The notes beneath the pieces were generated by a model. It saw only the letters and a list, made by a program, of their open reading frames with translations. It did not search any database and was not told the origin of the DNA. Below, one piece after another: positions 1-41,045 of a stretch of 41,045 bases of DNA; within the stretch, counting starts at the first letter, position 1, and each line of letters begins with the position of its first letter. The position numbers were made by a program, and so were the translations under genes. The stretch covers positions 1 through 41,045 of the forward strand of contig JAFDEE010000018.1 in assembly GCA_019310525.1 (NCBI GenBank), given 5' to 3'. The stretch comes from Deltaproteobacteria bacterium (GTDB lineage: Bacteria; Desulfobacterota; DSM-4660; Desulfatiglandales; HGW-15).

Positions 1-89
1 CCCCATGCCCCTCTAATGTGTCTTTGTGGTTGAATTTTTCGTATTGCCTTTGAACAAAATTGAACGTTTTTCAAAGGTCTCTTAGAAAA

Positions 90-104
90 GGGGCCATCGG
101 CCCC
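90..104 (-). terminator. Small hairpin, possible leftward terminator
   Basis: GGGGCC and GGCCCC form a perfect 6-bp stem around ATC. On the minus strand the stem is followed by TTTTCT, as in a weak intrinsic terminator. No leftward gene is visible to its right, so it may instead belong to a gene just outside the left edge, or be unrelated to termination. Confidence 0.3.
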
Positions 105-240
105 AGCCTGATTCCTCCTTCCAGGCAGAAAAAGACCGAAAACATCAGGCCTTGGCACTCGAGAATTTCAACTGTAACTGACTGACCATCTTGAGCTGGA
201 GTTACAATGGGTGTTTCTCAAAGGCCCGGAAAAAATATTT

Positions 241-268
241 TTGAAAAAATTTTTTTTTCTGCTATATT
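241..268 (+). promoter_or_regulatory. Candidate sigma-70 promoter with extended -10
   Basis: TTGAAA (241-246) and TATATT (263-268) each match the sigma-70 consensus at five of six positions and are separated by 16 bases. TG at 260-261 gives an extended -10. The region just upstream is a run of A and T tracts that could act as an UP element. Transcription would start near 275 and go rightward. The first credible gene is fdhA at 959, so the leader would be about 680 nt and would include the MITE-like element. No expression evidence is available. Confidence 0.45.
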
Positions 269-461
269 TACCGCGCCTCTTCGCTTAACTGCACTCATGT
301 TTATTCCCGTAGTACGAAATTACCCTGCCCAACCGGTATTTCTCGCCGGGAGGGGCGTACGAGGACCTTCTTGCAGGAACCAACCGCCAACCTTGAGTAT
401 AAAGCATCCTCGGCGCGAAACCTTTGCAAAACGCATGATTTTATACAATTCCAGCCTCACA

Positions 462-520
462 CTCAAACCGGGGATCCGCCCGAGGGGTATGGAGCCGCTA
501 TGGTGCGGACAAATTTTAAT
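462..520. repeat. Diverged inverted copy of part of the MITE-like element
   Basis: This segment is an imperfect reverse complement of 661-721, inside the neighbouring element. The outer 13 bases (462-474 against 709-721) and the last 16 bases (505-520 against 661-676) match perfectly, while the middle differs. It lies outside the terminal repeats of the element, so it looks like the remnant of a second, older copy in opposite orientation. A large hairpin between the two arms is also possible. Confidence 0.5.
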
Positions 521-575
521 GTCACAATTTGGGAATGGGAGAAAATCTCTCCCTCTCAGGCGCAGACTTTAGTTC

Positions 576-765
576 GTGTCCATCCATAAATGAGAAAATT
601 TATGCAAGGTCAAGGAAGGCGAAAATTTTAACCGCAGGAATACATTGAAGTATTTCGAGGATTAAAATTTGTCCGCGCTTCGCTTGGACACCCCACCCAA
701 CGGGCGGGTCCCCGGTTTGAGCCTGACGCAGAGATTGCGAAAATTGGCCATTTATGGATGGACAC
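576..765. mobile_element. MITE-like element, 17-bp TIRs, 6-bp target duplication
   Basis: GTGTCCATCCATAAATG at 576-592 is repeated as its exact reverse complement at 749-765. The element is directly flanked by TAGTTC on both sides (570-575 and 766-771), as expected for a target-site duplication. It is 190 bp long and has no coding capacity. The interior holds a second imperfect palindrome (about 625-670) with AAATTTTAA arms. These are the hallmarks of a non-autonomous miniature inverted-repeat transposable element. The parent transposase is not in this window, and the family cannot be named from sequence alone. Confidence 0.7.
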
Positions 766-958
766 TAGTTCGATCGTTTTTTTGAGTAGGGGTCAAGGAT
801 TCAAGGGGCCCAGGGTTCGAGTGAGAAATCGGGATTTAAGGAAAGATGATTTTCACTTGACCCCTCGCCCCCTAACAAAGGATAGGAGTTACTGCCGGTC
901 GGACCAGGGACCGATTCGGGTAATGAGAACCATTCTGAATTGAATCAGGTACGGAGAG

Positions 959-3727
959 ATGGACGGAGAGAAGACAATCTACATCGATGGTCAAGCGTAC
1001 GGTTTTAAAGACGGTGAAACGATTTTACAGGTTGCGGAGCGAAACGGGATCCATATCCCGACCCTGTGTTACCTGAAGGGGTGTACTCCGACCGGGGCGT
1101 GCCGCATCTGTGTGGTGGAAGTGGAAGGGGCCCGTTCCCTCATGGCCGCCTGTGCAACCCCTGCTGAACCCGAAATGAAGGTGAAAACGGAATCGAAAAG
1201 GGTGATTGAGGAACGCCGTCTGAATATCGAGCTGCTCCTGGCCTCGGGAAATCACAATTGCCTGGTTCAGGACCTGGATATCGAGTCATGGACGGATTTC
1301 CAACTGGACTCCCTGGCTGTCCCCGAACACGAAACCCTGTGTCCCGCGTACGGGGATTGCAGGCTCCAGGAACTGGCCGTTCAGTACCAGGTTCGGTGTA
1401 ACAGTTTCACGCCTTCGGAAACCAAGTATCCCATCGAAAACGTCAATCCCTTCATTATCCGGGATTTTTCCCGTTGCGTGCTTTGCGGTCGATGCGTGCA
1501 GGCCTGTAACGAGGTTCAGGTCAACAACGCCATCAGCTACGGATACCGGGGCACTGAAGGAAAGATCGTTGCCAAAGGAGACAGACCCCTGAAGGATTCG
1601 GATTGCGTTTTCTGTGGGGAATGTATCCAGGTTTGCCCTGTCGGGGCGTTGGTGAGCAAGAAGGACCTGGAACTGGGTACCAGGGCGGGCGCGGAACGAA
1701 AGGTTCGTACAACGTGCTCCTATTGCGGTGTTGGGTGCCAGATTTATCTGCATGTAAGAGACGGCCGGGTCGTTCGGGTCACGGGTGTGGAGGACGTTGG
1801 CCCCAATCATGGGAGCCTTTGTGTGAAGGGCCGTTTCGGTTACGATTTCATCCATGATCCTGAACGGCTCACCAGACCCCTGATCAAGGAGAACGGCGAA
1901 TTCCGTGAGGCGAGCTGGGAAGAGGCCCTGGATCTGGTGGCCCGTCGCCTTGGAGAAATCAAGACGGCCTCGGGTCCCGACGCCATCGGCGTGCTCACCT
2001 CGGCCAGGATCACCAATGAAGAAAATTACGTGGTGCAGAAGTTCGCCCGGGCGGTGCTGGGGACCAATAACGTCGATCACTGTGCCAGGCTCTGACACAG
2101 CTCCACGGTGGCCGGTCTGGCCGCCGCCTTTGGAAGCGGAGCAATGACTAATCCTATCGAGGACATTGAGAAGGCCGAGGTTATCCTCATTACTGGCTCC
2201 AATACCACCGAAAACCATCCCGTCCTCTCCTCATACGTTAAGCGGGCTGTTGTCCATAAAGGGGCCAAGCTGATCGTCGTGGATCCGCGAAAGATCAACA
2301 TCACGCGTTTTGCCGCCAAGTGGCTCCGGCCCAACCTTGGAACGGACGTGGCCTGGATCAACGGGATGATGCATGTCATCCTGAAGGAAGGACTCTATCC
2401 GGAGGACTATGTCAAGACAAGAACGGTGGGTTTCGAGGACTTGAAAAAGACGGTGGAGAAATACACTCCTCAGTACGTGGAGGAGATCACAGGCATCCCG
2501 AAGGAGGATCTCATCGAAGCGGCGCGGATGTATGGTTCCGCCCGAGCCGCCTCCATTCTCTATGCCATGGGGATTACACAGCACATCACCGGCACGGACA
2601 ACGTCAAGTCCCTGGCCAATTTGGCCATGCTTTGTGGAAACGTGGGGGTGGAAGGCGGCGGTGTCAATCCCCTGCGGGGGCAGAACAACGTCCAGGGGGC
2701 CTGCGACATGGGCGGATTGCCCAATGTCTACACGGGCTACCAGAAGGTAGCGGACGAGGCCGTGCGCAAGCGGATGGCGGAGGCCTGGGGGGTCGGGGAA
2801 CTGCCTGCCGAACCGGGCTTGACCGTTACCCGTATGATGCAGGAGGCCCATGAGGGAAACCTCAAGGCCATGTACATCATAGGGGAGAACCCCATGGTCT
2901 CGGACGCTGACCTGAACCATGCCGAAGCCGGGTTGAAAAAACTGGATTTTTTGGTTGTCCAGGATATTTTCCTGACCGAGACGGCCCGGGTGGCCGACGT
3001 GGTGTTGCCGTCCGCTTCCTTCGCAGAGAAGGAGGGAACTTTCACCAACACGGAACGCAAGGTTCAGCGCGTCAGAAAGGCCGTTGAAAGCCCGGGAGAG
3101 GCCCTGGAAGACTGGCGGATCATCAGCGGGCTGGCCACCCGGATGGGCTATGAGATGACGTACGGGAGCGCCGCCGAGATCATGGAGGAGATTGGACGGG
3201 TGACCCCTTCCTATTGCGGCATCGATTTCGGGAGGCTTGAGAAGGACGGCATCCATTGGCCCTGCCCGGCGACCGACCATCCCGGGACACCTTGCCTCCA
3301 CGTGGATCAGTTTACCTGCGGGCTCGGCGTGTTTCATGCAATCGATTTTAAACCTCCCGCCGAGGTCCCGGACGAGGAATACCCCCTGTACCTCACCACC
3401 GGACGCGTGCTTTTCCAGTACCACACGGGGACCATGACCATGAAAACGGACGATCTGAACGTACTCGCTCCCGAATGTTTCGTGGAGATCGCCCGAGCGG
3501 ATGCCGAGACTTATGGGCTGAAGAGTGGTGATCTCGTAAGGATCGGGTCGAGGCGGGGACAGATCGAGGTCAAGACCCTTGTTTCGGAGAGGGCCGTGCC
3601 CGGCACCGTGTTCATCCCCTTCCACTACGTGAAGGCCGCCGCCAACAGGCTGACGAACAACGCCCTCGATCCCATCGCGGGTATACCGGAGTTCAAGGTT
3701 TGCGCCGTCAGGATCGAGAAGGCCTAG
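959..3727 (+). CDS. fdhA: Formate dehydrogenase catalytic subunit, selenoprotein
   Basis: This molybdenum or tungsten bis-MGD formate dehydrogenase oxidises formate to CO2 or runs in reverse. The frame is interrupted by an in-frame TGA at 2093-2095, read here as selenocysteine 379 within the family motif C-A-R-L-U-H-S. Both halves share one frame, giving 922 residues. N-terminal to the catalytic domain are a 2Fe-2S domain (C37, C48, C51, C65), a His/Cys cluster (H99, C101, C128, C134), and two 4Fe-4S motifs (C173-C183, C216-C226). The 4Fe-4S site of the molybdopterin domain starts at C253, C256 and C260. This HydA/NuoG-like electron-transfer arm is typical of soluble NAD-linked or bifurcating enzymes. 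No signal peptide is present, so it should be cytoplasmic. The NuoE-like gene starts 14 bases downstream. The start is supported by AGG/GGAGAG just upstream. Confidence 0.95.
2093..2125 (+). promoter_or_regulatory. Bacterial SECIS element with UGA selenocysteine codon
   Basis: The TGA at 2093-2095 is followed, after 11 bases, by a 7-bp stem: GGTGGCC at 2107-2113 pairs with GGCCGCC at 2119-2125, with one G-U pair. The loop is GGTCT. Spacing and loop closely match the E. coli fdhF SECIS, whose apical loop also carries GGUCU. It should recruit SelB and Sec-tRNA to decode the UGA. The selenocysteine machinery genes (selA, selB, selC) are not in the window. Confidence 0.88.
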
Positions 3728-3741
3728 GAGGAGAAAGACCC

Positions 3742-4245
3742 ATGGGATACAAAGCCGAGATCCTTTCCGCAATCAATCCGGACCTGACCCCTGAAGTGAT
3801 GGAGAAAGTGGATGAGATCCTGGAACGAAACCGGGGCAAACCGGGGAGCCTGATTCCGGTCCTCGAGGAATGCCAGGGAGTCGTGGGTTATCTCCCCCTT
3901 GAACTCCAGGAGTACATTGCAGAGAGCCTCAATATCCCCGGCAGCACGGTCTTTGGGGTCGTCACCTTCTATTCCTTCTTTTCCATGGTGCCGAAAGGGC
4001 GGCACACCATCAAGGTTTGCATGGGCACCGCCTGCTACGTCAGGGGAACCAAGAGGATCATGCAGAGGCTCAAGGAGGATTTCGGTCTCGAGGTGGGTCA
4101 AACGAGTGATGACCGCAGGTTCACTCTCCAGGCTGTCCGTTGCCTCGGGGCCTGTGGATTGGCACCGGCCGTGGTGATCGACGAAGACACCCACGGAGGG
4201 GTCAGGCCGGAGAAGATCGGGAAAATCCTGGAACGCTACCAGTAG
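3742..4245 (+). CDS. NuoE/HydC-like [2Fe-2S] subunit
   Basis: This 167-residue protein is a thioredoxin-fold 2Fe-2S subunit related to the 24-kDa subunit of complex I (NuoE) and to HydC of bifurcating hydrogenases. The cluster ligands are visible as C-M-G-T-A-C and C-L-G-A-C in the second half. It should pass electrons between the NuoF-like flavin subunit (8767-10593) and FdhA. The ATG at 3742 has a strong AGGAGGAG eight bases upstream, so the upstream TTG that extends the frame into fdhA is not preferred. Together, fdhA, this gene and the NuoF-like gene make a three-subunit NAD-linked formate dehydrogenase. Confidence 0.92.
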   Translation: MGYKAEILSAINPDLTPEVMEKVDEILERNRGKPGSLIPVLEECQGVVGYLPLELQEYIAESLNIPGSTVFGVVTFYSFFSMVPKGRHTIKVCMGTACYVRGTKRIMQRLKEDFGLEVGQTSDDRRFTLQAVRCLGACGLAPAVVIDEDTHGGVRPEKIGKILERYQ

Positions 4246-4261
4246 AGAAATAGGGGTCGAA

Positions 4262-4621
4262 GTGAAGCTGTCTGAGATCAGAGATATCCTTAAAGCCACC
4301 GTGGTGGTCGGCGAAGACAAGCTGGATATGACCATTGAAAAGGGGGCTGGAACCGACCTGATGAGCGATCTTCTCAGGGGTCCCACCAGCGGGGTGCTCC
4401 TGTTGTCGGGCCTCAACAACATTCAGACCATCCGAACCTCCGTGATCGCCGGGGTGGCAGCTTTAGTGCTGGTCAGGAATAAGACCCCGGACCAGGAAAT
4501 GATCGAGCAGGCGCGGCAGCACGATTTACCGCTTCTTTCGACCCCCTTTACCATGTTTACGGCCTGTGGGAGGCTTTTCAGGCACGGGCTTCGGGGCGTG
4601 GAAGACAAATCCCCGAAGTAG
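4262..4621 (+). CDS. DRTGG-domain protein (first copy)
   Basis: This 119-residue protein starts at GTG with GGGGTCG upstream. It resembles the small DRTGG-domain proteins found next to NADH-linked hydrogenase and formate dehydrogenase genes. The core has a GTDLMSDLL segment, a stretch of short hydrophobic beta-strands, and VIAGVAALVLVRNK followed by a helix and LPLLSTPFTMF. A second copy lies at 6359-6706. The biochemical role of the stand-alone domain is not established. Its position suggests ligand or redox sensing tied to the enzyme. There is no membrane segment. Confidence 0.75.
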   Translation: MKLSEIRDILKATVVVGEDKLDMTIEKGAGTDLMSDLLRGPTSGVLLLSGLNNIQTIRTSVIAGVAALVLVRNKTPDQEMIEQARQHDLPLLSTPFTMFTACGRLFRHGLRGVEDKSPK

Positions 4622-4640
4622 GGTGCCTCCTTCATTCGCC

Positions 4641-5090
4641 ATGCCCCAGTTGACAAAGACCTTCCCCATCAAGGCCCGGGATTTCATCAGGGCGGGTGAA
4701 GTCTCCATTCAGATCCAAGGTTTGCTTAAGACCATCGGTTTCGAACCCGCTCTGATCAGGCGCGTTTCCATCTGTGCCTATGAATCGGAGATGAACGTGG
4801 TCATGCACGGTGGGGATGGGACTTTAACCCTGAACGTGGATCCTTCCGTCATCCTCATCGAAGTGAAGGACGACGGGCCGGGGATTGAAAATATCGAATT
4901 GGCCTTCCAGGAGGGGTACAGTACTGCTTCCAAGGAATACAGGGAAATGGGATTCGGCGCGGGCATGGGTCTGCCCAATATCAAGAAAAGCGCTGATACC
5001 GTTGAAATCCGTTCCCAAAAAGGCGGGGGCACGTATCTGAAAATGTGCTTCCTGTTGAGCAGGGGCGATGGGCAAGGGACGGGAAAATAA
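4641..5090 (+). CDS. Orphan GHKL ATPase, anti-sigma-factor-kinase-like
   Basis: A 149-residue protein consisting almost entirely of an HATPase_c domain, like RsbW/SpoIIAB. The N-box is E-S-E-M-N-V-V-M-H-G, the G1 box is D-D-G-P-G-I-E and the G2 box is G-F-G-A-G-M-G-L. It has no dimerisation/phosphoacceptor histidine domain and no sensor domain. The chosen ATG gives a compact domain; the frame extends upstream through the end of the DRTGG gene, but that part is not conserved-looking. It overlaps the next gene by 23 bases, so translation is probably coupled. It may bind or phosphorylate a partner encoded in the cluster. No sigma factor or anti-anti-sigma factor is visible nearby. Confidence 0.8.
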   Translation: MPQLTKTFPIKARDFIRAGEVSIQIQGLLKTIGFEPALIRRVSICAYESEMNVVMHGGDGTLTLNVDPSVILIEVKDDGPGIENIELAFQEGYSTASKEYREMGFGAGMGLPNIKKSADTVEIRSQKGGGTYLKMCFLLSRGDGQGTGK

Positions 5091-6369
5091 CCTGCCGACA
5101 CACTATGTCCAGATCGATGACAAGCTGTGCAATGGATGCGTTCTTTGCATGAAGGCCTGCCCCACCAAGGCCATCCGGGTAAGGAACGGAAAGGCACGGA
5201 TCCGGGGCGTCTGTATCGACTGCGGGGAATGTATCCGCGCCTGCCCGAGGGGGGCTGTCAAGGCGATCACGACCGTACAGGACGCCGCCAGGATGAAGCC
5301 TTACACCATTCTCAGCTCTTCACCGGTCCTTTACACCCAGTTCGGGGAAGAGGTCACACCCAACGACATCCTCCTGGCCCTCCGGAAGGTTTTCAGACAT
5401 GTTTACGATCAGGCCTATGTAAACGAATTGTTCAACGTGGCCACCGAATTTTACATCCGGGAAAGGCGGGAAACGGAAGAGGAAGGATGGCCCTTGATTT
5501 CACCGATCTGCCCGGTGGTTAACCGGCTGATCGCCTATCGTTTTCCTCAGCTCTTCAAGAATATTTTGCCTCTCATCCCGCCGCGGGAGATCGCCGCCCG
5601 GGAAGTGAGACGCCGTCTTTATTGCGAGTCCGTCTTCAAGACCGAGGAATTCGGCATCTATCACCTCTCTCCCTGCTCGGCGAAGATGATCTCCATTAAG
5701 GAACCCCTGTTTTTGAACTCTTCTTATCTGGACGGGGCCCTCGGGATCAACGAGGTATACGAGGAGATCAAGAAATTTATTGGGAAAGACAACAGTAACA
5801 TCATGATCCACAGATCAGGGGGTGTCGGGATCTGGTGGGGGATGTCCGGTGGGGAGATCGCCGGCCTGGACAGCGGGAAGTACCTCGCGGTCTCTGGTAT
5901 GCCGGAAACCATCAAGTACCTGGAAATGATCGAAATGGGCCTCCTCGGAAATATCGAGTACGTGGAGTTTCGGGCATGTTCAGAGGGGTGCATCGGGGGA
6001 CCAATGACGGCGGTGGACAAGTACGAGGCCAAGCACGTTCTGCAAAAACTGGTCCGAACTTACGGGGTCCGGAAAAAAGTGGACTATTCCCAGGCCCGGA
6101 AGGCCTACCGGGAAGGCTGGTTTTTGGCGGACCGCAAAACCGATATCCCCCCGCATCGATCCGGGACTCTCTCAATCTCCGAGGCCATTCAGAGACAGGA
6201 GCGGGTGGAAGAAGTTTACCGTCTGCTTCCCAAGAAGGAATGCGGGATCTGTGGAAGTCCCGATTGTCGTACCTTTGCGGAGGATGTGGTGGACGGGGAA
6301 GCCGATTTGGACGACTGCCCCATCCACAAAAGCAGGGACAGAAAGGTGAAGATCGTACATGAAGGCTAG
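5068..6369 (+). CDS. [FeFe]-hydrogenase-like H-cluster domain protein, HydS-type
   Basis: A 433-residue protein. Two 4Fe-4S motifs (C21-C31, C49-C59) are followed by an [FeFe]-hydrogenase large-subunit domain. The C-terminal four-cysteine Fe-S motif (C392, C395, C400, C417; spacing x2, x4, x16) is like that of RnfB. The four cysteines that hold the H-cluster seem to be kept: C148 in S-P-I-C-P-V-V, C203 in S-P-C-S-A-K, C304 and C308 in A-C-S-E-G-C-I-G-G. The first cysteine of the usual T-S-C-C-P motif, which carries protons in active enzymes, is replaced by isoleucine. This pattern fits the sensory (group C, HydS) branch rather than a fast hydrogenase. Unlike typical HydS it lacks a PAS domain. 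It is probably a redox or H2 sensor. Maturases HydEFG are not in the window. Confidence 0.8.
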   Translation: MGKGRENNLPTHYVQIDDKLCNGCVLCMKACPTKAIRVRNGKARIRGVCIDCGECIRACPRGAVKAITTVQDAARMKPYTILSSSPVLYTQFGEEVTPNDILLALRKVFRHVYDQAYVNELFNVATEFYIRERRETEEEGWPLISPICPVVNRLIAYRFPQLFKNILPLIPPREIAAREVRRRLYCESVFKTEEFGIYHLSPCSAKMISIKEPLFLNSSYLDGALGINEVYEEIKKFIGKDNSNIMIHRSGGVGIWWGMSGGEIAGLDSGKYLAVSGMPETIKYLEMIEMGLLGNIEYVEFRACSEGCIGGPMTAVDKYEAKHVLQKLVRTYGVRKKVDYSQARKAYREGWFLADRKTDIPPHRSGTLSISEAIQRQERVEEVYRLLPKKECGICGSPDCRTFAEDVVDGEADLDDCPIHKSRDRKVKIVHEG

Positions 6370-6706
6370 AGAACTCATCAGGCTTTTTGAATTGGAAACA
6401 GCGGCAGGGGAAAAGGGGTTGGATCGGGAGATCGAGGCCGGGTACTGCGGGGACCTGCTCAGCGATGTAATGGCCAATGCCCCACGCGGGGCGGTGTGGC
6501 TCACGGTTCAATCCCACCAGAACATCGTTGCGGTGGCTGTCCTCAGGGAGATGGCGGCCGTCATCCTGGTCAACGGGCGCCCTCCGGATGAAGAGACCAA
6601 GGCGAAGGCCGAGGAAGAAGGGATCCCCATTTTCGTGACTTCCCGGGGGGCTTACGAGATGGCCGGGCTCCTTTACAAGGCCGGGATCAGCGGAAATATC
6701 GGGTGA
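6359..6706 (+). CDS. DRTGG-domain protein (second copy)
   Basis: A 115-residue paralogue of the protein at 4262-4621: a charged N-terminal helix, then G-Y-C-G-D-L-L-S-D-V, a hydrophobic core, AVLREMAAVILVNGR and I-P-I-F-V-T-S near the end. The start codon overlaps the end of the hydrogenase-like gene by 11 bases, and its TGA overlaps the GTG start of the next gene by 4, so the genes are translated as a unit. The duplication of DRTGG and ATPase genes on each side of the H-cluster gene suggests two matching regulatory pairs. Function is unknown. Confidence 0.75.
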   Translation: MKARELIRLFELETAAGEKGLDREIEAGYCGDLLSDVMANAPRGAVWLTVQSHQNIVAVAVLREMAAVILVNGRPPDEETKAKAEEEGIPIFVTSRGAYEMAGLLYKAGISGNIG

Positions 6707-7452
6707 GACGTTTCAAGGCGGACCTCCATATCCATTCCTGCCTCTCCCCCTGTGGGGATCTGGACATGAGCCCCAGGGGGATAGTGGAGGCGAGTCTTCA
6801 GAAGGGACTGGACCTGATCGCCCTTTGTGATCATAATACGGCCGAAAATGTGGGGGCCGTCATCCGGGCGGGGAAGGAACGGGGCCTGTGGGTCCTTCCC
6901 GGGATGGAGGTCAACTCTTACGAGGAGGTTCATTCTTTGGCCTTATTTGACCGGGAAGCACAGGTTCTGGAAATGCAGACGTTCGTTTATAACCACCTGC
7001 AGGGAACCAATCGCCCCGAACTTTTCGGCGAGCAGGTGGTGGCCAACGAGTTCGACGAGGTTGAAGGATTTAATGACCGGCTGTTGATCGGGGCAACGGG
7101 AATCCGGTTGGTTGACATCATTAATAAAGTCCATCGCCTGGGAGGACTTTGCATCGCCTCCCATGTGGACCGGCCCAGCTATAGTGTCGTAAGCCAACTG
7201 GGCTTCATATCACCTGGGCTGGAATTTGACGCACTCGAGGTTTCGCCCAGGACGGACCTGGAAAAGGCACGAAAGGATATTCCAGGGGCTGCGGATTACC
7301 CCTTGGTGACATTCTCGGACGCCCACTTCCTTAAGGATATCGGCGGGGTCTGCACGGAATTCCTCCTTGATCACCCCGGGATCGAGGAGATTCGGATGGC
7401 CTTGAAACAGGAGCAAGGGAGGGGCATTGTGGAGGGGCCTTGCGGGAACTAG
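6703..7452 (+). CDS. PHP-domain metal-dependent phosphoesterase
   Basis: A 249-residue PHP-family hydrolase. The metal-binding motifs are D-L-H-I-H-S near the N-terminus, C-D-H-N-T-A, G-M-E-V-N, E-E-V-H-S-L-A, A-S-H-V-D-R and S-D-A-H-F near the C-terminus. This is the usual set of histidines and acids for a three-metal site. GTG start, overlapping the previous stop by 4 bases. The family includes phosphatases such as those acting on nucleotides or histidinol phosphate; the substrate here cannot be told. Its place between a DRTGG protein and a GHKL ATPase suggests that it removes a signalling phosphate or degrades a small nucleotide. Confidence 0.85.
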   Translation: MRRFKADLHIHSCLSPCGDLDMSPRGIVEASLQKGLDLIALCDHNTAENVGAVIRAGKERGLWVLPGMEVNSYEEVHSLALFDREAQVLEMQTFVYNHLQGTNRPELFGEQVVANEFDEVEGFNDRLLIGATGIRLVDIINKVHRLGGLCIASHVDRPSYSVVSQLGFISPGLEFDALEVSPRTDLEKARKDIPGAADYPLVTFSDAHFLKDIGGVCTEFLLDHPGIEEIRMALKQEQGRGIVEGPCGN

Positions 7453-8015
7453 CCCTTCATATCATGGATATTATTGAGAACGGCATCAATGCCGGGGCGG
7501 GCCTGATCCGGTTGAATATTCAGGAAGATCGAAGGAAGAATCGACTTCGGATTACCATACAGGACAACGGACGCGGTATTCCCAGGGAGATCCTGGACAA
7601 AGTGACCGATCCCTTTTTCACCACCCGGACCGCCCGCAGGGTGGGACTCGGGCTCTCGTTATTCCGGGAGGCCAGCAAACGGTGCGGGGGAGAGTTCAAG
7701 ATCGATTCCAGGCCCGGTGAGGGTACGACCGTGGAGGCCACGTTTCAAATGGACCATATTGATCTGGCCCCCATGGGGGATCTCACCGGGGCCCTGACCA
7801 CCCTGATGATGGGAAGCCCGGAGGTGGATTTCCTTTACACCCATGAAATCGATGGAAGGCGGTTCGTCCTGGATACGAGGGAGATCAGGGAAACTCTGGA
7901 TGGGGTCCCCCTGAATAATGCCCGGATCCTGAAGTTTATTTCCGATATGATCGAAGGGGGAGTCGAGGAGATAAGAGGGCTGCAAGAAAAAGGGGGAGAA
8001 GGGATCGAGGACTGA
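7440..8015 (+). CDS. Orphan histidine-kinase-type GHKL ATPase
   Basis: A 191-residue protein with the ATPase half of a histidine kinase: N-box H-I-M-D-I-I-E-N-G-I-N-A-G, G1 box D-N-G-R-G-I-P, F-box D-P-F-F-T-T-R, G2 box G-L-G-L-S-L-F. It lacks a HisKA phosphoacceptor domain and any sensor. The last 70 residues form an extra domain of unknown fold. The TTG start is chosen because a GGAGGGG lies just upstream and the codon overlaps the end of the PHP gene, giving tight coupling. It could be the catalytic part of a split kinase whose sensor is the H-cluster protein, but this is inference. Confidence 0.78.
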   Translation: MRELALHIMDIIENGINAGAGLIRLNIQEDRRKNRLRITIQDNGRGIPREILDKVTDPFFTTRTARRVGLGLSLFREASKRCGGEFKIDSRPGEGTTVEATFQMDHIDLAPMGDLTGALTTLMMGSPEVDFLYTHEIDGRRFVLDTREIRETLDGVPLNNARILKFISDMIEGGVEEIRGLQEKGGEGIED

Positions 8016-8121
8016 GCCCGGGGCAGCATCCCTGCCGCCTTTCAGCGGTCGTGGGAGAGGACCCGGGTTCAGGATGCAGGGAAAATACGGCAAGAACGGT
8101 TGATAGTGGGGAGGAGACGTC

Positions 8122-8532
8122 ATGGCCAAACTGACCATCGAGGACCTCAAGAGAATCAAAGAGCAGGTTAAAAAGGATACGGCCCTGCGGGAGGGCGGCG
8201 CCACGGTGAAGATCACGGTTCACATGGGGACTTGCGGGATCGCCGCCGGAGCAAGGGAGGTGATGGACGCCCTATTGCAGGAAATGGCGGAGACGGACCG
8301 GCAGGATATCCGGGTGGTCACCTCGGGGTGCATGGGGATGTGCAGCAGCGAGCCCAACGTGACGGTGGAGGTGCAAGGACACGACCCTGTGGTTTATCAA
8401 GGGATGGACGCTAATAAGATGCGGCAGGTCTTCAAACGACATGTATTGCTGGGGGAAGTTCAGACCGACTTCGCGTTGGCCAGGATGAAAGAAGAATCCC
8501 CTGAGGAGGGGTCTGCTGAACAGGAGACGTAG
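8122..8532 (+). CDS. Thioredoxin-like [2Fe-2S] ferredoxin
   Basis: This 136-residue protein has a NuoE-like thioredoxin fold with ligands G-T-C-G-I-A-A-G-A and S-G-C-M-G-M-C. It is similar to the N-terminal domain of the NuoF-like protein encoded next. Proteins of this type are common next to HydB/HydC genes and probably shuttle electrons or stabilise the complex. A GGGGAGGAG ribosome binding site sits upstream of the ATG. The last 20 residues are acidic and probably disordered. The gene follows a 106-base spacer and precedes a 234-base spacer, in which no gene is visible. Confidence 0.85.
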   Translation: MAKLTIEDLKRIKEQVKKDTALREGGATVKITVHMGTCGIAAGAREVMDALLQEMAETDRQDIRVVTSGCMGMCSSEPNVTVEVQGHDPVVYQGMDANKMRQVFKRHVLLGEVQTDFALARMKEESPEEGSAEQET

Positions 8533-8766
8533 GAAGGAAATCGGGAAACGGGGTTTTTCAGGTAAGGGTTAACCGGCGACTCTCTCGGGCATTGACTCGA
8601 AAACTCAGCGGCCGGGAGGGCGTATTGTTGTAAAAAACTCACTTATCTCGAAGGGTTGGAGAATTCAAAAGGGAAAAACGGTGATCGGCGAGAGCAAAAA
8701 GGACCGATGGGCCGGACGTGGTTTTAGGTATCATGGCAATTCAAGGCACGGACTAAGGAGAATCCT

Positions 8767-10593
8767 ATGAGCACTTACCGAACCCACCTCCTCCTTTGCG
8801 GGGGAACGGCGTGTCACGCCACCGGGAGCCAGGCAGTCAAGGAAGCTCTGCTGAAAGAAATCGCAAAGCAGGGCCTGGAAAAGGAAGTACGGGTGATTGA
8901 AACCGGCTGTAACGGCTTCTGCGCCCAGGGACCCGTTATGGTAGTCCAACCGGAAGGCATCTTTTACCAGAAGCTCACTCCCAAGGATATCCCTTACCTC
9001 GTGGAGGAACACTTCCTAAAGGGCCGTCCCGTGGAGAGACTTTTCTACGTGGAGCCGGCCTCTTCCGAGACCATACCGGGCATGAACGAAATCCCCTTCT
9101 TTTCACGCCAGGTCTTGAGGGTCTTGAGAAACAAGGGGGCCATTGATCCTGAAAAGATAGATGAATACATCGCCCGGGACGGGTATCTCGGCACCGCAAA
9201 GGCCCTCCTGGAGATGACGCCCGATGAGATCATCGCCGAGCTGGAAAAATCCGGGTTGAGGGGGCGCGGCGGGGCCGGATTCCCCACCTATCTCAAGTGG
9301 AAGTTCGCCAAGGCCTCTCCCGGAGAAGTCAAATACATGCTTTGCAACGCCGACGAAGGAGACCCCGGTGCCTTTATGGATCGAAGCGTACTGGAGGCGG
9401 ATCCCCATGCCGTGCTGGAGGGCATGATCATCGGGGCCAAGACCATCGGTGCCCACTATGGATACATTTACTGTCGTGCGGAATACCCTCTCGCCCTTCG
9501 GCGTCTTGACATCGCCATCTCGCAGGCAAGGGAGTACGGCCTCCTGGGAAAAGATATCCTGGGAAGCGGTTTTGATTTCGACCTGGAGGTTTACCAGGGG
9601 GCCGGGGCCTTTGTCTGCGGCGAGGAGACGGCCCTCATGCATTCCATCGAGGGAAAGAGGGGCATGCCGAGACCCAGGCCGCCTTTCCCGGCCCAGCAGG
9701 GGCTGTGGAAAAGACCGAGTGTGCTGAACAACGTGGAGACCCTTGCCAACGTGCCCCAGATCATCCTGAAGGGTGGAGACTGGTATGCAAGTGTCGGAAC
9801 GGAGGGGAGCAAGGGGACCAAGGTGTTCGCCCTCAGCGGGGACGTGATTAATATCGGCCTGGTAGAAGTGCCCATGGGGATCACCCTCAGGGACATCATT
9901 TTCGAGATCGGGGGGGGGATCCCCGACGGCAAAAAGTTTAAGGCGGTACAGCTGGGTGGCCCCTCGGGCGGATGCGTGCCCGAACATCTCCTGGATACGC
10001 CCACTGACTACGAGGCGATTTCCAAGGTAGGGGCCATCATGGGTTCGGGCGGCATGATCGTCATGGATGAGGAGACCTGCATGGTCGATATGGCCCGTTT
10101 CTTCATCGATTTCTGCAAGGAAGAATCTTGCGGGAAGTGCACTCCCTGCAGGGAGGGCACCAAGAGGATGCTGGAAATCCTGGAGAGGATCACCGAAGGG
10201 AAGGGGGAAATCGAGGATATCGAACGGTTGGAGGAGTTGAGCCGGTTCGTCAAGGATTCCGCACTCTGCGGACTTGGACAGACGGCTCCCAACCCGGTGC
10301 TCTCCACGATCCGATATTTCAGGGAGGAATACGAGGCCCATATCCTCGAGGGGCGTTGTCCCGCCCTTGTGTGCCAGGCTTTGATCACCTATTCCATTGA
10401 CACGGAGGCATGTAAGTCCTGCGGTCTTTGCAAGAAGAATTGCCCGGCAGAGGCTATAACGGGCTCCAAGAAACCACCCGAGCCCTTTGTGATCCATGAG
10501 GAAAAGTGTATCCATTGCGGGGTGTGCTTCAGTGGATGCCCCTTCGACGCCATAAAAAAGAGCTCGGGGAGCAAGGTGGCCCGGGCGGCTTAG
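8767..10593 (+). CDS. NuoF/HydB-like NAD(H)-binding flavoprotein subunit
   Basis: A 608-residue protein with three parts. Residues 1-95 form a thioredoxin-like 2Fe-2S domain (C11, C16, C48, C52). The middle is the NuoF core, with the FMN/NAD-binding motifs G-R-G-G-A-G-F-P, C-N-A-D-E-G-D-P-G and G-A-G-A-F-V-C-G-E-E, and a 4Fe-4S site C-G-K-C-T-P-C-R-E-G with a distal cysteine. The C-terminus holds two ferredoxin-type 4Fe-4S motifs (C-K-S-C-G-L-C, C-I-H-C-G-V-C). This exact layout is that of HydB in bifurcating hydrogenases. It should bind NAD(H) and link it to ferredoxin and, through FdhA, to formate. AAGGAG lies upstream of the ATG. Bifurcation itself is inferred from family resemblance. Confidence 0.93.
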   Translation: MSTYRTHLLLCGGTACHATGSQAVKEALLKEIAKQGLEKEVRVIETGCNGFCAQGPVMVVQPEGIFYQKLTPKDIPYLVEEHFLKGRPVERLFYVEPASSETIPGMNEIPFFSRQVLRVLRNKGAIDPEKIDEYIARDGYLGTAKALLEMTPDEIIAELEKSGLRGRGGAGFPTYLKWKFAKASPGEVKYMLCNADEGDPGAFMDRSVLEADPHAVLEGMIIGAKTIGAHYGYIYCRAEYPLALRRLDIAISQAREYGLLGKDILGSGFDFDLEVYQGAGAFVCGEETALMHSIEGKRGMPRPRPPFPAQQGLWKRPSVLNNVETLANVPQIILKGGDWYASVGTEGSKGTKVFALSGDVINIGLVEVPMGITLRDIIFEIGGGIPDGKKFKAVQLGGPSGGCVPEHLLDTPTDYEAISKVGAIMGSGGMIVMDEETCMVDMARFFIDFCKEESCGKCTPCREGTKRMLEILERITEGKGEIEDIERLEELSRFVKDSALCGLGQTAPNPVLSTIRYFREEYEAHILEGRCPALVCQALITYSIDTEACKSCGLCKKNCPAEAITGSKKPPEPFVIHEEKCIHCGVCFSGCPFDAIKKSSGSKVARAA

Positions 10594-10639
10594 GGGGGAT
10601 GATTCCCGGAAGTCTTTGCGGGACGGCTGAAGCCTTTTC

Positions 10640-10680
10640 CCTGTCCCCCGGGGGCAAAGCGCCCCTGATCCCGGGACAGG
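10640..10680 (+). terminator. Strong hairpin after the Fdh cluster
   Basis: CCTGTCCC (10640-10647) pairs with GGGACAGG (10673-10680), and an inner GGGGC/GCCCC hairpin sits between. No T-run follows, so this is either a Rho-assisted terminator or a processing and stability element between the NuoF-like gene and the FecR gene. Confidence 0.4.
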
Positions 10681-10705
10681 TCTTCATTGAACCCGGAGGA
10701 AGGGT

Positions 10706-12661
10706 GTGTTGATTCGCATAGAGCGGTTCTGCTGCCTTTTCATCGCATGTCTGGCTTTATCGGCGGTTGCCTCGGCGTGGATGCCCTCTGAGGCCAATGG
10801 ACAGGTCCGGCGGGGAAAGGCCGTCCCTGCCCATCGACTCCCGGAATCATTGAGGACGCTTGAGATCAAAGACTTCTACGTGCCCGGGGACCTGAAAGCG
10901 GTGGGGCGTATTCAACGCATGAGCGGGACCGTAGTGGTGGTCCATGAACCATCGAAGAAGGCTTACTTTGGTGCGGCTGGAGACCTGATACATGAAAAGG
11001 ACACCATCATAACCCTACCTGATTCCCGGTGCCGGATCTCTTTTTCCGGTGATGACGTGGTGGCCATGGCCCCCGACACCCGTTTCAGCGTAGAGCTTTA
11101 CCGGGAGCAGGAGATGGAGGGAAAACGGTCTTTTTTCAGTATGTTGAAGGGTAAGGCCATGTTTTATGCCCTTCGCCTTTTCAGGTACAGGGACACCCGG
11201 TTCAGGGTGAAGACTCCTACGGCCATCGTGGGGGTCAGGGGGACCAAGTTCGGGATTCATGTTTACTGGGTTGAAGAGCGGCGGGCCGATGGGGCAGGGA
11301 TCAGGATAGCAGACCGCAGGGACAATGCGGACCTCTATTTGGCCCAGGCCGGTTCCGAGGAGGGCGGGATAAAGAGTTATACAGACTGTTTTTCGGAGGA
11401 CGGCATCCTGGATGTAAACGGAAGGATCGTTCATCCCGGCGAGATGTTCAAGGGGGACACAGGACTCGTAGTTCCCACGCCGCCGGAGTATATCAGGGCC
11501 TTTGAGGCCGAGACCGAGGTGGCCCCGGAAGGGGAAGGCGTTTCGGGCGGTGAGGGTGAAGGTAAGAAGGAGGGCGAAGCCGAGGCCGGTAAGGGCGGCC
11601 AGCAGGAAGGTGAGGGTGAAGGGAAGGATGAATCTTCCGAGGGGGGCGTAGCAGCCATGGATAGCGGTGGGGCCACGACACCTGAGGATTTCTCTGAATT
11701 TGCCGGTAAACAGGCCGAAACCACCCAACAGGAGGTAGCAACCGAGACAGAGGCCGAACAGGATATTTCCAATGGAAAAATCATCAGGGAGGTGGGCGGT
11801 ATCGCCCTGCTCCTGGCAAATGCCGCAGGCCAGTTATGGACCGGGACGGACAAGGGCCCCTTATACCATTCCAGTGAGCCCAACTATTTTCGGTCTTCCG
11901 GGGGAGCGGATTCCTTTACGGCATACGAAGACAGGCACGAAAACAATTCCGCTTATAAGCTGGTAGCCGATGAGACGGATGCCTCCGGTTCCAGGATCCA
12001 CGTGAACACCTTTGACTGGGGCACAGGGGGCAATCTGGCTTTGACCTCCCCTCATGATTTCGATTACCACCTGGGTGGGCGTTACTATGACGCGGAGGGG
12101 AACGAATACCTGGAGTGGGGATGGTGGGAGGATTCATCCGCAACAGACAAGGGTTTATTGGGAGAGGGATCAGGATTACAGTACTTTGCAGCCGGGGCCA
12201 AGATCTGGCACATCGAGGGAAAACAGACCCATCCGGATTATATCGATTACTTGCAGGGACAAGGGGCGAGCTACAAGTATACGGGCGAAGTCAAAGGGGT
12301 TTTCGGGGACAGTTCGGCGAGTTTCTCGCCTCCGACGGTGGTAACAGGGACCTTTAGTTGTGATGTCAATTTTCAGTTCCGGGCCGTATCCAACTTCGAA
12401 CTCGATGCGAGCGGCGGCACTGCACCGGTGGTCAATGTGAACCTGAGCGACGGGAGCGGGACCATTGAAAGCGACGGAACCTTTGACCTTGAGAACTTTT
12501 CAGGAACCATCGGTCCCGGCAGCGGCCATTCTGTTTCTTCGACTCAGACCGGTGGGGGCGGGACCTTTTTCGGGAAAAAGGCCGAGGGAATAGGGGGTAT
12601 GTGGCACGCCCATGATGGGTCCGATTACTGGGCCGTGGGTGAGTTCCATGGCAAGAGGTGA
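10706..12661 (+). CDS. Secreted FecR-domain protein with TbpB-like C-terminus
   Basis: A 651-residue exported protein. A signal peptide (about residues 1-26, hydrophobic core after R-I-E-R) is followed by a FecR-type domain (about 65-180) ending in the motif P-T-A-I-V-G-V-R-G-T-K-F. Next is a low-complexity acidic and glycine-rich stretch of Gly-Glu-rich units (about 270-315). The C-terminal 250 residues are rich in Gly, Ser and aromatic residues and end in G-T-F-F-G-K-K-A-E-G-I-G-G and a closing G-K-R, which recalls the beta-barrel of transferrin-binding protein B. The GTG start has GGAGGA five bases upstream. No FecI sigma factor or TonB receptor is next to it, so it is unlikely to be a classical FecR anti-sigma protein. 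Function unknown; possibly cell-surface. Confidence 0.75.
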   Translation: MLIRIERFCCLFIACLALSAVASAWMPSEANGQVRRGKAVPAHRLPESLRTLEIKDFYVPGDLKAVGRIQRMSGTVVVVHEPSKKAYFGAAGDLIHEKDTIITLPDSRCRISFSGDDVVAMAPDTRFSVELYREQEMEGKRSFFSMLKGKAMFYALRLFRYRDTRFRVKTPTAIVGVRGTKFGIHVYWVEERRADGAGIRIADRRDNADLYLAQAGSEEGGIKSYTDCFSEDGILDVNGRIVHPGEMFKGDTGLVVPTPPEYIRAFEAETEVAPEGEGVSGGEGEGKKEGEAEAGKGGQQEGEGEGKDESSEGGVAAMDSGGATTPEDFSEFAGKQAETTQQEVATETEAEQDISNGKIIREVGGIALLLANAAGQLWTGTDKGPLYHSSEPNYFRSSGGADSFTAYEDRHENNSAYKLVADETDASGSRIHVNTFDWGTGGNLALTSPHDFDYHLGGRYYDAEGNEYLEWGWWEDSSATDKGLLGEGSGLQYFAAGAKIWHIEGKQTHPDYIDYLQGQGASYKYTGEVKGVFGDSSASFSPPTVVTGTFSCDVNFQFRAVSNFELDASGGTAPVVNVNLSDGSGTIESDGTFDLENFSGTIGPGSGHSVSSTQTGGGGTFFGKKAEGIGGMWHAHDGSDYWAVGEFHGKR

Positions 12662-12995
12662 ATGGGTTCAGGGGAACTGACAGGCCGAACCGCTTAATCC
12701 CTTGTCAAAACCCGGAGAGTGTGTTAAAGAATCGGACCGAAATTCCGGAGCGAGCAGAAGTCAAGGGTGATTTTGGCCCTGAAACGCCCGAAAGCCGATT
12801 ATATCAAAAGGTTGGAGCGCTTGCTCCTGTGGCTTTTCCGGGAAAGGGATTCTTCGGGACCCCGGCTGAAGGGGCCCCCGATTCATTCGAAGGGAACGCG
12901 GAGCTTGGGCGAAAGAGGGCATGTTTTTTGAGGTCTAGGTGAAAGGCTGCGGAGGCTAAAATCCATTTAGTACATGAATGATGAGGAAACAGGAG
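12662..12995. other. Intergenic region before the rnf operon
   Basis: This 334-base gap holds a candidate promoter at 12702-12730 and otherwise GC-rich sequence with several short imperfect repeats. A reading frame spans 12658-12942, but it has no credible ribosome binding site and no protein-like features. The last 15 bases carry the ribosome binding site of the cytochrome gene. Confidence 0.5.
12702..12730 (+). promoter_or_regulatory. Weak candidate promoter for the rnf operon
   Basis: TTGTCA (12702-12707) and TAAAGA (12725-12730) are 17 bases apart. The -35 matches five of six consensus bases; the -10 matches about half. It lies about 265 bases before the cytochrome start. It is the best such pair seen in this gap, but it is not strong. 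Confidence 0.3.
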
Positions 12996-13370
12996 ATGGG
13001 AGTCAGAAAAGAACAGATTGTTGCTTATTGGATTGCAGGCATCTTTTTCGTGATCGGAGTGGTATGTTATGCCGCCTTTCCTGAAAAGGCTCCCGAACAG
13101 CCCGTACGGATCATGTTCAAGAGCACGGGCGGAAAGGTTCTCTTCAGCCACAAGGTCCATACCTCTGACGAAGGATATGGGATCGAATGTATGGATTGCC
13201 ATCACGACCTTGAAGAGGAGGGGGACCTTCCGGCCGCCTGTGGAGAGTGTCATGAGCCCGACAGCGAGGACCCGATGAAGAGGTCGGATGCCTTACATAC
13301 CCAGTGCATCGGTTGCCACAAGGAGGAAGGGGGCGGACCGGTGGATTGCAATGAGTGCCACATGCTCTAA
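12996..13370 (+). CDS. Rnf-associated tetraheme cytochrome c (c3/c7-like)
   Basis: A 124-residue membrane-anchored protein. One N-terminal transmembrane or uncleaved signal segment (about residues 8-26) is followed by a periplasmic domain with four C-x-x-C-H heme sites: C-M-D-C-H, C-G-E-C-H, C-I-G-C-H and C-N-E-C-H. Extra histidines in F-S-H-K-V-H and C-H-H can serve as distal ligands, as in class III cytochromes. Start chosen at 12996 because GAGGA lies eight bases upstream; an ATG at 12978 would add six residues. The gene leads the rnf operon. Multiheme cytochromes precede rnfC in Desulfovibrio and occur with rnf in Methanosarcina, where they link Rnf to periplasmic electron carriers. Confidence 0.88.
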   Translation: MGVRKEQIVAYWIAGIFFVIGVVCYAAFPEKAPEQPVRIMFKSTGGKVLFSHKVHTSDEGYGIECMDCHHDLEEEGDLPAACGECHEPDSEDPMKRSDALHTQCIGCHKEEGGGPVDCNECHML

Positions 13371-13439
13371 AAGAAATTTCCGGTATCCTGTCCAAGAAGG
13401 AGCGCATACGTTCCCTTTCTTCATGAGGAGGTTGTTGAG

Positions 13440-14723
13440 ATGATCAAAAGATCATTTTTCGGTCTGATCAAACCCAAAATGACCTTGCCGGTAACAGCAG
13501 GAGAAAAGAGGACATTGATCGAATCTCTTCCCCTGCCGAAAAAGGCGGTACTGTTGTTGGACCCGGAAAAGACCGGTGAGGTGGAACTCACCGTGAAATC
13601 CGGTGACACCGTGCGAACGGGGCAGAAGATCGGGGTTGACAAGGACGGGTTTTATCTCGTTTCTCCGGTGACCGGGACGGTCACGGCCCTTGGCCGACAG
13701 GCCGGACACCTCGGCCAGGTATACCAGTCGATCACGGTGGAGGTGGCCGAGGAGGATCAGTGGGATGAGGAATTCAGCGCTGCAGCAGGAGAATCAGGCC
13801 GGGAGAGTATCCTGCCTTTCCTGGGCATCCTTCCCGGGGCCGCTGATTTCAGGAACTTTCTGAATCCCGGGCATTCTTACGATACGGTCATCATCAGCGC
13901 CATGGAACAGGATCTGATGGTGGAGACCAGCCGCTATGTCCTGAAACATCAGGCCAAGGACGTCAAGGAGGGAATCGAAGTCCTGAAGGAGATTCGGCCT
14001 GCCGGCCGGTATGTCTTGGTCGCCCCCCCTGACCTCCTTTCCTTGACGGCTCGCTCAGGAGCGGAAGGCCAGACAGTTGATCCGGTTTACCCCAATAACC
14101 TGCCGGGGATGATAGTCAGGAAGGTCATGGGAAAAGCGGTCCCTGCAGGGAAGCGTTTCGAAGAGGCGGGCGTCGGATACCTCAACGTTGAGGCGGTCGC
14201 CGCCCTGGGGAGGGTCTTCAGGGACCGGACTCCACAACTTGACAAGGTGATCACGGTGATCCGGAAGGACAAGACGACCCAGATGATCAAGGTGCGTATG
14301 GGCACGCCGGTGGGAGAAATCCTCGGACCTATGGGTATCGAGGCGAACCACGGGGATCGGATCGTCTTCGGGGGCCCCATGAGAGGTCCGACGGTCTTCT
14401 CAGAAGACCTCCCGGTCTCGGCGGACACGGATGCCGTAATGGTCCAGGACAAGGCGGAACTCCTCCCTTATGTGGACAACCATTGCGTTAATTGCGGAGA
14501 GTGTGTGAGAATCTGCCCGGCCAAGATTCCGGTCAACATGCTTATTCGGTTGCTTCAGAGCGGTCTCTTCGAGGAAGCCGCTGATCGCTATGACCTCTTT
14601 TCCTGCATAGAATGCGGATTGTGCAGTTTCGTCTGTATCGCGCGAATCCCTATCTTTCAGTATATCATGCTCGGGAAATACGAATACGACAGGATGAAAG
14701 GAGCGGAGGAATCCAATGGCTAG
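13440..14723 (+). CDS. rnfC: Rnf complex subunit RnfC
   Basis: A 427-residue peripheral subunit of the ion-translocating ferredoxin:NAD oxidoreductase. The order is an N-terminal barrel-sandwich-like domain (P-V-T-G-T-V region), a NuoF-like FMN/NADH-binding domain, an SLBB-like region, and two 4Fe-4S motifs near the C-terminus (C-V-N-C-G-E-C-V-R-I-C-P and C-I-E-C-G-L-C-S-F-V-C). RnfC is the NADH-side subunit in the cytoplasm. GAGGAGG precedes the ATG by eight bases. The end overlaps rnfD by 8 bases. The length is close to the family norm. Confidence 0.95.
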   Translation: MIKRSFFGLIKPKMTLPVTAGEKRTLIESLPLPKKAVLLLDPEKTGEVELTVKSGDTVRTGQKIGVDKDGFYLVSPVTGTVTALGRQAGHLGQVYQSITVEVAEEDQWDEEFSAAAGESGRESILPFLGILPGAADFRNFLNPGHSYDTVIISAMEQDLMVETSRYVLKHQAKDVKEGIEVLKEIRPAGRYVLVAPPDLLSLTARSGAEGQTVDPVYPNNLPGMIVRKVMGKAVPAGKRFEEAGVGYLNVEAVAALGRVFRDRTPQLDKVITVIRKDKTTQMIKVRMGTPVGEILGPMGIEANHGDRIVFGGPMRGPTVFSEDLPVSADTDAVMVQDKAELLPYVDNHCVNCGECVRICPAKIPVNMLIRLLQSGLFEEAADRYDLFSCIECGLCSFVCIARIPIFQYIMLGKYEYDRMKGAEESNG

Positions 14724-15684
14724 CCAGAAGCTGTTCGTCGGTTCATACGCACCCCATTGGCATGATGGAAGCAGCCTGCGGGAAAGACATCTTCATATAA
14801 TGCTGGCCTGTCTGCCCGCGGTGATCCTCGGCATCGCTCAATACGGAATCCCGGCCTTCAGGGTCGTCCTTTTTTCCGTTTCCTGCGCCATGCTGTGGGA
14901 ACTCCTCATGAACAAGGCCATGAGCCGACCCGTAACCATCGGTGATGGAAACGCCGCCTTGATAGGAATGGTGTTCGCCATGCTCCTTCCCGCCACGACT
15001 CCCTGGTGGATGGTCGTCGTGGGAACCTTTGTGGCGATTGTGATCGGAAAGCAGATCTGGGGCGGAATGGGGTGCAATCCCTGTAACCCGGTCCTGGTGG
15101 CCGTCGCCATCTTGATGCTTTCCTGGCACGACCGCCTGGATTTCAATGCAGCTCTGGTGAACTATGATTTTGGATTCACTGTGGAGCATCCCCTGACTGC
15201 TTTGAAATACCTTGGACCCTCCGTGGTGGATAACTACAATTTCTCGGATCTCTTCCTCGGTCAGCAGGTGGGAGGAATCGGCACCGCCTTCGCCCTCGGA
15301 CTTATCCTGGGGGGCGTCTACTTGATCTTGAGAGGCTTTGTCCGTTGGGAAATATCCTTGTCCTTTCTCCTGGGACTTGTTATCACCGCTTCGATTTTCC
15401 ACGGTGCAAATCCCGAGAAGTATGCAGGTCCCCTGTTTCATGTCCTGACGGGGTATACCCTGATTGCGACCTTCTTCCTGTTGCCGGAGGAATCTTCCTC
15501 CCCGGTCAACTTCGTACCCATGCTGCTTTACGGGGCGATGGCCGGGGTCCTGACCGTGCTTATACGCAATATCGGCTTCTTCGTGGATGGTGTGGTCTTC
15601 GCGGTGTTACTCGTGAATCTGGCCAACCCGTTGCTCGACAGGATCAGACCCAAAGCCATGGGAAGGGAGATCGAACATGCGTGA
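14716..15684 (+). CDS. rnfD: Rnf complex subunit RnfD
   Basis: A 322-residue integral membrane protein with about nine or ten hydrophobic segments, of the NqrB/RnfD family. Conserved features include W-G-G-M-G-C-N-P-C-N-P-V in the first half. The threonine in H-P-L-T-A-L-K is the likely site for covalently bound FMN, judged by position in the family. It takes part in ion translocation. The gene overlaps rnfC and rnfG by 8 bases each, so it is translationally coupled with both. Confidence 0.94.
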   Translation: MASQKLFVGSYAPHWHDGSSLRERHLHIMLACLPAVILGIAQYGIPAFRVVLFSVSCAMLWELLMNKAMSRPVTIGDGNAALIGMVFAMLLPATTPWWMVVVGTFVAIVIGKQIWGGMGCNPCNPVLVAVAILMLSWHDRLDFNAALVNYDFGFTVEHPLTALKYLGPSVVDNYNFSDLFLGQQVGGIGTAFALGLILGGVYLILRGFVRWEISLSFLLGLVITASIFHGANPEKYAGPLFHVLTGYTLIATFFLLPEESSSPVNFVPMLLYGAMAGVLTVLIRNIGFFVDGVVFAVLLVNLANPLLDRIRPKAMGREIEHA

Positions 15685-16261
15685 AATGATAAAACTCTTC
15701 GTTGTGATCGTCCTATTCAGCATTGTTTCCGGGGGCGGTCTGGCGGCCCTGAGGGGAGCGACCAAGGACCGCATCGAGATGCAGCAGTTGAAGTTCGTAA
15801 AGGGCCCGACTCTTGCTAAAATCCTGAAAGGGTGTGAGAACGACTATCTCGCAGATCGATTCAAGATCGCCGACGGAGAAGTTCAGAGGGACTTTTTCGT
15901 GGGTAAGTTTAATGGAAAGCGTAATGTCGTAGCCTTTGAGGCCTTTGGAAAGGGGTTCGGAGGAGACATCGGAGTGATCGTCGCCGTCAATGTGGAGACC
16001 GATAAAATCGTCGGGGTGGGGATCACCACCCACAGCGAAACCCCGGGCCTCGGGGCCAGGATAAAGACCGAAGAAGCCTTTACAGCACAGTTCAAGGGTA
16101 TGTCCATCAAGGAACCTTTCAAGGTCAAGGCGGACGGCGGACAGGTGGATGCCATCAGCGGCGCCACGGTGTCCTCGAGGGGGGTTTGCGGCGCCATGGT
16201 CAAGCTGGGCGAGATTTATACACGTTTGAAGGACCAGATCGTCGAGAAATTAAAAGCATAG
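15677..16261 (+). CDS. rnfG: Rnf complex subunit RnfG, FMN-binding
   Basis: A 194-residue subunit with one N-terminal transmembrane helix (about residues 6-25) and a periplasmic FMN-binding domain. The flavinylation motif S-G-A-T-V-S-S places the FMN on Thr164. The G-I-T-T-H-S-E-T-P-G-L-G-A-R stretch is typical of RnfG/NqrC. Covalent FMN would need the transferase ApbE, which is not in the window. It overlaps rnfD by 8 bases and is followed by rnfE after 22 bases. Confidence 0.94.
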   Translation: MREMIKLFVVIVLFSIVSGGGLAALRGATKDRIEMQQLKFVKGPTLAKILKGCENDYLADRFKIADGEVQRDFFVGKFNGKRNVVAFEAFGKGFGGDIGVIVAVNVETDKIVGVGITTHSETPGLGARIKTEEAFTAQFKGMSIKEPFKVKADGGQVDAISGATVSSRGVCGAMVKLGEIYTRLKDQIVEKLKA

Positions 16262-16283
16262 AGATCGAGGGAGACAAGGGACT

Positions 16284-16898
16284 ATGGCAAAGAGCGTCGT
16301 ACAGGAATTTACAAAGGGGTTGTGGGCTGAGATTCCCCCGTTTCGACTGGTTCTCGGGCTTTGCCCAACCCTGGCCGTCACCAAGAGCGTGGAAAACGGT
16401 TTTGGTATGGGAGTGGCCACTACCTTCGTACTCGTCTGCTCCAATATATTGATTTCTCTTTTAAGGAGTGTCGTGCCCAAGAGGGTGAGGATCGCCTGCT
16501 ACATCGTCGTCATAGCAACCTTCGTGACCGTGGTGGAACTCCTCATGCAGGCCTTCGCCTATCCACTGTTTCTGCAACTGGGTATCTTCATTCCCCTCAT
16601 AGTCGTGAACTGCATCCTCCTGGGACGGGCCGAGGCCTTCGCCTCCAAGAACGGCGTTGTGGCCTCACTGGCGGACGGCCTGGGGATCGGGATCGGTTTC
16701 ACCCTTTCCCTTACCGCCCTTTCCCTGTTCCGGGAGGTGCTCGGGAAAGGGAGCCTGACCCTGCCTTTCGGGATTGCGTCCTTCACCGATATATTCGGGG
16801 CTTCCTATCAGCCTTTCTCTTTCCTGGTTGAGGCCCCCGGGGCTTTTGTCTGTCTGGGATTGATGCTGTGCATCATGAATATGCTGGGCAAGAAGTAA
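16284..16898 (+). CDS. rnfE: Rnf complex subunit RnfE
   Basis: A 204-residue membrane protein with six predicted transmembrane helices, of the NqrD/RnfE family. Recognisable parts are L-G-L-C-P-T-L-A-V-T near the N-terminus and I-V-V-N-C-I-L-L-G-R-A-E-A-F-A in the middle. With RnfA it forms the membrane core holding an intramembrane Fe-S centre; the Cys in each of these motifs is a candidate ligand. GAGGGAG lies upstream of the ATG. Confidence 0.95.
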   Translation: MAKSVVQEFTKGLWAEIPPFRLVLGLCPTLAVTKSVENGFGMGVATTFVLVCSNILISLLRSVVPKRVRIACYIVVIATFVTVVELLMQAFAYPLFLQLGIFIPLIVVNCILLGRAEAFASKNGVVASLADGLGIGIGFTLSLTALSLFREVLGKGSLTLPFGIASFTDIFGASYQPFSFLVEAPGAFVCLGLMLCIMNMLGKK

Positions 16899-16940
16899 GG
16901 GAGTTATTACTCTTTCTCATACAAGGTAAGGAGACATTCG

Positions 16941-17516
16941 ATGGGCGATTACCTGTTATTGGGCATTAGTTGTATTTTTGTCAACAACATCCTTTTGATG
17001 CAGTACCTTGGGAACTGCCCCTTCCTGGGTGTATCGAAAAAGATGGAAACGGCCGTAGGAATGGCTATGGCCGTCATCTTCGTGCTGGTGATGGCGGGGA
17101 CCATCACCTGGGTCACGGAGCATCTCCTTCTTCGACCCTTTGGGTTCGAATTCCTCCGGACCCTGGCTTTTATCCTGGTCATCGCCTCCCTGGTTCAATT
17201 CGTAGAGATGTTCCTGAAGAAGAGCATACCGGCCCTTTATGCCGGCCTGGGAATCTTCCTTCCTCTGATTACTACCAATTGCGCGGTGATGGGCGTGTGC
17301 CTCATCAACATCAAGGAGGAGTACAGCTTCCTCCAGGCCCTTGTCGCCTCATTCAGTTACGCCGTCGGGTTCGGGCTTGCCCTGGTCCTGTTCGCCGGTG
17401 TCAGGGAACGCATCCTATTGGCCAGGGTTCCCAAACCCCTCCAGGATACTTCCATCGGCCTGGTTGGCGCCGGCTTGATGTCCCTCGCGTTTTTCGCCTT
17501 CAAGGGGATGGTCTAG
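16941..17516 (+). CDS. rnfA: Rnf complex subunit RnfA
   Basis: A 191-residue membrane protein with six helices, of the NqrE/RnfA family, homologous to RnfE in inverted topology. Motifs are N-N-I-L-L-M-Q-Y-L-G-N-C-P-F-L-G-V-S near the N-terminus and I-T-T-N-C-A-V-M-G-V in the middle; the two cysteines match the expected intramembrane 2Fe-2S ligands. AAGGAG is well placed before the ATG. A 99-base spacer with a small CCGCC/GGCGG hairpin separates it from rnfB. Confidence 0.96.
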   Translation: MGDYLLLGISCIFVNNILLMQYLGNCPFLGVSKKMETAVGMAMAVIFVLVMAGTITWVTEHLLLRPFGFEFLRTLAFILVIASLVQFVEMFLKKSIPALYAGLGIFLPLITTNCAVMGVCLINIKEEYSFLQALVASFSYAVGFGLALVLFAGVRERILLARVPKPLQDTSIGLVGAGLMSLAFFAFKGMV

Positions 17517-17615
17517 TCCATCCATGTTTAAAAGGGATTGTTGCCGCCCGTCCTTTACGGCGGGAGGCCGGAAGCTGAAAGGCCCTTTTATCAGACTCGA
17601 AACAGGAGGCACTCG

Positions 17616-19697
17616 ATGATACTTGGCGGGATTCTCATCATGGGAGCGGTCGGCGCCGTGGTGGGCGTGGGTTTGGCCCTGGCGTCAAAGATATTCTATG
17701 TTTACGTGGATCCCAAGATCGAAGCCGTAGAGGAGGCCCTGCCGGGCGCCAATTGCGGTGGTTGCGGTTACCCGGGTTGCAGCGCCAATGCTGTGGCTAT
17801 TGTTGAAGGAAGGGCCTCCGCATCCTCTTGTGTGGCAGGAGGACCCGAGATCGCCGCCGAAATCGCTGAAATCATGGGTGTGAAATTGGAAGCCCGGGAG
17901 CCCGATATCGCGAGGCCGGGGTGCCGATACGGTTATGAGGATGCGGATCTGAAGTACCTGTACGACGGAATCCCGGACTGCCGCGCCATGGCGTTGCTGA
18001 AGGGCGGGTCAAAGGTATGTCCCATCGGATGCCTGGGAATGGGGACCTGTGTACGCGCCTGCCCCTTTGGTGCCCTTTCCATGGGGCCGGATCATCTGCC
18101 CGTTGTGGATCCGGAGAAATGCACCGGATGCGGGACCTGTGAGAGGGTCTGCCCGAAGCATATCATCACCCTTTCCTCCTATACGCGGAGGATGCAGAAA
18201 GAATACACCACCGACGATTGCACGGCGCCCTGCCAGAGGGCGTGCCCCGCGGGAATCGATATTCCTTCCTACATCCGGGAGATCAGGGAGGGGCGTTACC
18301 TGGAAGCGATTCGAGTCATCAAGGAGACCAATCCCTTCCCCGCGGTTTGCGGCCGGATCTGCGTGCACCCCTGCGAATATGAATGCAGGCGGAACCTGGT
18401 GGATGAGCCTGTGGCCATCAATCATCTCAAACGCTTCGCCGCGGATTATGAGATGAAGTCCGGCGAACGGGTCCAGATTCCCAGGGCCCCGGAAACAGGG
18501 CGAAAGATCGCCGTCGTGGGTGGTGGTGCAGAGGGACTTACCGCGGCCTACTTCTTGAACCGACTTGGTCACGATGCCTCGGTGTATGAGGCCACCTCGA
18601 GGCTCGGGGGCTTGCTACACTCAGGGATTCCGGAGAACCGCTTACCGCGGGATATCCTGGAATACGAGATCAACGGAATTCTGGATGCGGGCGTACAGGC
18701 GTACACCAACAGGAAACTGGGTCGGGATTTCACAATCGATTCGCTTTTCAAAGAAGGTTATGAAGCCGTCCTCGTGGCCATCGGCGGATGGGATACCCAG
18801 ATGAGTGTCAAGGAAAGGGAGGCGGCCCCGTCCACCAAGGCCCTGCCCGGTGTGCGGTTCCTATTGGATTTCCTGCTGGACGTAAGGGCTGGAAGGGATC
18901 CCGGTGTGGGGGAAAACGTGATGATCGTGGGGGGAGGAAAGGCGGCGCTGGAGGCTGCCAGGCATTCTCTCCAGGCGGGCGCAAAGGTGGTCAACATCGT
19001 ATCCCGGAAGGGAAGGGATGAGTGGCCTCTGGACCGGGTGGAGCTGGAAAAATTGGAGAGGGAGGAAGGGATTCGGTTCTTTTTTGAGGCCGCACTCACT
19101 CGGATGATGGGGGAAGGCCCAGCCTTGAAGCAGGTGGAAATCACCAGCACCCACGCACAGGGTGAAGAGAAAGAAGACATGAATGAATTGATCCCGGTGG
19201 ATACCTTACTCACCGGGGCCGGCCGTTTTCCTGAGTTGATCTACGTTCCCCGGCGGACCGAAGAAGAAAGTGCTTCCCGGCCCGAAGGGCCCGTTTCCTG
19301 GGAAACCGTGGTCCCTTATGCGAGCCCCTTCGCCATGGAAGATATCGGAATCTTTCGGCCCGGTGAGGCCTCCGTGGATTACAAGGCGGTGGTGGAGGCC
19401 ATCGGAATGGGTAGAAGATCCGCAGGCTCCCTACATAAGTACTTGAATGGGGAGGCCGTGGAAGCGCCGGACAATATGCTCCGGAGATTCACTCCTGTCC
19501 TCAACATAGAGAGCCTGGAACCGGTGAAGGAGACCCCCAGGGAGCCCATGCCTGAACTGCCCAAGGAAGAGCAGATCGCGGATCCATCAGCGGAGATCGC
19601 TCTCGGTTACTCTGAAGAACAAGCCAGGCGGGAGGCTGAACGCTGCCTCCAATGTGGACTCATCTGTTACCGTCGGGTGGGCGGGAATCCGCACTAG
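17616..19697 (+). CDS. rnfB: RnfB fused to a GltD/NfnB-like NAD(P)H flavoprotein
   Basis: A 693-residue fusion. Residues 1-30 are the RnfB membrane anchor, then the four-cysteine Fe-S domain (C47, C50, C55, C72) and ferredoxin-type 4Fe-4S motifs up to about residue 185 (for example C-T-G-C-G-T-C-E-R-V-C-P). From about 200 on is a complete GltD-type module: Fe-S ligands in C-T-A-P-C-Q-R-A-C-P, an FAD-binding V-V-G-G-G-A-E-G-L-T, a second nucleotide-binding I-V-G-G-G-K-A-A-L-E and a final C-L-Q-C-G. RnfB normally accepts electrons from ferredoxin. The added module could connect Rnf to NAD(P)H directly. There is no stop or frame change at the junction. Start chosen by AGGAGG seven bases upstream; the earlier in-frame start lacks support. 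The 3' end overlaps the convergent RseC-like gene by 38 bases. Confidence 0.93.
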   Translation: MILGGILIMGAVGAVVGVGLALASKIFYVYVDPKIEAVEEALPGANCGGCGYPGCSANAVAIVEGRASASSCVAGGPEIAAEIAEIMGVKLEAREPDIARPGCRYGYEDADLKYLYDGIPDCRAMALLKGGSKVCPIGCLGMGTCVRACPFGALSMGPDHLPVVDPEKCTGCGTCERVCPKHIITLSSYTRRMQKEYTTDDCTAPCQRACPAGIDIPSYIREIREGRYLEAIRVIKETNPFPAVCGRICVHPCEYECRRNLVDEPVAINHLKRFAADYEMKSGERVQIPRAPETGRKIAVVGGGAEGLTAAYFLNRLGHDASVYEATSRLGGLLHSGIPENRLPRDILEYEINGILDAGVQAYTNRKLGRDFTIDSLFKEGYEAVLVAIGGWDTQMSVKEREAAPSTKALPGVRFLLDFLLDVRAGRDPGVGENVMIVGGGKAALEAARHSLQAGAKVVNIVSRKGRDEWPLDRVELEKLEREEGIRFFFEAALTRMMGEGPALKQVEITSTHAQGEEKEDMNELIPVDTLLTGAGRFPELIYVPRRTEEESASRPEGPVSWETVVPYASPFAMEDIGIFRPGEASVDYKAVVEAIGMGRRSAGSLHKYLNGEAVEAPDNMLRRFTPVLNIESLEPVKETPREPMPELPKEEQIADPSAEIALGYSEEQARREAERCLQCGLICYRRVGGNPH

Positions 19698-20121
19698 TCA
19701 CGATCCTCAAAAGCCGGGGAGAGTATTCCATCTTTCCCCGAATCCTTCGATCCATCCATTTCAATCCGAGGAAACTGATCCCCATGGCCGAAAGGCCCCC
19801 GATAACAGAAGGCAGGGTGACGTCCCTGGAAGCGGTCTGTGCCCAGTAATTTCCCAGAAAGGCACCGGCAAGCAGCATCAAGATGGGGCCGAGATAGACG
19901 ATGAGGGAAAGTTTGAGCAGGGCCCTGGTGGGCACGGCAATTTCCACCAGGTCTCCCTCTTTTGCCTGAAGGGTGTTTGGAACTTTGACCTGCATCTCCC
20001 TGTTTTCTAACGTGTGGCATTGATCCCGGGATTGACAAGTCGCACAGTGAGAGCTCTGTTGAATCCTGACGAAAATGTTTCGCTCATCAGCCTGTTCGAC
20101 CCGGCCGCGTTCCTTTTCCAT
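19660..20121 (-). CDS. rseC: RseC/MucC-family membrane protein
   Basis: A 153-residue protein of the RseC/MucC (SoxR-reducing system) family. A cytoplasmic N-terminal part has G-R-V-E-Q and the cysteine pattern C-A-T-C-Q-S-R-D-Q-C, expected to bind an Fe-S cluster. Two transmembrane helices follow (about residues 67-90 and 100-120) with a short charged tail. ATG at 20121 is preceded by GGAAGGGGG; a start at 20187 would add 22 residues without a good ribosome site. In E. coli, RseC works with the Rsx (Rnf-type) complex to reduce SoxR, so its place at the end of the rnf operon is meaningful. It is convergent with rnfB. Confidence 0.82.
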   Translation of the reverse strand: MEKERGRVEQADERNIFVRIQQSSHCATCQSRDQCHTLENREMQVKVPNTLQAKEGDLVEIAVPTRALLKLSLIVYLGPILMLLAGAFLGNYWAQTASRDVTLPSVIGGLSAMGISFLGLKWMDRRIRGKMEYSPRLLRIVTSADSRPPDGNR

Positions 20122-20375
20122 GCCAACCCCCTTCCATTTATCGTCCCTCTGTTGAAATGGGAGAGAATCCTTTAACTCAAAAGCCATTCCGAACCGGATT
20201 CACCATTGATTGTAAAAAAGCATATCACATGTGGGGAAACCAGGCCAGTTAAAGCGCTTCTCAGCCATTTATAAAATCGAAAGTGGTGGAGAGGGGGAAA
20301 CCGGTATGATATATTCCAATCCATGGAAGACCATTGAAAAAGGTCTGAACCTGGAACTGACAGGTTGATTGCGAG

Positions 20376-21212
20376 ATGGATAACCATATCCCCGATGCCA
20401 TGACGATCCTCAAGGAGATGTGGGATCAAGTGCTCCTGCTGAGCGTGGGAAACGCTTACCTTTGTGAGGAGCGTTTCCTGCCCGAATTGGGCCGGAAACT
20501 CGAGGCCCGGGCCGAAGATCTTCGCAGGGCGATTGCTTCATTGGAAAAGCGGTTTCCCGGGAAATTCACCGATAAGGTTCCCACCGAAGATTTTCTTCAG
20601 AGAATTCAAGATACCGCAAGGAGGATGCAGGACCCTGACCGGGAGATCCTGGCCCGGTGTACCGTTGGTGATGTAGGTCGAGAGTTGGAAGCGGATCTCA
20701 GATCCCTGAAAGAAGCGGTTCAAACCATTCAGGACCGGGTGGAAGGTGTGGCCCCGACCTATTCACGGGGAGAATCGCTGAAAAATGTCTTTAGTTCGCT
20801 TCGAGCCGCCGGATCATGGCTCTCCCTGTTTCTAAAACTCGCGGCCGTCACCGCCCTCCTGGTTGTTTGCGTGTTCATGGCGCTATACCTGACCATGGAA
20901 AGGCCCGGCAGCCTTAAGGATCGGATCTCAAAGGACGAGAAAAGGATCCAGGTCCTTCGCGGAGTTATTGATGAGACGGCCCGGGAAAAAGAATCCCTTG
21001 ATCAACGGATCGATACCCTCAGCTCCGGTGAGATGACCCGGGAAGCCAAGGTCAAGGCAATGGAGCTGGAGGTCAGAATACTTGAGTTGGAAAAAAGGAT
21101 CCGGGACGTGGAAGCTGAAATCATTTCACTTGAGTCCCGCATAAGGGAAAACCGTGAACGGCTCGAAATCCTACGCAAAAAACCTTTCATCCGTCGCCTG
21201 TTAAGGCTGTGA
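20376..21212 (+). CDS. Coiled-coil membrane protein of unknown function
   Basis: A 278-residue protein not recognised as any named family. Residues 1-145 are mostly charged helix. One transmembrane segment (about 150-175, L-F-L-K-L-A-A-V-T-A-L-L-V-V-C-V) follows, then a long heptad-rich coiled coil (about 180-268) with many Glu, Arg and Lys, and a basic end R-R-L-L-R-L. The shape is that of a single-pass protein with helical domains on both sides of the membrane. No catalytic motif is seen. It sits alone, with a 254-base gap to the divergent rseC and a short convergent gap to the next gene. Confidence 0.7.
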   Translation: MDNHIPDAMTILKEMWDQVLLLSVGNAYLCEERFLPELGRKLEARAEDLRRAIASLEKRFPGKFTDKVPTEDFLQRIQDTARRMQDPDREILARCTVGDVGRELEADLRSLKEAVQTIQDRVEGVAPTYSRGESLKNVFSSLRAAGSWLSLFLKLAAVTALLVVCVFMALYLTMERPGSLKDRISKDEKRIQVLRGVIDETAREKESLDQRIDTLSSGEMTREAKVKAMELEVRILELEKRIRDVEAEIISLESRIRENRERLEILRKKPFIRRLLRL

Positions 21213-21249
21213 TTATCCGTTTTCAAGGGAACAGGTCCCACAAGGTGGG

Positions 21250-22221
21250 TTAAATCAGGTAGTTTTTGAACTCCTCTTTCTTCCGTGCCCTTGCTGAAAC
21301 CACACTGTTTTTTCCCCTTCCCTCAATCCTGATTTCTGCTTCTCCTCCTTCATCGACATCACTGTATGAGGCCGCAAGAGATGCCGCAAGGGTTACGGCT
21401 TCCCCGGGGAGATCACCCGGGGCCAGGACCGTGGGGCCTGGGCAGGATGTTGATTTCAGAATCAGGTCCCCAGGGGTGGCCAGGTTCTGGATGGCCTGGT
21501 TCTCCCGTTGGTTCCTGCCAACGATGAATTTTATTCCTGGGGAAACTCTAAAGTGTCGTCCGACTTTAAGGAGTTCGATTTCCCGGACATCGACTTCATC
21601 CGAGTCGGTGAAAAGATCTTTGAGACGATTCGAAAACCCCTTGTCCGTCAGAAGACACCCCCCGGCTGGTGAAGGGTAGTCCTTGATGCCGAATTTCTCG
21701 GCCAGGGCCATCTGTGGTTTCCTGGATCGACCCGAGAGGTTCAGAAGTCGCTCCCGGTCCACCCATCCTTCCCTTTCCGGAGTTGTCATGGGCAAGCGTT
21801 TGGCCGAAAGCGGGCGAAGCAGAATACCGCCGCATTCACTTTCGGCCTCCACGATGTCAAGGGCCTTGCGATTTTGGGACATAGGCCTTTGGCCGAGGAC
21901 TTCACCCGTAATAATGAAATTAGCCCCTTCCCCTTCCAGGAGTTCGCCCGCGCAACGAATCATCAGGGCATGGCAGTCGATGCAAGGGTTCATGTTTTCA
22001 CCATACCCGTGCTTGGGGTTTCGCACGATCTCCAGATGGCGTTCCGTAATGTCGACTACTTTGAGGGGGAGTCGGATTTCCGCGGCAGATTTTTTCGCAC
22101 GTTCCGGAGAGAAGAAAGGTGTTTCAAAAAAAAGGGCCTGGACCATGATCCCTTGGGCTCGTACTATCGAGGAAGCAAGCATGCTGTCCAGGCCGCCTGA
22201 AAACACACACAGGGCTTTCAT
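21250..22221 (-). CDS. PP-loop ATPase, tRNA thiolation (MnmA/ThiI-like)
   Basis: A 323-residue protein with an N-terminal PP-loop ATP pyrophosphatase motif (F-S-G-G-L-D-S-M-L-A), as in tRNA sulfurtransferases that adenylate uridine before sulfur transfer. Cysteines in N-P-C-I-D-C-H-A and in A-G-G-C-L-L-T-D could carry the sulfur. The C-terminal half has an additional domain not needed for PP-loop chemistry. It is often annotated as a ThiI- or MnmA-like protein; which tRNA position it acts on cannot be told. The ATG directly follows the TAA of dnaJ on the minus strand, so the two are coupled. Confidence 0.75.
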   Translation of the reverse strand: MKALCVFSGGLDSMLASSIVRAQGIMVQALFFETPFFSPERAKKSAAEIRLPLKVVDITERHLEIVRNPKHGYGENMNPCIDCHALMIRCAGELLEGEGANFIITGEVLGQRPMSQNRKALDIVEAESECGGILLRPLSAKRLPMTTPEREGWVDRERLLNLSGRSRKPQMALAEKFGIKDYPSPAGGCLLTDKGFSNRLKDLFTDSDEVDVREIELLKVGRHFRVSPGIKFIVGRNQRENQAIQNLATPGDLILKSTSCPGPTVLAPGDLPGEAVTLAASLAASYSDVDEGGEAEIRIEGRGKNSVVSARARKKEEFKNYLI

Positions 22222-23163
22222 TTATAATCCAGCCTCCGCCAGTTCCCGGATCAGGGCCCGTTGCTTTCTGTCGAGTTTTCTTGGAACGGCGATTGAAATC
22301 TCAACATAGGCGTCACCCCTTCCGGTCCCTTTCATATGTGGCATTCCGTACCCCTTGAGCCTGAACCTTGCCCTGCTCTGGGTGCCCGGGGGAATTTTGA
22401 GTCTCAAAGTTTTCCCGTCTATCGTAGGTACCTCGATCTCGGTTCCAAGGACGGCCTCTGAAAACTTGATCTCCCTGGTTATGATGAGATCATCACCCTC
22501 CCGTTTAAAGAGGGGGTGATCCAGGACCTTGATGTGTATATAAACGTCGCCCCTGGGCCCACCATACAACCCGGGTTGCCCTTGCCCTCTCAACCTGAGT
22601 TTTTTCCCCGTCGAGATTCCTGCCGGGATCTTTACCGAGAGCCTGTCAATGGGGGAGCCCGGCTGGGAGGGGATTGTCTTTTGGGTTGTGGTGGCCGCTT
22701 CTTCCAGCGTAATGGTCAACTCGTAATTGACATCCTGTCCCTTTATGGGACGGTGGTGACTTTCGAAACCACCGAAGCCGGTTCCGAAACGGCCGCTTTC
22801 CCTGAAGGCGTTCTGTCCTCCTCCACCGAAAATATGGCTGAAGATGCTTTGGGCCCTTCCACCGCCTCCGAAACCGAATTCCCTGAAGATGCTGGAAAAA
22901 TCGAAATCACTGAAAATATCCTCTTGCGTGAAGCGCTGCTGGAAACCATCGGCCCCGAACATGTCATATTGTTTCTTTTTCTCAGGGTCACTCAAGACGG
23001 CATAGGCCTCGCTGATTTCCTTGAACCTTTCTTCGGCATCCTTTTTGTCCTTGTTTCGGTCAGGGTGGTATTTCAGGGCGAGCTTTCGATAGGCCTTCTT
23101 GATTTCATCTTGAGAGGCCGACCTTGATACGCCCAATATCTTGTAATAGTCCTTTCCCCCCAT
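22222..23163 (-). CDS. DnaJ-family co-chaperone without zinc finger (CbpA type)
   Basis: A 313-residue protein with an N-terminal J domain (H-P-D in K-Y-H-P-D-R-N, residues 1-70), a Gly/Phe-rich linker (about 75-135) and two C-terminal beta-domains (from about 145) with G-G-P-R-G-D-V and G-R-G-D-A-Y-V. The C-x-x-C-x-G-x-G zinc repeats of DnaJ are absent, so this is a type II/CbpA-like co-chaperone that stimulates DnaK. DnaK is not in the window. Start at 23163 chosen because the J domain begins there and AGGGG lies upstream; the frame extends 35 codons further without support. A good promoter lies at 23210-23237. Confidence 0.9.
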
Positions 23164-23209
23164 AGGCCGAATTTCCCCTCTTTGGATTGGTTTTCTGAAA
23201 TCGACATTA

Positions 23210-23237
23210 ATTCTAAGCACTTCTGAAAGGAAGTCAA
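23210..23237 (-). promoter_or_regulatory. Sigma-70-type promoter for dnaJ and the PP-loop gene
   Basis: Read on the minus strand, TTGACT (23232-23237) and TAGAAT (23210-23215) each match the consensus at five of six bases, with a 16-base spacer. The start of transcription would fall near 23203, giving a leader of about 40 nt before the ATG at 23163. Confidence 0.6.
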
Positions 23238-23300
23238 GGCGGAAACCAGTGAGGGCTTCCTTGATCATGGGGCATCAAAGAAAGGGTAAGGTGCGGAAAC

Positions 23301-23329
23301 TTGACGGGTTATTCCAATCCCCGTATAGT
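23301..23329 (+). promoter_or_regulatory. Sigma-70-type promoter for the two-component genes
   Basis: TTGACG (23301-23306) and TATAGT (23324-23329) match the consensus at five of six bases each and are separated by the ideal 17 bases. The expected start is near 23336, about 150 nt before the kinase ATG. The 321-base gap 23164-23484 thus holds two divergent promoters about 65 bases apart and no gene. Confidence 0.65.
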
Positions 23330-23484
23330 AACCTCGTTCCATTCCTTTTGGGTCCTCTCTGTCCAGGGAAAGGGAGGGAAAAGTCCAAGTCTTCGAAATC
23401 TTGTCCAGGTTCGCGCCTTGAGGGCAGGAAACCTTGTCCCGGGTAACCATCCTGAACCGTTTAACGTGTGGCCGGGAGGCTCGG

Positions 23485-25035
23485 ATGGTGGGTTTCAGCC
23501 TCTCTGATTTTCATCAACGCAATCGTGAGAAGATCATCCTTGAATGGGTCAACAGACTCCAAACGGAGATGGGGGATCAGTACGCCCTTCGGCCGAGGGA
23601 AGAACTCATAGGAACGGTCTCAGAGGCCCTGGAGGCCAATGATCGGGTTATCAACCACGGGGATTACGGCCCCATCGACCGATTCATCGAAAAAATCACC
23701 CGAATGCGTCTGGGGGCGGGGTTTCTTTTATCCGACGTCCAGAAGGCCTTCGAGTGTTATCGAGATATAGTGATCCCCATGCTTGCCCGGGAAAGCTTCA
23801 TGATGGAGGAATACTGCGACCTGGTCGTCCGCATTAATAAATGCCTGGCCCATACCATTCACCGGTTCAGTGATTTTTTCCAGGAAATGCATGAGAAAAA
23901 GATCCTGGAACACAATCGGCGCCTGGAAGAAGAGGTCAGGGCCAGGACGGCCCAGCTCCGGGAGTCCGAGCTGAGATACAAGACCCTGGTGGAAGAGATC
24001 AACGATGGATACTTCGTCATCCAGGACGAGGTGATCGTTTTTGCCAACAAGGCTTATTGCAGAATGCACGGGTATTCCCTGGAAGAGGTGCTGGGGAGAA
24101 AATACCATGAGTTTGTGGATCCCAGGGATGTGGAAAAAGTGGTTTCCATCTACCGGAAGAGTTTTCATGAGGGATCGGCCCCAAGTGTTTTCGAGTACCT
24201 TCGCAGGAACAAGGATGGAAAGAGTTTCCCAACGGAAATTACAGCGAAATTAACCCATTACGAAGGTAAGATCTCAAACCTGGGGCTCTGCAGGGATATC
24301 AGCCGAAGGGTGGAGATGGAGATGAGAATGCGGGAGGCGGAGAAAATGGCCTATATCGGAGAGATCACGACCTCCCTTTCCCACGAAATCCGCAATCCCC
24401 TTTCCGCCGTCAAGATGAACCTTCAAATAATCAAGAGGAACGCCAAACTCAAGGGCAACGATCAGCGGCGCATCGATATCTCGGCGAGAGAAGTGATGCG
24501 CCTGGAACGCACCCTCACGGAGTTGCTGGATTTCGCCAAGCCCCTGGAGCTACACTTAGTCCCTTGCAAGGTCAATGACGTCTTGAACTCATGCGTGGAA
24601 CTGCTCGAAACGAAATTCGGTGAAAATGGACTCATCCCCATCGTCAGGCATGATCCGGACTTGCCCGAGATCTCGTGTGACGGGGAAAAGCTGGGACAGG
24701 CCCTCATCAACCTGCTCCTCAATGCGATTGAAGCCTCTCCCGAAGGAGGGAGAATATTTGTTACAACCCGGTACCGCCCGGAGAGAAAACCTTCGGGTGT
24801 CGAGTTGTTCATCGAGGACGAGGGACCCGGGATATCGAGCAGTTGCCTGCCGGAGATATTCAAGCCCTTTTTTACCACCAAGAGCCGGGGAACCGGTCTG
24901 GGCCTCAGTAACGTGAAGCGGATCATGGAAAGTCATGGAGGGGAGGTGACGGTCGTGAACCGTAATCCCCATGGTGCCTCATTCAGGGTTTTTCTCCCCG
25001 AAGGATCAGGGTATGGCAAAAGTACTTCTTGTTGA
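23485..25035 (+). CDS. Cytoplasmic PAS-domain sensor histidine kinase
   Basis: A 516-residue histidine kinase without transmembrane segments. Residues 1-135 form an all-helical N-terminal sensor domain resembling the RsbRD N-terminal type. A short coiled coil (135-162) leads into a PAS domain (163-275), a HisKA domain with the phosphoacceptor H300 in S-L-S-H-E-I-R-N-P, and an HATPase domain with N-L-L-L-N-A-I-E-A, D-E-G-P-G-I and G-T-G-L-G-L. It should phosphorylate the regulator encoded next, with which it overlaps by 23 bases. Start at 23485 is supported by GGGAGG five bases upstream. A soluble sensor suggests that the signal is internal, such as a metabolite or redox state. Confidence 0.9.
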   Translation: MVGFSLSDFHQRNREKIILEWVNRLQTEMGDQYALRPREELIGTVSEALEANDRVINHGDYGPIDRFIEKITRMRLGAGFLLSDVQKAFECYRDIVIPMLARESFMMEEYCDLVVRINKCLAHTIHRFSDFFQEMHEKKILEHNRRLEEEVRARTAQLRESELRYKTLVEEINDGYFVIQDEVIVFANKAYCRMHGYSLEEVLGRKYHEFVDPRDVEKVVSIYRKSFHEGSAPSVFEYLRRNKDGKSFPTEITAKLTHYEGKISNLGLCRDISRRVEMEMRMREAEKMAYIGEITTSLSHEIRNPLSAVKMNLQIIKRNAKLKGNDQRRIDISAREVMRLERTLTELLDFAKPLELHLVPCKVNDVLNSCVELLETKFGENGLIPIVRHDPDLPEISCDGEKLGQALINLLLNAIEASPEGGRIFVTTRYRPERKPSGVELFIEDEGPGISSSCLPEIFKPFFTTKSRGTGLGLSNVKRIMESHGGEVTVVNRNPHGASFRVFLPEGSGYGKSTSC

Positions 25036-26392
25036 TGATGAGGATTCCATCCTGGAATCCCTCGAAATGTTCCTTTCGGAGAAAGGCCATGAGGTCTACA
25101 AGGCCTCATGCGGAGGGGATGGAATTGAAATTTTCTCCAGGGTCGTGCCTGATGTGGTCATCCTGGATATCCGGCTTCCGGACATGGACGGGATTGAAGT
25201 ACTAAACAGGCTCCAGGGAAAAGGCGCTCCCGCAAAGGTAATCATGATGACGGCGTTTCATGACATGGAGACGACGGTACAGGCCATGAAGGGCGGGGCC
25301 TACGATTATATCCACAAGCCCCTGGACGTGGACGAGATCGAGAAGTCCGTCAATCGGGCCCTTCATCTCCTGGAGGTTGATCGCAAGACCCCGTCACCTG
25401 GAGGTGAAAGAGCAGCGGACGACGAAGTGATCATCGGCAAGAGCGAGAAGATGCGGGAGATCTTCAAAATGATCGGTCTCCTTTGCCGAAACAGGGCCAC
25501 AGTTCTCATCCAGGGGGAAACGGGAACAGGCAAGGAACTGATCGCCCGGGCTATCCATAAGAACAGTTCCTTCGCCGACCAACCCTTCGTCACCCTTGAT
25601 TGCGCGGCCGCTGTCGAGACCTTGCTTGAAAGCGAACTCTTCGGCCATGAGTCAGGGGCCTTTACGGGTGCGAATCGCTTGAAGAAGGGCAAAATTGAAC
25701 TGGCTGGATCCGGCACCCTGTTTCTGGACGAAGTCGGGGAACTCCCTCCTTACCTCCAGGGGAAGTTCCTCGGGTTTCTTCAGCGAAAAGAGTACATGCG
25801 TATCGGAGGTCAACAGGCCCTGCGCTCGAAGTGCCGTATCATCGCCGCAACCAACAAAGACCTGGCCGAACGGGTCCGGCGGGGGGACTTTCGAGAAGAC
25901 CTGTTTTTCCGCTTGCGCGTTGTAACCATTCAAGTCCCGCCCTTGAGGGATCGACTCGAGGATATCCCGGCACTCGCCGACCACTTTCTCCAGAAGATCG
26001 GCAAGGAGCTGGGAACGGGAGTCTGTAAGCTTCAGAAGGGTACGGTTGAAAGGCTTATGAGACACCCCTGGAACGGTAACGTGCGGGAACTCGAGAACGT
26101 TCTTGTTGAGGCCGTGGTGAAGGCCCATGGCAAAGTCATCCTGGTGGAGGAAATTGAACGGATTTTGCAGTTGAATCACAATCTTCCGGCCAGTGGGCTT
26201 GCTTCCTTCTCTTTGCTCAACGTGGAGAAGGAGCACATCGAGAACACCCTCCGCCGCATGGGATGGAACCGGACCCGGGCGGCTCGTGCCTTGGGCATCT
26301 CTCTCCCCACCCTAAGGAGTAAGATTCGAAAATACGGGATTGAACCACCCCTGGTTTCCTCGTCTCCCCTGAAGGGGAACATGACCTCCTAA
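25013..26392 (+). CDS. Sigma-54-dependent response regulator (NtrC family)
   Basis: A 459-residue regulator. The receiver domain (1-120) has the acidic pair D-D-E, phosphoacceptor D52 in I-L-D-I-R-L-P-D, and conserved T and K in M-M-T-A-F-H and H-K-P-L-D. The AAA+ domain (about 140-375) has Walker A G-E-T-G-T-G-K-E, the sigma-54 contact loop G-A-F-T-G-A and [10 protein letters not shown] Fis-type HTH ends the protein. It should activate a sigma-54 promoter, and a near-perfect one lies 330 bases downstream at 26725. Its HTH resembles the small protein at 26775-26951. Confidence 0.94.
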
Positions 26393-26774
26393 GCGGTACC
26401 TCACCAGATCGCCACTTATTTTCCTTATCCCATCGGTCAAATGAAGTCCATGGTCTACGCCGCCACCGAAAGGACTTCCATCATTTGTTGTTTAACTTCG
26501 TTATCTATCACACGGCGTCTCAGAGGGTTTTTTGCCGAGTCACGAAATCATCCCCTCTTCCCCGGGTAGGTTTCAGGTAAAGGTGAAAGATTCTTTCTGG
26601 CCCTAAAAATATTTTTCTGATTGAAAAGGGGACCTCCCATGTTCTCATCAGACTGCCCTCCCTATCTGGTCGAATTTTCGAGGGATATTAGGGATGAAAG
26701 AGGATGGGGAATACCCGGCCGGGATGGCATGCCCCTTGCTGTACTAGAGTAGAGGCAGCTTCGGGGGATCCGGA
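26393..26774. other. Regulatory region ahead of the transporter operon
   Basis: This 382-base gap contains no gene. It holds the sigma-54 promoter at 26725-26740. A run of A and T around 26606-26620, which could aid DNA bending, and a small palindrome TCGAATTTTCGA near 26670 could belong to the activator or IHF sites, but neither can be assigned. No clear intrinsic terminator is seen after the response regulator gene. Confidence 0.5.
26725..26740 (+). promoter_or_regulatory. Sigma-54 (-24/-12) promoter
   Basis: TGGCATGCCCCTTGCT fits the sigma-54 consensus (TGGCAyr, four bases, TTGCw) with the invariant GG at 26726-26727 and GC at 26738-26739 ten bases apart. Transcription would start near 26751, just before the ATG at 26775. 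The activator encoded immediately upstream is the obvious candidate regulator. Confidence 0.82.
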
Positions 26775-26951
26775 ATGGAGATCAAGACCCTGAGAGAGCG
26801 GGAAAAAGAACACCTCCTGGAGGTTCTCGACAAGACCTCCTGGAACCTTGAGATGGCGGCGCGGCTCCTCCAGATACCCCTTCCGCAGGTGAAGCGGAAG
26901 ATCCGTCAATACGGACTCGAGGACCCGAAAAGGAGACGGTCTTCCAGTTAG
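26775..26951 (+). CDS. Stand-alone Fis-type HTH protein, 58 residues
   Basis: A short gene whose product is little more than a Fis-family (HTH_8) DNA-binding domain: E-K-E-H-L-L-E-V-L, W-N-L-E-M-A-A-R-L-L, then the recognition helix with K-R-K-I-R-Q-Y-G-L and a basic tail. It aligns well with the C-terminal HTH of the response regulator just upstream ([28 protein letters not shown]). It is the first gene after the sigma-54 promoter and 34 bases before the transporter operon. It may compete with or fine-tune the activator at its binding sites, but this is a guess. A GGGGG lies upstream of the ATG. Confidence 0.75.
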   Translation: MEIKTLREREKEHLLEVLDKTSWNLEMAARLLQIPLPQVKRKIRQYGLEDPKRRRSSS

Positions 26952-26985
26952 AGAAAACCTTTTGAGAAGACAAGGAGGGAGGGAC

Positions 26986-28254
26986 ATGACGAGAAGAGGT
27001 GTTGTTTTGTCGGTTTTACTGTCTGCGCTGACTCTGTGTTTTCTGTTCGGCCAGGCCTCGGCGGCGGAACCCATCACCATCGGGTGCCCGCTTTCCACGG
27101 CCTTTGTGTACGGCTGGGACGCGGAGCGCGGGATAACACTCGCCGTGGAGGAGATCAATTCCCGGGGAGGCGTGAATGTCGGAGGCCAGAAGCGGCCGTT
27201 CAAGGTGGAGGTCATCGACACCCGCGACCTTGAACCGGGTGTTCCGGTCAGCGAGGCCCTGATGGCCGTGGAAAAGCTGATCCTGGAGAAGAAGGCCGAT
27301 TTCCTTCTCGGAGGCCCTGTCCGCTCAGAGGCGGCTCTTGCAGCCATGGGACTGCTTTCCAAATACAAAAAGATCTCCATAGTGACGACGGGTGTGTTGA
27401 CCCCGAAGTACCATGCCATGGTTGCAAAGAACTACGATAAATACAAATATTGCTTCAGGATTCACGGCGAGGCCAAGCAGTTGGTCAAGGAAATCATGAC
27501 CTGCTTTAATGAGATTCGGAAAAAATTCGGCCTCGACAAAGTATTCATCATGGTTCAGGACGTGGCCCATGCCCGGGGCGGGGGAAAGGTCCTGGGCAAG
27601 GTCGCCGAAAAGCAGGGATGGAAGGTCCTGGGAACAGCAGTCTACCCGACCGGAACATCCGATTTCTCCATGGGGCTGCTGAAGGCCAAAAAGGCCGGTG
27701 CCCAAATCCTGAACATCTGGATGGACATGCCGGAGAGTTCCATCCTGCTGAAGCAATGGTATGAGATGCGCATCCCGGCCCTTCCCTTCGGCTCTACCCT
27801 GGCGGCAGCGGAGCAGCCGGGCTTCTGGAAGGCCACGGAAGGGAAAGGGGAGTATACTCTTTGTAACGTGGTCAACGCAGGAAACGCTCCCAGCAACGCT
27901 ACCCCCTGGACCATGAAATTTTACAACGCCTATACCAAGAGATGGGGCATCCAGCCCGAGGGACTGGGAAGCTCAAGCAGTTACATGGCGGTGTACGTCT
28001 TGAAGGAAGCCATTGAGAAGGCCGGATCTCTTGATCCCGAAAAGGTCGTAAAGGCCCTGGAGCAGACGGATATGATGGGGGCTTACGGCAGAATCCGCTT
28101 CGACCCCAAGAGCCATCAGGTCATCCCGAGCATGGATCCCAAGGAGGGGGCGGTGGGTTCCATTCTCCAGTGGCAGGCCGGAGAGCGTGTAGTCGTCTTC
28201 CCAAAGAGCATCGCCATGGGTGAGATCAAGCTGCCGCCTTGGATGAAGCAGTAA
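26986..28254 (+). CDS. Branched-chain amino acid-type ABC solute-binding protein
   Basis: A 422-residue periplasmic binding protein of the type I (LivJ/LivK) fold. The signal peptide spans about residues 1-27 and ends in A-S-A-A. The mature part starts with I-T-I-G-C-P-L and has the typical E-I-N-S-R-G-G-V-N-V. Start at 26986 is set by AAGGAGGGAGG directly upstream. This family binds many things besides Leu/Ile/Val, such as amides, aromatic acids and short carboxylates. The CoA ligase at the end of the operon points to a carboxylic acid ligand, which is inference. A 178-base spacer, without visible gene, precedes livH. Confidence 0.88.
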   Translation: MTRRGVVLSVLLSALTLCFLFGQASAAEPITIGCPLSTAFVYGWDAERGITLAVEEINSRGGVNVGGQKRPFKVEVIDTRDLEPGVPVSEALMAVEKLILEKKADFLLGGPVRSEAALAAMGLLSKYKKISIVTTGVLTPKYHAMVAKNYDKYKYCFRIHGEAKQLVKEIMTCFNEIRKKFGLDKVFIMVQDVAHARGGGKVLGKVAEKQGWKVLGTAVYPTGTSDFSMGLLKAKKAGAQILNIWMDMPESSILLKQWYEMRIPALPFGSTLAAAEQPGFWKATEGKGEYTLCNVVNAGNAPSNATPWTMKFYNAYTKRWGIQPEGLGSSSSYMAVYVLKEAIEKAGSLDPEKVVKALEQTDMMGAYGRIRFDPKSHQVIPSMDPKEGAVGSILQWQAGERVVVFPKSIAMGEIKLPPWMKQ

Positions 28255-28432
28255 GTCCTTTCGGAAATCGACCATCGGAATGTGAGAAGAGAATAAGGCG
28301 GCGAGGAGAGGAGTTCAGGGCGCCATCAACCCTGTGGGAAGGGTTATCTGCTTCGGGAGCAATGCCTTCCTCCCTGCCGCCTGTCCATCAACTTGCATCC
28401 TTCCTGCATCTGAATGAGGAACAGATCCTATC

Positions 28433-29299
28433 ATGGAGATCATCATCTACGGCATCATCAACAGTACAGCCCTGGCCTTGATGGCCCTGGGATTCGCCCT
28501 GGTGTACGGGATCAGCCGGGTGCCCAATTTCGCCCACGGCGCCCTTTACGTCATCTGCGGATTCATCACATGGAGCTTCCTCAATAAATTGGGCCTGAAC
28601 TACCCGCTGAGTATCCTGCTCGCCATGGTGATCACCGGGGTCATCGGGGGGCTCATCTATCGCTTCATCCTGATCCGGGTCCGGGGAATGGCCATTTCCG
28701 AGATCATAGCATCCTACGCCATCGGCCTCGCCATCCTTGAGGGCTTTCGCTGGTGGGGATTCAAGGGCCTGACATACACCCTGCCCGTTTTCCTGGAGGG
28801 AAGCATCACCATCGGAGATGTGCCCGTGGACCTCCATCGGATCCTTGTGGTGGTGATAGGTGCGGCCGTAGTGGGCTTCCTCTGGATGTTCACACACTTC
28901 ACCCGGGTCGGCCTGGCCCTTCGGGGAATGGCCCAGGATGAAAGGGCCGCCCTCATGCTCGGGATCGATTCGGATCTTATGGCTATTGTGGCCATGACCT
29001 TCGGGTCCATGCTGGCCGGGCTGTCGGCCGTGCTTCTTCTCCCCTTAGGTAATATAGTGGTGGAAGCGGGTTACAACGTGTTGGTTCTCGCCATTGCCGT
29101 CTGTATCGTGGGCGGCCTGGGGAGCTGGATGGGGGCTGTTTTGGCCGCGTTCCTGATCGGGTTCGCCCAGATCCTGACCGTGGTCTATCTTGGTTCTCAC
29201 TACCAGATGGTGGTGGCGCTCCTTGCCATCATATTGACTCTTGTTCTCCGGCCTTCGGGCCTTTTCGGGAAGCAGAAGGAACTGGAAGAAAGGGTATAA
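28433..29299 (+). CDS. livH: ABC transporter permease, LivH type
   Basis: A 288-residue inner-membrane permease with about eight helices. Landmarks are Y-G-I-I-N-S-T-A-L-A-L-M-A-L-G near the N-terminus, R-V-P-N-F-A-H-G, and G-L-A-L-R-G-M-A-Q-D, the cytoplasmic coupling loop of the LivH/LivM family. It pairs with LivM to form the channel. The stop codon lies three bases before the GTG of livM. Confidence 0.92.
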   Translation: MEIIIYGIINSTALALMALGFALVYGISRVPNFAHGALYVICGFITWSFLNKLGLNYPLSILLAMVITGVIGGLIYRFILIRVRGMAISEIIASYAIGLAILEGFRWWGFKGLTYTLPVFLEGSITIGDVPVDLHRILVVVIGAAVVGFLWMFTHFTRVGLALRGMAQDERAALMLGIDSDLMAIVAMTFGSMLAGLSAVLLLPLGNIVVEAGYNVLVLAIAVCIVGGLGSWMGAVLAAFLIGFAQILTVVYLGSHYQMVVALLAIILTLVLRPSGLFGKQKELEERV

Positions 29300-29302
29300 A
29301 AC

Positions 29303-30319
29303 GTGGCGACTCAAACCGGGAAGCGAAAGGAAAGGCTGGATCGGGGCATCAAGGTCCGAACAGATGGAATCTATGCCCTGATGTCCTGGAAAGAATTGTC
29401 CTACCTCATTCTGCCCAGGGCGGTGCTGATTTTGGGGATGCTGATGCTCCCCTTGGTCATGCCGGGCATGTACTGGCAAAGGGTTGTTTCCATTGTTTGC
29501 ATCTATGCGCTCCTGGCTCTCAGTTTCGATTTCCTGGCCCACTTCCTGGGCCTGGTTTCCCTGGGCGGGGCCTTCTTTATCGGCGTTGGAGGGTACCTTT
29601 CCGCCATCCTCAATACGCAATATGGACTTTCCCCCCTTTGGGCCATTCCCCTTGCAACCCTTGCAGGAGGTGTCGTCTGTACAATTCTCCTGCTTCCCTG
29701 TCTTCCTCTTCGGGGAGTCTACTTCGCCATCATAAGCCTTATGTTCCCCCTTGCCATGGCCCGTATCATCGAGGCCCTGGACATCTTCGGCGGAACGGAC
29801 GGGATCATGGGAATAGAGAGCTTCGCCAACCGCTGGTTCGAGCAATATGCCGTGATTCTCATCGTTTTGGGATGCCTTTTCGGCCTGAGGCGTTTGGTCA
29901 ATCTGGACCTGGGATTGGTCTTTCGGGCCGTCAAGGATAACGATCAGGCGGTCCGGGCCTCCGGGATGAGCCTGACCCGTTACAAGGCCATGGGCGTTTT
30001 CATCGCCTCGGCCATGGGATGCATGGCTGGGGCCTGCCTAGTGCATATCTACATGTGGTCGGGCATCTCGTTGTTCGCCCTGGATTTTTCCATACTTCCC
30101 ATCGCGGCCACAGTGATCGGCGGGGGAGGAACCCTGGTAGGTCCTGTTTTGGGATGTTTTATTCTGGTACCCATCTCGGAACTGCTCCGGGCCTTCGGGA
30201 CCTTGCGGATCGTTTTCTATGCCCTGATTCTCATGGGCTTCATTGTCTTCAGGAGTGAGGGGCTCATGGTCTTCGGGCAGCGCAAGTACCATCAGTTTGA
30301 AAGGTGGGTCAAGGTATGA
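29303..30319 (+). CDS. livM: ABC transporter permease, LivM type
   Basis: A 338-residue permease with nine or so helices after a 35-residue basic cytoplasmic N-terminus. The family signature D-L-G-L-V-F-R-A-V-K-D-N-D-Q-A-V-R-A-S-G is present as coupling loop, as is A-L-S-F-D-F-L-A in the first half. It starts with GTG and its stop overlaps the ATG of livG by 4 bases (ATGA). Confidence 0.92.
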   Translation: MATQTGKRKERLDRGIKVRTDGIYALMSWKELSYLILPRAVLILGMLMLPLVMPGMYWQRVVSIVCIYALLALSFDFLAHFLGLVSLGGAFFIGVGGYLSAILNTQYGLSPLWAIPLATLAGGVVCTILLLPCLPLRGVYFAIISLMFPLAMARIIEALDIFGGTDGIMGIESFANRWFEQYAVILIVLGCLFGLRRLVNLDLGLVFRAVKDNDQAVRASGMSLTRYKAMGVFIASAMGCMAGACLVHIYMWSGISLFALDFSILPIAATVIGGGGTLVGPVLGCFILVPISELLRAFGTLRIVFYALILMGFIVFRSEGLMVFGQRKYHQFERWVKV

Positions 30320-31104
30320 ATCGTGAACCGATGCTGGAGGTGCGGGGTGTCACCAAGACCTTTGGGGGAATCCTGGCCTTGAACAATGTCAGTTTCGACC
30401 TCTTCCCCGGTGACATCCTGGGAATCATCGGACCGAACGGGTCCGGGAAGACCACCCTCGTCAACTGCATCACGGGGTTTGTCAAGATGACTTCAGGCCG
30501 GGTGCGGTTCAAGGGCAGGAACATCACCGGTAAACCGGCCCACAAGATCGCGGATATGGGCATCACCCGGACTTTTCAGATCATGCGGCCCTATTACAGC
30601 CTTCCGGCCTATAAAAATCTGGTTATTCCCCTATACTCGCCGCGCGCCAGGAGAACGGGAGGATGGAGAGGCGGAGGGAAACTAGGTGACCGGGATACCG
30701 TTGGGATCGACATCCTGGAAGAGATCGGTTTTGAACGGGATTCCCACGTGCCTTACAAGATGGCGGCAACCCTTCCGACGGGATATCTCAAGCGGCTGGA
30801 GTTGGCCAGGTGCCTGGCTTTGAAGCCGGAGATCATTCTTTGCGATGAGGTTTTTTCCGGCTTGAGTATGAGCGAAATCGCCAGCATGGTTCCCTTGATC
30901 GAACGCCTCCAGATGGACGGCATCACCCTGATCATGATCGAACACCGGCTCAGGGAGCTATTCCGGGTGGCCAACCGGATCCTGGTCCTTAATTTCGGCG
31001 AGAAACTCATGGAGGGGACCCCGGAAGAGGTCATGGGAGATGAGCGGGTGAAGGAGGCCTATTTTGGATCCGAGGAAGTGGAGGAGGTCATGACCTATGC
31101 TTGA
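30316..31104 (+). CDS. livG: ABC transporter ATPase, LivG type
   Basis: A 262-residue ATP-binding subunit. Walker A is G-P-N-G-S-G-K-T-T and Walker B ends in I-I-L-C-D-E-V-F-S-G-L-S. The ABC signature is degenerate (L-P-T-G-Y-L-K-R-L-E-L-A-R instead of L-S-x-G-x-Q-x-R). T-R-T-F-Q-I-M-R-P is typical of LivG. The ATG at 30316 overlaps the livM stop; the GTG twelve bases earlier is less likely. The odd signature may mean that LivF carries the main productive site. Confidence 0.9.
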   Translation: MNREPMLEVRGVTKTFGGILALNNVSFDLFPGDILGIIGPNGSGKTTLVNCITGFVKMTSGRVRFKGRNITGKPAHKIADMGITRTFQIMRPYYSLPAYKNLVIPLYSPRARRTGGWRGGGKLGDRDTVGIDILEEIGFERDSHVPYKMAATLPTGYLKRLELARCLALKPEIILCDEVFSGLSMSEIASMVPLIERLQMDGITLIMIEHRLRELFRVANRILVLNFGEKLMEGTPEEVMGDERVKEAYFGSEEVEEVMTYA

Positions 31105-31843
31105 AGCAAGGGAGCTGATGGTCTTTTATGAGAATATGCTGGCCCTGAACAATGTGTCTGTGGGCTGCGGGGAGAACCAGATCGTGGGAATCTTCGGGGC
31201 CAACAGCGCCGGGAAGTCCACACTCATGTATACTCTGTCCGGTATCATCGAGGATATCCGTAAAAAGGAGGAGATGGCGGGGGGGGAACGGATCACGGTG
31301 ATGGGCCGCCTTACCTTCAGGGGCGAGGATATCACCGACCTGAAACCAAGTCAGAGGGCCAGGCGTGGATTGATCCTCTGCCCGGAGCGACGAAGAATCT
31401 TCACTGAGAGCAGTGTCCTGGAGAACCTGAGAATCGGGGGATACCTTGCCAGTCCATCCCAGGCCGGGGATACGCTGGACTATGTGTTCCACTTGTTCCC
31501 GGCCCTGGTGAAGCTCAAGAAGAGGCTCGGTGGTTTTCTGAGCGGCGGAGAGCAGCAGATGCTGGCCATCGGCAGGGCCCTCATGGCCCAACCCAGACTT
31601 CTCCTCCTGGATGAACCCCTCATGGGACTCAGTCCCCTGATCCAGTCGATCCTCGTGAAGGCCACTCGGGAGATCCGGAACGAAAAGGGAATATCGATTA
31701 TCGTGACCGAGCAGTATGCAAGACCGGTCCTGCCTATAGTAGACTATGCCTTTATTCTGGAAAACGGATCTGCGGTGATGGAAGGGTCCCGGGAGGATTT
31801 GATGAACAACCCGGATGTGCGGTCCGCCTATTTTGGGGTTTAG
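31097..31843 (+). CDS. livF: ABC transporter ATPase, LivF type
   Basis: A 248-residue ATP-binding subunit with Walker A G-A-N-S-A-G-K-S-T, a clean signature L-S-G-G-E-Q-Q-M-L-A-I-G-R-A and Walker B L-L-L-L-D-E-P. An insertion of about 20 charged residues after the Walker A helix (around residues 53-75, with K-K-E-E and G-G-E-R) is longer than usual in LivF. The gene overlaps livG by 8 bases. Confidence 0.92.
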   Translation: MLEARELMVFYENMLALNNVSVGCGENQIVGIFGANSAGKSTLMYTLSGIIEDIRKKEEMAGGERITVMGRLTFRGEDITDLKPSQRARRGLILCPERRRIFTESSVLENLRIGGYLASPSQAGDTLDYVFHLFPALVKLKKRLGGFLSGGEQQMLAIGRALMAQPRLLLLDEPLMGLSPLIQSILVKATREIRNEKGISIIVTEQYARPVLPIVDYAFILENGSAVMEGSREDLMNNPDVRSAYFGV

Positions 31844-31919
31844 TATGGTGAGTTCAACATGGGAGCAATCGGCTTCCGCCTTGGACCGGAAAACGGAGAA
31901 AACGGTTGAAGAGGGAACC

Positions 31920-33596
31920 ATGCAGGAGACTTTAATGGAACTCGAAAAGGAATCCACCTTTTCACGTTTTGACCGGATGAGCGAACAATATCCGGCAAGA
32001 CCCGCGGTCACATATCTTGGTGAGGATTTCTCCTTCGCCCGCCTCCGGAACCTGAGCGAGCGGTTCGCGGGGGGACTGGCGGAAATGGGCGTGCGAAAGG
32101 GCGATCGTGTCATGCTTTACCTTGCCAACTGCGTCCAATGGGTGATCGCCTACCTGGGGATCCAGAAGCTCGGGGCCGTCCTCGTTCCAGTCTCCCCCAT
32201 CTATACCTCCTTTGAGATCGAGTACATGGTCAAGGATGCCGAAGTAGAGACCGTCGTCTGTCTGGATACCAACTTTTGCTATGTCAAGGAAGTCTTTCCC
32301 ACGACGGGGCTCAAGCGGGCCATCGTGACCAACCTGGCCGACCCCCTTCCTTTTTATAAGCGGGCCTTGGGGAAATGCTTTGACAAGGTTCCCCACGGCA
32401 AGGTGGACAAGGCCGATGGAGTTTACTCCTTTATGTCCCTTTTGAAGCATCCTCCTTTGCGGGAAAAGGTGGAGATTGATCCATGGAACGACCTTTCATA
32501 TATCCTTTACACAGGGGGAACGACGGGATTTCCCAAGGGAGTGCCCGGCAATCACATCGGCATGACTTCCTACGTAAAGGACGTGATCGAAGAAGTAGCG
32601 GGAGATCATCTCAAGGAAGGGGAGGATGTCTATATCGCGGTAAATCCCCTTTTTCACATCATGGCCTTGGGGCTTTTCATGGCCTTGGGGCTCAACAAGG
32701 GAAACCGGACCCTCTTGATGCCAGTGCCACAGGTGGATGCCATTCTCGAGAGCATTCAGCGCTATAGTGTCCGATGGATGCTCGGGGTTCCGGCCCTCTA
32801 CCGCATGATCCTGGAAAACGACCGTCTGGCTCAATACAACCTGGATTCCCTGACTTATTGCTATTGCGGCGGGGACATGCTTCCGGTGGAGGTCTTCAGA
32901 AGATGGAAGGAGCATACCGGTGTCCCCATCTGCCAGGTTTACGGTTCCACTGAGGCGGGGCATGTGAGCTACAGCCGCATCGACCGGGAACCCAAGCCGG
33001 CGGCCATCGGCCTGCCCCTGAGGAGCCGGGAATGTATCGTGGTGGACCCCGATACCCTGGAAAGGGTCCCCAGGGGCAGCAGCGGTGAACTCCTGGTGAC
33101 TTCTCCCTATACCCTGAAGACTTACTGGAAAAAGCCGGAGGAGACCCGGCGCTCTTATGTGGAGATCGAAGGGAAGACCTATTACCGGATGGGGGATTTC
33201 GTCAAACAGGACGAGGAAGGTGAACTGATCTATGTGGAACGCTCGGCGGACATCATCAAGCATAAGGCCTATCGGGTTTCTGCCTCGGAAGTGGAAGCCG
33301 TGCTCCAGGATCATCCCACCGTCATCGGGGCCTGCGTTGTTGGCGTGCCTGATCAAAAGGTGGGGGAACGCATCAAGGCGATCGTGGTACTCAAGGAGGA
33401 TGCCCGTGGCGTGGGGGGGGCGGAGTTGATCCGGTGGTGCCGGGAACACCTTGCTTCATATAAGGTGCCCAGTTATATCGAGTTCAGAGACATGCTGCCC
33501 AAGTCCAAGGTGGGCAAGCTCCTGCGCCGTGAGATCCGGGACGAAGAACGAAGGCGCCTTGAAAAGGAGAAAGTCAAGACTTCAGGATCCCGCTGA
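31920..33596 (+). CDS. Acyl-CoA ligase (AMP-binding enzyme)
   Basis: A 558-residue member of the ANL superfamily that activates a carboxylic acid with ATP and CoA. Motifs: Y-T-G-G-T-T-G-F-P-K-G-V (phosphate loop), Y-G-S-T-E-A-G-H, Y-R-M-G-D-F and the C-terminal catalytic lysine in K-S-K-V-G-K-L-L-R-R. The substrate, fatty or aromatic acid, cannot be read from the sequence. The start at 31920 has GAGGGA just upstream; an ATG at 31845, two bases after livF, is possible and would add 25 residues. Being last in a transporter operon, it probably traps the imported acid as a thioester. Confidence 0.88.
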   Translation: MQETLMELEKESTFSRFDRMSEQYPARPAVTYLGEDFSFARLRNLSERFAGGLAEMGVRKGDRVMLYLANCVQWVIAYLGIQKLGAVLVPVSPIYTSFEIEYMVKDAEVETVVCLDTNFCYVKEVFPTTGLKRAIVTNLADPLPFYKRALGKCFDKVPHGKVDKADGVYSFMSLLKHPPLREKVEIDPWNDLSYILYTGGTTGFPKGVPGNHIGMTSYVKDVIEEVAGDHLKEGEDVYIAVNPLFHIMALGLFMALGLNKGNRTLLMPVPQVDAILESIQRYSVRWMLGVPALYRMILENDRLAQYNLDSLTYCYCGGDMLPVEVFRRWKEHTGVPICQVYGSTEAGHVSYSRIDREPKPAAIGLPLRSRECIVVDPDTLERVPRGSSGELLVTSPYTLKTYWKKPEETRRSYVEIEGKTYYRMGDFVKQDEEGELIYVERSADIIKHKAYRVSASEVEAVLQDHPTVIGACVVGVPDQKVGERIKAIVVLKEDARGVGGAELIRWCREHLASYKVPSYIEFRDMLPKSKVGKLLRREIRDEERRRLEKEKVKTSGSR

Positions 33597-33643
33597 AGGA
33601 GTGGAGGCGAGAAGATCCTTGAAATGGATGGGAGGTTTCGGAA

Positions 33644-34165
33644 ATGAGACAGAGTCCGCTGGACAATAAACGTCTCCTGGCGGTTGATGACGAACCCGAT
33701 GTCTTGGACACCTTACAGGAGCAGTTGGAGGATTTTGAGGGACTCGTCTTTGACCGGGCGACGGACTACGAGACCGCATACCATCTCCTGAGATCCTGGT
33801 CCTACGATCTCGTGATCCTGGATATCATGGGAGTCCGGGGTTTTGATCTCCTCAATGCATCTGTTCATTTGGGAATTCCCACCGTCATGCTCACCTCTCA
33901 CGCCCTTGCTGCGGAGACCCTGAAGAAATCAGTGGAAATGGGAGCGAGGGCTTATATTCCAAAGGAAAAACTGGCGGAAATCGTCCCTTTCCTGGAAGAA
34001 GTTCTCACCCTTTCCCATGGTGCCGTTTGGAAGCGCCTCTTCGAGAGGTTGGGCGATTTCTTCAACTTGAAATTCGGGAAGGAATGGCAGAGGGACGAGA
34101 AGGAATTCTGGAAAAAGGTGATGTCGGGCACTTATGAATCAAAACCCGTCATCCTGAAAAAGTAG
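33644..34165 (+). CDS. Response regulator with short C-terminal extension
   Basis: A 173-residue protein: a receiver domain (about 10-125) with D15/D16, phosphoacceptor D60 in V-I-L-D-I-M-G, T in M-L-T-S-H and K in I-P-K-E-K. About 48 further residues are rich in Trp, Phe and Lys and contain no HTH or enzyme motif. It follows the CoA ligase by 47 bases and so probably belongs to the sigma-54 operon. It could act as a phosphate sink or partner for the upstream kinase, or bind a target by its tail. The P-K-E-K-L variant in place of K-P is seen in some stand-alone receivers. Confidence 0.82.
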   Translation: MRQSPLDNKRLLAVDDEPDVLDTLQEQLEDFEGLVFDRATDYETAYHLLRSWSYDLVILDIMGVRGFDLLNASVHLGIPTVMLTSHALAAETLKKSVEMGARAYIPKEKLAEIVPFLEEVLTLSHGAVWKRLFERLGDFFNLKFGKEWQRDEKEFWKKVMSGTYESKPVILKK

Positions 34166-34181
34166 ATTCCGCCTCTGATTT

Positions 34182-34239
34182 CCAGGCCTCGGGGGGAAGG
34201 GAACCCATATAAAGGTCCCTGAACACGGGGCCTATTTTT
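34182..34239 (+). terminator. Probable terminator of the transporter operon
   Basis: An imperfect stem is formed by AGGCC (near 34182) with GGCCT (34229-34233) and an inner GGGAACC/GGTCCC pair, followed by a TATTTTTG tract. It lies just after the response regulator stop and touches the end of the convergent TonB-like gene. Confidence 0.4.
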
Positions 34240-34840
34240 GTGGCCTGTGGGAGGCGATGCGGTAATCGAAGTTCGCTTTGATGTTCAGGCGACTTACCCT
34301 TACATGGGAAGGAAAGGGGGGGAAGGGGGATGCGGCCTTTACCGCCCTCTGGGCCTCCCGGTCAAGGATTTGATGCCCTGAGCTTTCGAGGACCCTGAGC
34401 CCGATCAGGTGGCCGTTACGGTTGAGCCTGAAGAGGAGCTGTAGGCGGCCTTCGATCAAGTTCTCTTTTGCTTCTATAGGATAGTGCCACCGGCGCAGGA
34501 TACGCTTTTTGATGACCCGGGCATAGGTGACGTAGCGTTCGTCCTCGGTATTGAGGGATATGGTGTCTTCATCAGAGTCAGGGGGAGGGTTGAGAAGTTT
34601 TTTCAGCTCGCCGTCTGAAAGGTCGGCCTTTTCCAAGCCTTCCACAGGGGGCCTGATAAGTTCTACCCTGTAAGTGCGAAGTTCGGTGTCCGGCCAGTAC
34701 AAGGGAAAGGCGTTTTTGAAGACTATCACCAGAAAAAGGTGGACCGCGGAGGAAACCATCAAGCAGAGGTGCATGACTCTCCGGGCGGATAGGGAATCCA
34801 ATCTATTCTTCCGGGGCACCATGATGATTGGAGGGGCCAT
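34232..34840 (-). CDS. TonB C-terminal-domain protein
   Basis: A 202-residue protein with one N-terminal transmembrane helix (about residues 22-44, H-L-C-L-M-V-S-S-A-V-H-L-F), a periplasmic linker with P-P-P and acidic residues, and a TonB-type C-terminal domain (about 105-195; W-H-Y-P, E-G-R-L-Q-L-L-F, V-L-E-S-S-G-H). TonB transmits energy from ExbBD to outer-membrane receptors, but the proline-rich spacer is short here and no exbB/exbD or receptor is adjacent. It may be a TonB paralogue with a structural role. It overlaps the HD gene end by 38 bases; a start at 34822 is also possible. Confidence 0.8.
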   Translation of the reverse strand: MAPPIIMVPRKNRLDSLSARRVMHLCLMVSSAVHLFLVIVFKNAFPLYWPDTELRTYRVELIRPPVEGLEKADLSDGELKKLLNPPPDSDEDTISLNTEDERYVTYARVIKKRILRRWHYPIEAKENLIEGRLQLLFRLNRNGHLIGLRVLESSGHQILDREAQRAVKAASPFPPFPSHVRVSRLNIKANFDYRIASHRPQK

Positions 34841-35396
34841 TCACCCAGTCCGTGTCCTTGTCGAACCACCAATCAGCGCTGTCCGTATTCAGGATGCTTC
34901 GGGCCAAACCCCTTGCGCTCTCCGTCTGAAGCCGCTTAACCGCATAGGAGAGCCACTCGTTGGCATACTTGTTGCCGAGGTCCAATTGTTGCTTGAGTTC
35001 CAGGATCAGATCGAGCTGGTCCGCGTCCCTGGCGATCATGGCCTCAAGGCTTTGGGAATGGTTGAATTCCTCGGTTAGCGTGATTATCTCCTCTCCGAAG
35101 GGGAGGTCTCGGGCAAGGTCCTTCACCGCCCGTTCTTCATCAACGGCCACGTATCTCTTGTTGACGTAATTGTGGTCTCCCGTCCTGGCTTCATGGAGAT
35201 CATGAAACAGGCACATTAGGACCGTTTTCAATGGATCCGCACCATTTTCACCGGAGGAGAGGAGATAACCAATAACAGCGGTCCTGAAGGAATGCTCGGC
35301 AACGGATTCCCCTCCCGAACCCAGGAACTGATAGCCCGTACGAGGGGTTCTTTTCAGCATGCCCACTTCGAAAAGGAAATTGACCAGTGCGTCCAT
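34803..35396 (-). CDS. HD-domain phosphohydrolase (YfbR/HDDC2-like)
   Basis: A 197-residue HD-superfamily hydrolase. The metal site is S-V-A-E-H-S-F-R, then the HD pair in L-F-H-D-L-H-E-A-R-T-G-D, and a later aspartate in A-R-D-A-D-Q-L-D. This arrangement fits the 5'-deoxynucleotidase YfbR/HDDC2 group, which dephosphorylates deoxynucleoside monophosphates. The ATG at 35396 is preferred: AAGGGGA precedes it and the family begins there, whereas the frame extends 63 codons into the region shared with the def promoter. Confidence 0.82.
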   Translation of the reverse strand: MDALVNFLFEVGMLKRTPRTGYQFLGSGGESVAEHSFRTAVIGYLLSSGENGADPLKTVLMCLFHDLHEARTGDHNYVNKRYVAVDEERAVKDLARDLPFGEEIITLTEEFNHSQSLEAMIARDADQLDLILELKQQLDLGNKYANEWLSYAVKRLQTESARGLARSILNTDSADWWFDKDTDWVNGPSNHHGAPEE

Positions 35397-35405
35397 AGGT
35401 CCCCT

Positions 35406-35434
35406 TGAATATGGGTAAGGCGGCAAAAAGTCAA
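35406..35434 (-). promoter_or_regulatory. Weak candidate promoter for the HD gene
   Basis: On the minus strand TTGACT (35429-35434) is followed after 17 bases by TATTCA (35406-35411). The -35 is good and the -10 poor. The predicted start would lie almost at the ATG at 35396, so the real -10 may be different. Confidence 0.25.
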
Positions 35435-35456
35435 GGATGTTTTCTCTTTCCCATCC

Positions 35457-35485
35457 TTGATTTCTGGTGACTCCGGATATAAAAT
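35457..35485 (+). promoter_or_regulatory. Candidate promoter for the def-fmt operon
   Basis: TTGATT (35457-35462), a 17-base spacer and TAAAAT (35480-35485). The -10 matches five of six bases and the -35 four. The leader to the def start would be about 75 nt and contains a GGGCCTGTACGGCC hairpin. Confidence 0.5.
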
Positions 35486-35568
35486 AACGCAGTGTTCCGG
35501 TGTACACGGCCCTCAAAGAACTGAACGGGCCTGTACGGCCGCTTGATGGGGATAGTGAGGCGCCACGC

Positions 35569-36117
35569 ATGTTGAGAGATGCCAAAACCGTGCCAAAAGT
35601 CTTGAGGATTCATACCTATCCTGACCCGGTTCTCCGGGCGAAGGCCGAACCTGTGGATGAAATCGACGGTGAGATCCAGCAGCTCGTCGACGACATGGCC
35701 GAAACCATGTACGCGGCACCGGGCATCGGACTGGCGGCCAACCAGGTCGGAGTTCTGAAACGGGTCATCGTTTTCGACGTTTCTCCCAAAGAGAAGGCCA
35801 GAGATTTATCAATCCTGATAAACCCCGAAATTATTGAGGCCGAGGGCTCCATTACCCTTGAAGAAGCCTGTCTGAGCATTCTTGACTATTCAGCCGATGT
35901 AACCCGAAGTGAACGGGTCAAGGTCCGGGGGTTGGACCGGGAGGGAAACCTCGTGGAGATTGAAGCGGAAGGACTTAAGGCCGTGTGCCTCCAGCACGAG
36001 ATCGATCATTTGGACGGCATTCTCTTCATCGATCACATCAGCAGCCTGAAGAGGGCCCTTTACAAGAAACGCCTTAAAAAGATGGGTAAAAAGAGGGCGA
36101 AAGCGGACCATGGATGA
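35569..36117 (+). CDS. def: Peptide deformylase
   Basis: A 182-residue metalloprotease that removes the formyl group from new polypeptides. Motif 1 G-I-G-L-A-A-N-Q and motif 3 Q-H-E-I-D-H-L-D-G are standard. Motif 2 is E-E-A-C-L-S-I rather than E-G-C-L-S, with Ala in place of the usual Gly before the metal-binding Cys. Start at 35569 has GTGAGG upstream; a GTG at 35590 is an alternative that better matches the usual N-terminus. The C-terminal tail is long and basic. It overlaps fmt by 8 bases, the classic def-fmt pair. Confidence 0.93.
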   Translation: MLRDAKTVPKVLRIHTYPDPVLRAKAEPVDEIDGEIQQLVDDMAETMYAAPGIGLAANQVGVLKRVIVFDVSPKEKARDLSILINPEIIEAEGSITLEEACLSILDYSADVTRSERVKVRGLDREGNLVEIEAEGLKAVCLQHEIDHLDGILFIDHISSLKRALYKKRLKKMGKKRAKADHG

Positions 36118-37087
36118 GGAATCGGCCGGAAAAATTCCATTGCGCCCAAGGCTGGTTTTCATGGGAACGCCCGATTTCGCTGTACCCTCCCTTGAGGCCT
36201 TGGTCAAGGCGGGGCATGATATTCTGGCTGTGGTCACGCAGCCTGACCGCCCCAAGGGGCGGGGAAGGAAACCTACCGCTACGCCGGTCAAAGAATTCGC
36301 CCTCAGGCATGGTCTGAATGTCTACCAGCCGGAGAAGGTCTCCGAGGAGTCTTTCTGTAGCTTAATCCGGGGGTTGGCTCCGGATTTGATCGTAGTAGTG
36401 GCCTTCGGGCAGATACTCAAAAGGAACCTCCTGGAGATTCCGCGCTGCGGTGTCGTCAACATTCATGGATCCCTCCTTCCTGCTTATCGAGGTCCGGCCC
36501 CCATACAATGGGTTATCCTGAACAATGAACCTAGGACGGGCCTCACCCTCATGCGCATGGATGAAGGCCTGGACACCGGACCGATCCTTTTCCAGAGAGA
36601 GGTGCCTATCCTGCCCGATGAAACGGCCGGCCATCTTCATGATAGGTTGGCCGCCCTTTCCGGTGAGTTCTTGGTGGATTCCCTGAGACGAATGGCGGAA
36701 AACTCCGTGGTGGAAACACCCCAGGACGAGGGGAAGGCCTCCTATGCGCCGAAGATCGGCAGTGAGATCTGCGTGCTGGATTGGACCGAGCCCGCAGAAA
36801 GGCTGTCGGCTTGTATCCGGGCACTTGATCCAGGACCTGGTGCCCGGACTTCCCTGAAGGGGAAACCTCTCAAGCTTTTTGCATCACGGGTATTTCCTGA
36901 ATCTGTAAGAGATCCGATACCGGGTCGGGTGAGAAGGGCGGATCGGGGTGGGTTGGTGGTGGACTCGGGCCGGGGGGCCGTCTGGATTCGGGAAGTTCAG
37001 GCCCCGGGGAAGAGAAGAATGCCTGTAGCTGATTTTCTCAGGGGATTTCCCGTGCCCGAGGGCACGGTCCTGGGACGGGTGGAGTAG
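36110..37087 (+). CDS. fmt: Methionyl-tRNA formyltransferase
   Basis: A 325-residue enzyme that formylates initiator Met-tRNA with 10-formyl-tetrahydrofolate. M-G-T-P-D-F-A-V near the N-terminus, the catalytic region N-I-H-G-S-L-L-P-A-Y-R-G-P-A-P-I-Q, and D-E-G-L-D-T-G-P-I are all conserved. The C-terminal tRNA-binding domain begins near residue 215. Length and layout are normal. Confidence 0.96.
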   Translation: MDEESAGKIPLRPRLVFMGTPDFAVPSLEALVKAGHDILAVVTQPDRPKGRGRKPTATPVKEFALRHGLNVYQPEKVSEESFCSLIRGLAPDLIVVVAFGQILKRNLLEIPRCGVVNIHGSLLPAYRGPAPIQWVILNNEPRTGLTLMRMDEGLDTGPILFQREVPILPDETAGHLHDRLAALSGEFLVDSLRRMAENSVVETPQDEGKASYAPKIGSEICVLDWTEPAERLSACIRALDPGPGARTSLKGKPLKLFASRVFPESVRDPIPGRVRRADRGGLVVDSGRGAVWIREVQAPGKRRMPVADFLRGFPVPEGTVLGRVE

Positions 37088-37190
37088 ATTGAGGGCTTGA
37101 AAAGAAAAGCCCGGGAAAGGCGGGTATGGCTCTATGGCTTTTCGGAGAACCCGAAATCCCGCGTGACTCGATATCCGTAGCGCCTATGGG

Positions 37191-38024
37191 GTGAATCCGT
37201 TGGATAGAGGGAGCGATAACACGCGGCAGGAAAAGAGGACTTTTATATTTCTTCTTGTCCTCACCTGTGTGGCTCTGGTGACCGTTGCGGTGACTCTTTG
37301 GTTGGTCCCCTATATCGGTTTCAGCAATATCTATGATAAGCTTCCCCTGATCATGGCCATTGTTTTTGGAGCCATCGTGCTCTACATGATCGGAGGAGCA
37401 TTGACCCTGGTCTTCACGGTCATCCGGGGGAGGAACCTTTTTTTCAACCGGCGGATCCGGGGTGTGGTGATTCGCTTCCTGTTCCCTCTACTGCTCGTGA
37501 TGGGAAAACTCGTCGGCATAGGAAAGGACAGAGTGCGAAGGGCCTTCATAGCCGTTAACAACGAGTTGGTGCTTGCAGAGGCGAAACGCGTATCTCCCGA
37601 AAAGTTGCTGCTTCTTCTTCCCCAGTGCTTGCAGTACCACGAATGTCCCGTTCGTATCACGGGGAATGTGGAAAATTGCAAGGAATGCGGCAGATGTAAG
37701 ATCAAGGATTTACTCGGCCTTTCTCATAAGTATCATGTGGAGATCTCAGTGGCCACAGGCGGAACCCTGGCTCGGAAGATCGTGGTCGAAAAGAGGCCGG
37801 ACATCATCATCGCTGTGGCCTGTGAGCGGGATCTCACCAGCGGCATCCAGGATACCCATCCCGTCCCGGTCTATGGAATCTTGAATCACAGGCCGAACGG
37901 GCCCTGTTACGATACGGACGTGGATATCGAAAGGGTCGAGAAAGGACTCAAGGTCTTTTTGGGAGATGAAGAAGAAAGCACCGAGGAACCTGGCTCTGGA
38001 GATCTTAGACGCGCTGCCTCCTAG
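37191..38024 (+). CDS. DUF116 membrane protein with cysteine cluster
   Basis: A 277-residue protein of the DUF116 family. Two transmembrane helices lie in the first 80 residues (about 17-38 and 48-72). A soluble domain follows with a cysteine pattern C-P-V-R-I-T-G-N-V-E-N-C-K-E-C-G-R-C and a later A-C-E-R-D-L, which could bind an Fe-S cluster or zinc. The function is not known. It starts with GTG, with no strong ribosome site, 103 bases after fmt, and overlaps rsmB by 59 bases. Members of this family often sit with fmt and rsmB in deltaproteobacteria, which points to a translation-linked or housekeeping role. Confidence 0.8.
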   Translation: MNPLDRGSDNTRQEKRTFIFLLVLTCVALVTVAVTLWLVPYIGFSNIYDKLPLIMAIVFGAIVLYMIGGALTLVFTVIRGRNLFFNRRIRGVVIRFLFPLLLVMGKLVGIGKDRVRRAFIAVNNELVLAEAKRVSPEKLLLLLPQCLQYHECPVRITGNVENCKECGRCKIKDLLGLSHKYHVEISVATGGTLARKIVVEKRPDIIIAVACERDLTSGIQDTHPVPVYGILNHRPNGPCYDTDVDIERVEKGLKVFLGDEEESTEEPGSGDLRRAAS

Positions 38025-39327
38025 ACGGAGCACATCGATATCCCTTGTGGAGAACAGGCTTCTCGGCCAGGCTTCTCTTCCTGCCAGGGATAGAGCCTTC
38101 CTGATGCACCTTGTCCAGGGCGTGCTGAGATGGCGGATGAGGCTCGACTGGATCATCGGGCAGGTCTCGGACCATCCCATCAAGAAGATCCATCCCCGAA
38201 TCCTGAATATACTAAGGATCGGTATATATCAGATCCTTTTCATGGACAGGGTTCCGGATTCCGCCACCGTGAACGAGGCGGTTGAACAGGCCAAGGCCGT
38301 GGGCCTTGGTCGCCTGGCTCCCTTTGTTAACGGTGTACTCCGGCAGGTCTGCCGCACGTGGCGGACCCTGCCCTATCCGGACCGGCAAGAGGACCCCGCT
38401 GGCTTCCTCTCGGTCTATTACAGTTACCCCCGCTGGCTCGTGGAACGGTGGATGGATACCTGGGGGGAGGGGTTTACGGAAGAATTGCTCTCAGCAGGAA
38501 ACCAGATCCCCTCGCTTACCCTCCGGACCAACACCCTGAAGGCGGACCGCCCTTCCCTTATCAAGCTCCTGGCCGAGGAAGGGGTCTCGGGGGTTCCTGC
38601 GCCTTACGCGCCGGAAGGAGTCTTGTTGCCCGAATTCCGAGGAAGGGTGACGGAGTTGAGGGCCTTCAAGAAAGGTCTTTTTCAGGTCCAGGATCAGGCC
38701 GCTCAGATCGCTTCTCATCTTCTCAGGGTCAAACCGGGTGAATGGGTCCTGGATGTATGCGCGGGACTCGGGGGAAAGGCGACCCATCTCGCCCAGCTTA
38801 TGGAGAATCAGGGTGGGGTGATCGCCCTGGATATCCACCACGGACGGCTTCTCGATCTACAGGGGGCAAAACGCAGGTTGGGCCTCAGTCGCATCTTCAC
38901 TGTCCAGGCGGATGCGGGTCAGGCGATCGCGAATTTGTTCCAATATCGGTTCGATAGGATCCTGGTGGACGCCCCCTGTTCCGGCCTGGGTGTTCTCTCC
39001 AGGCATCCGGACGGAAAGTGGAACAAGGGAGAGGCCGATATCTTACGGCTCTCCACATTACAGACACGGATTCTTTCGGAAGCGGCCGGTCTCCTTAGAC
39101 CGGGAGGCCGAATGCTCTATGTCACCTGTACCCTTTCCAAGGAAGAAAACGAAGGGGTAGTTGGGAATTTTCTAAAGAGAAAGGAAGGTTTCACCCTCGA
39201 AAATTTAAGGGACCAGGGACCCGAATGGACCAGAGAGCTCATTGACGAGCAGGGTTTTTTCCGGACCTTTCCGAATATCCACGGTATGGACGGATTCTTT
39301 GCAGCCCTTTTCCTGAGGAGAAGATGA
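37966..39327 (+). CDS. rsmB: 16S rRNA m5C967 methyltransferase RsmB (Sun)
   Basis: A 453-residue enzyme. An N-terminal NusB-like RNA-binding domain (about 1-140) is followed by the SAM-dependent methyltransferase domain with V-C-A-G-L-G-G-K-A-T, D-A-P-C-S-G-L-G-V-L and the catalytic T-C-T-L-S-K-E-E-N. The two cysteines are those used by RNA m5C methyltransferases. The ATG has GGGAG just upstream and lies inside the end of the DUF116 gene. Confidence 0.93.
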   Translation: MKKKAPRNLALEILDALPPRRSTSISLVENRLLGQASLPARDRAFLMHLVQGVLRWRMRLDWIIGQVSDHPIKKIHPRILNILRIGIYQILFMDRVPDSATVNEAVEQAKAVGLGRLAPFVNGVLRQVCRTWRTLPYPDRQEDPAGFLSVYYSYPRWLVERWMDTWGEGFTEELLSAGNQIPSLTLRTNTLKADRPSLIKLLAEEGVSGVPAPYAPEGVLLPEFRGRVTELRAFKKGLFQVQDQAAQIASHLLRVKPGEWVLDVCAGLGGKATHLAQLMENQGGVIALDIHHGRLLDLQGAKRRLGLSRIFTVQADAGQAIANLFQYRFDRILVDAPCSGLGVLSRHPDGKWNKGEADILRLSTLQTRILSEAAGLLRPGGRMLYVTCTLSKEENEGVVGNFLKRKEGFTLENLRDQGPEWTRELIDEQGFFRTFPNIHGMDGFFAALFLRRR

Positions 39328-39381
39328 GACCAGACCCTTGCCCCTGAATCCGGGGGGCCGTGATTTTTCAAGGAGAAAGCT

Positions 39382-40038
39382 ATGGGTAAGATTGCACCCT
39401 CTATTCTTTCGGCGGATTTTACGAGGCTCGGTGAAGAGATAAGAGCGGTGGAGGAAGCCGGCGCTGATTACATACATATCGATGTCATGGACGGTCATTT
39501 CGTTCCCAACATCACCATCGGTCCTATGATCGTCCGGGCGGCCCGCAGCATCACCCGCCTACCTTTAGACGTCCATTTGATGATCAGCGATCCGGACCGA
39601 TATGTGCAGGATTTCGTAGAGGCGGGAGCGGACAAGATCACGGTGCATGCTGAGGCCGTCGATCATCTTCACCGTTCCCTGCAACTGATTCGGAATCTGG
39701 GGGCGGAACCGGCCGTTTCTTTGAATCCGGCCACCCCTCCCGGAGTGATCGAATACGTCCTGGAGGACCTCGCCATGATCCTCCTGATGACAGTTAACCC
39801 TGGTTTCGGGGGACAGGATTTCATTCCCGCAGTTGTGCCGAAGATCGAGCGGGTGAGAGAGATGATCAACAGCCGCGGCCTTGACGTAGAGTTGGAGGTG
39901 GACGGTGGAATCGGCCCTGACACCATTCATCTTGTGTCCGAGGCTGGAGCAGACGTTTTCGTGGCGGGTTCGGCCATTTTCGGGAGCGAGAATTACGGAG
40001 AGACGATCGGGAAGATGAGGGCGCGGATGGCTGGTTGA
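39382..40038 (+). CDS. rpe: Ribulose-phosphate 3-epimerase
   Basis: A 218-residue TIM-barrel enzyme that interconverts ribulose 5-phosphate and xylulose 5-phosphate. Typical motifs are [34 protein letters not shown] and E-V-D-G-G-I, including the metal-binding His/Asp residues. AAGGAG precedes the ATG. Last gene of the def operon. Confidence 0.96.
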
Positions 40039-40112
40039 CTCTTTCCTCTCTTGGTGTTATGAATATTTTCCTCTTGGAACGGAATACGCAGGTTTCCCCG
40101 TTTGTAGGTTGT

Positions 40113-40200
40113 GGAGGGATGGCCGAGTGGTTTAAGGCGGCGGTCTTGAAAACCGTTGACCCGAAAGGGTCCGTGGGTTCGAATCCTACTCCCTCCGCCA
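40113..40200 (+). tRNA. tRNA-Ser (UGA anticodon)
   Basis: The acceptor stem GGAGGGA pairs with TCCCTCC, followed by G and encoded CCA (40198-40200). The D-arm has GGCCGAGTGG. The anticodon loop CTTGAAA gives TGA, reading UCA codons. A long variable arm (GACCCGAAAGGGTC) and the TTCGAAT T-loop confirm a serine tRNA. Confidence 0.95.
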
Positions 40201-40302
40201 AAAATTCATGGAGATACCGGAAAGGGGAAAACCTGTTGCAAATTCCATTCGGATGTATTATGGGGACCCATTGAGACCTTTGGAAAGGTTCCAGGTACCT
40301 GC

Positions 40303-40395
40303 GGAGAGATGGCCGAGCTGGCTGAAGGCGCTCGCCTGCTAAGCGAGTGTGTGCCGAAAGGTGCACCGAGGGTTCGAATCCCTCTCTCTCCGCCA
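40303..40395 (+). tRNA. tRNA-Ser (GCU anticodon)
   Basis: Acceptor stem GGAGAGA pairs with TCTCTCC, then G and encoded CCA (40393-40395). The anticodon loop CTGCTAA gives GCT, for AGC and AGU codons. It has a long variable arm (GTGTGCCGAAAGGTGCAC) and TTCGAAT T-loop. It lies 102 bases after the other tRNA-Ser and is probably cotranscribed with it. Confidence 0.95.
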
Positions 40396-40480
40396 TTTAA
40401 TAATCTCAGCATACTTGCCGATAGCCTTTTCACCGCACCCAACGTGGTTTCAAGGTCTTGCCTTGCAGGGAAAAGACACA

Positions 40481-40510
40481 TTGAGCCGGGGCGTAACGGC
40501 CCCGGCTCAA
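40481..40510 (-). terminator. Strong terminator hairpin, probably bidirectional
   Basis: A perfect 12-bp stem (TTGAGCCGGGGC, 40481-40492, with its complement at 40499-40510) closes a six-base loop. It lies 12 bases beyond the stop of the leftward binding-protein gene, and a T-rich TGTGTCTTTT follows on that strand. On the plus strand GTATTTTCCCC follows, so it can also end the tRNA transcript. Confidence 0.75.
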
Positions 40511-40522
40511 GTATTTTCCCCT

Positions 40523-41045
40523 CTAATCTTTGTACCAGGGATCGTAATTGAACCTTAGTGTAGGTGAAAGCTTGACTCCATGCACATTCTTTTGGGTGAA
40601 CACATAAAGGTTCCCCTGGATGATTGGGCATGTTGGGACATCCACGGTCCACATTTCTTGAATTTTCTTGTAGATCTCGGTCCTTTTCTTCTTGTCTGGC
40701 ACGGTCTGGCCTTCGGTAAGGATCTTGTCCCACTTGGGATCGGAAAAATAGATCCCCATCCCGGCGGAACCGGCGGTTCCGGCGAATGCTGCCGTGTAGT
40801 TATCCGGGTCGATATAGTCCGGATACCATCCCAGCAGATAGGACTGCATCTGCTTGTTGTGCCACTGATCCCTGTAAGTTGCCCATTCCGCGGACTTCAC
40901 GTTAACCTTCATCACGCCGGTGGCCTCAAATTGCTTCTGAAGGACCGCAGCCAGGTCCACCTCGGTATCCCCATAATGACTCGGGGTGTACCACAGGTCG
41001 AAGGTGAACTTGTTCTTCTCGTTGTAGCCCTTGGAAGCGAGCAGT
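40523..41045 (-). CDS. Peptide-type ABC solute-binding protein, C-terminal part (gene cut by window edge)
   Basis: The last 173 codons of a family 5 extracellular solute-binding protein (DppA/OppA type). The frame is open to the right edge (41044), so the N-terminus lies outside. Recognisable parts are F-D-L-W-Y-T-P near the edge, L-Q-K-Q-F-E-A-T-G, W-Y-P-D-Y-I-D-P-D-N-Y and a C-terminal I-Q-G-N-L-Y. The W-Y-P-D-Y-x-D-P motif is typical for peptide-binding members. The permease and ATPase genes would be expected in the same operon; on the minus strand they would lie upstream, beyond the window, since the next feature downstream is a terminator. Confidence 0.88.
   Translation of the reverse strand, partial: LLASKGYNEKNKFTFDLWYTPSHYGDTEVDLAAVLQKQFEATGVMKVNVKSAEWATYRDQWHNKQMQSYLLGWYPDYIDPDNYTAAFAGTAGSAGMGIYFSDPKWDKILTEGQTVPDKKKRTEIYKKIQEMWTVDVPTCPIIQGNLYVFTQKNVHGVKLSPTLRFNYDPWYKD

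Follow-up and report, generated by a model that had tools for sequence, protein, structure and literature searches.

Six small genes at positions 4262-8015 of the window (the whole stretch of 41,045 nucleotides that was analysed), all on the forward strand and lying inside a formate dehydrogenase (Fdh) cluster, are regarded with moderate confidence as an ATP-dependent regulator of NuoE/fdx2/NuoF-type NAD(H) oxidoreductases, here the Fdh, with an exchangeable sensor. The regulation is probably phosphorylation-based. ORF analysis with Pfam and NCBIfam scans gave the order DRTGG, SpoIIAB/RsbW-like GHKL, HydS-like, DRTGG, PHP and stand-alone HATPase (Table 1), in agreement with the gene content described in the first-pass annotation, and the Pfam scan upheld its statement that the HydS-like protein carries neither a PAS nor a kinase domain. 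It was also right that a phosphoacceptor-histidine domain and a sigma/anti-sigma partner are absent: scans of the window cluster detected neither, and no STAS anti-anti-sigma or sigma gene was found in this cluster or as a constant member of the relatives' cassettes. The cassette is packed tightly between the NuoE and NuoF genes of a cluster with a selenocysteine FdhA, in which read-through translation placed the in-frame TGA at 2093-2095 as Sec379 in CARLUH. Overlaps occur at four of the five junctions, the first one (DRTGG/GHKL1) being a 19-nt gap when the likely ATG is taken as the GHKL1 start; the GHKL1 ORF opens at GTG 4566. The fdx2 protein has three Cys, at 38, 70 and 74.

Table 1. Genes of the cassette and of the adjoining oxidoreductase cluster
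Feature	Position	Strand	Evidence
FdhA with fused N-terminal FeS region	959..3727	+	read-through translation
NuoE-like [2Fe-2S] subunit of associated oxidoreductase	3742..4245	+	2Fe-2S_thioredx 3.4e-49
drtU, upstream-type stand-alone DRTGG protein, 119 aa	4262..4621	+	Pfam DRTGG 3.2e-7
GHKL1, SpoIIAB/RsbW-like ATPase, putative Ser/Thr kinase	4641..5090	+	HATPase_c_2/HATPase_c; NCBIfam spIIAB
HydS-like protein	5068..6369	+	2x[4Fe-4S] ferredoxin, Fe_hyd_lg_C, PF04060 FeS
drtD, downstream-type stand-alone DRTGG protein, 115 aa	6359..6706	+	Pfam DRTGG 4.2e-6
PHP-family metallophosphoesterase, 249 aa	6703..7452	+	PHP and PHP_C
GHKL2, CA-domain-only histidine-kinase-like ATPase	7440..8015	+	HATPase_c 9.6e-21
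fdx2, thioredoxin-like [2Fe-2S]-fold protein	8122..8532	+	2Fe-2S_thioredx 1.5e-4, below cut-off
NuoF-like FMN/NADH subunit with extra ferredoxin domains	8767..10593	+	Complex1_51K 5.3e-46

The survey of conserved neighbourhoods, proposed earlier as a check, found the genes linked in relatives, and their order was kept over about 100 loci from several phyla, far above chance. Counts were made on 112 loci, each denominator being the loci with enough flank. The RsbW-like gene lay directly upstream of HydS in 104/108 loci, DRTGG genes were present upstream in 85/102 and downstream in 85/104, PHP stood at its place in 86 of 100 and the stand-alone HATPase in 68 of 82. Median intergenic gaps across relatives ranged from -4 to +14 nt. 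Natural fusions joined DRTGG to the kinase (loci L090, L091 and L170), drtD to the C-terminus of HydS (L052, L053 and L056) and drtU to HydS (L062). In order, spacing and fusions the parts behave as one unit, and the DRTGG-kinase and HydS-DRTGG fusions support the idea that this may be a physical signalling unit. The earlier reading of a signalling pathway split into stand-alone domains stands in part: the single unit and the lack of HisKA hold, and the H-cluster sensor and the need for HydS are revised.

The cassette usually stands next to an NAD(H) oxidoreductase of the NuoEF type, which is HydABC in Clostridia and Fdh-NuoEF or others elsewhere; this bears out the remark that similar gene sets accompany bifurcating hydrogenases. 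The catalytic subunit beside the cassette and NuoEF differs among loci (HydA, FdhA, a Pyr_redox-type protein or a complex I arm), and in nine divergent loci GHKL2 remains in the NuoEF/HydA operon. In the divergent arrangement one operon runs from drtU to php and the other is nuoE-GHKL2-fdx2-nuoF-hydA. A 585-aa protein of L092 and L093 was considered as a HydA missed by the motif search and rejected; it has an FeS N-terminus but no H-domain motifs. NuoF was not found after the cassette in L051, L086, L087, L089 and L151, so NuoEF is not a universal partner; an IF-2B family gene follows in the three of these that were checked (L051, L089 and L151). The cassettes L167 and L170 have no adjoining oxidoreductase. 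Both observations count against the proposed regulator of NuoEF.

The HydS-like protein is the sole Fe_hyd_lg_C protein of its genome. As a sequence family it has the domains of group D (M2e), with a 2x[4Fe-4S] N-terminus, an H-domain and a C-terminal Cx2Cx4Cx16C exactly at residue 392, and among the group D [FeFe]-hydrogenase homologues it falls into a clade of 36 rows. HydF was absent from the genomes of all 36 rows, including its own, HydE exceeded the cut-off in 0/35 tested clade genomes (positive controls 4/4) and HydG in 0/22; in its own genome, 96.8% complete, none of the three was over cut-off. The same searches gave matches in the T. maritima control and in HydF-positive relatives. 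Mere MAG incompleteness was rejected as the cause in the clade, all 36 rows being HydF-negative and two genomes consisting of a single contig; it likely does explain the absence of HydF in several scattered Firmicutes MAGs with an adjoining HydA. In the alignment the four H-cluster cubane Cys were present in 108/108 sequences (C148, C203, C304 and C308 in the window protein). The diiron pocket was remodelled in the maturase-free clade: Ala/Ser at the C299-equivalent position occurred in 4/34 versus 69/74 elsewhere, Gly at the G501 equivalent in 1/34 versus 66/74, and Arg at the M497 equivalent in 26/34 versus 3/74. The window protein has Ile, Ser and Arg at the C299, M353 and M497 positions; the first two fit the group D pattern, and the third departs from the Leu of TamHydS. 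Since its genome lacks the machinery that builds the active site, the window HydS is probably a [4Fe-4S] redox protein and no longer an H2 sensor, and a complete H-cluster in it is unlikely. Of the points observed in the first-pass annotation, the designation "H-cluster protein" alone is overstated.

HydS is also optional in the cassette: the remaining five genes are found beside NuoE/fdx2/NuoF in its absence, and a CBS pair can take its place. By hit spacing, HydS-less sets occur in at least 19 genomes of the same phylum, ten of which, or their like, were read gene by gene, and in two families (L168 and L169) the kinase carries a CBS pair (CBS-CBS-kinase) instead of HydS. HydS as a required sensor, as implied by the first-pass annotation, is not compatible with these versions.

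The best NCBIfam relative of GHKL1 is SpoIIAB (1.8e-11). Like the SpoIIAB/RsbW anti-sigma Ser/Thr kinases it has the HATPase_c_2 fold, the catalytic Glu-x3-Asn box (E73..N77, numbered from 4566, in 106/106 sequences) and the G-boxes, with the DxGPGI and GFGAGMGLPN boxes conserved; unlike them, it comes without a STAS/sigma partner and with DRTGG or CBS fusions instead. No HisKA/DHp domain was matched in GHKL2. Its AF2 model (pLDDT 90) opens at residue 4 with the helix of the CA domain and resembles the WalK/ZraS CA domains as well as MutL/TopoVI-B; the protein also has a C-terminal domain of about 80 aa of unknown family. Kinase chemistry of either protein is predicted from these similarities. 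The AF2 model of drtU (pLDDT 92.6) matched the CBS-DRTGG PPase, AF1212 and the HprK/P N-domain, the DRTGG fold being confirmed with TM values of 0.74 to 3l31, 0.75 to 2ioj and 0.70 to 1ko7. D32, S35 and K74 of drtU were invariant in 90/90 homologues; in drtD, S35 was found in 87/87 and T49 and N55 in 88/88, and by this invariance Ser35 is a candidate phosphosite. The alignment with solved DRTGG structures was weak. The PHP metal-site residues (H9, H11, D43, H44, E69, H77, H154, D206 and H208) were conserved at 98-100% in 90 homologues, and the enzyme may act as a phosphatase.

In the proposed mechanism HydS, with several [4Fe-4S] clusters and the diiron site lost, would report how oxidised or reduced the complex's electron pool is. 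A shift would be passed to a DRTGG protein docked at the HydS C-terminus, where group C HydS has its PAS domain. The DRTGG proteins would control GHKL1 and may also be its phosphorylation substrate, the PHP enzyme would remove the mark, and GHKL2 would convey the effect to the enzyme that the oxidoreductase operon encodes, the output probably being post-translational control of NuoEF flux. The lack of a known RsbW substrate (STAS) or a transcription factor in the cassette speaks against this mechanism.

The same genes could form an ATP-driven assembly or repair system, a rather doubtful possibility, in which the GHKL proteins are Hsp90/MutL-like chaperones, HydS is an Fe-S carrier or scaffold comparable to the proposed role of Nar1, and the DRTGG and PHP proteins help to load NuoE/NuoF or the catalytic subunit. 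The cassette does accompany the genes that encode the enzyme itself and not regulators, a HydS lacking the diiron site is similar to Nar1, an [FeFe]-hydrogenase-like Fe-S protein that has no hydrogenase activity (PMC12621388), and the GHKL2 fold fits MutL/TopoVI-B too. However, T. maritima HydABC produced in E. coli from hydABC alone contains its Fe-S and flavin cofactors and fully bifurcates once the [2Fe] subcluster is supplied (PMC9499530), the SpoIIAB/RsbW-type catalytic Glu of GHKL1 is retained in 106/106 sequences, and CBS domains in place of HydS suit sensing more than Fe-S delivery. Transcriptional partner switching, with GHKL1 as anti-sigma factor/kinase, a STAS or sigma partner elsewhere and the HydS state setting operon expression, is unlikely: the kinship to SpoIIAB, four STAS proteins encoded elsewhere in the genome and a Rex gene or HK/OmpR pair adjoining HydS would suit it, but sigma, STAS and DNA-binding genes are not constant in the cassette and the Rex and HK/RR neighbours occur in few loci only. 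That HydS bears an H-cluster, senses H2 here and feeds a split histidine-kinase-like pathway is highly improbable, as the maturases were not over cut-off in its own or other tested clade genomes, there is no second Fe_hyd_lg_C protein and the pocket residues are altered, even though the hydrogenase fold and cubane ligands are conserved and group D homologues supplied with an H-cluster react with H2 (PMC8163306, PMC13104023).

The regulator of NuoEF flux preferred here can be compared with several known systems. TamHydS, a putative sensory [FeFe]-hydrogenase of group D (M2e), shares with the window HydS the 2x[4Fe-4S] region, H-domain and Cx2Cx4Cx16C, the lack of PAS, Ser at the M353 position, an HK-like ATPase neighbour and a bifurcating-enzyme operon nearby (PMC8163306, PMC13104023). 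TamHydS accepts a supplied [2Fe] subsite, has Leu at M497 and is partnered by HydABC, whereas the window protein has Arg there and altered C299/G501 positions, is partnered by Fdh and is encoded in a genome without HydEFG. In group C HydS, too, the H-domain and C-terminal FeS feed an output module, which is PAS with a histidine kinase there and DRTGG, in trans or fused, here. Nar1/CIAO3 has a hydrogenase fold and Fe-S sites without hydrogenase activity; it is a eukaryotic CIA factor unlinked to kinases or NuoEF, while the window HydS is linked to both. In the portion of the A. woodii account consulted (PMC3315566), the hyd operon is described as encoding HydE (Awo_c27000), a histidine-kinase-like ATP-binding protein similar to GHKL2 in kind and position, and HydD, a small extra subunit comparable to fdx2; DRTGG, RsbW, HydS and PHP genes are not mentioned in that portion. 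There, a possible assembly or signalling role is suggested for A. woodii HydE, which is reported outside the active enzyme, and this counts against the regulator.

The individual parts of the cassette are already known; in the open-licence papers searched, no description of the whole combination was found. It is tentatively proposed that a previously undescribed NuoEF control system crosses phyla, its constant core made up of a stand-alone kinase of the SpoIIAB type, two adaptors of the DRTGG family, a PHP-family phosphatase and an ATPase with a CA domain only, and its sensor being swapped among H2-sensing HydS, [4Fe-4S]-only HydS after loss of HydEFG, and CBS nucleotide-binding domains. Finding the interaction partners of TamHydS has been called critical in 2026 (PMC13104023), and the fusions and constant order point to the DRTGG proteins and the RsbW-like kinase as candidates for the signal relay of group D HydS. 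Because HydS-less and CBS-kinase versions exist, the core can be tested apart from hydrogenase chemistry. With the maturase-free clade, bacteria would have a lineage whose hydrogenase homologue has turned into a plain iron-sulphur redox protein, and maturase-free HydS genes in metagenomes should not be counted as evidence of H2 metabolism.

The six genes that the first-pass annotation placed at 4262-8015 were present as described, according to open reading frames and family scans of the window, which is contig 18 (41 kb) of a 3.78-Mb genome with 96.8% completeness. Four of the five junctions in the cassette overlap: HydS starts 23 nt ahead of the GHKL1 end and the later junctions overlap by 4-13 nt, the only exception being the 19-nt gap between drtU and GHKL1. 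ORF starts were assigned mechanically; the listed ORF of GHKL1, the RsbW-like kinase, begins with GTG 4566, within the DRTGG gene, which makes ATG 4641 the likely start. Read-through of the in-frame TGA in fdhA, at a CAR-L-U-H site, would give a 922-aa putative selenocysteine formate dehydrogenase.

Coordinates of features in the window and loci carrying the HydS-less core
Feature	Location	Remarks
FdhA	959-3727	predicted TGA read-through at 2093-2095, CARLUH selenocysteine site
NuoE	3742-4245	cassette's upstream flank
fdx2/NuoF	8122-10593	cassette's downstream flank
651-aa ORF	10706-12661	signal-peptide-like start; between NuoF and rnf-like cluster
RnfB-like protein, 719 aa	17538-19697	ends apparent rnf cluster that begins near 13440
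HydS-less core loci	L161, L162, L164, L168, L169, L171, L175, L177, L179, L180	L177 without drtU

HydS was detected at 1e-20 in 43 of the 297 same-phylum genomes searched, and the profile search yielded 80 further loci carrying organism names. Among 112 loci, counting those with enough flank, the RsbW-like gene lay immediately 5' of HydS in 104/108, with DRTGG genes upstream in 85/102 and downstream in 85/104, PHP in 86/100 and the stand-alone HATPase in 68/82, some absences being gene fusions. The median spacing within the cassette was -4 to +14 nt. Neighbours were named by HMMs built for this analysis and by Pfam, and many of the sampled genomes are MAGs. In Clostridia the cassette is followed by nuoE-HATPase-fdx2-NuoF-HydA. 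In nine loci (L107, L121, L123, L124, L131, L132, L144, L155, L157) it diverges from the nuoE-to-HydA operon and the HATPase groups with the enzyme genes, not with the cassette. This is consistent with the Acetobacterium woodii hyd operon, whose HydE is, according to PMC3315566, an HK-like ATP-binding protein reportedly outside the active enzyme and with a possible role in assembly or signalling.

NuoEF is the usual neighbour of the cassette and not the sole one, because an IF-2B family gene takes the place of NuoF in L051, L089 and L151, which suggests a different client there. This following gene is MtnA-like in all three; NuoF is also missing from L086 and L087, and two amidohydrolases lie 5' of the cassette in L051. 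In L110 and L150 (5934-11293) a HisKA histidine kinase and an OmpR-type response regulator immediately precede the kinase-HydS pair (Pfam check in L150 alone).

The cassette does not require HydS. The drtU profile matched in 73/297 genomes, and in at least 19 genomes the starts of the two DRTGG hits are separated by 785-956 bp, leaving space for the kinase only. Twenty stretches were fetched and examined; in ten, a kinase-DRTGG-PHP-HATPase core adjoins NuoE-fdx2-NuoF with no intervening HydS, accompanied by FdhA in seven and HydA in two. No Fe_hyd_lg_C protein was found in 7/10 of these genomes. L168 and L169 carry a CBS pair at the kinase N-terminus, L168 also having interleaved complex I arm genes. 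The presence or absence of HydS switches at least four times in the tree of concatenated cassette proteins, a quick search supported, like the HydS tree, by SH-aLRT only. Three loci (L165, L172, L178) have a lone drtU between NuoE and NuoF, without kinase or PHP and with a FeS/Pyr_redox protein next (Pfam check in L165). Natural fusions join drtU to the kinase (L090, L091, L170) and HydS to drtD (L052, L053, L056) or drtU (L062); DRTGG thus occupies the C-terminal place that PAS has in group C HydS.

The H-cluster attributed earlier to the HydS-like protein cannot be presumed, as the window genome lacks the maturases HydE, HydF and HydG and the diiron-pocket residues are changed. This protein is the only Fe_hyd_lg_C protein of the genome, in which HydF gave no match over the cut-off and neither HydG nor HydE was found. 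In the HydS tree it belongs to a 36-row clade (SH-aLRT 95) of MAGs named Thermodesulfobacteriota/Deltaproteobacteria, Ignavibacteria, Sumerlaeota and Stahlbacteria. HydF was found in no genome of this clade, HydE was absent from 35/35 genomes tested (positive controls detected 4/4) and HydG had no match over the cut-off among 22 tested; two of the clade's genomes, G015 and G031, are single contigs. The Fe_hyd_lg_C proteins of every tested clade genome are HydS-type, two of them in G033, where the second, an orphan that also falls in the maturase-free clade (L045, 8974-11211), adjoins a Rex-type redox repressor and lacks neighbouring cassette genes. HydF is present in most genomes outside the clade; the exceptions are scattered MAGs, several of them with HydA adjoining the cassette, and incompleteness seems the likely cause.

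All four cubane cysteines are kept in 108/108 rows, clade and non-clade rows together, and the clade retains the C-terminal Cx2Cx4Cx16C. Positions that line the diiron site in CpI differ in the clade: C299 is Ala/Ser in 4/34 clade members vs 69/74 outside, G501 is Gly in 1/34 vs 66/74, M497 is Arg in 26/34 vs 3/74 and K358 is retained in 22/34 vs 68/74; as clade members share ancestry, these counts are non-independent and represent a single remodelling rather than 34. Most simply interpreted, HydS of this clade would lack the [2Fe] subsite and keep four [4Fe-4S] clusters. TamHydS, a characterised group D protein, has the domain order of the window HydS, likewise with no PAS (PMC8163306); H2 does not reduce the C-terminal cluster of TamHydS, and identifying its partners is described as critical (PMC13104023).

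The kinase Glu and Asn of GHKL1 are conserved in 106/106 and the PHP metal residues at 98-100%. GHKL2 combines a DHp-less CA domain with about 80 residues of unknown family, and its model (pLDDT 90) matches the WalK/ZraS CA domains and MutL/TopoVI-B. The DRTGG model (pLDDT 92.6) matches a CBS-DRTGG pyrophosphatase, AF1212 and the HprK/P N-domain. Ser35, invariant in the two DRTGG types (90/90 and 87/87), is by conservation alone a candidate phosphosite.

We infer each functional step of the proposed mechanism, and give about an even chance to the best-supported reading, in which the cassette is an ATP-dependent unit with an exchangeable sensor that would regulate the NuoEF oxidoreductase. The main rival, an assembly factor, is rated less likely. 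T. maritima HydABC produced in E. coli in the absence of such genes was active after addition of the [2Fe] subcluster (PMC9499530), which argues against an obligate assembly role there, the case being HydABC and not Fdh complexes. We consider transcriptional partner switching less probable still. Among the parts, group D HydS with its HK-like neighbour and the HydE of A. woodii are already known. In the open-licence literature searched, neither the complete cassette, nor its HydS-less and CBS versions, nor a maturase-free HydS clade was described, which is weak evidence of absence.

Downstream in the window, the RnfB-like protein apparently continues, by eye, into a pyridine-nucleotide-disulphide oxidoreductase (NfnB/GltD-like) region.
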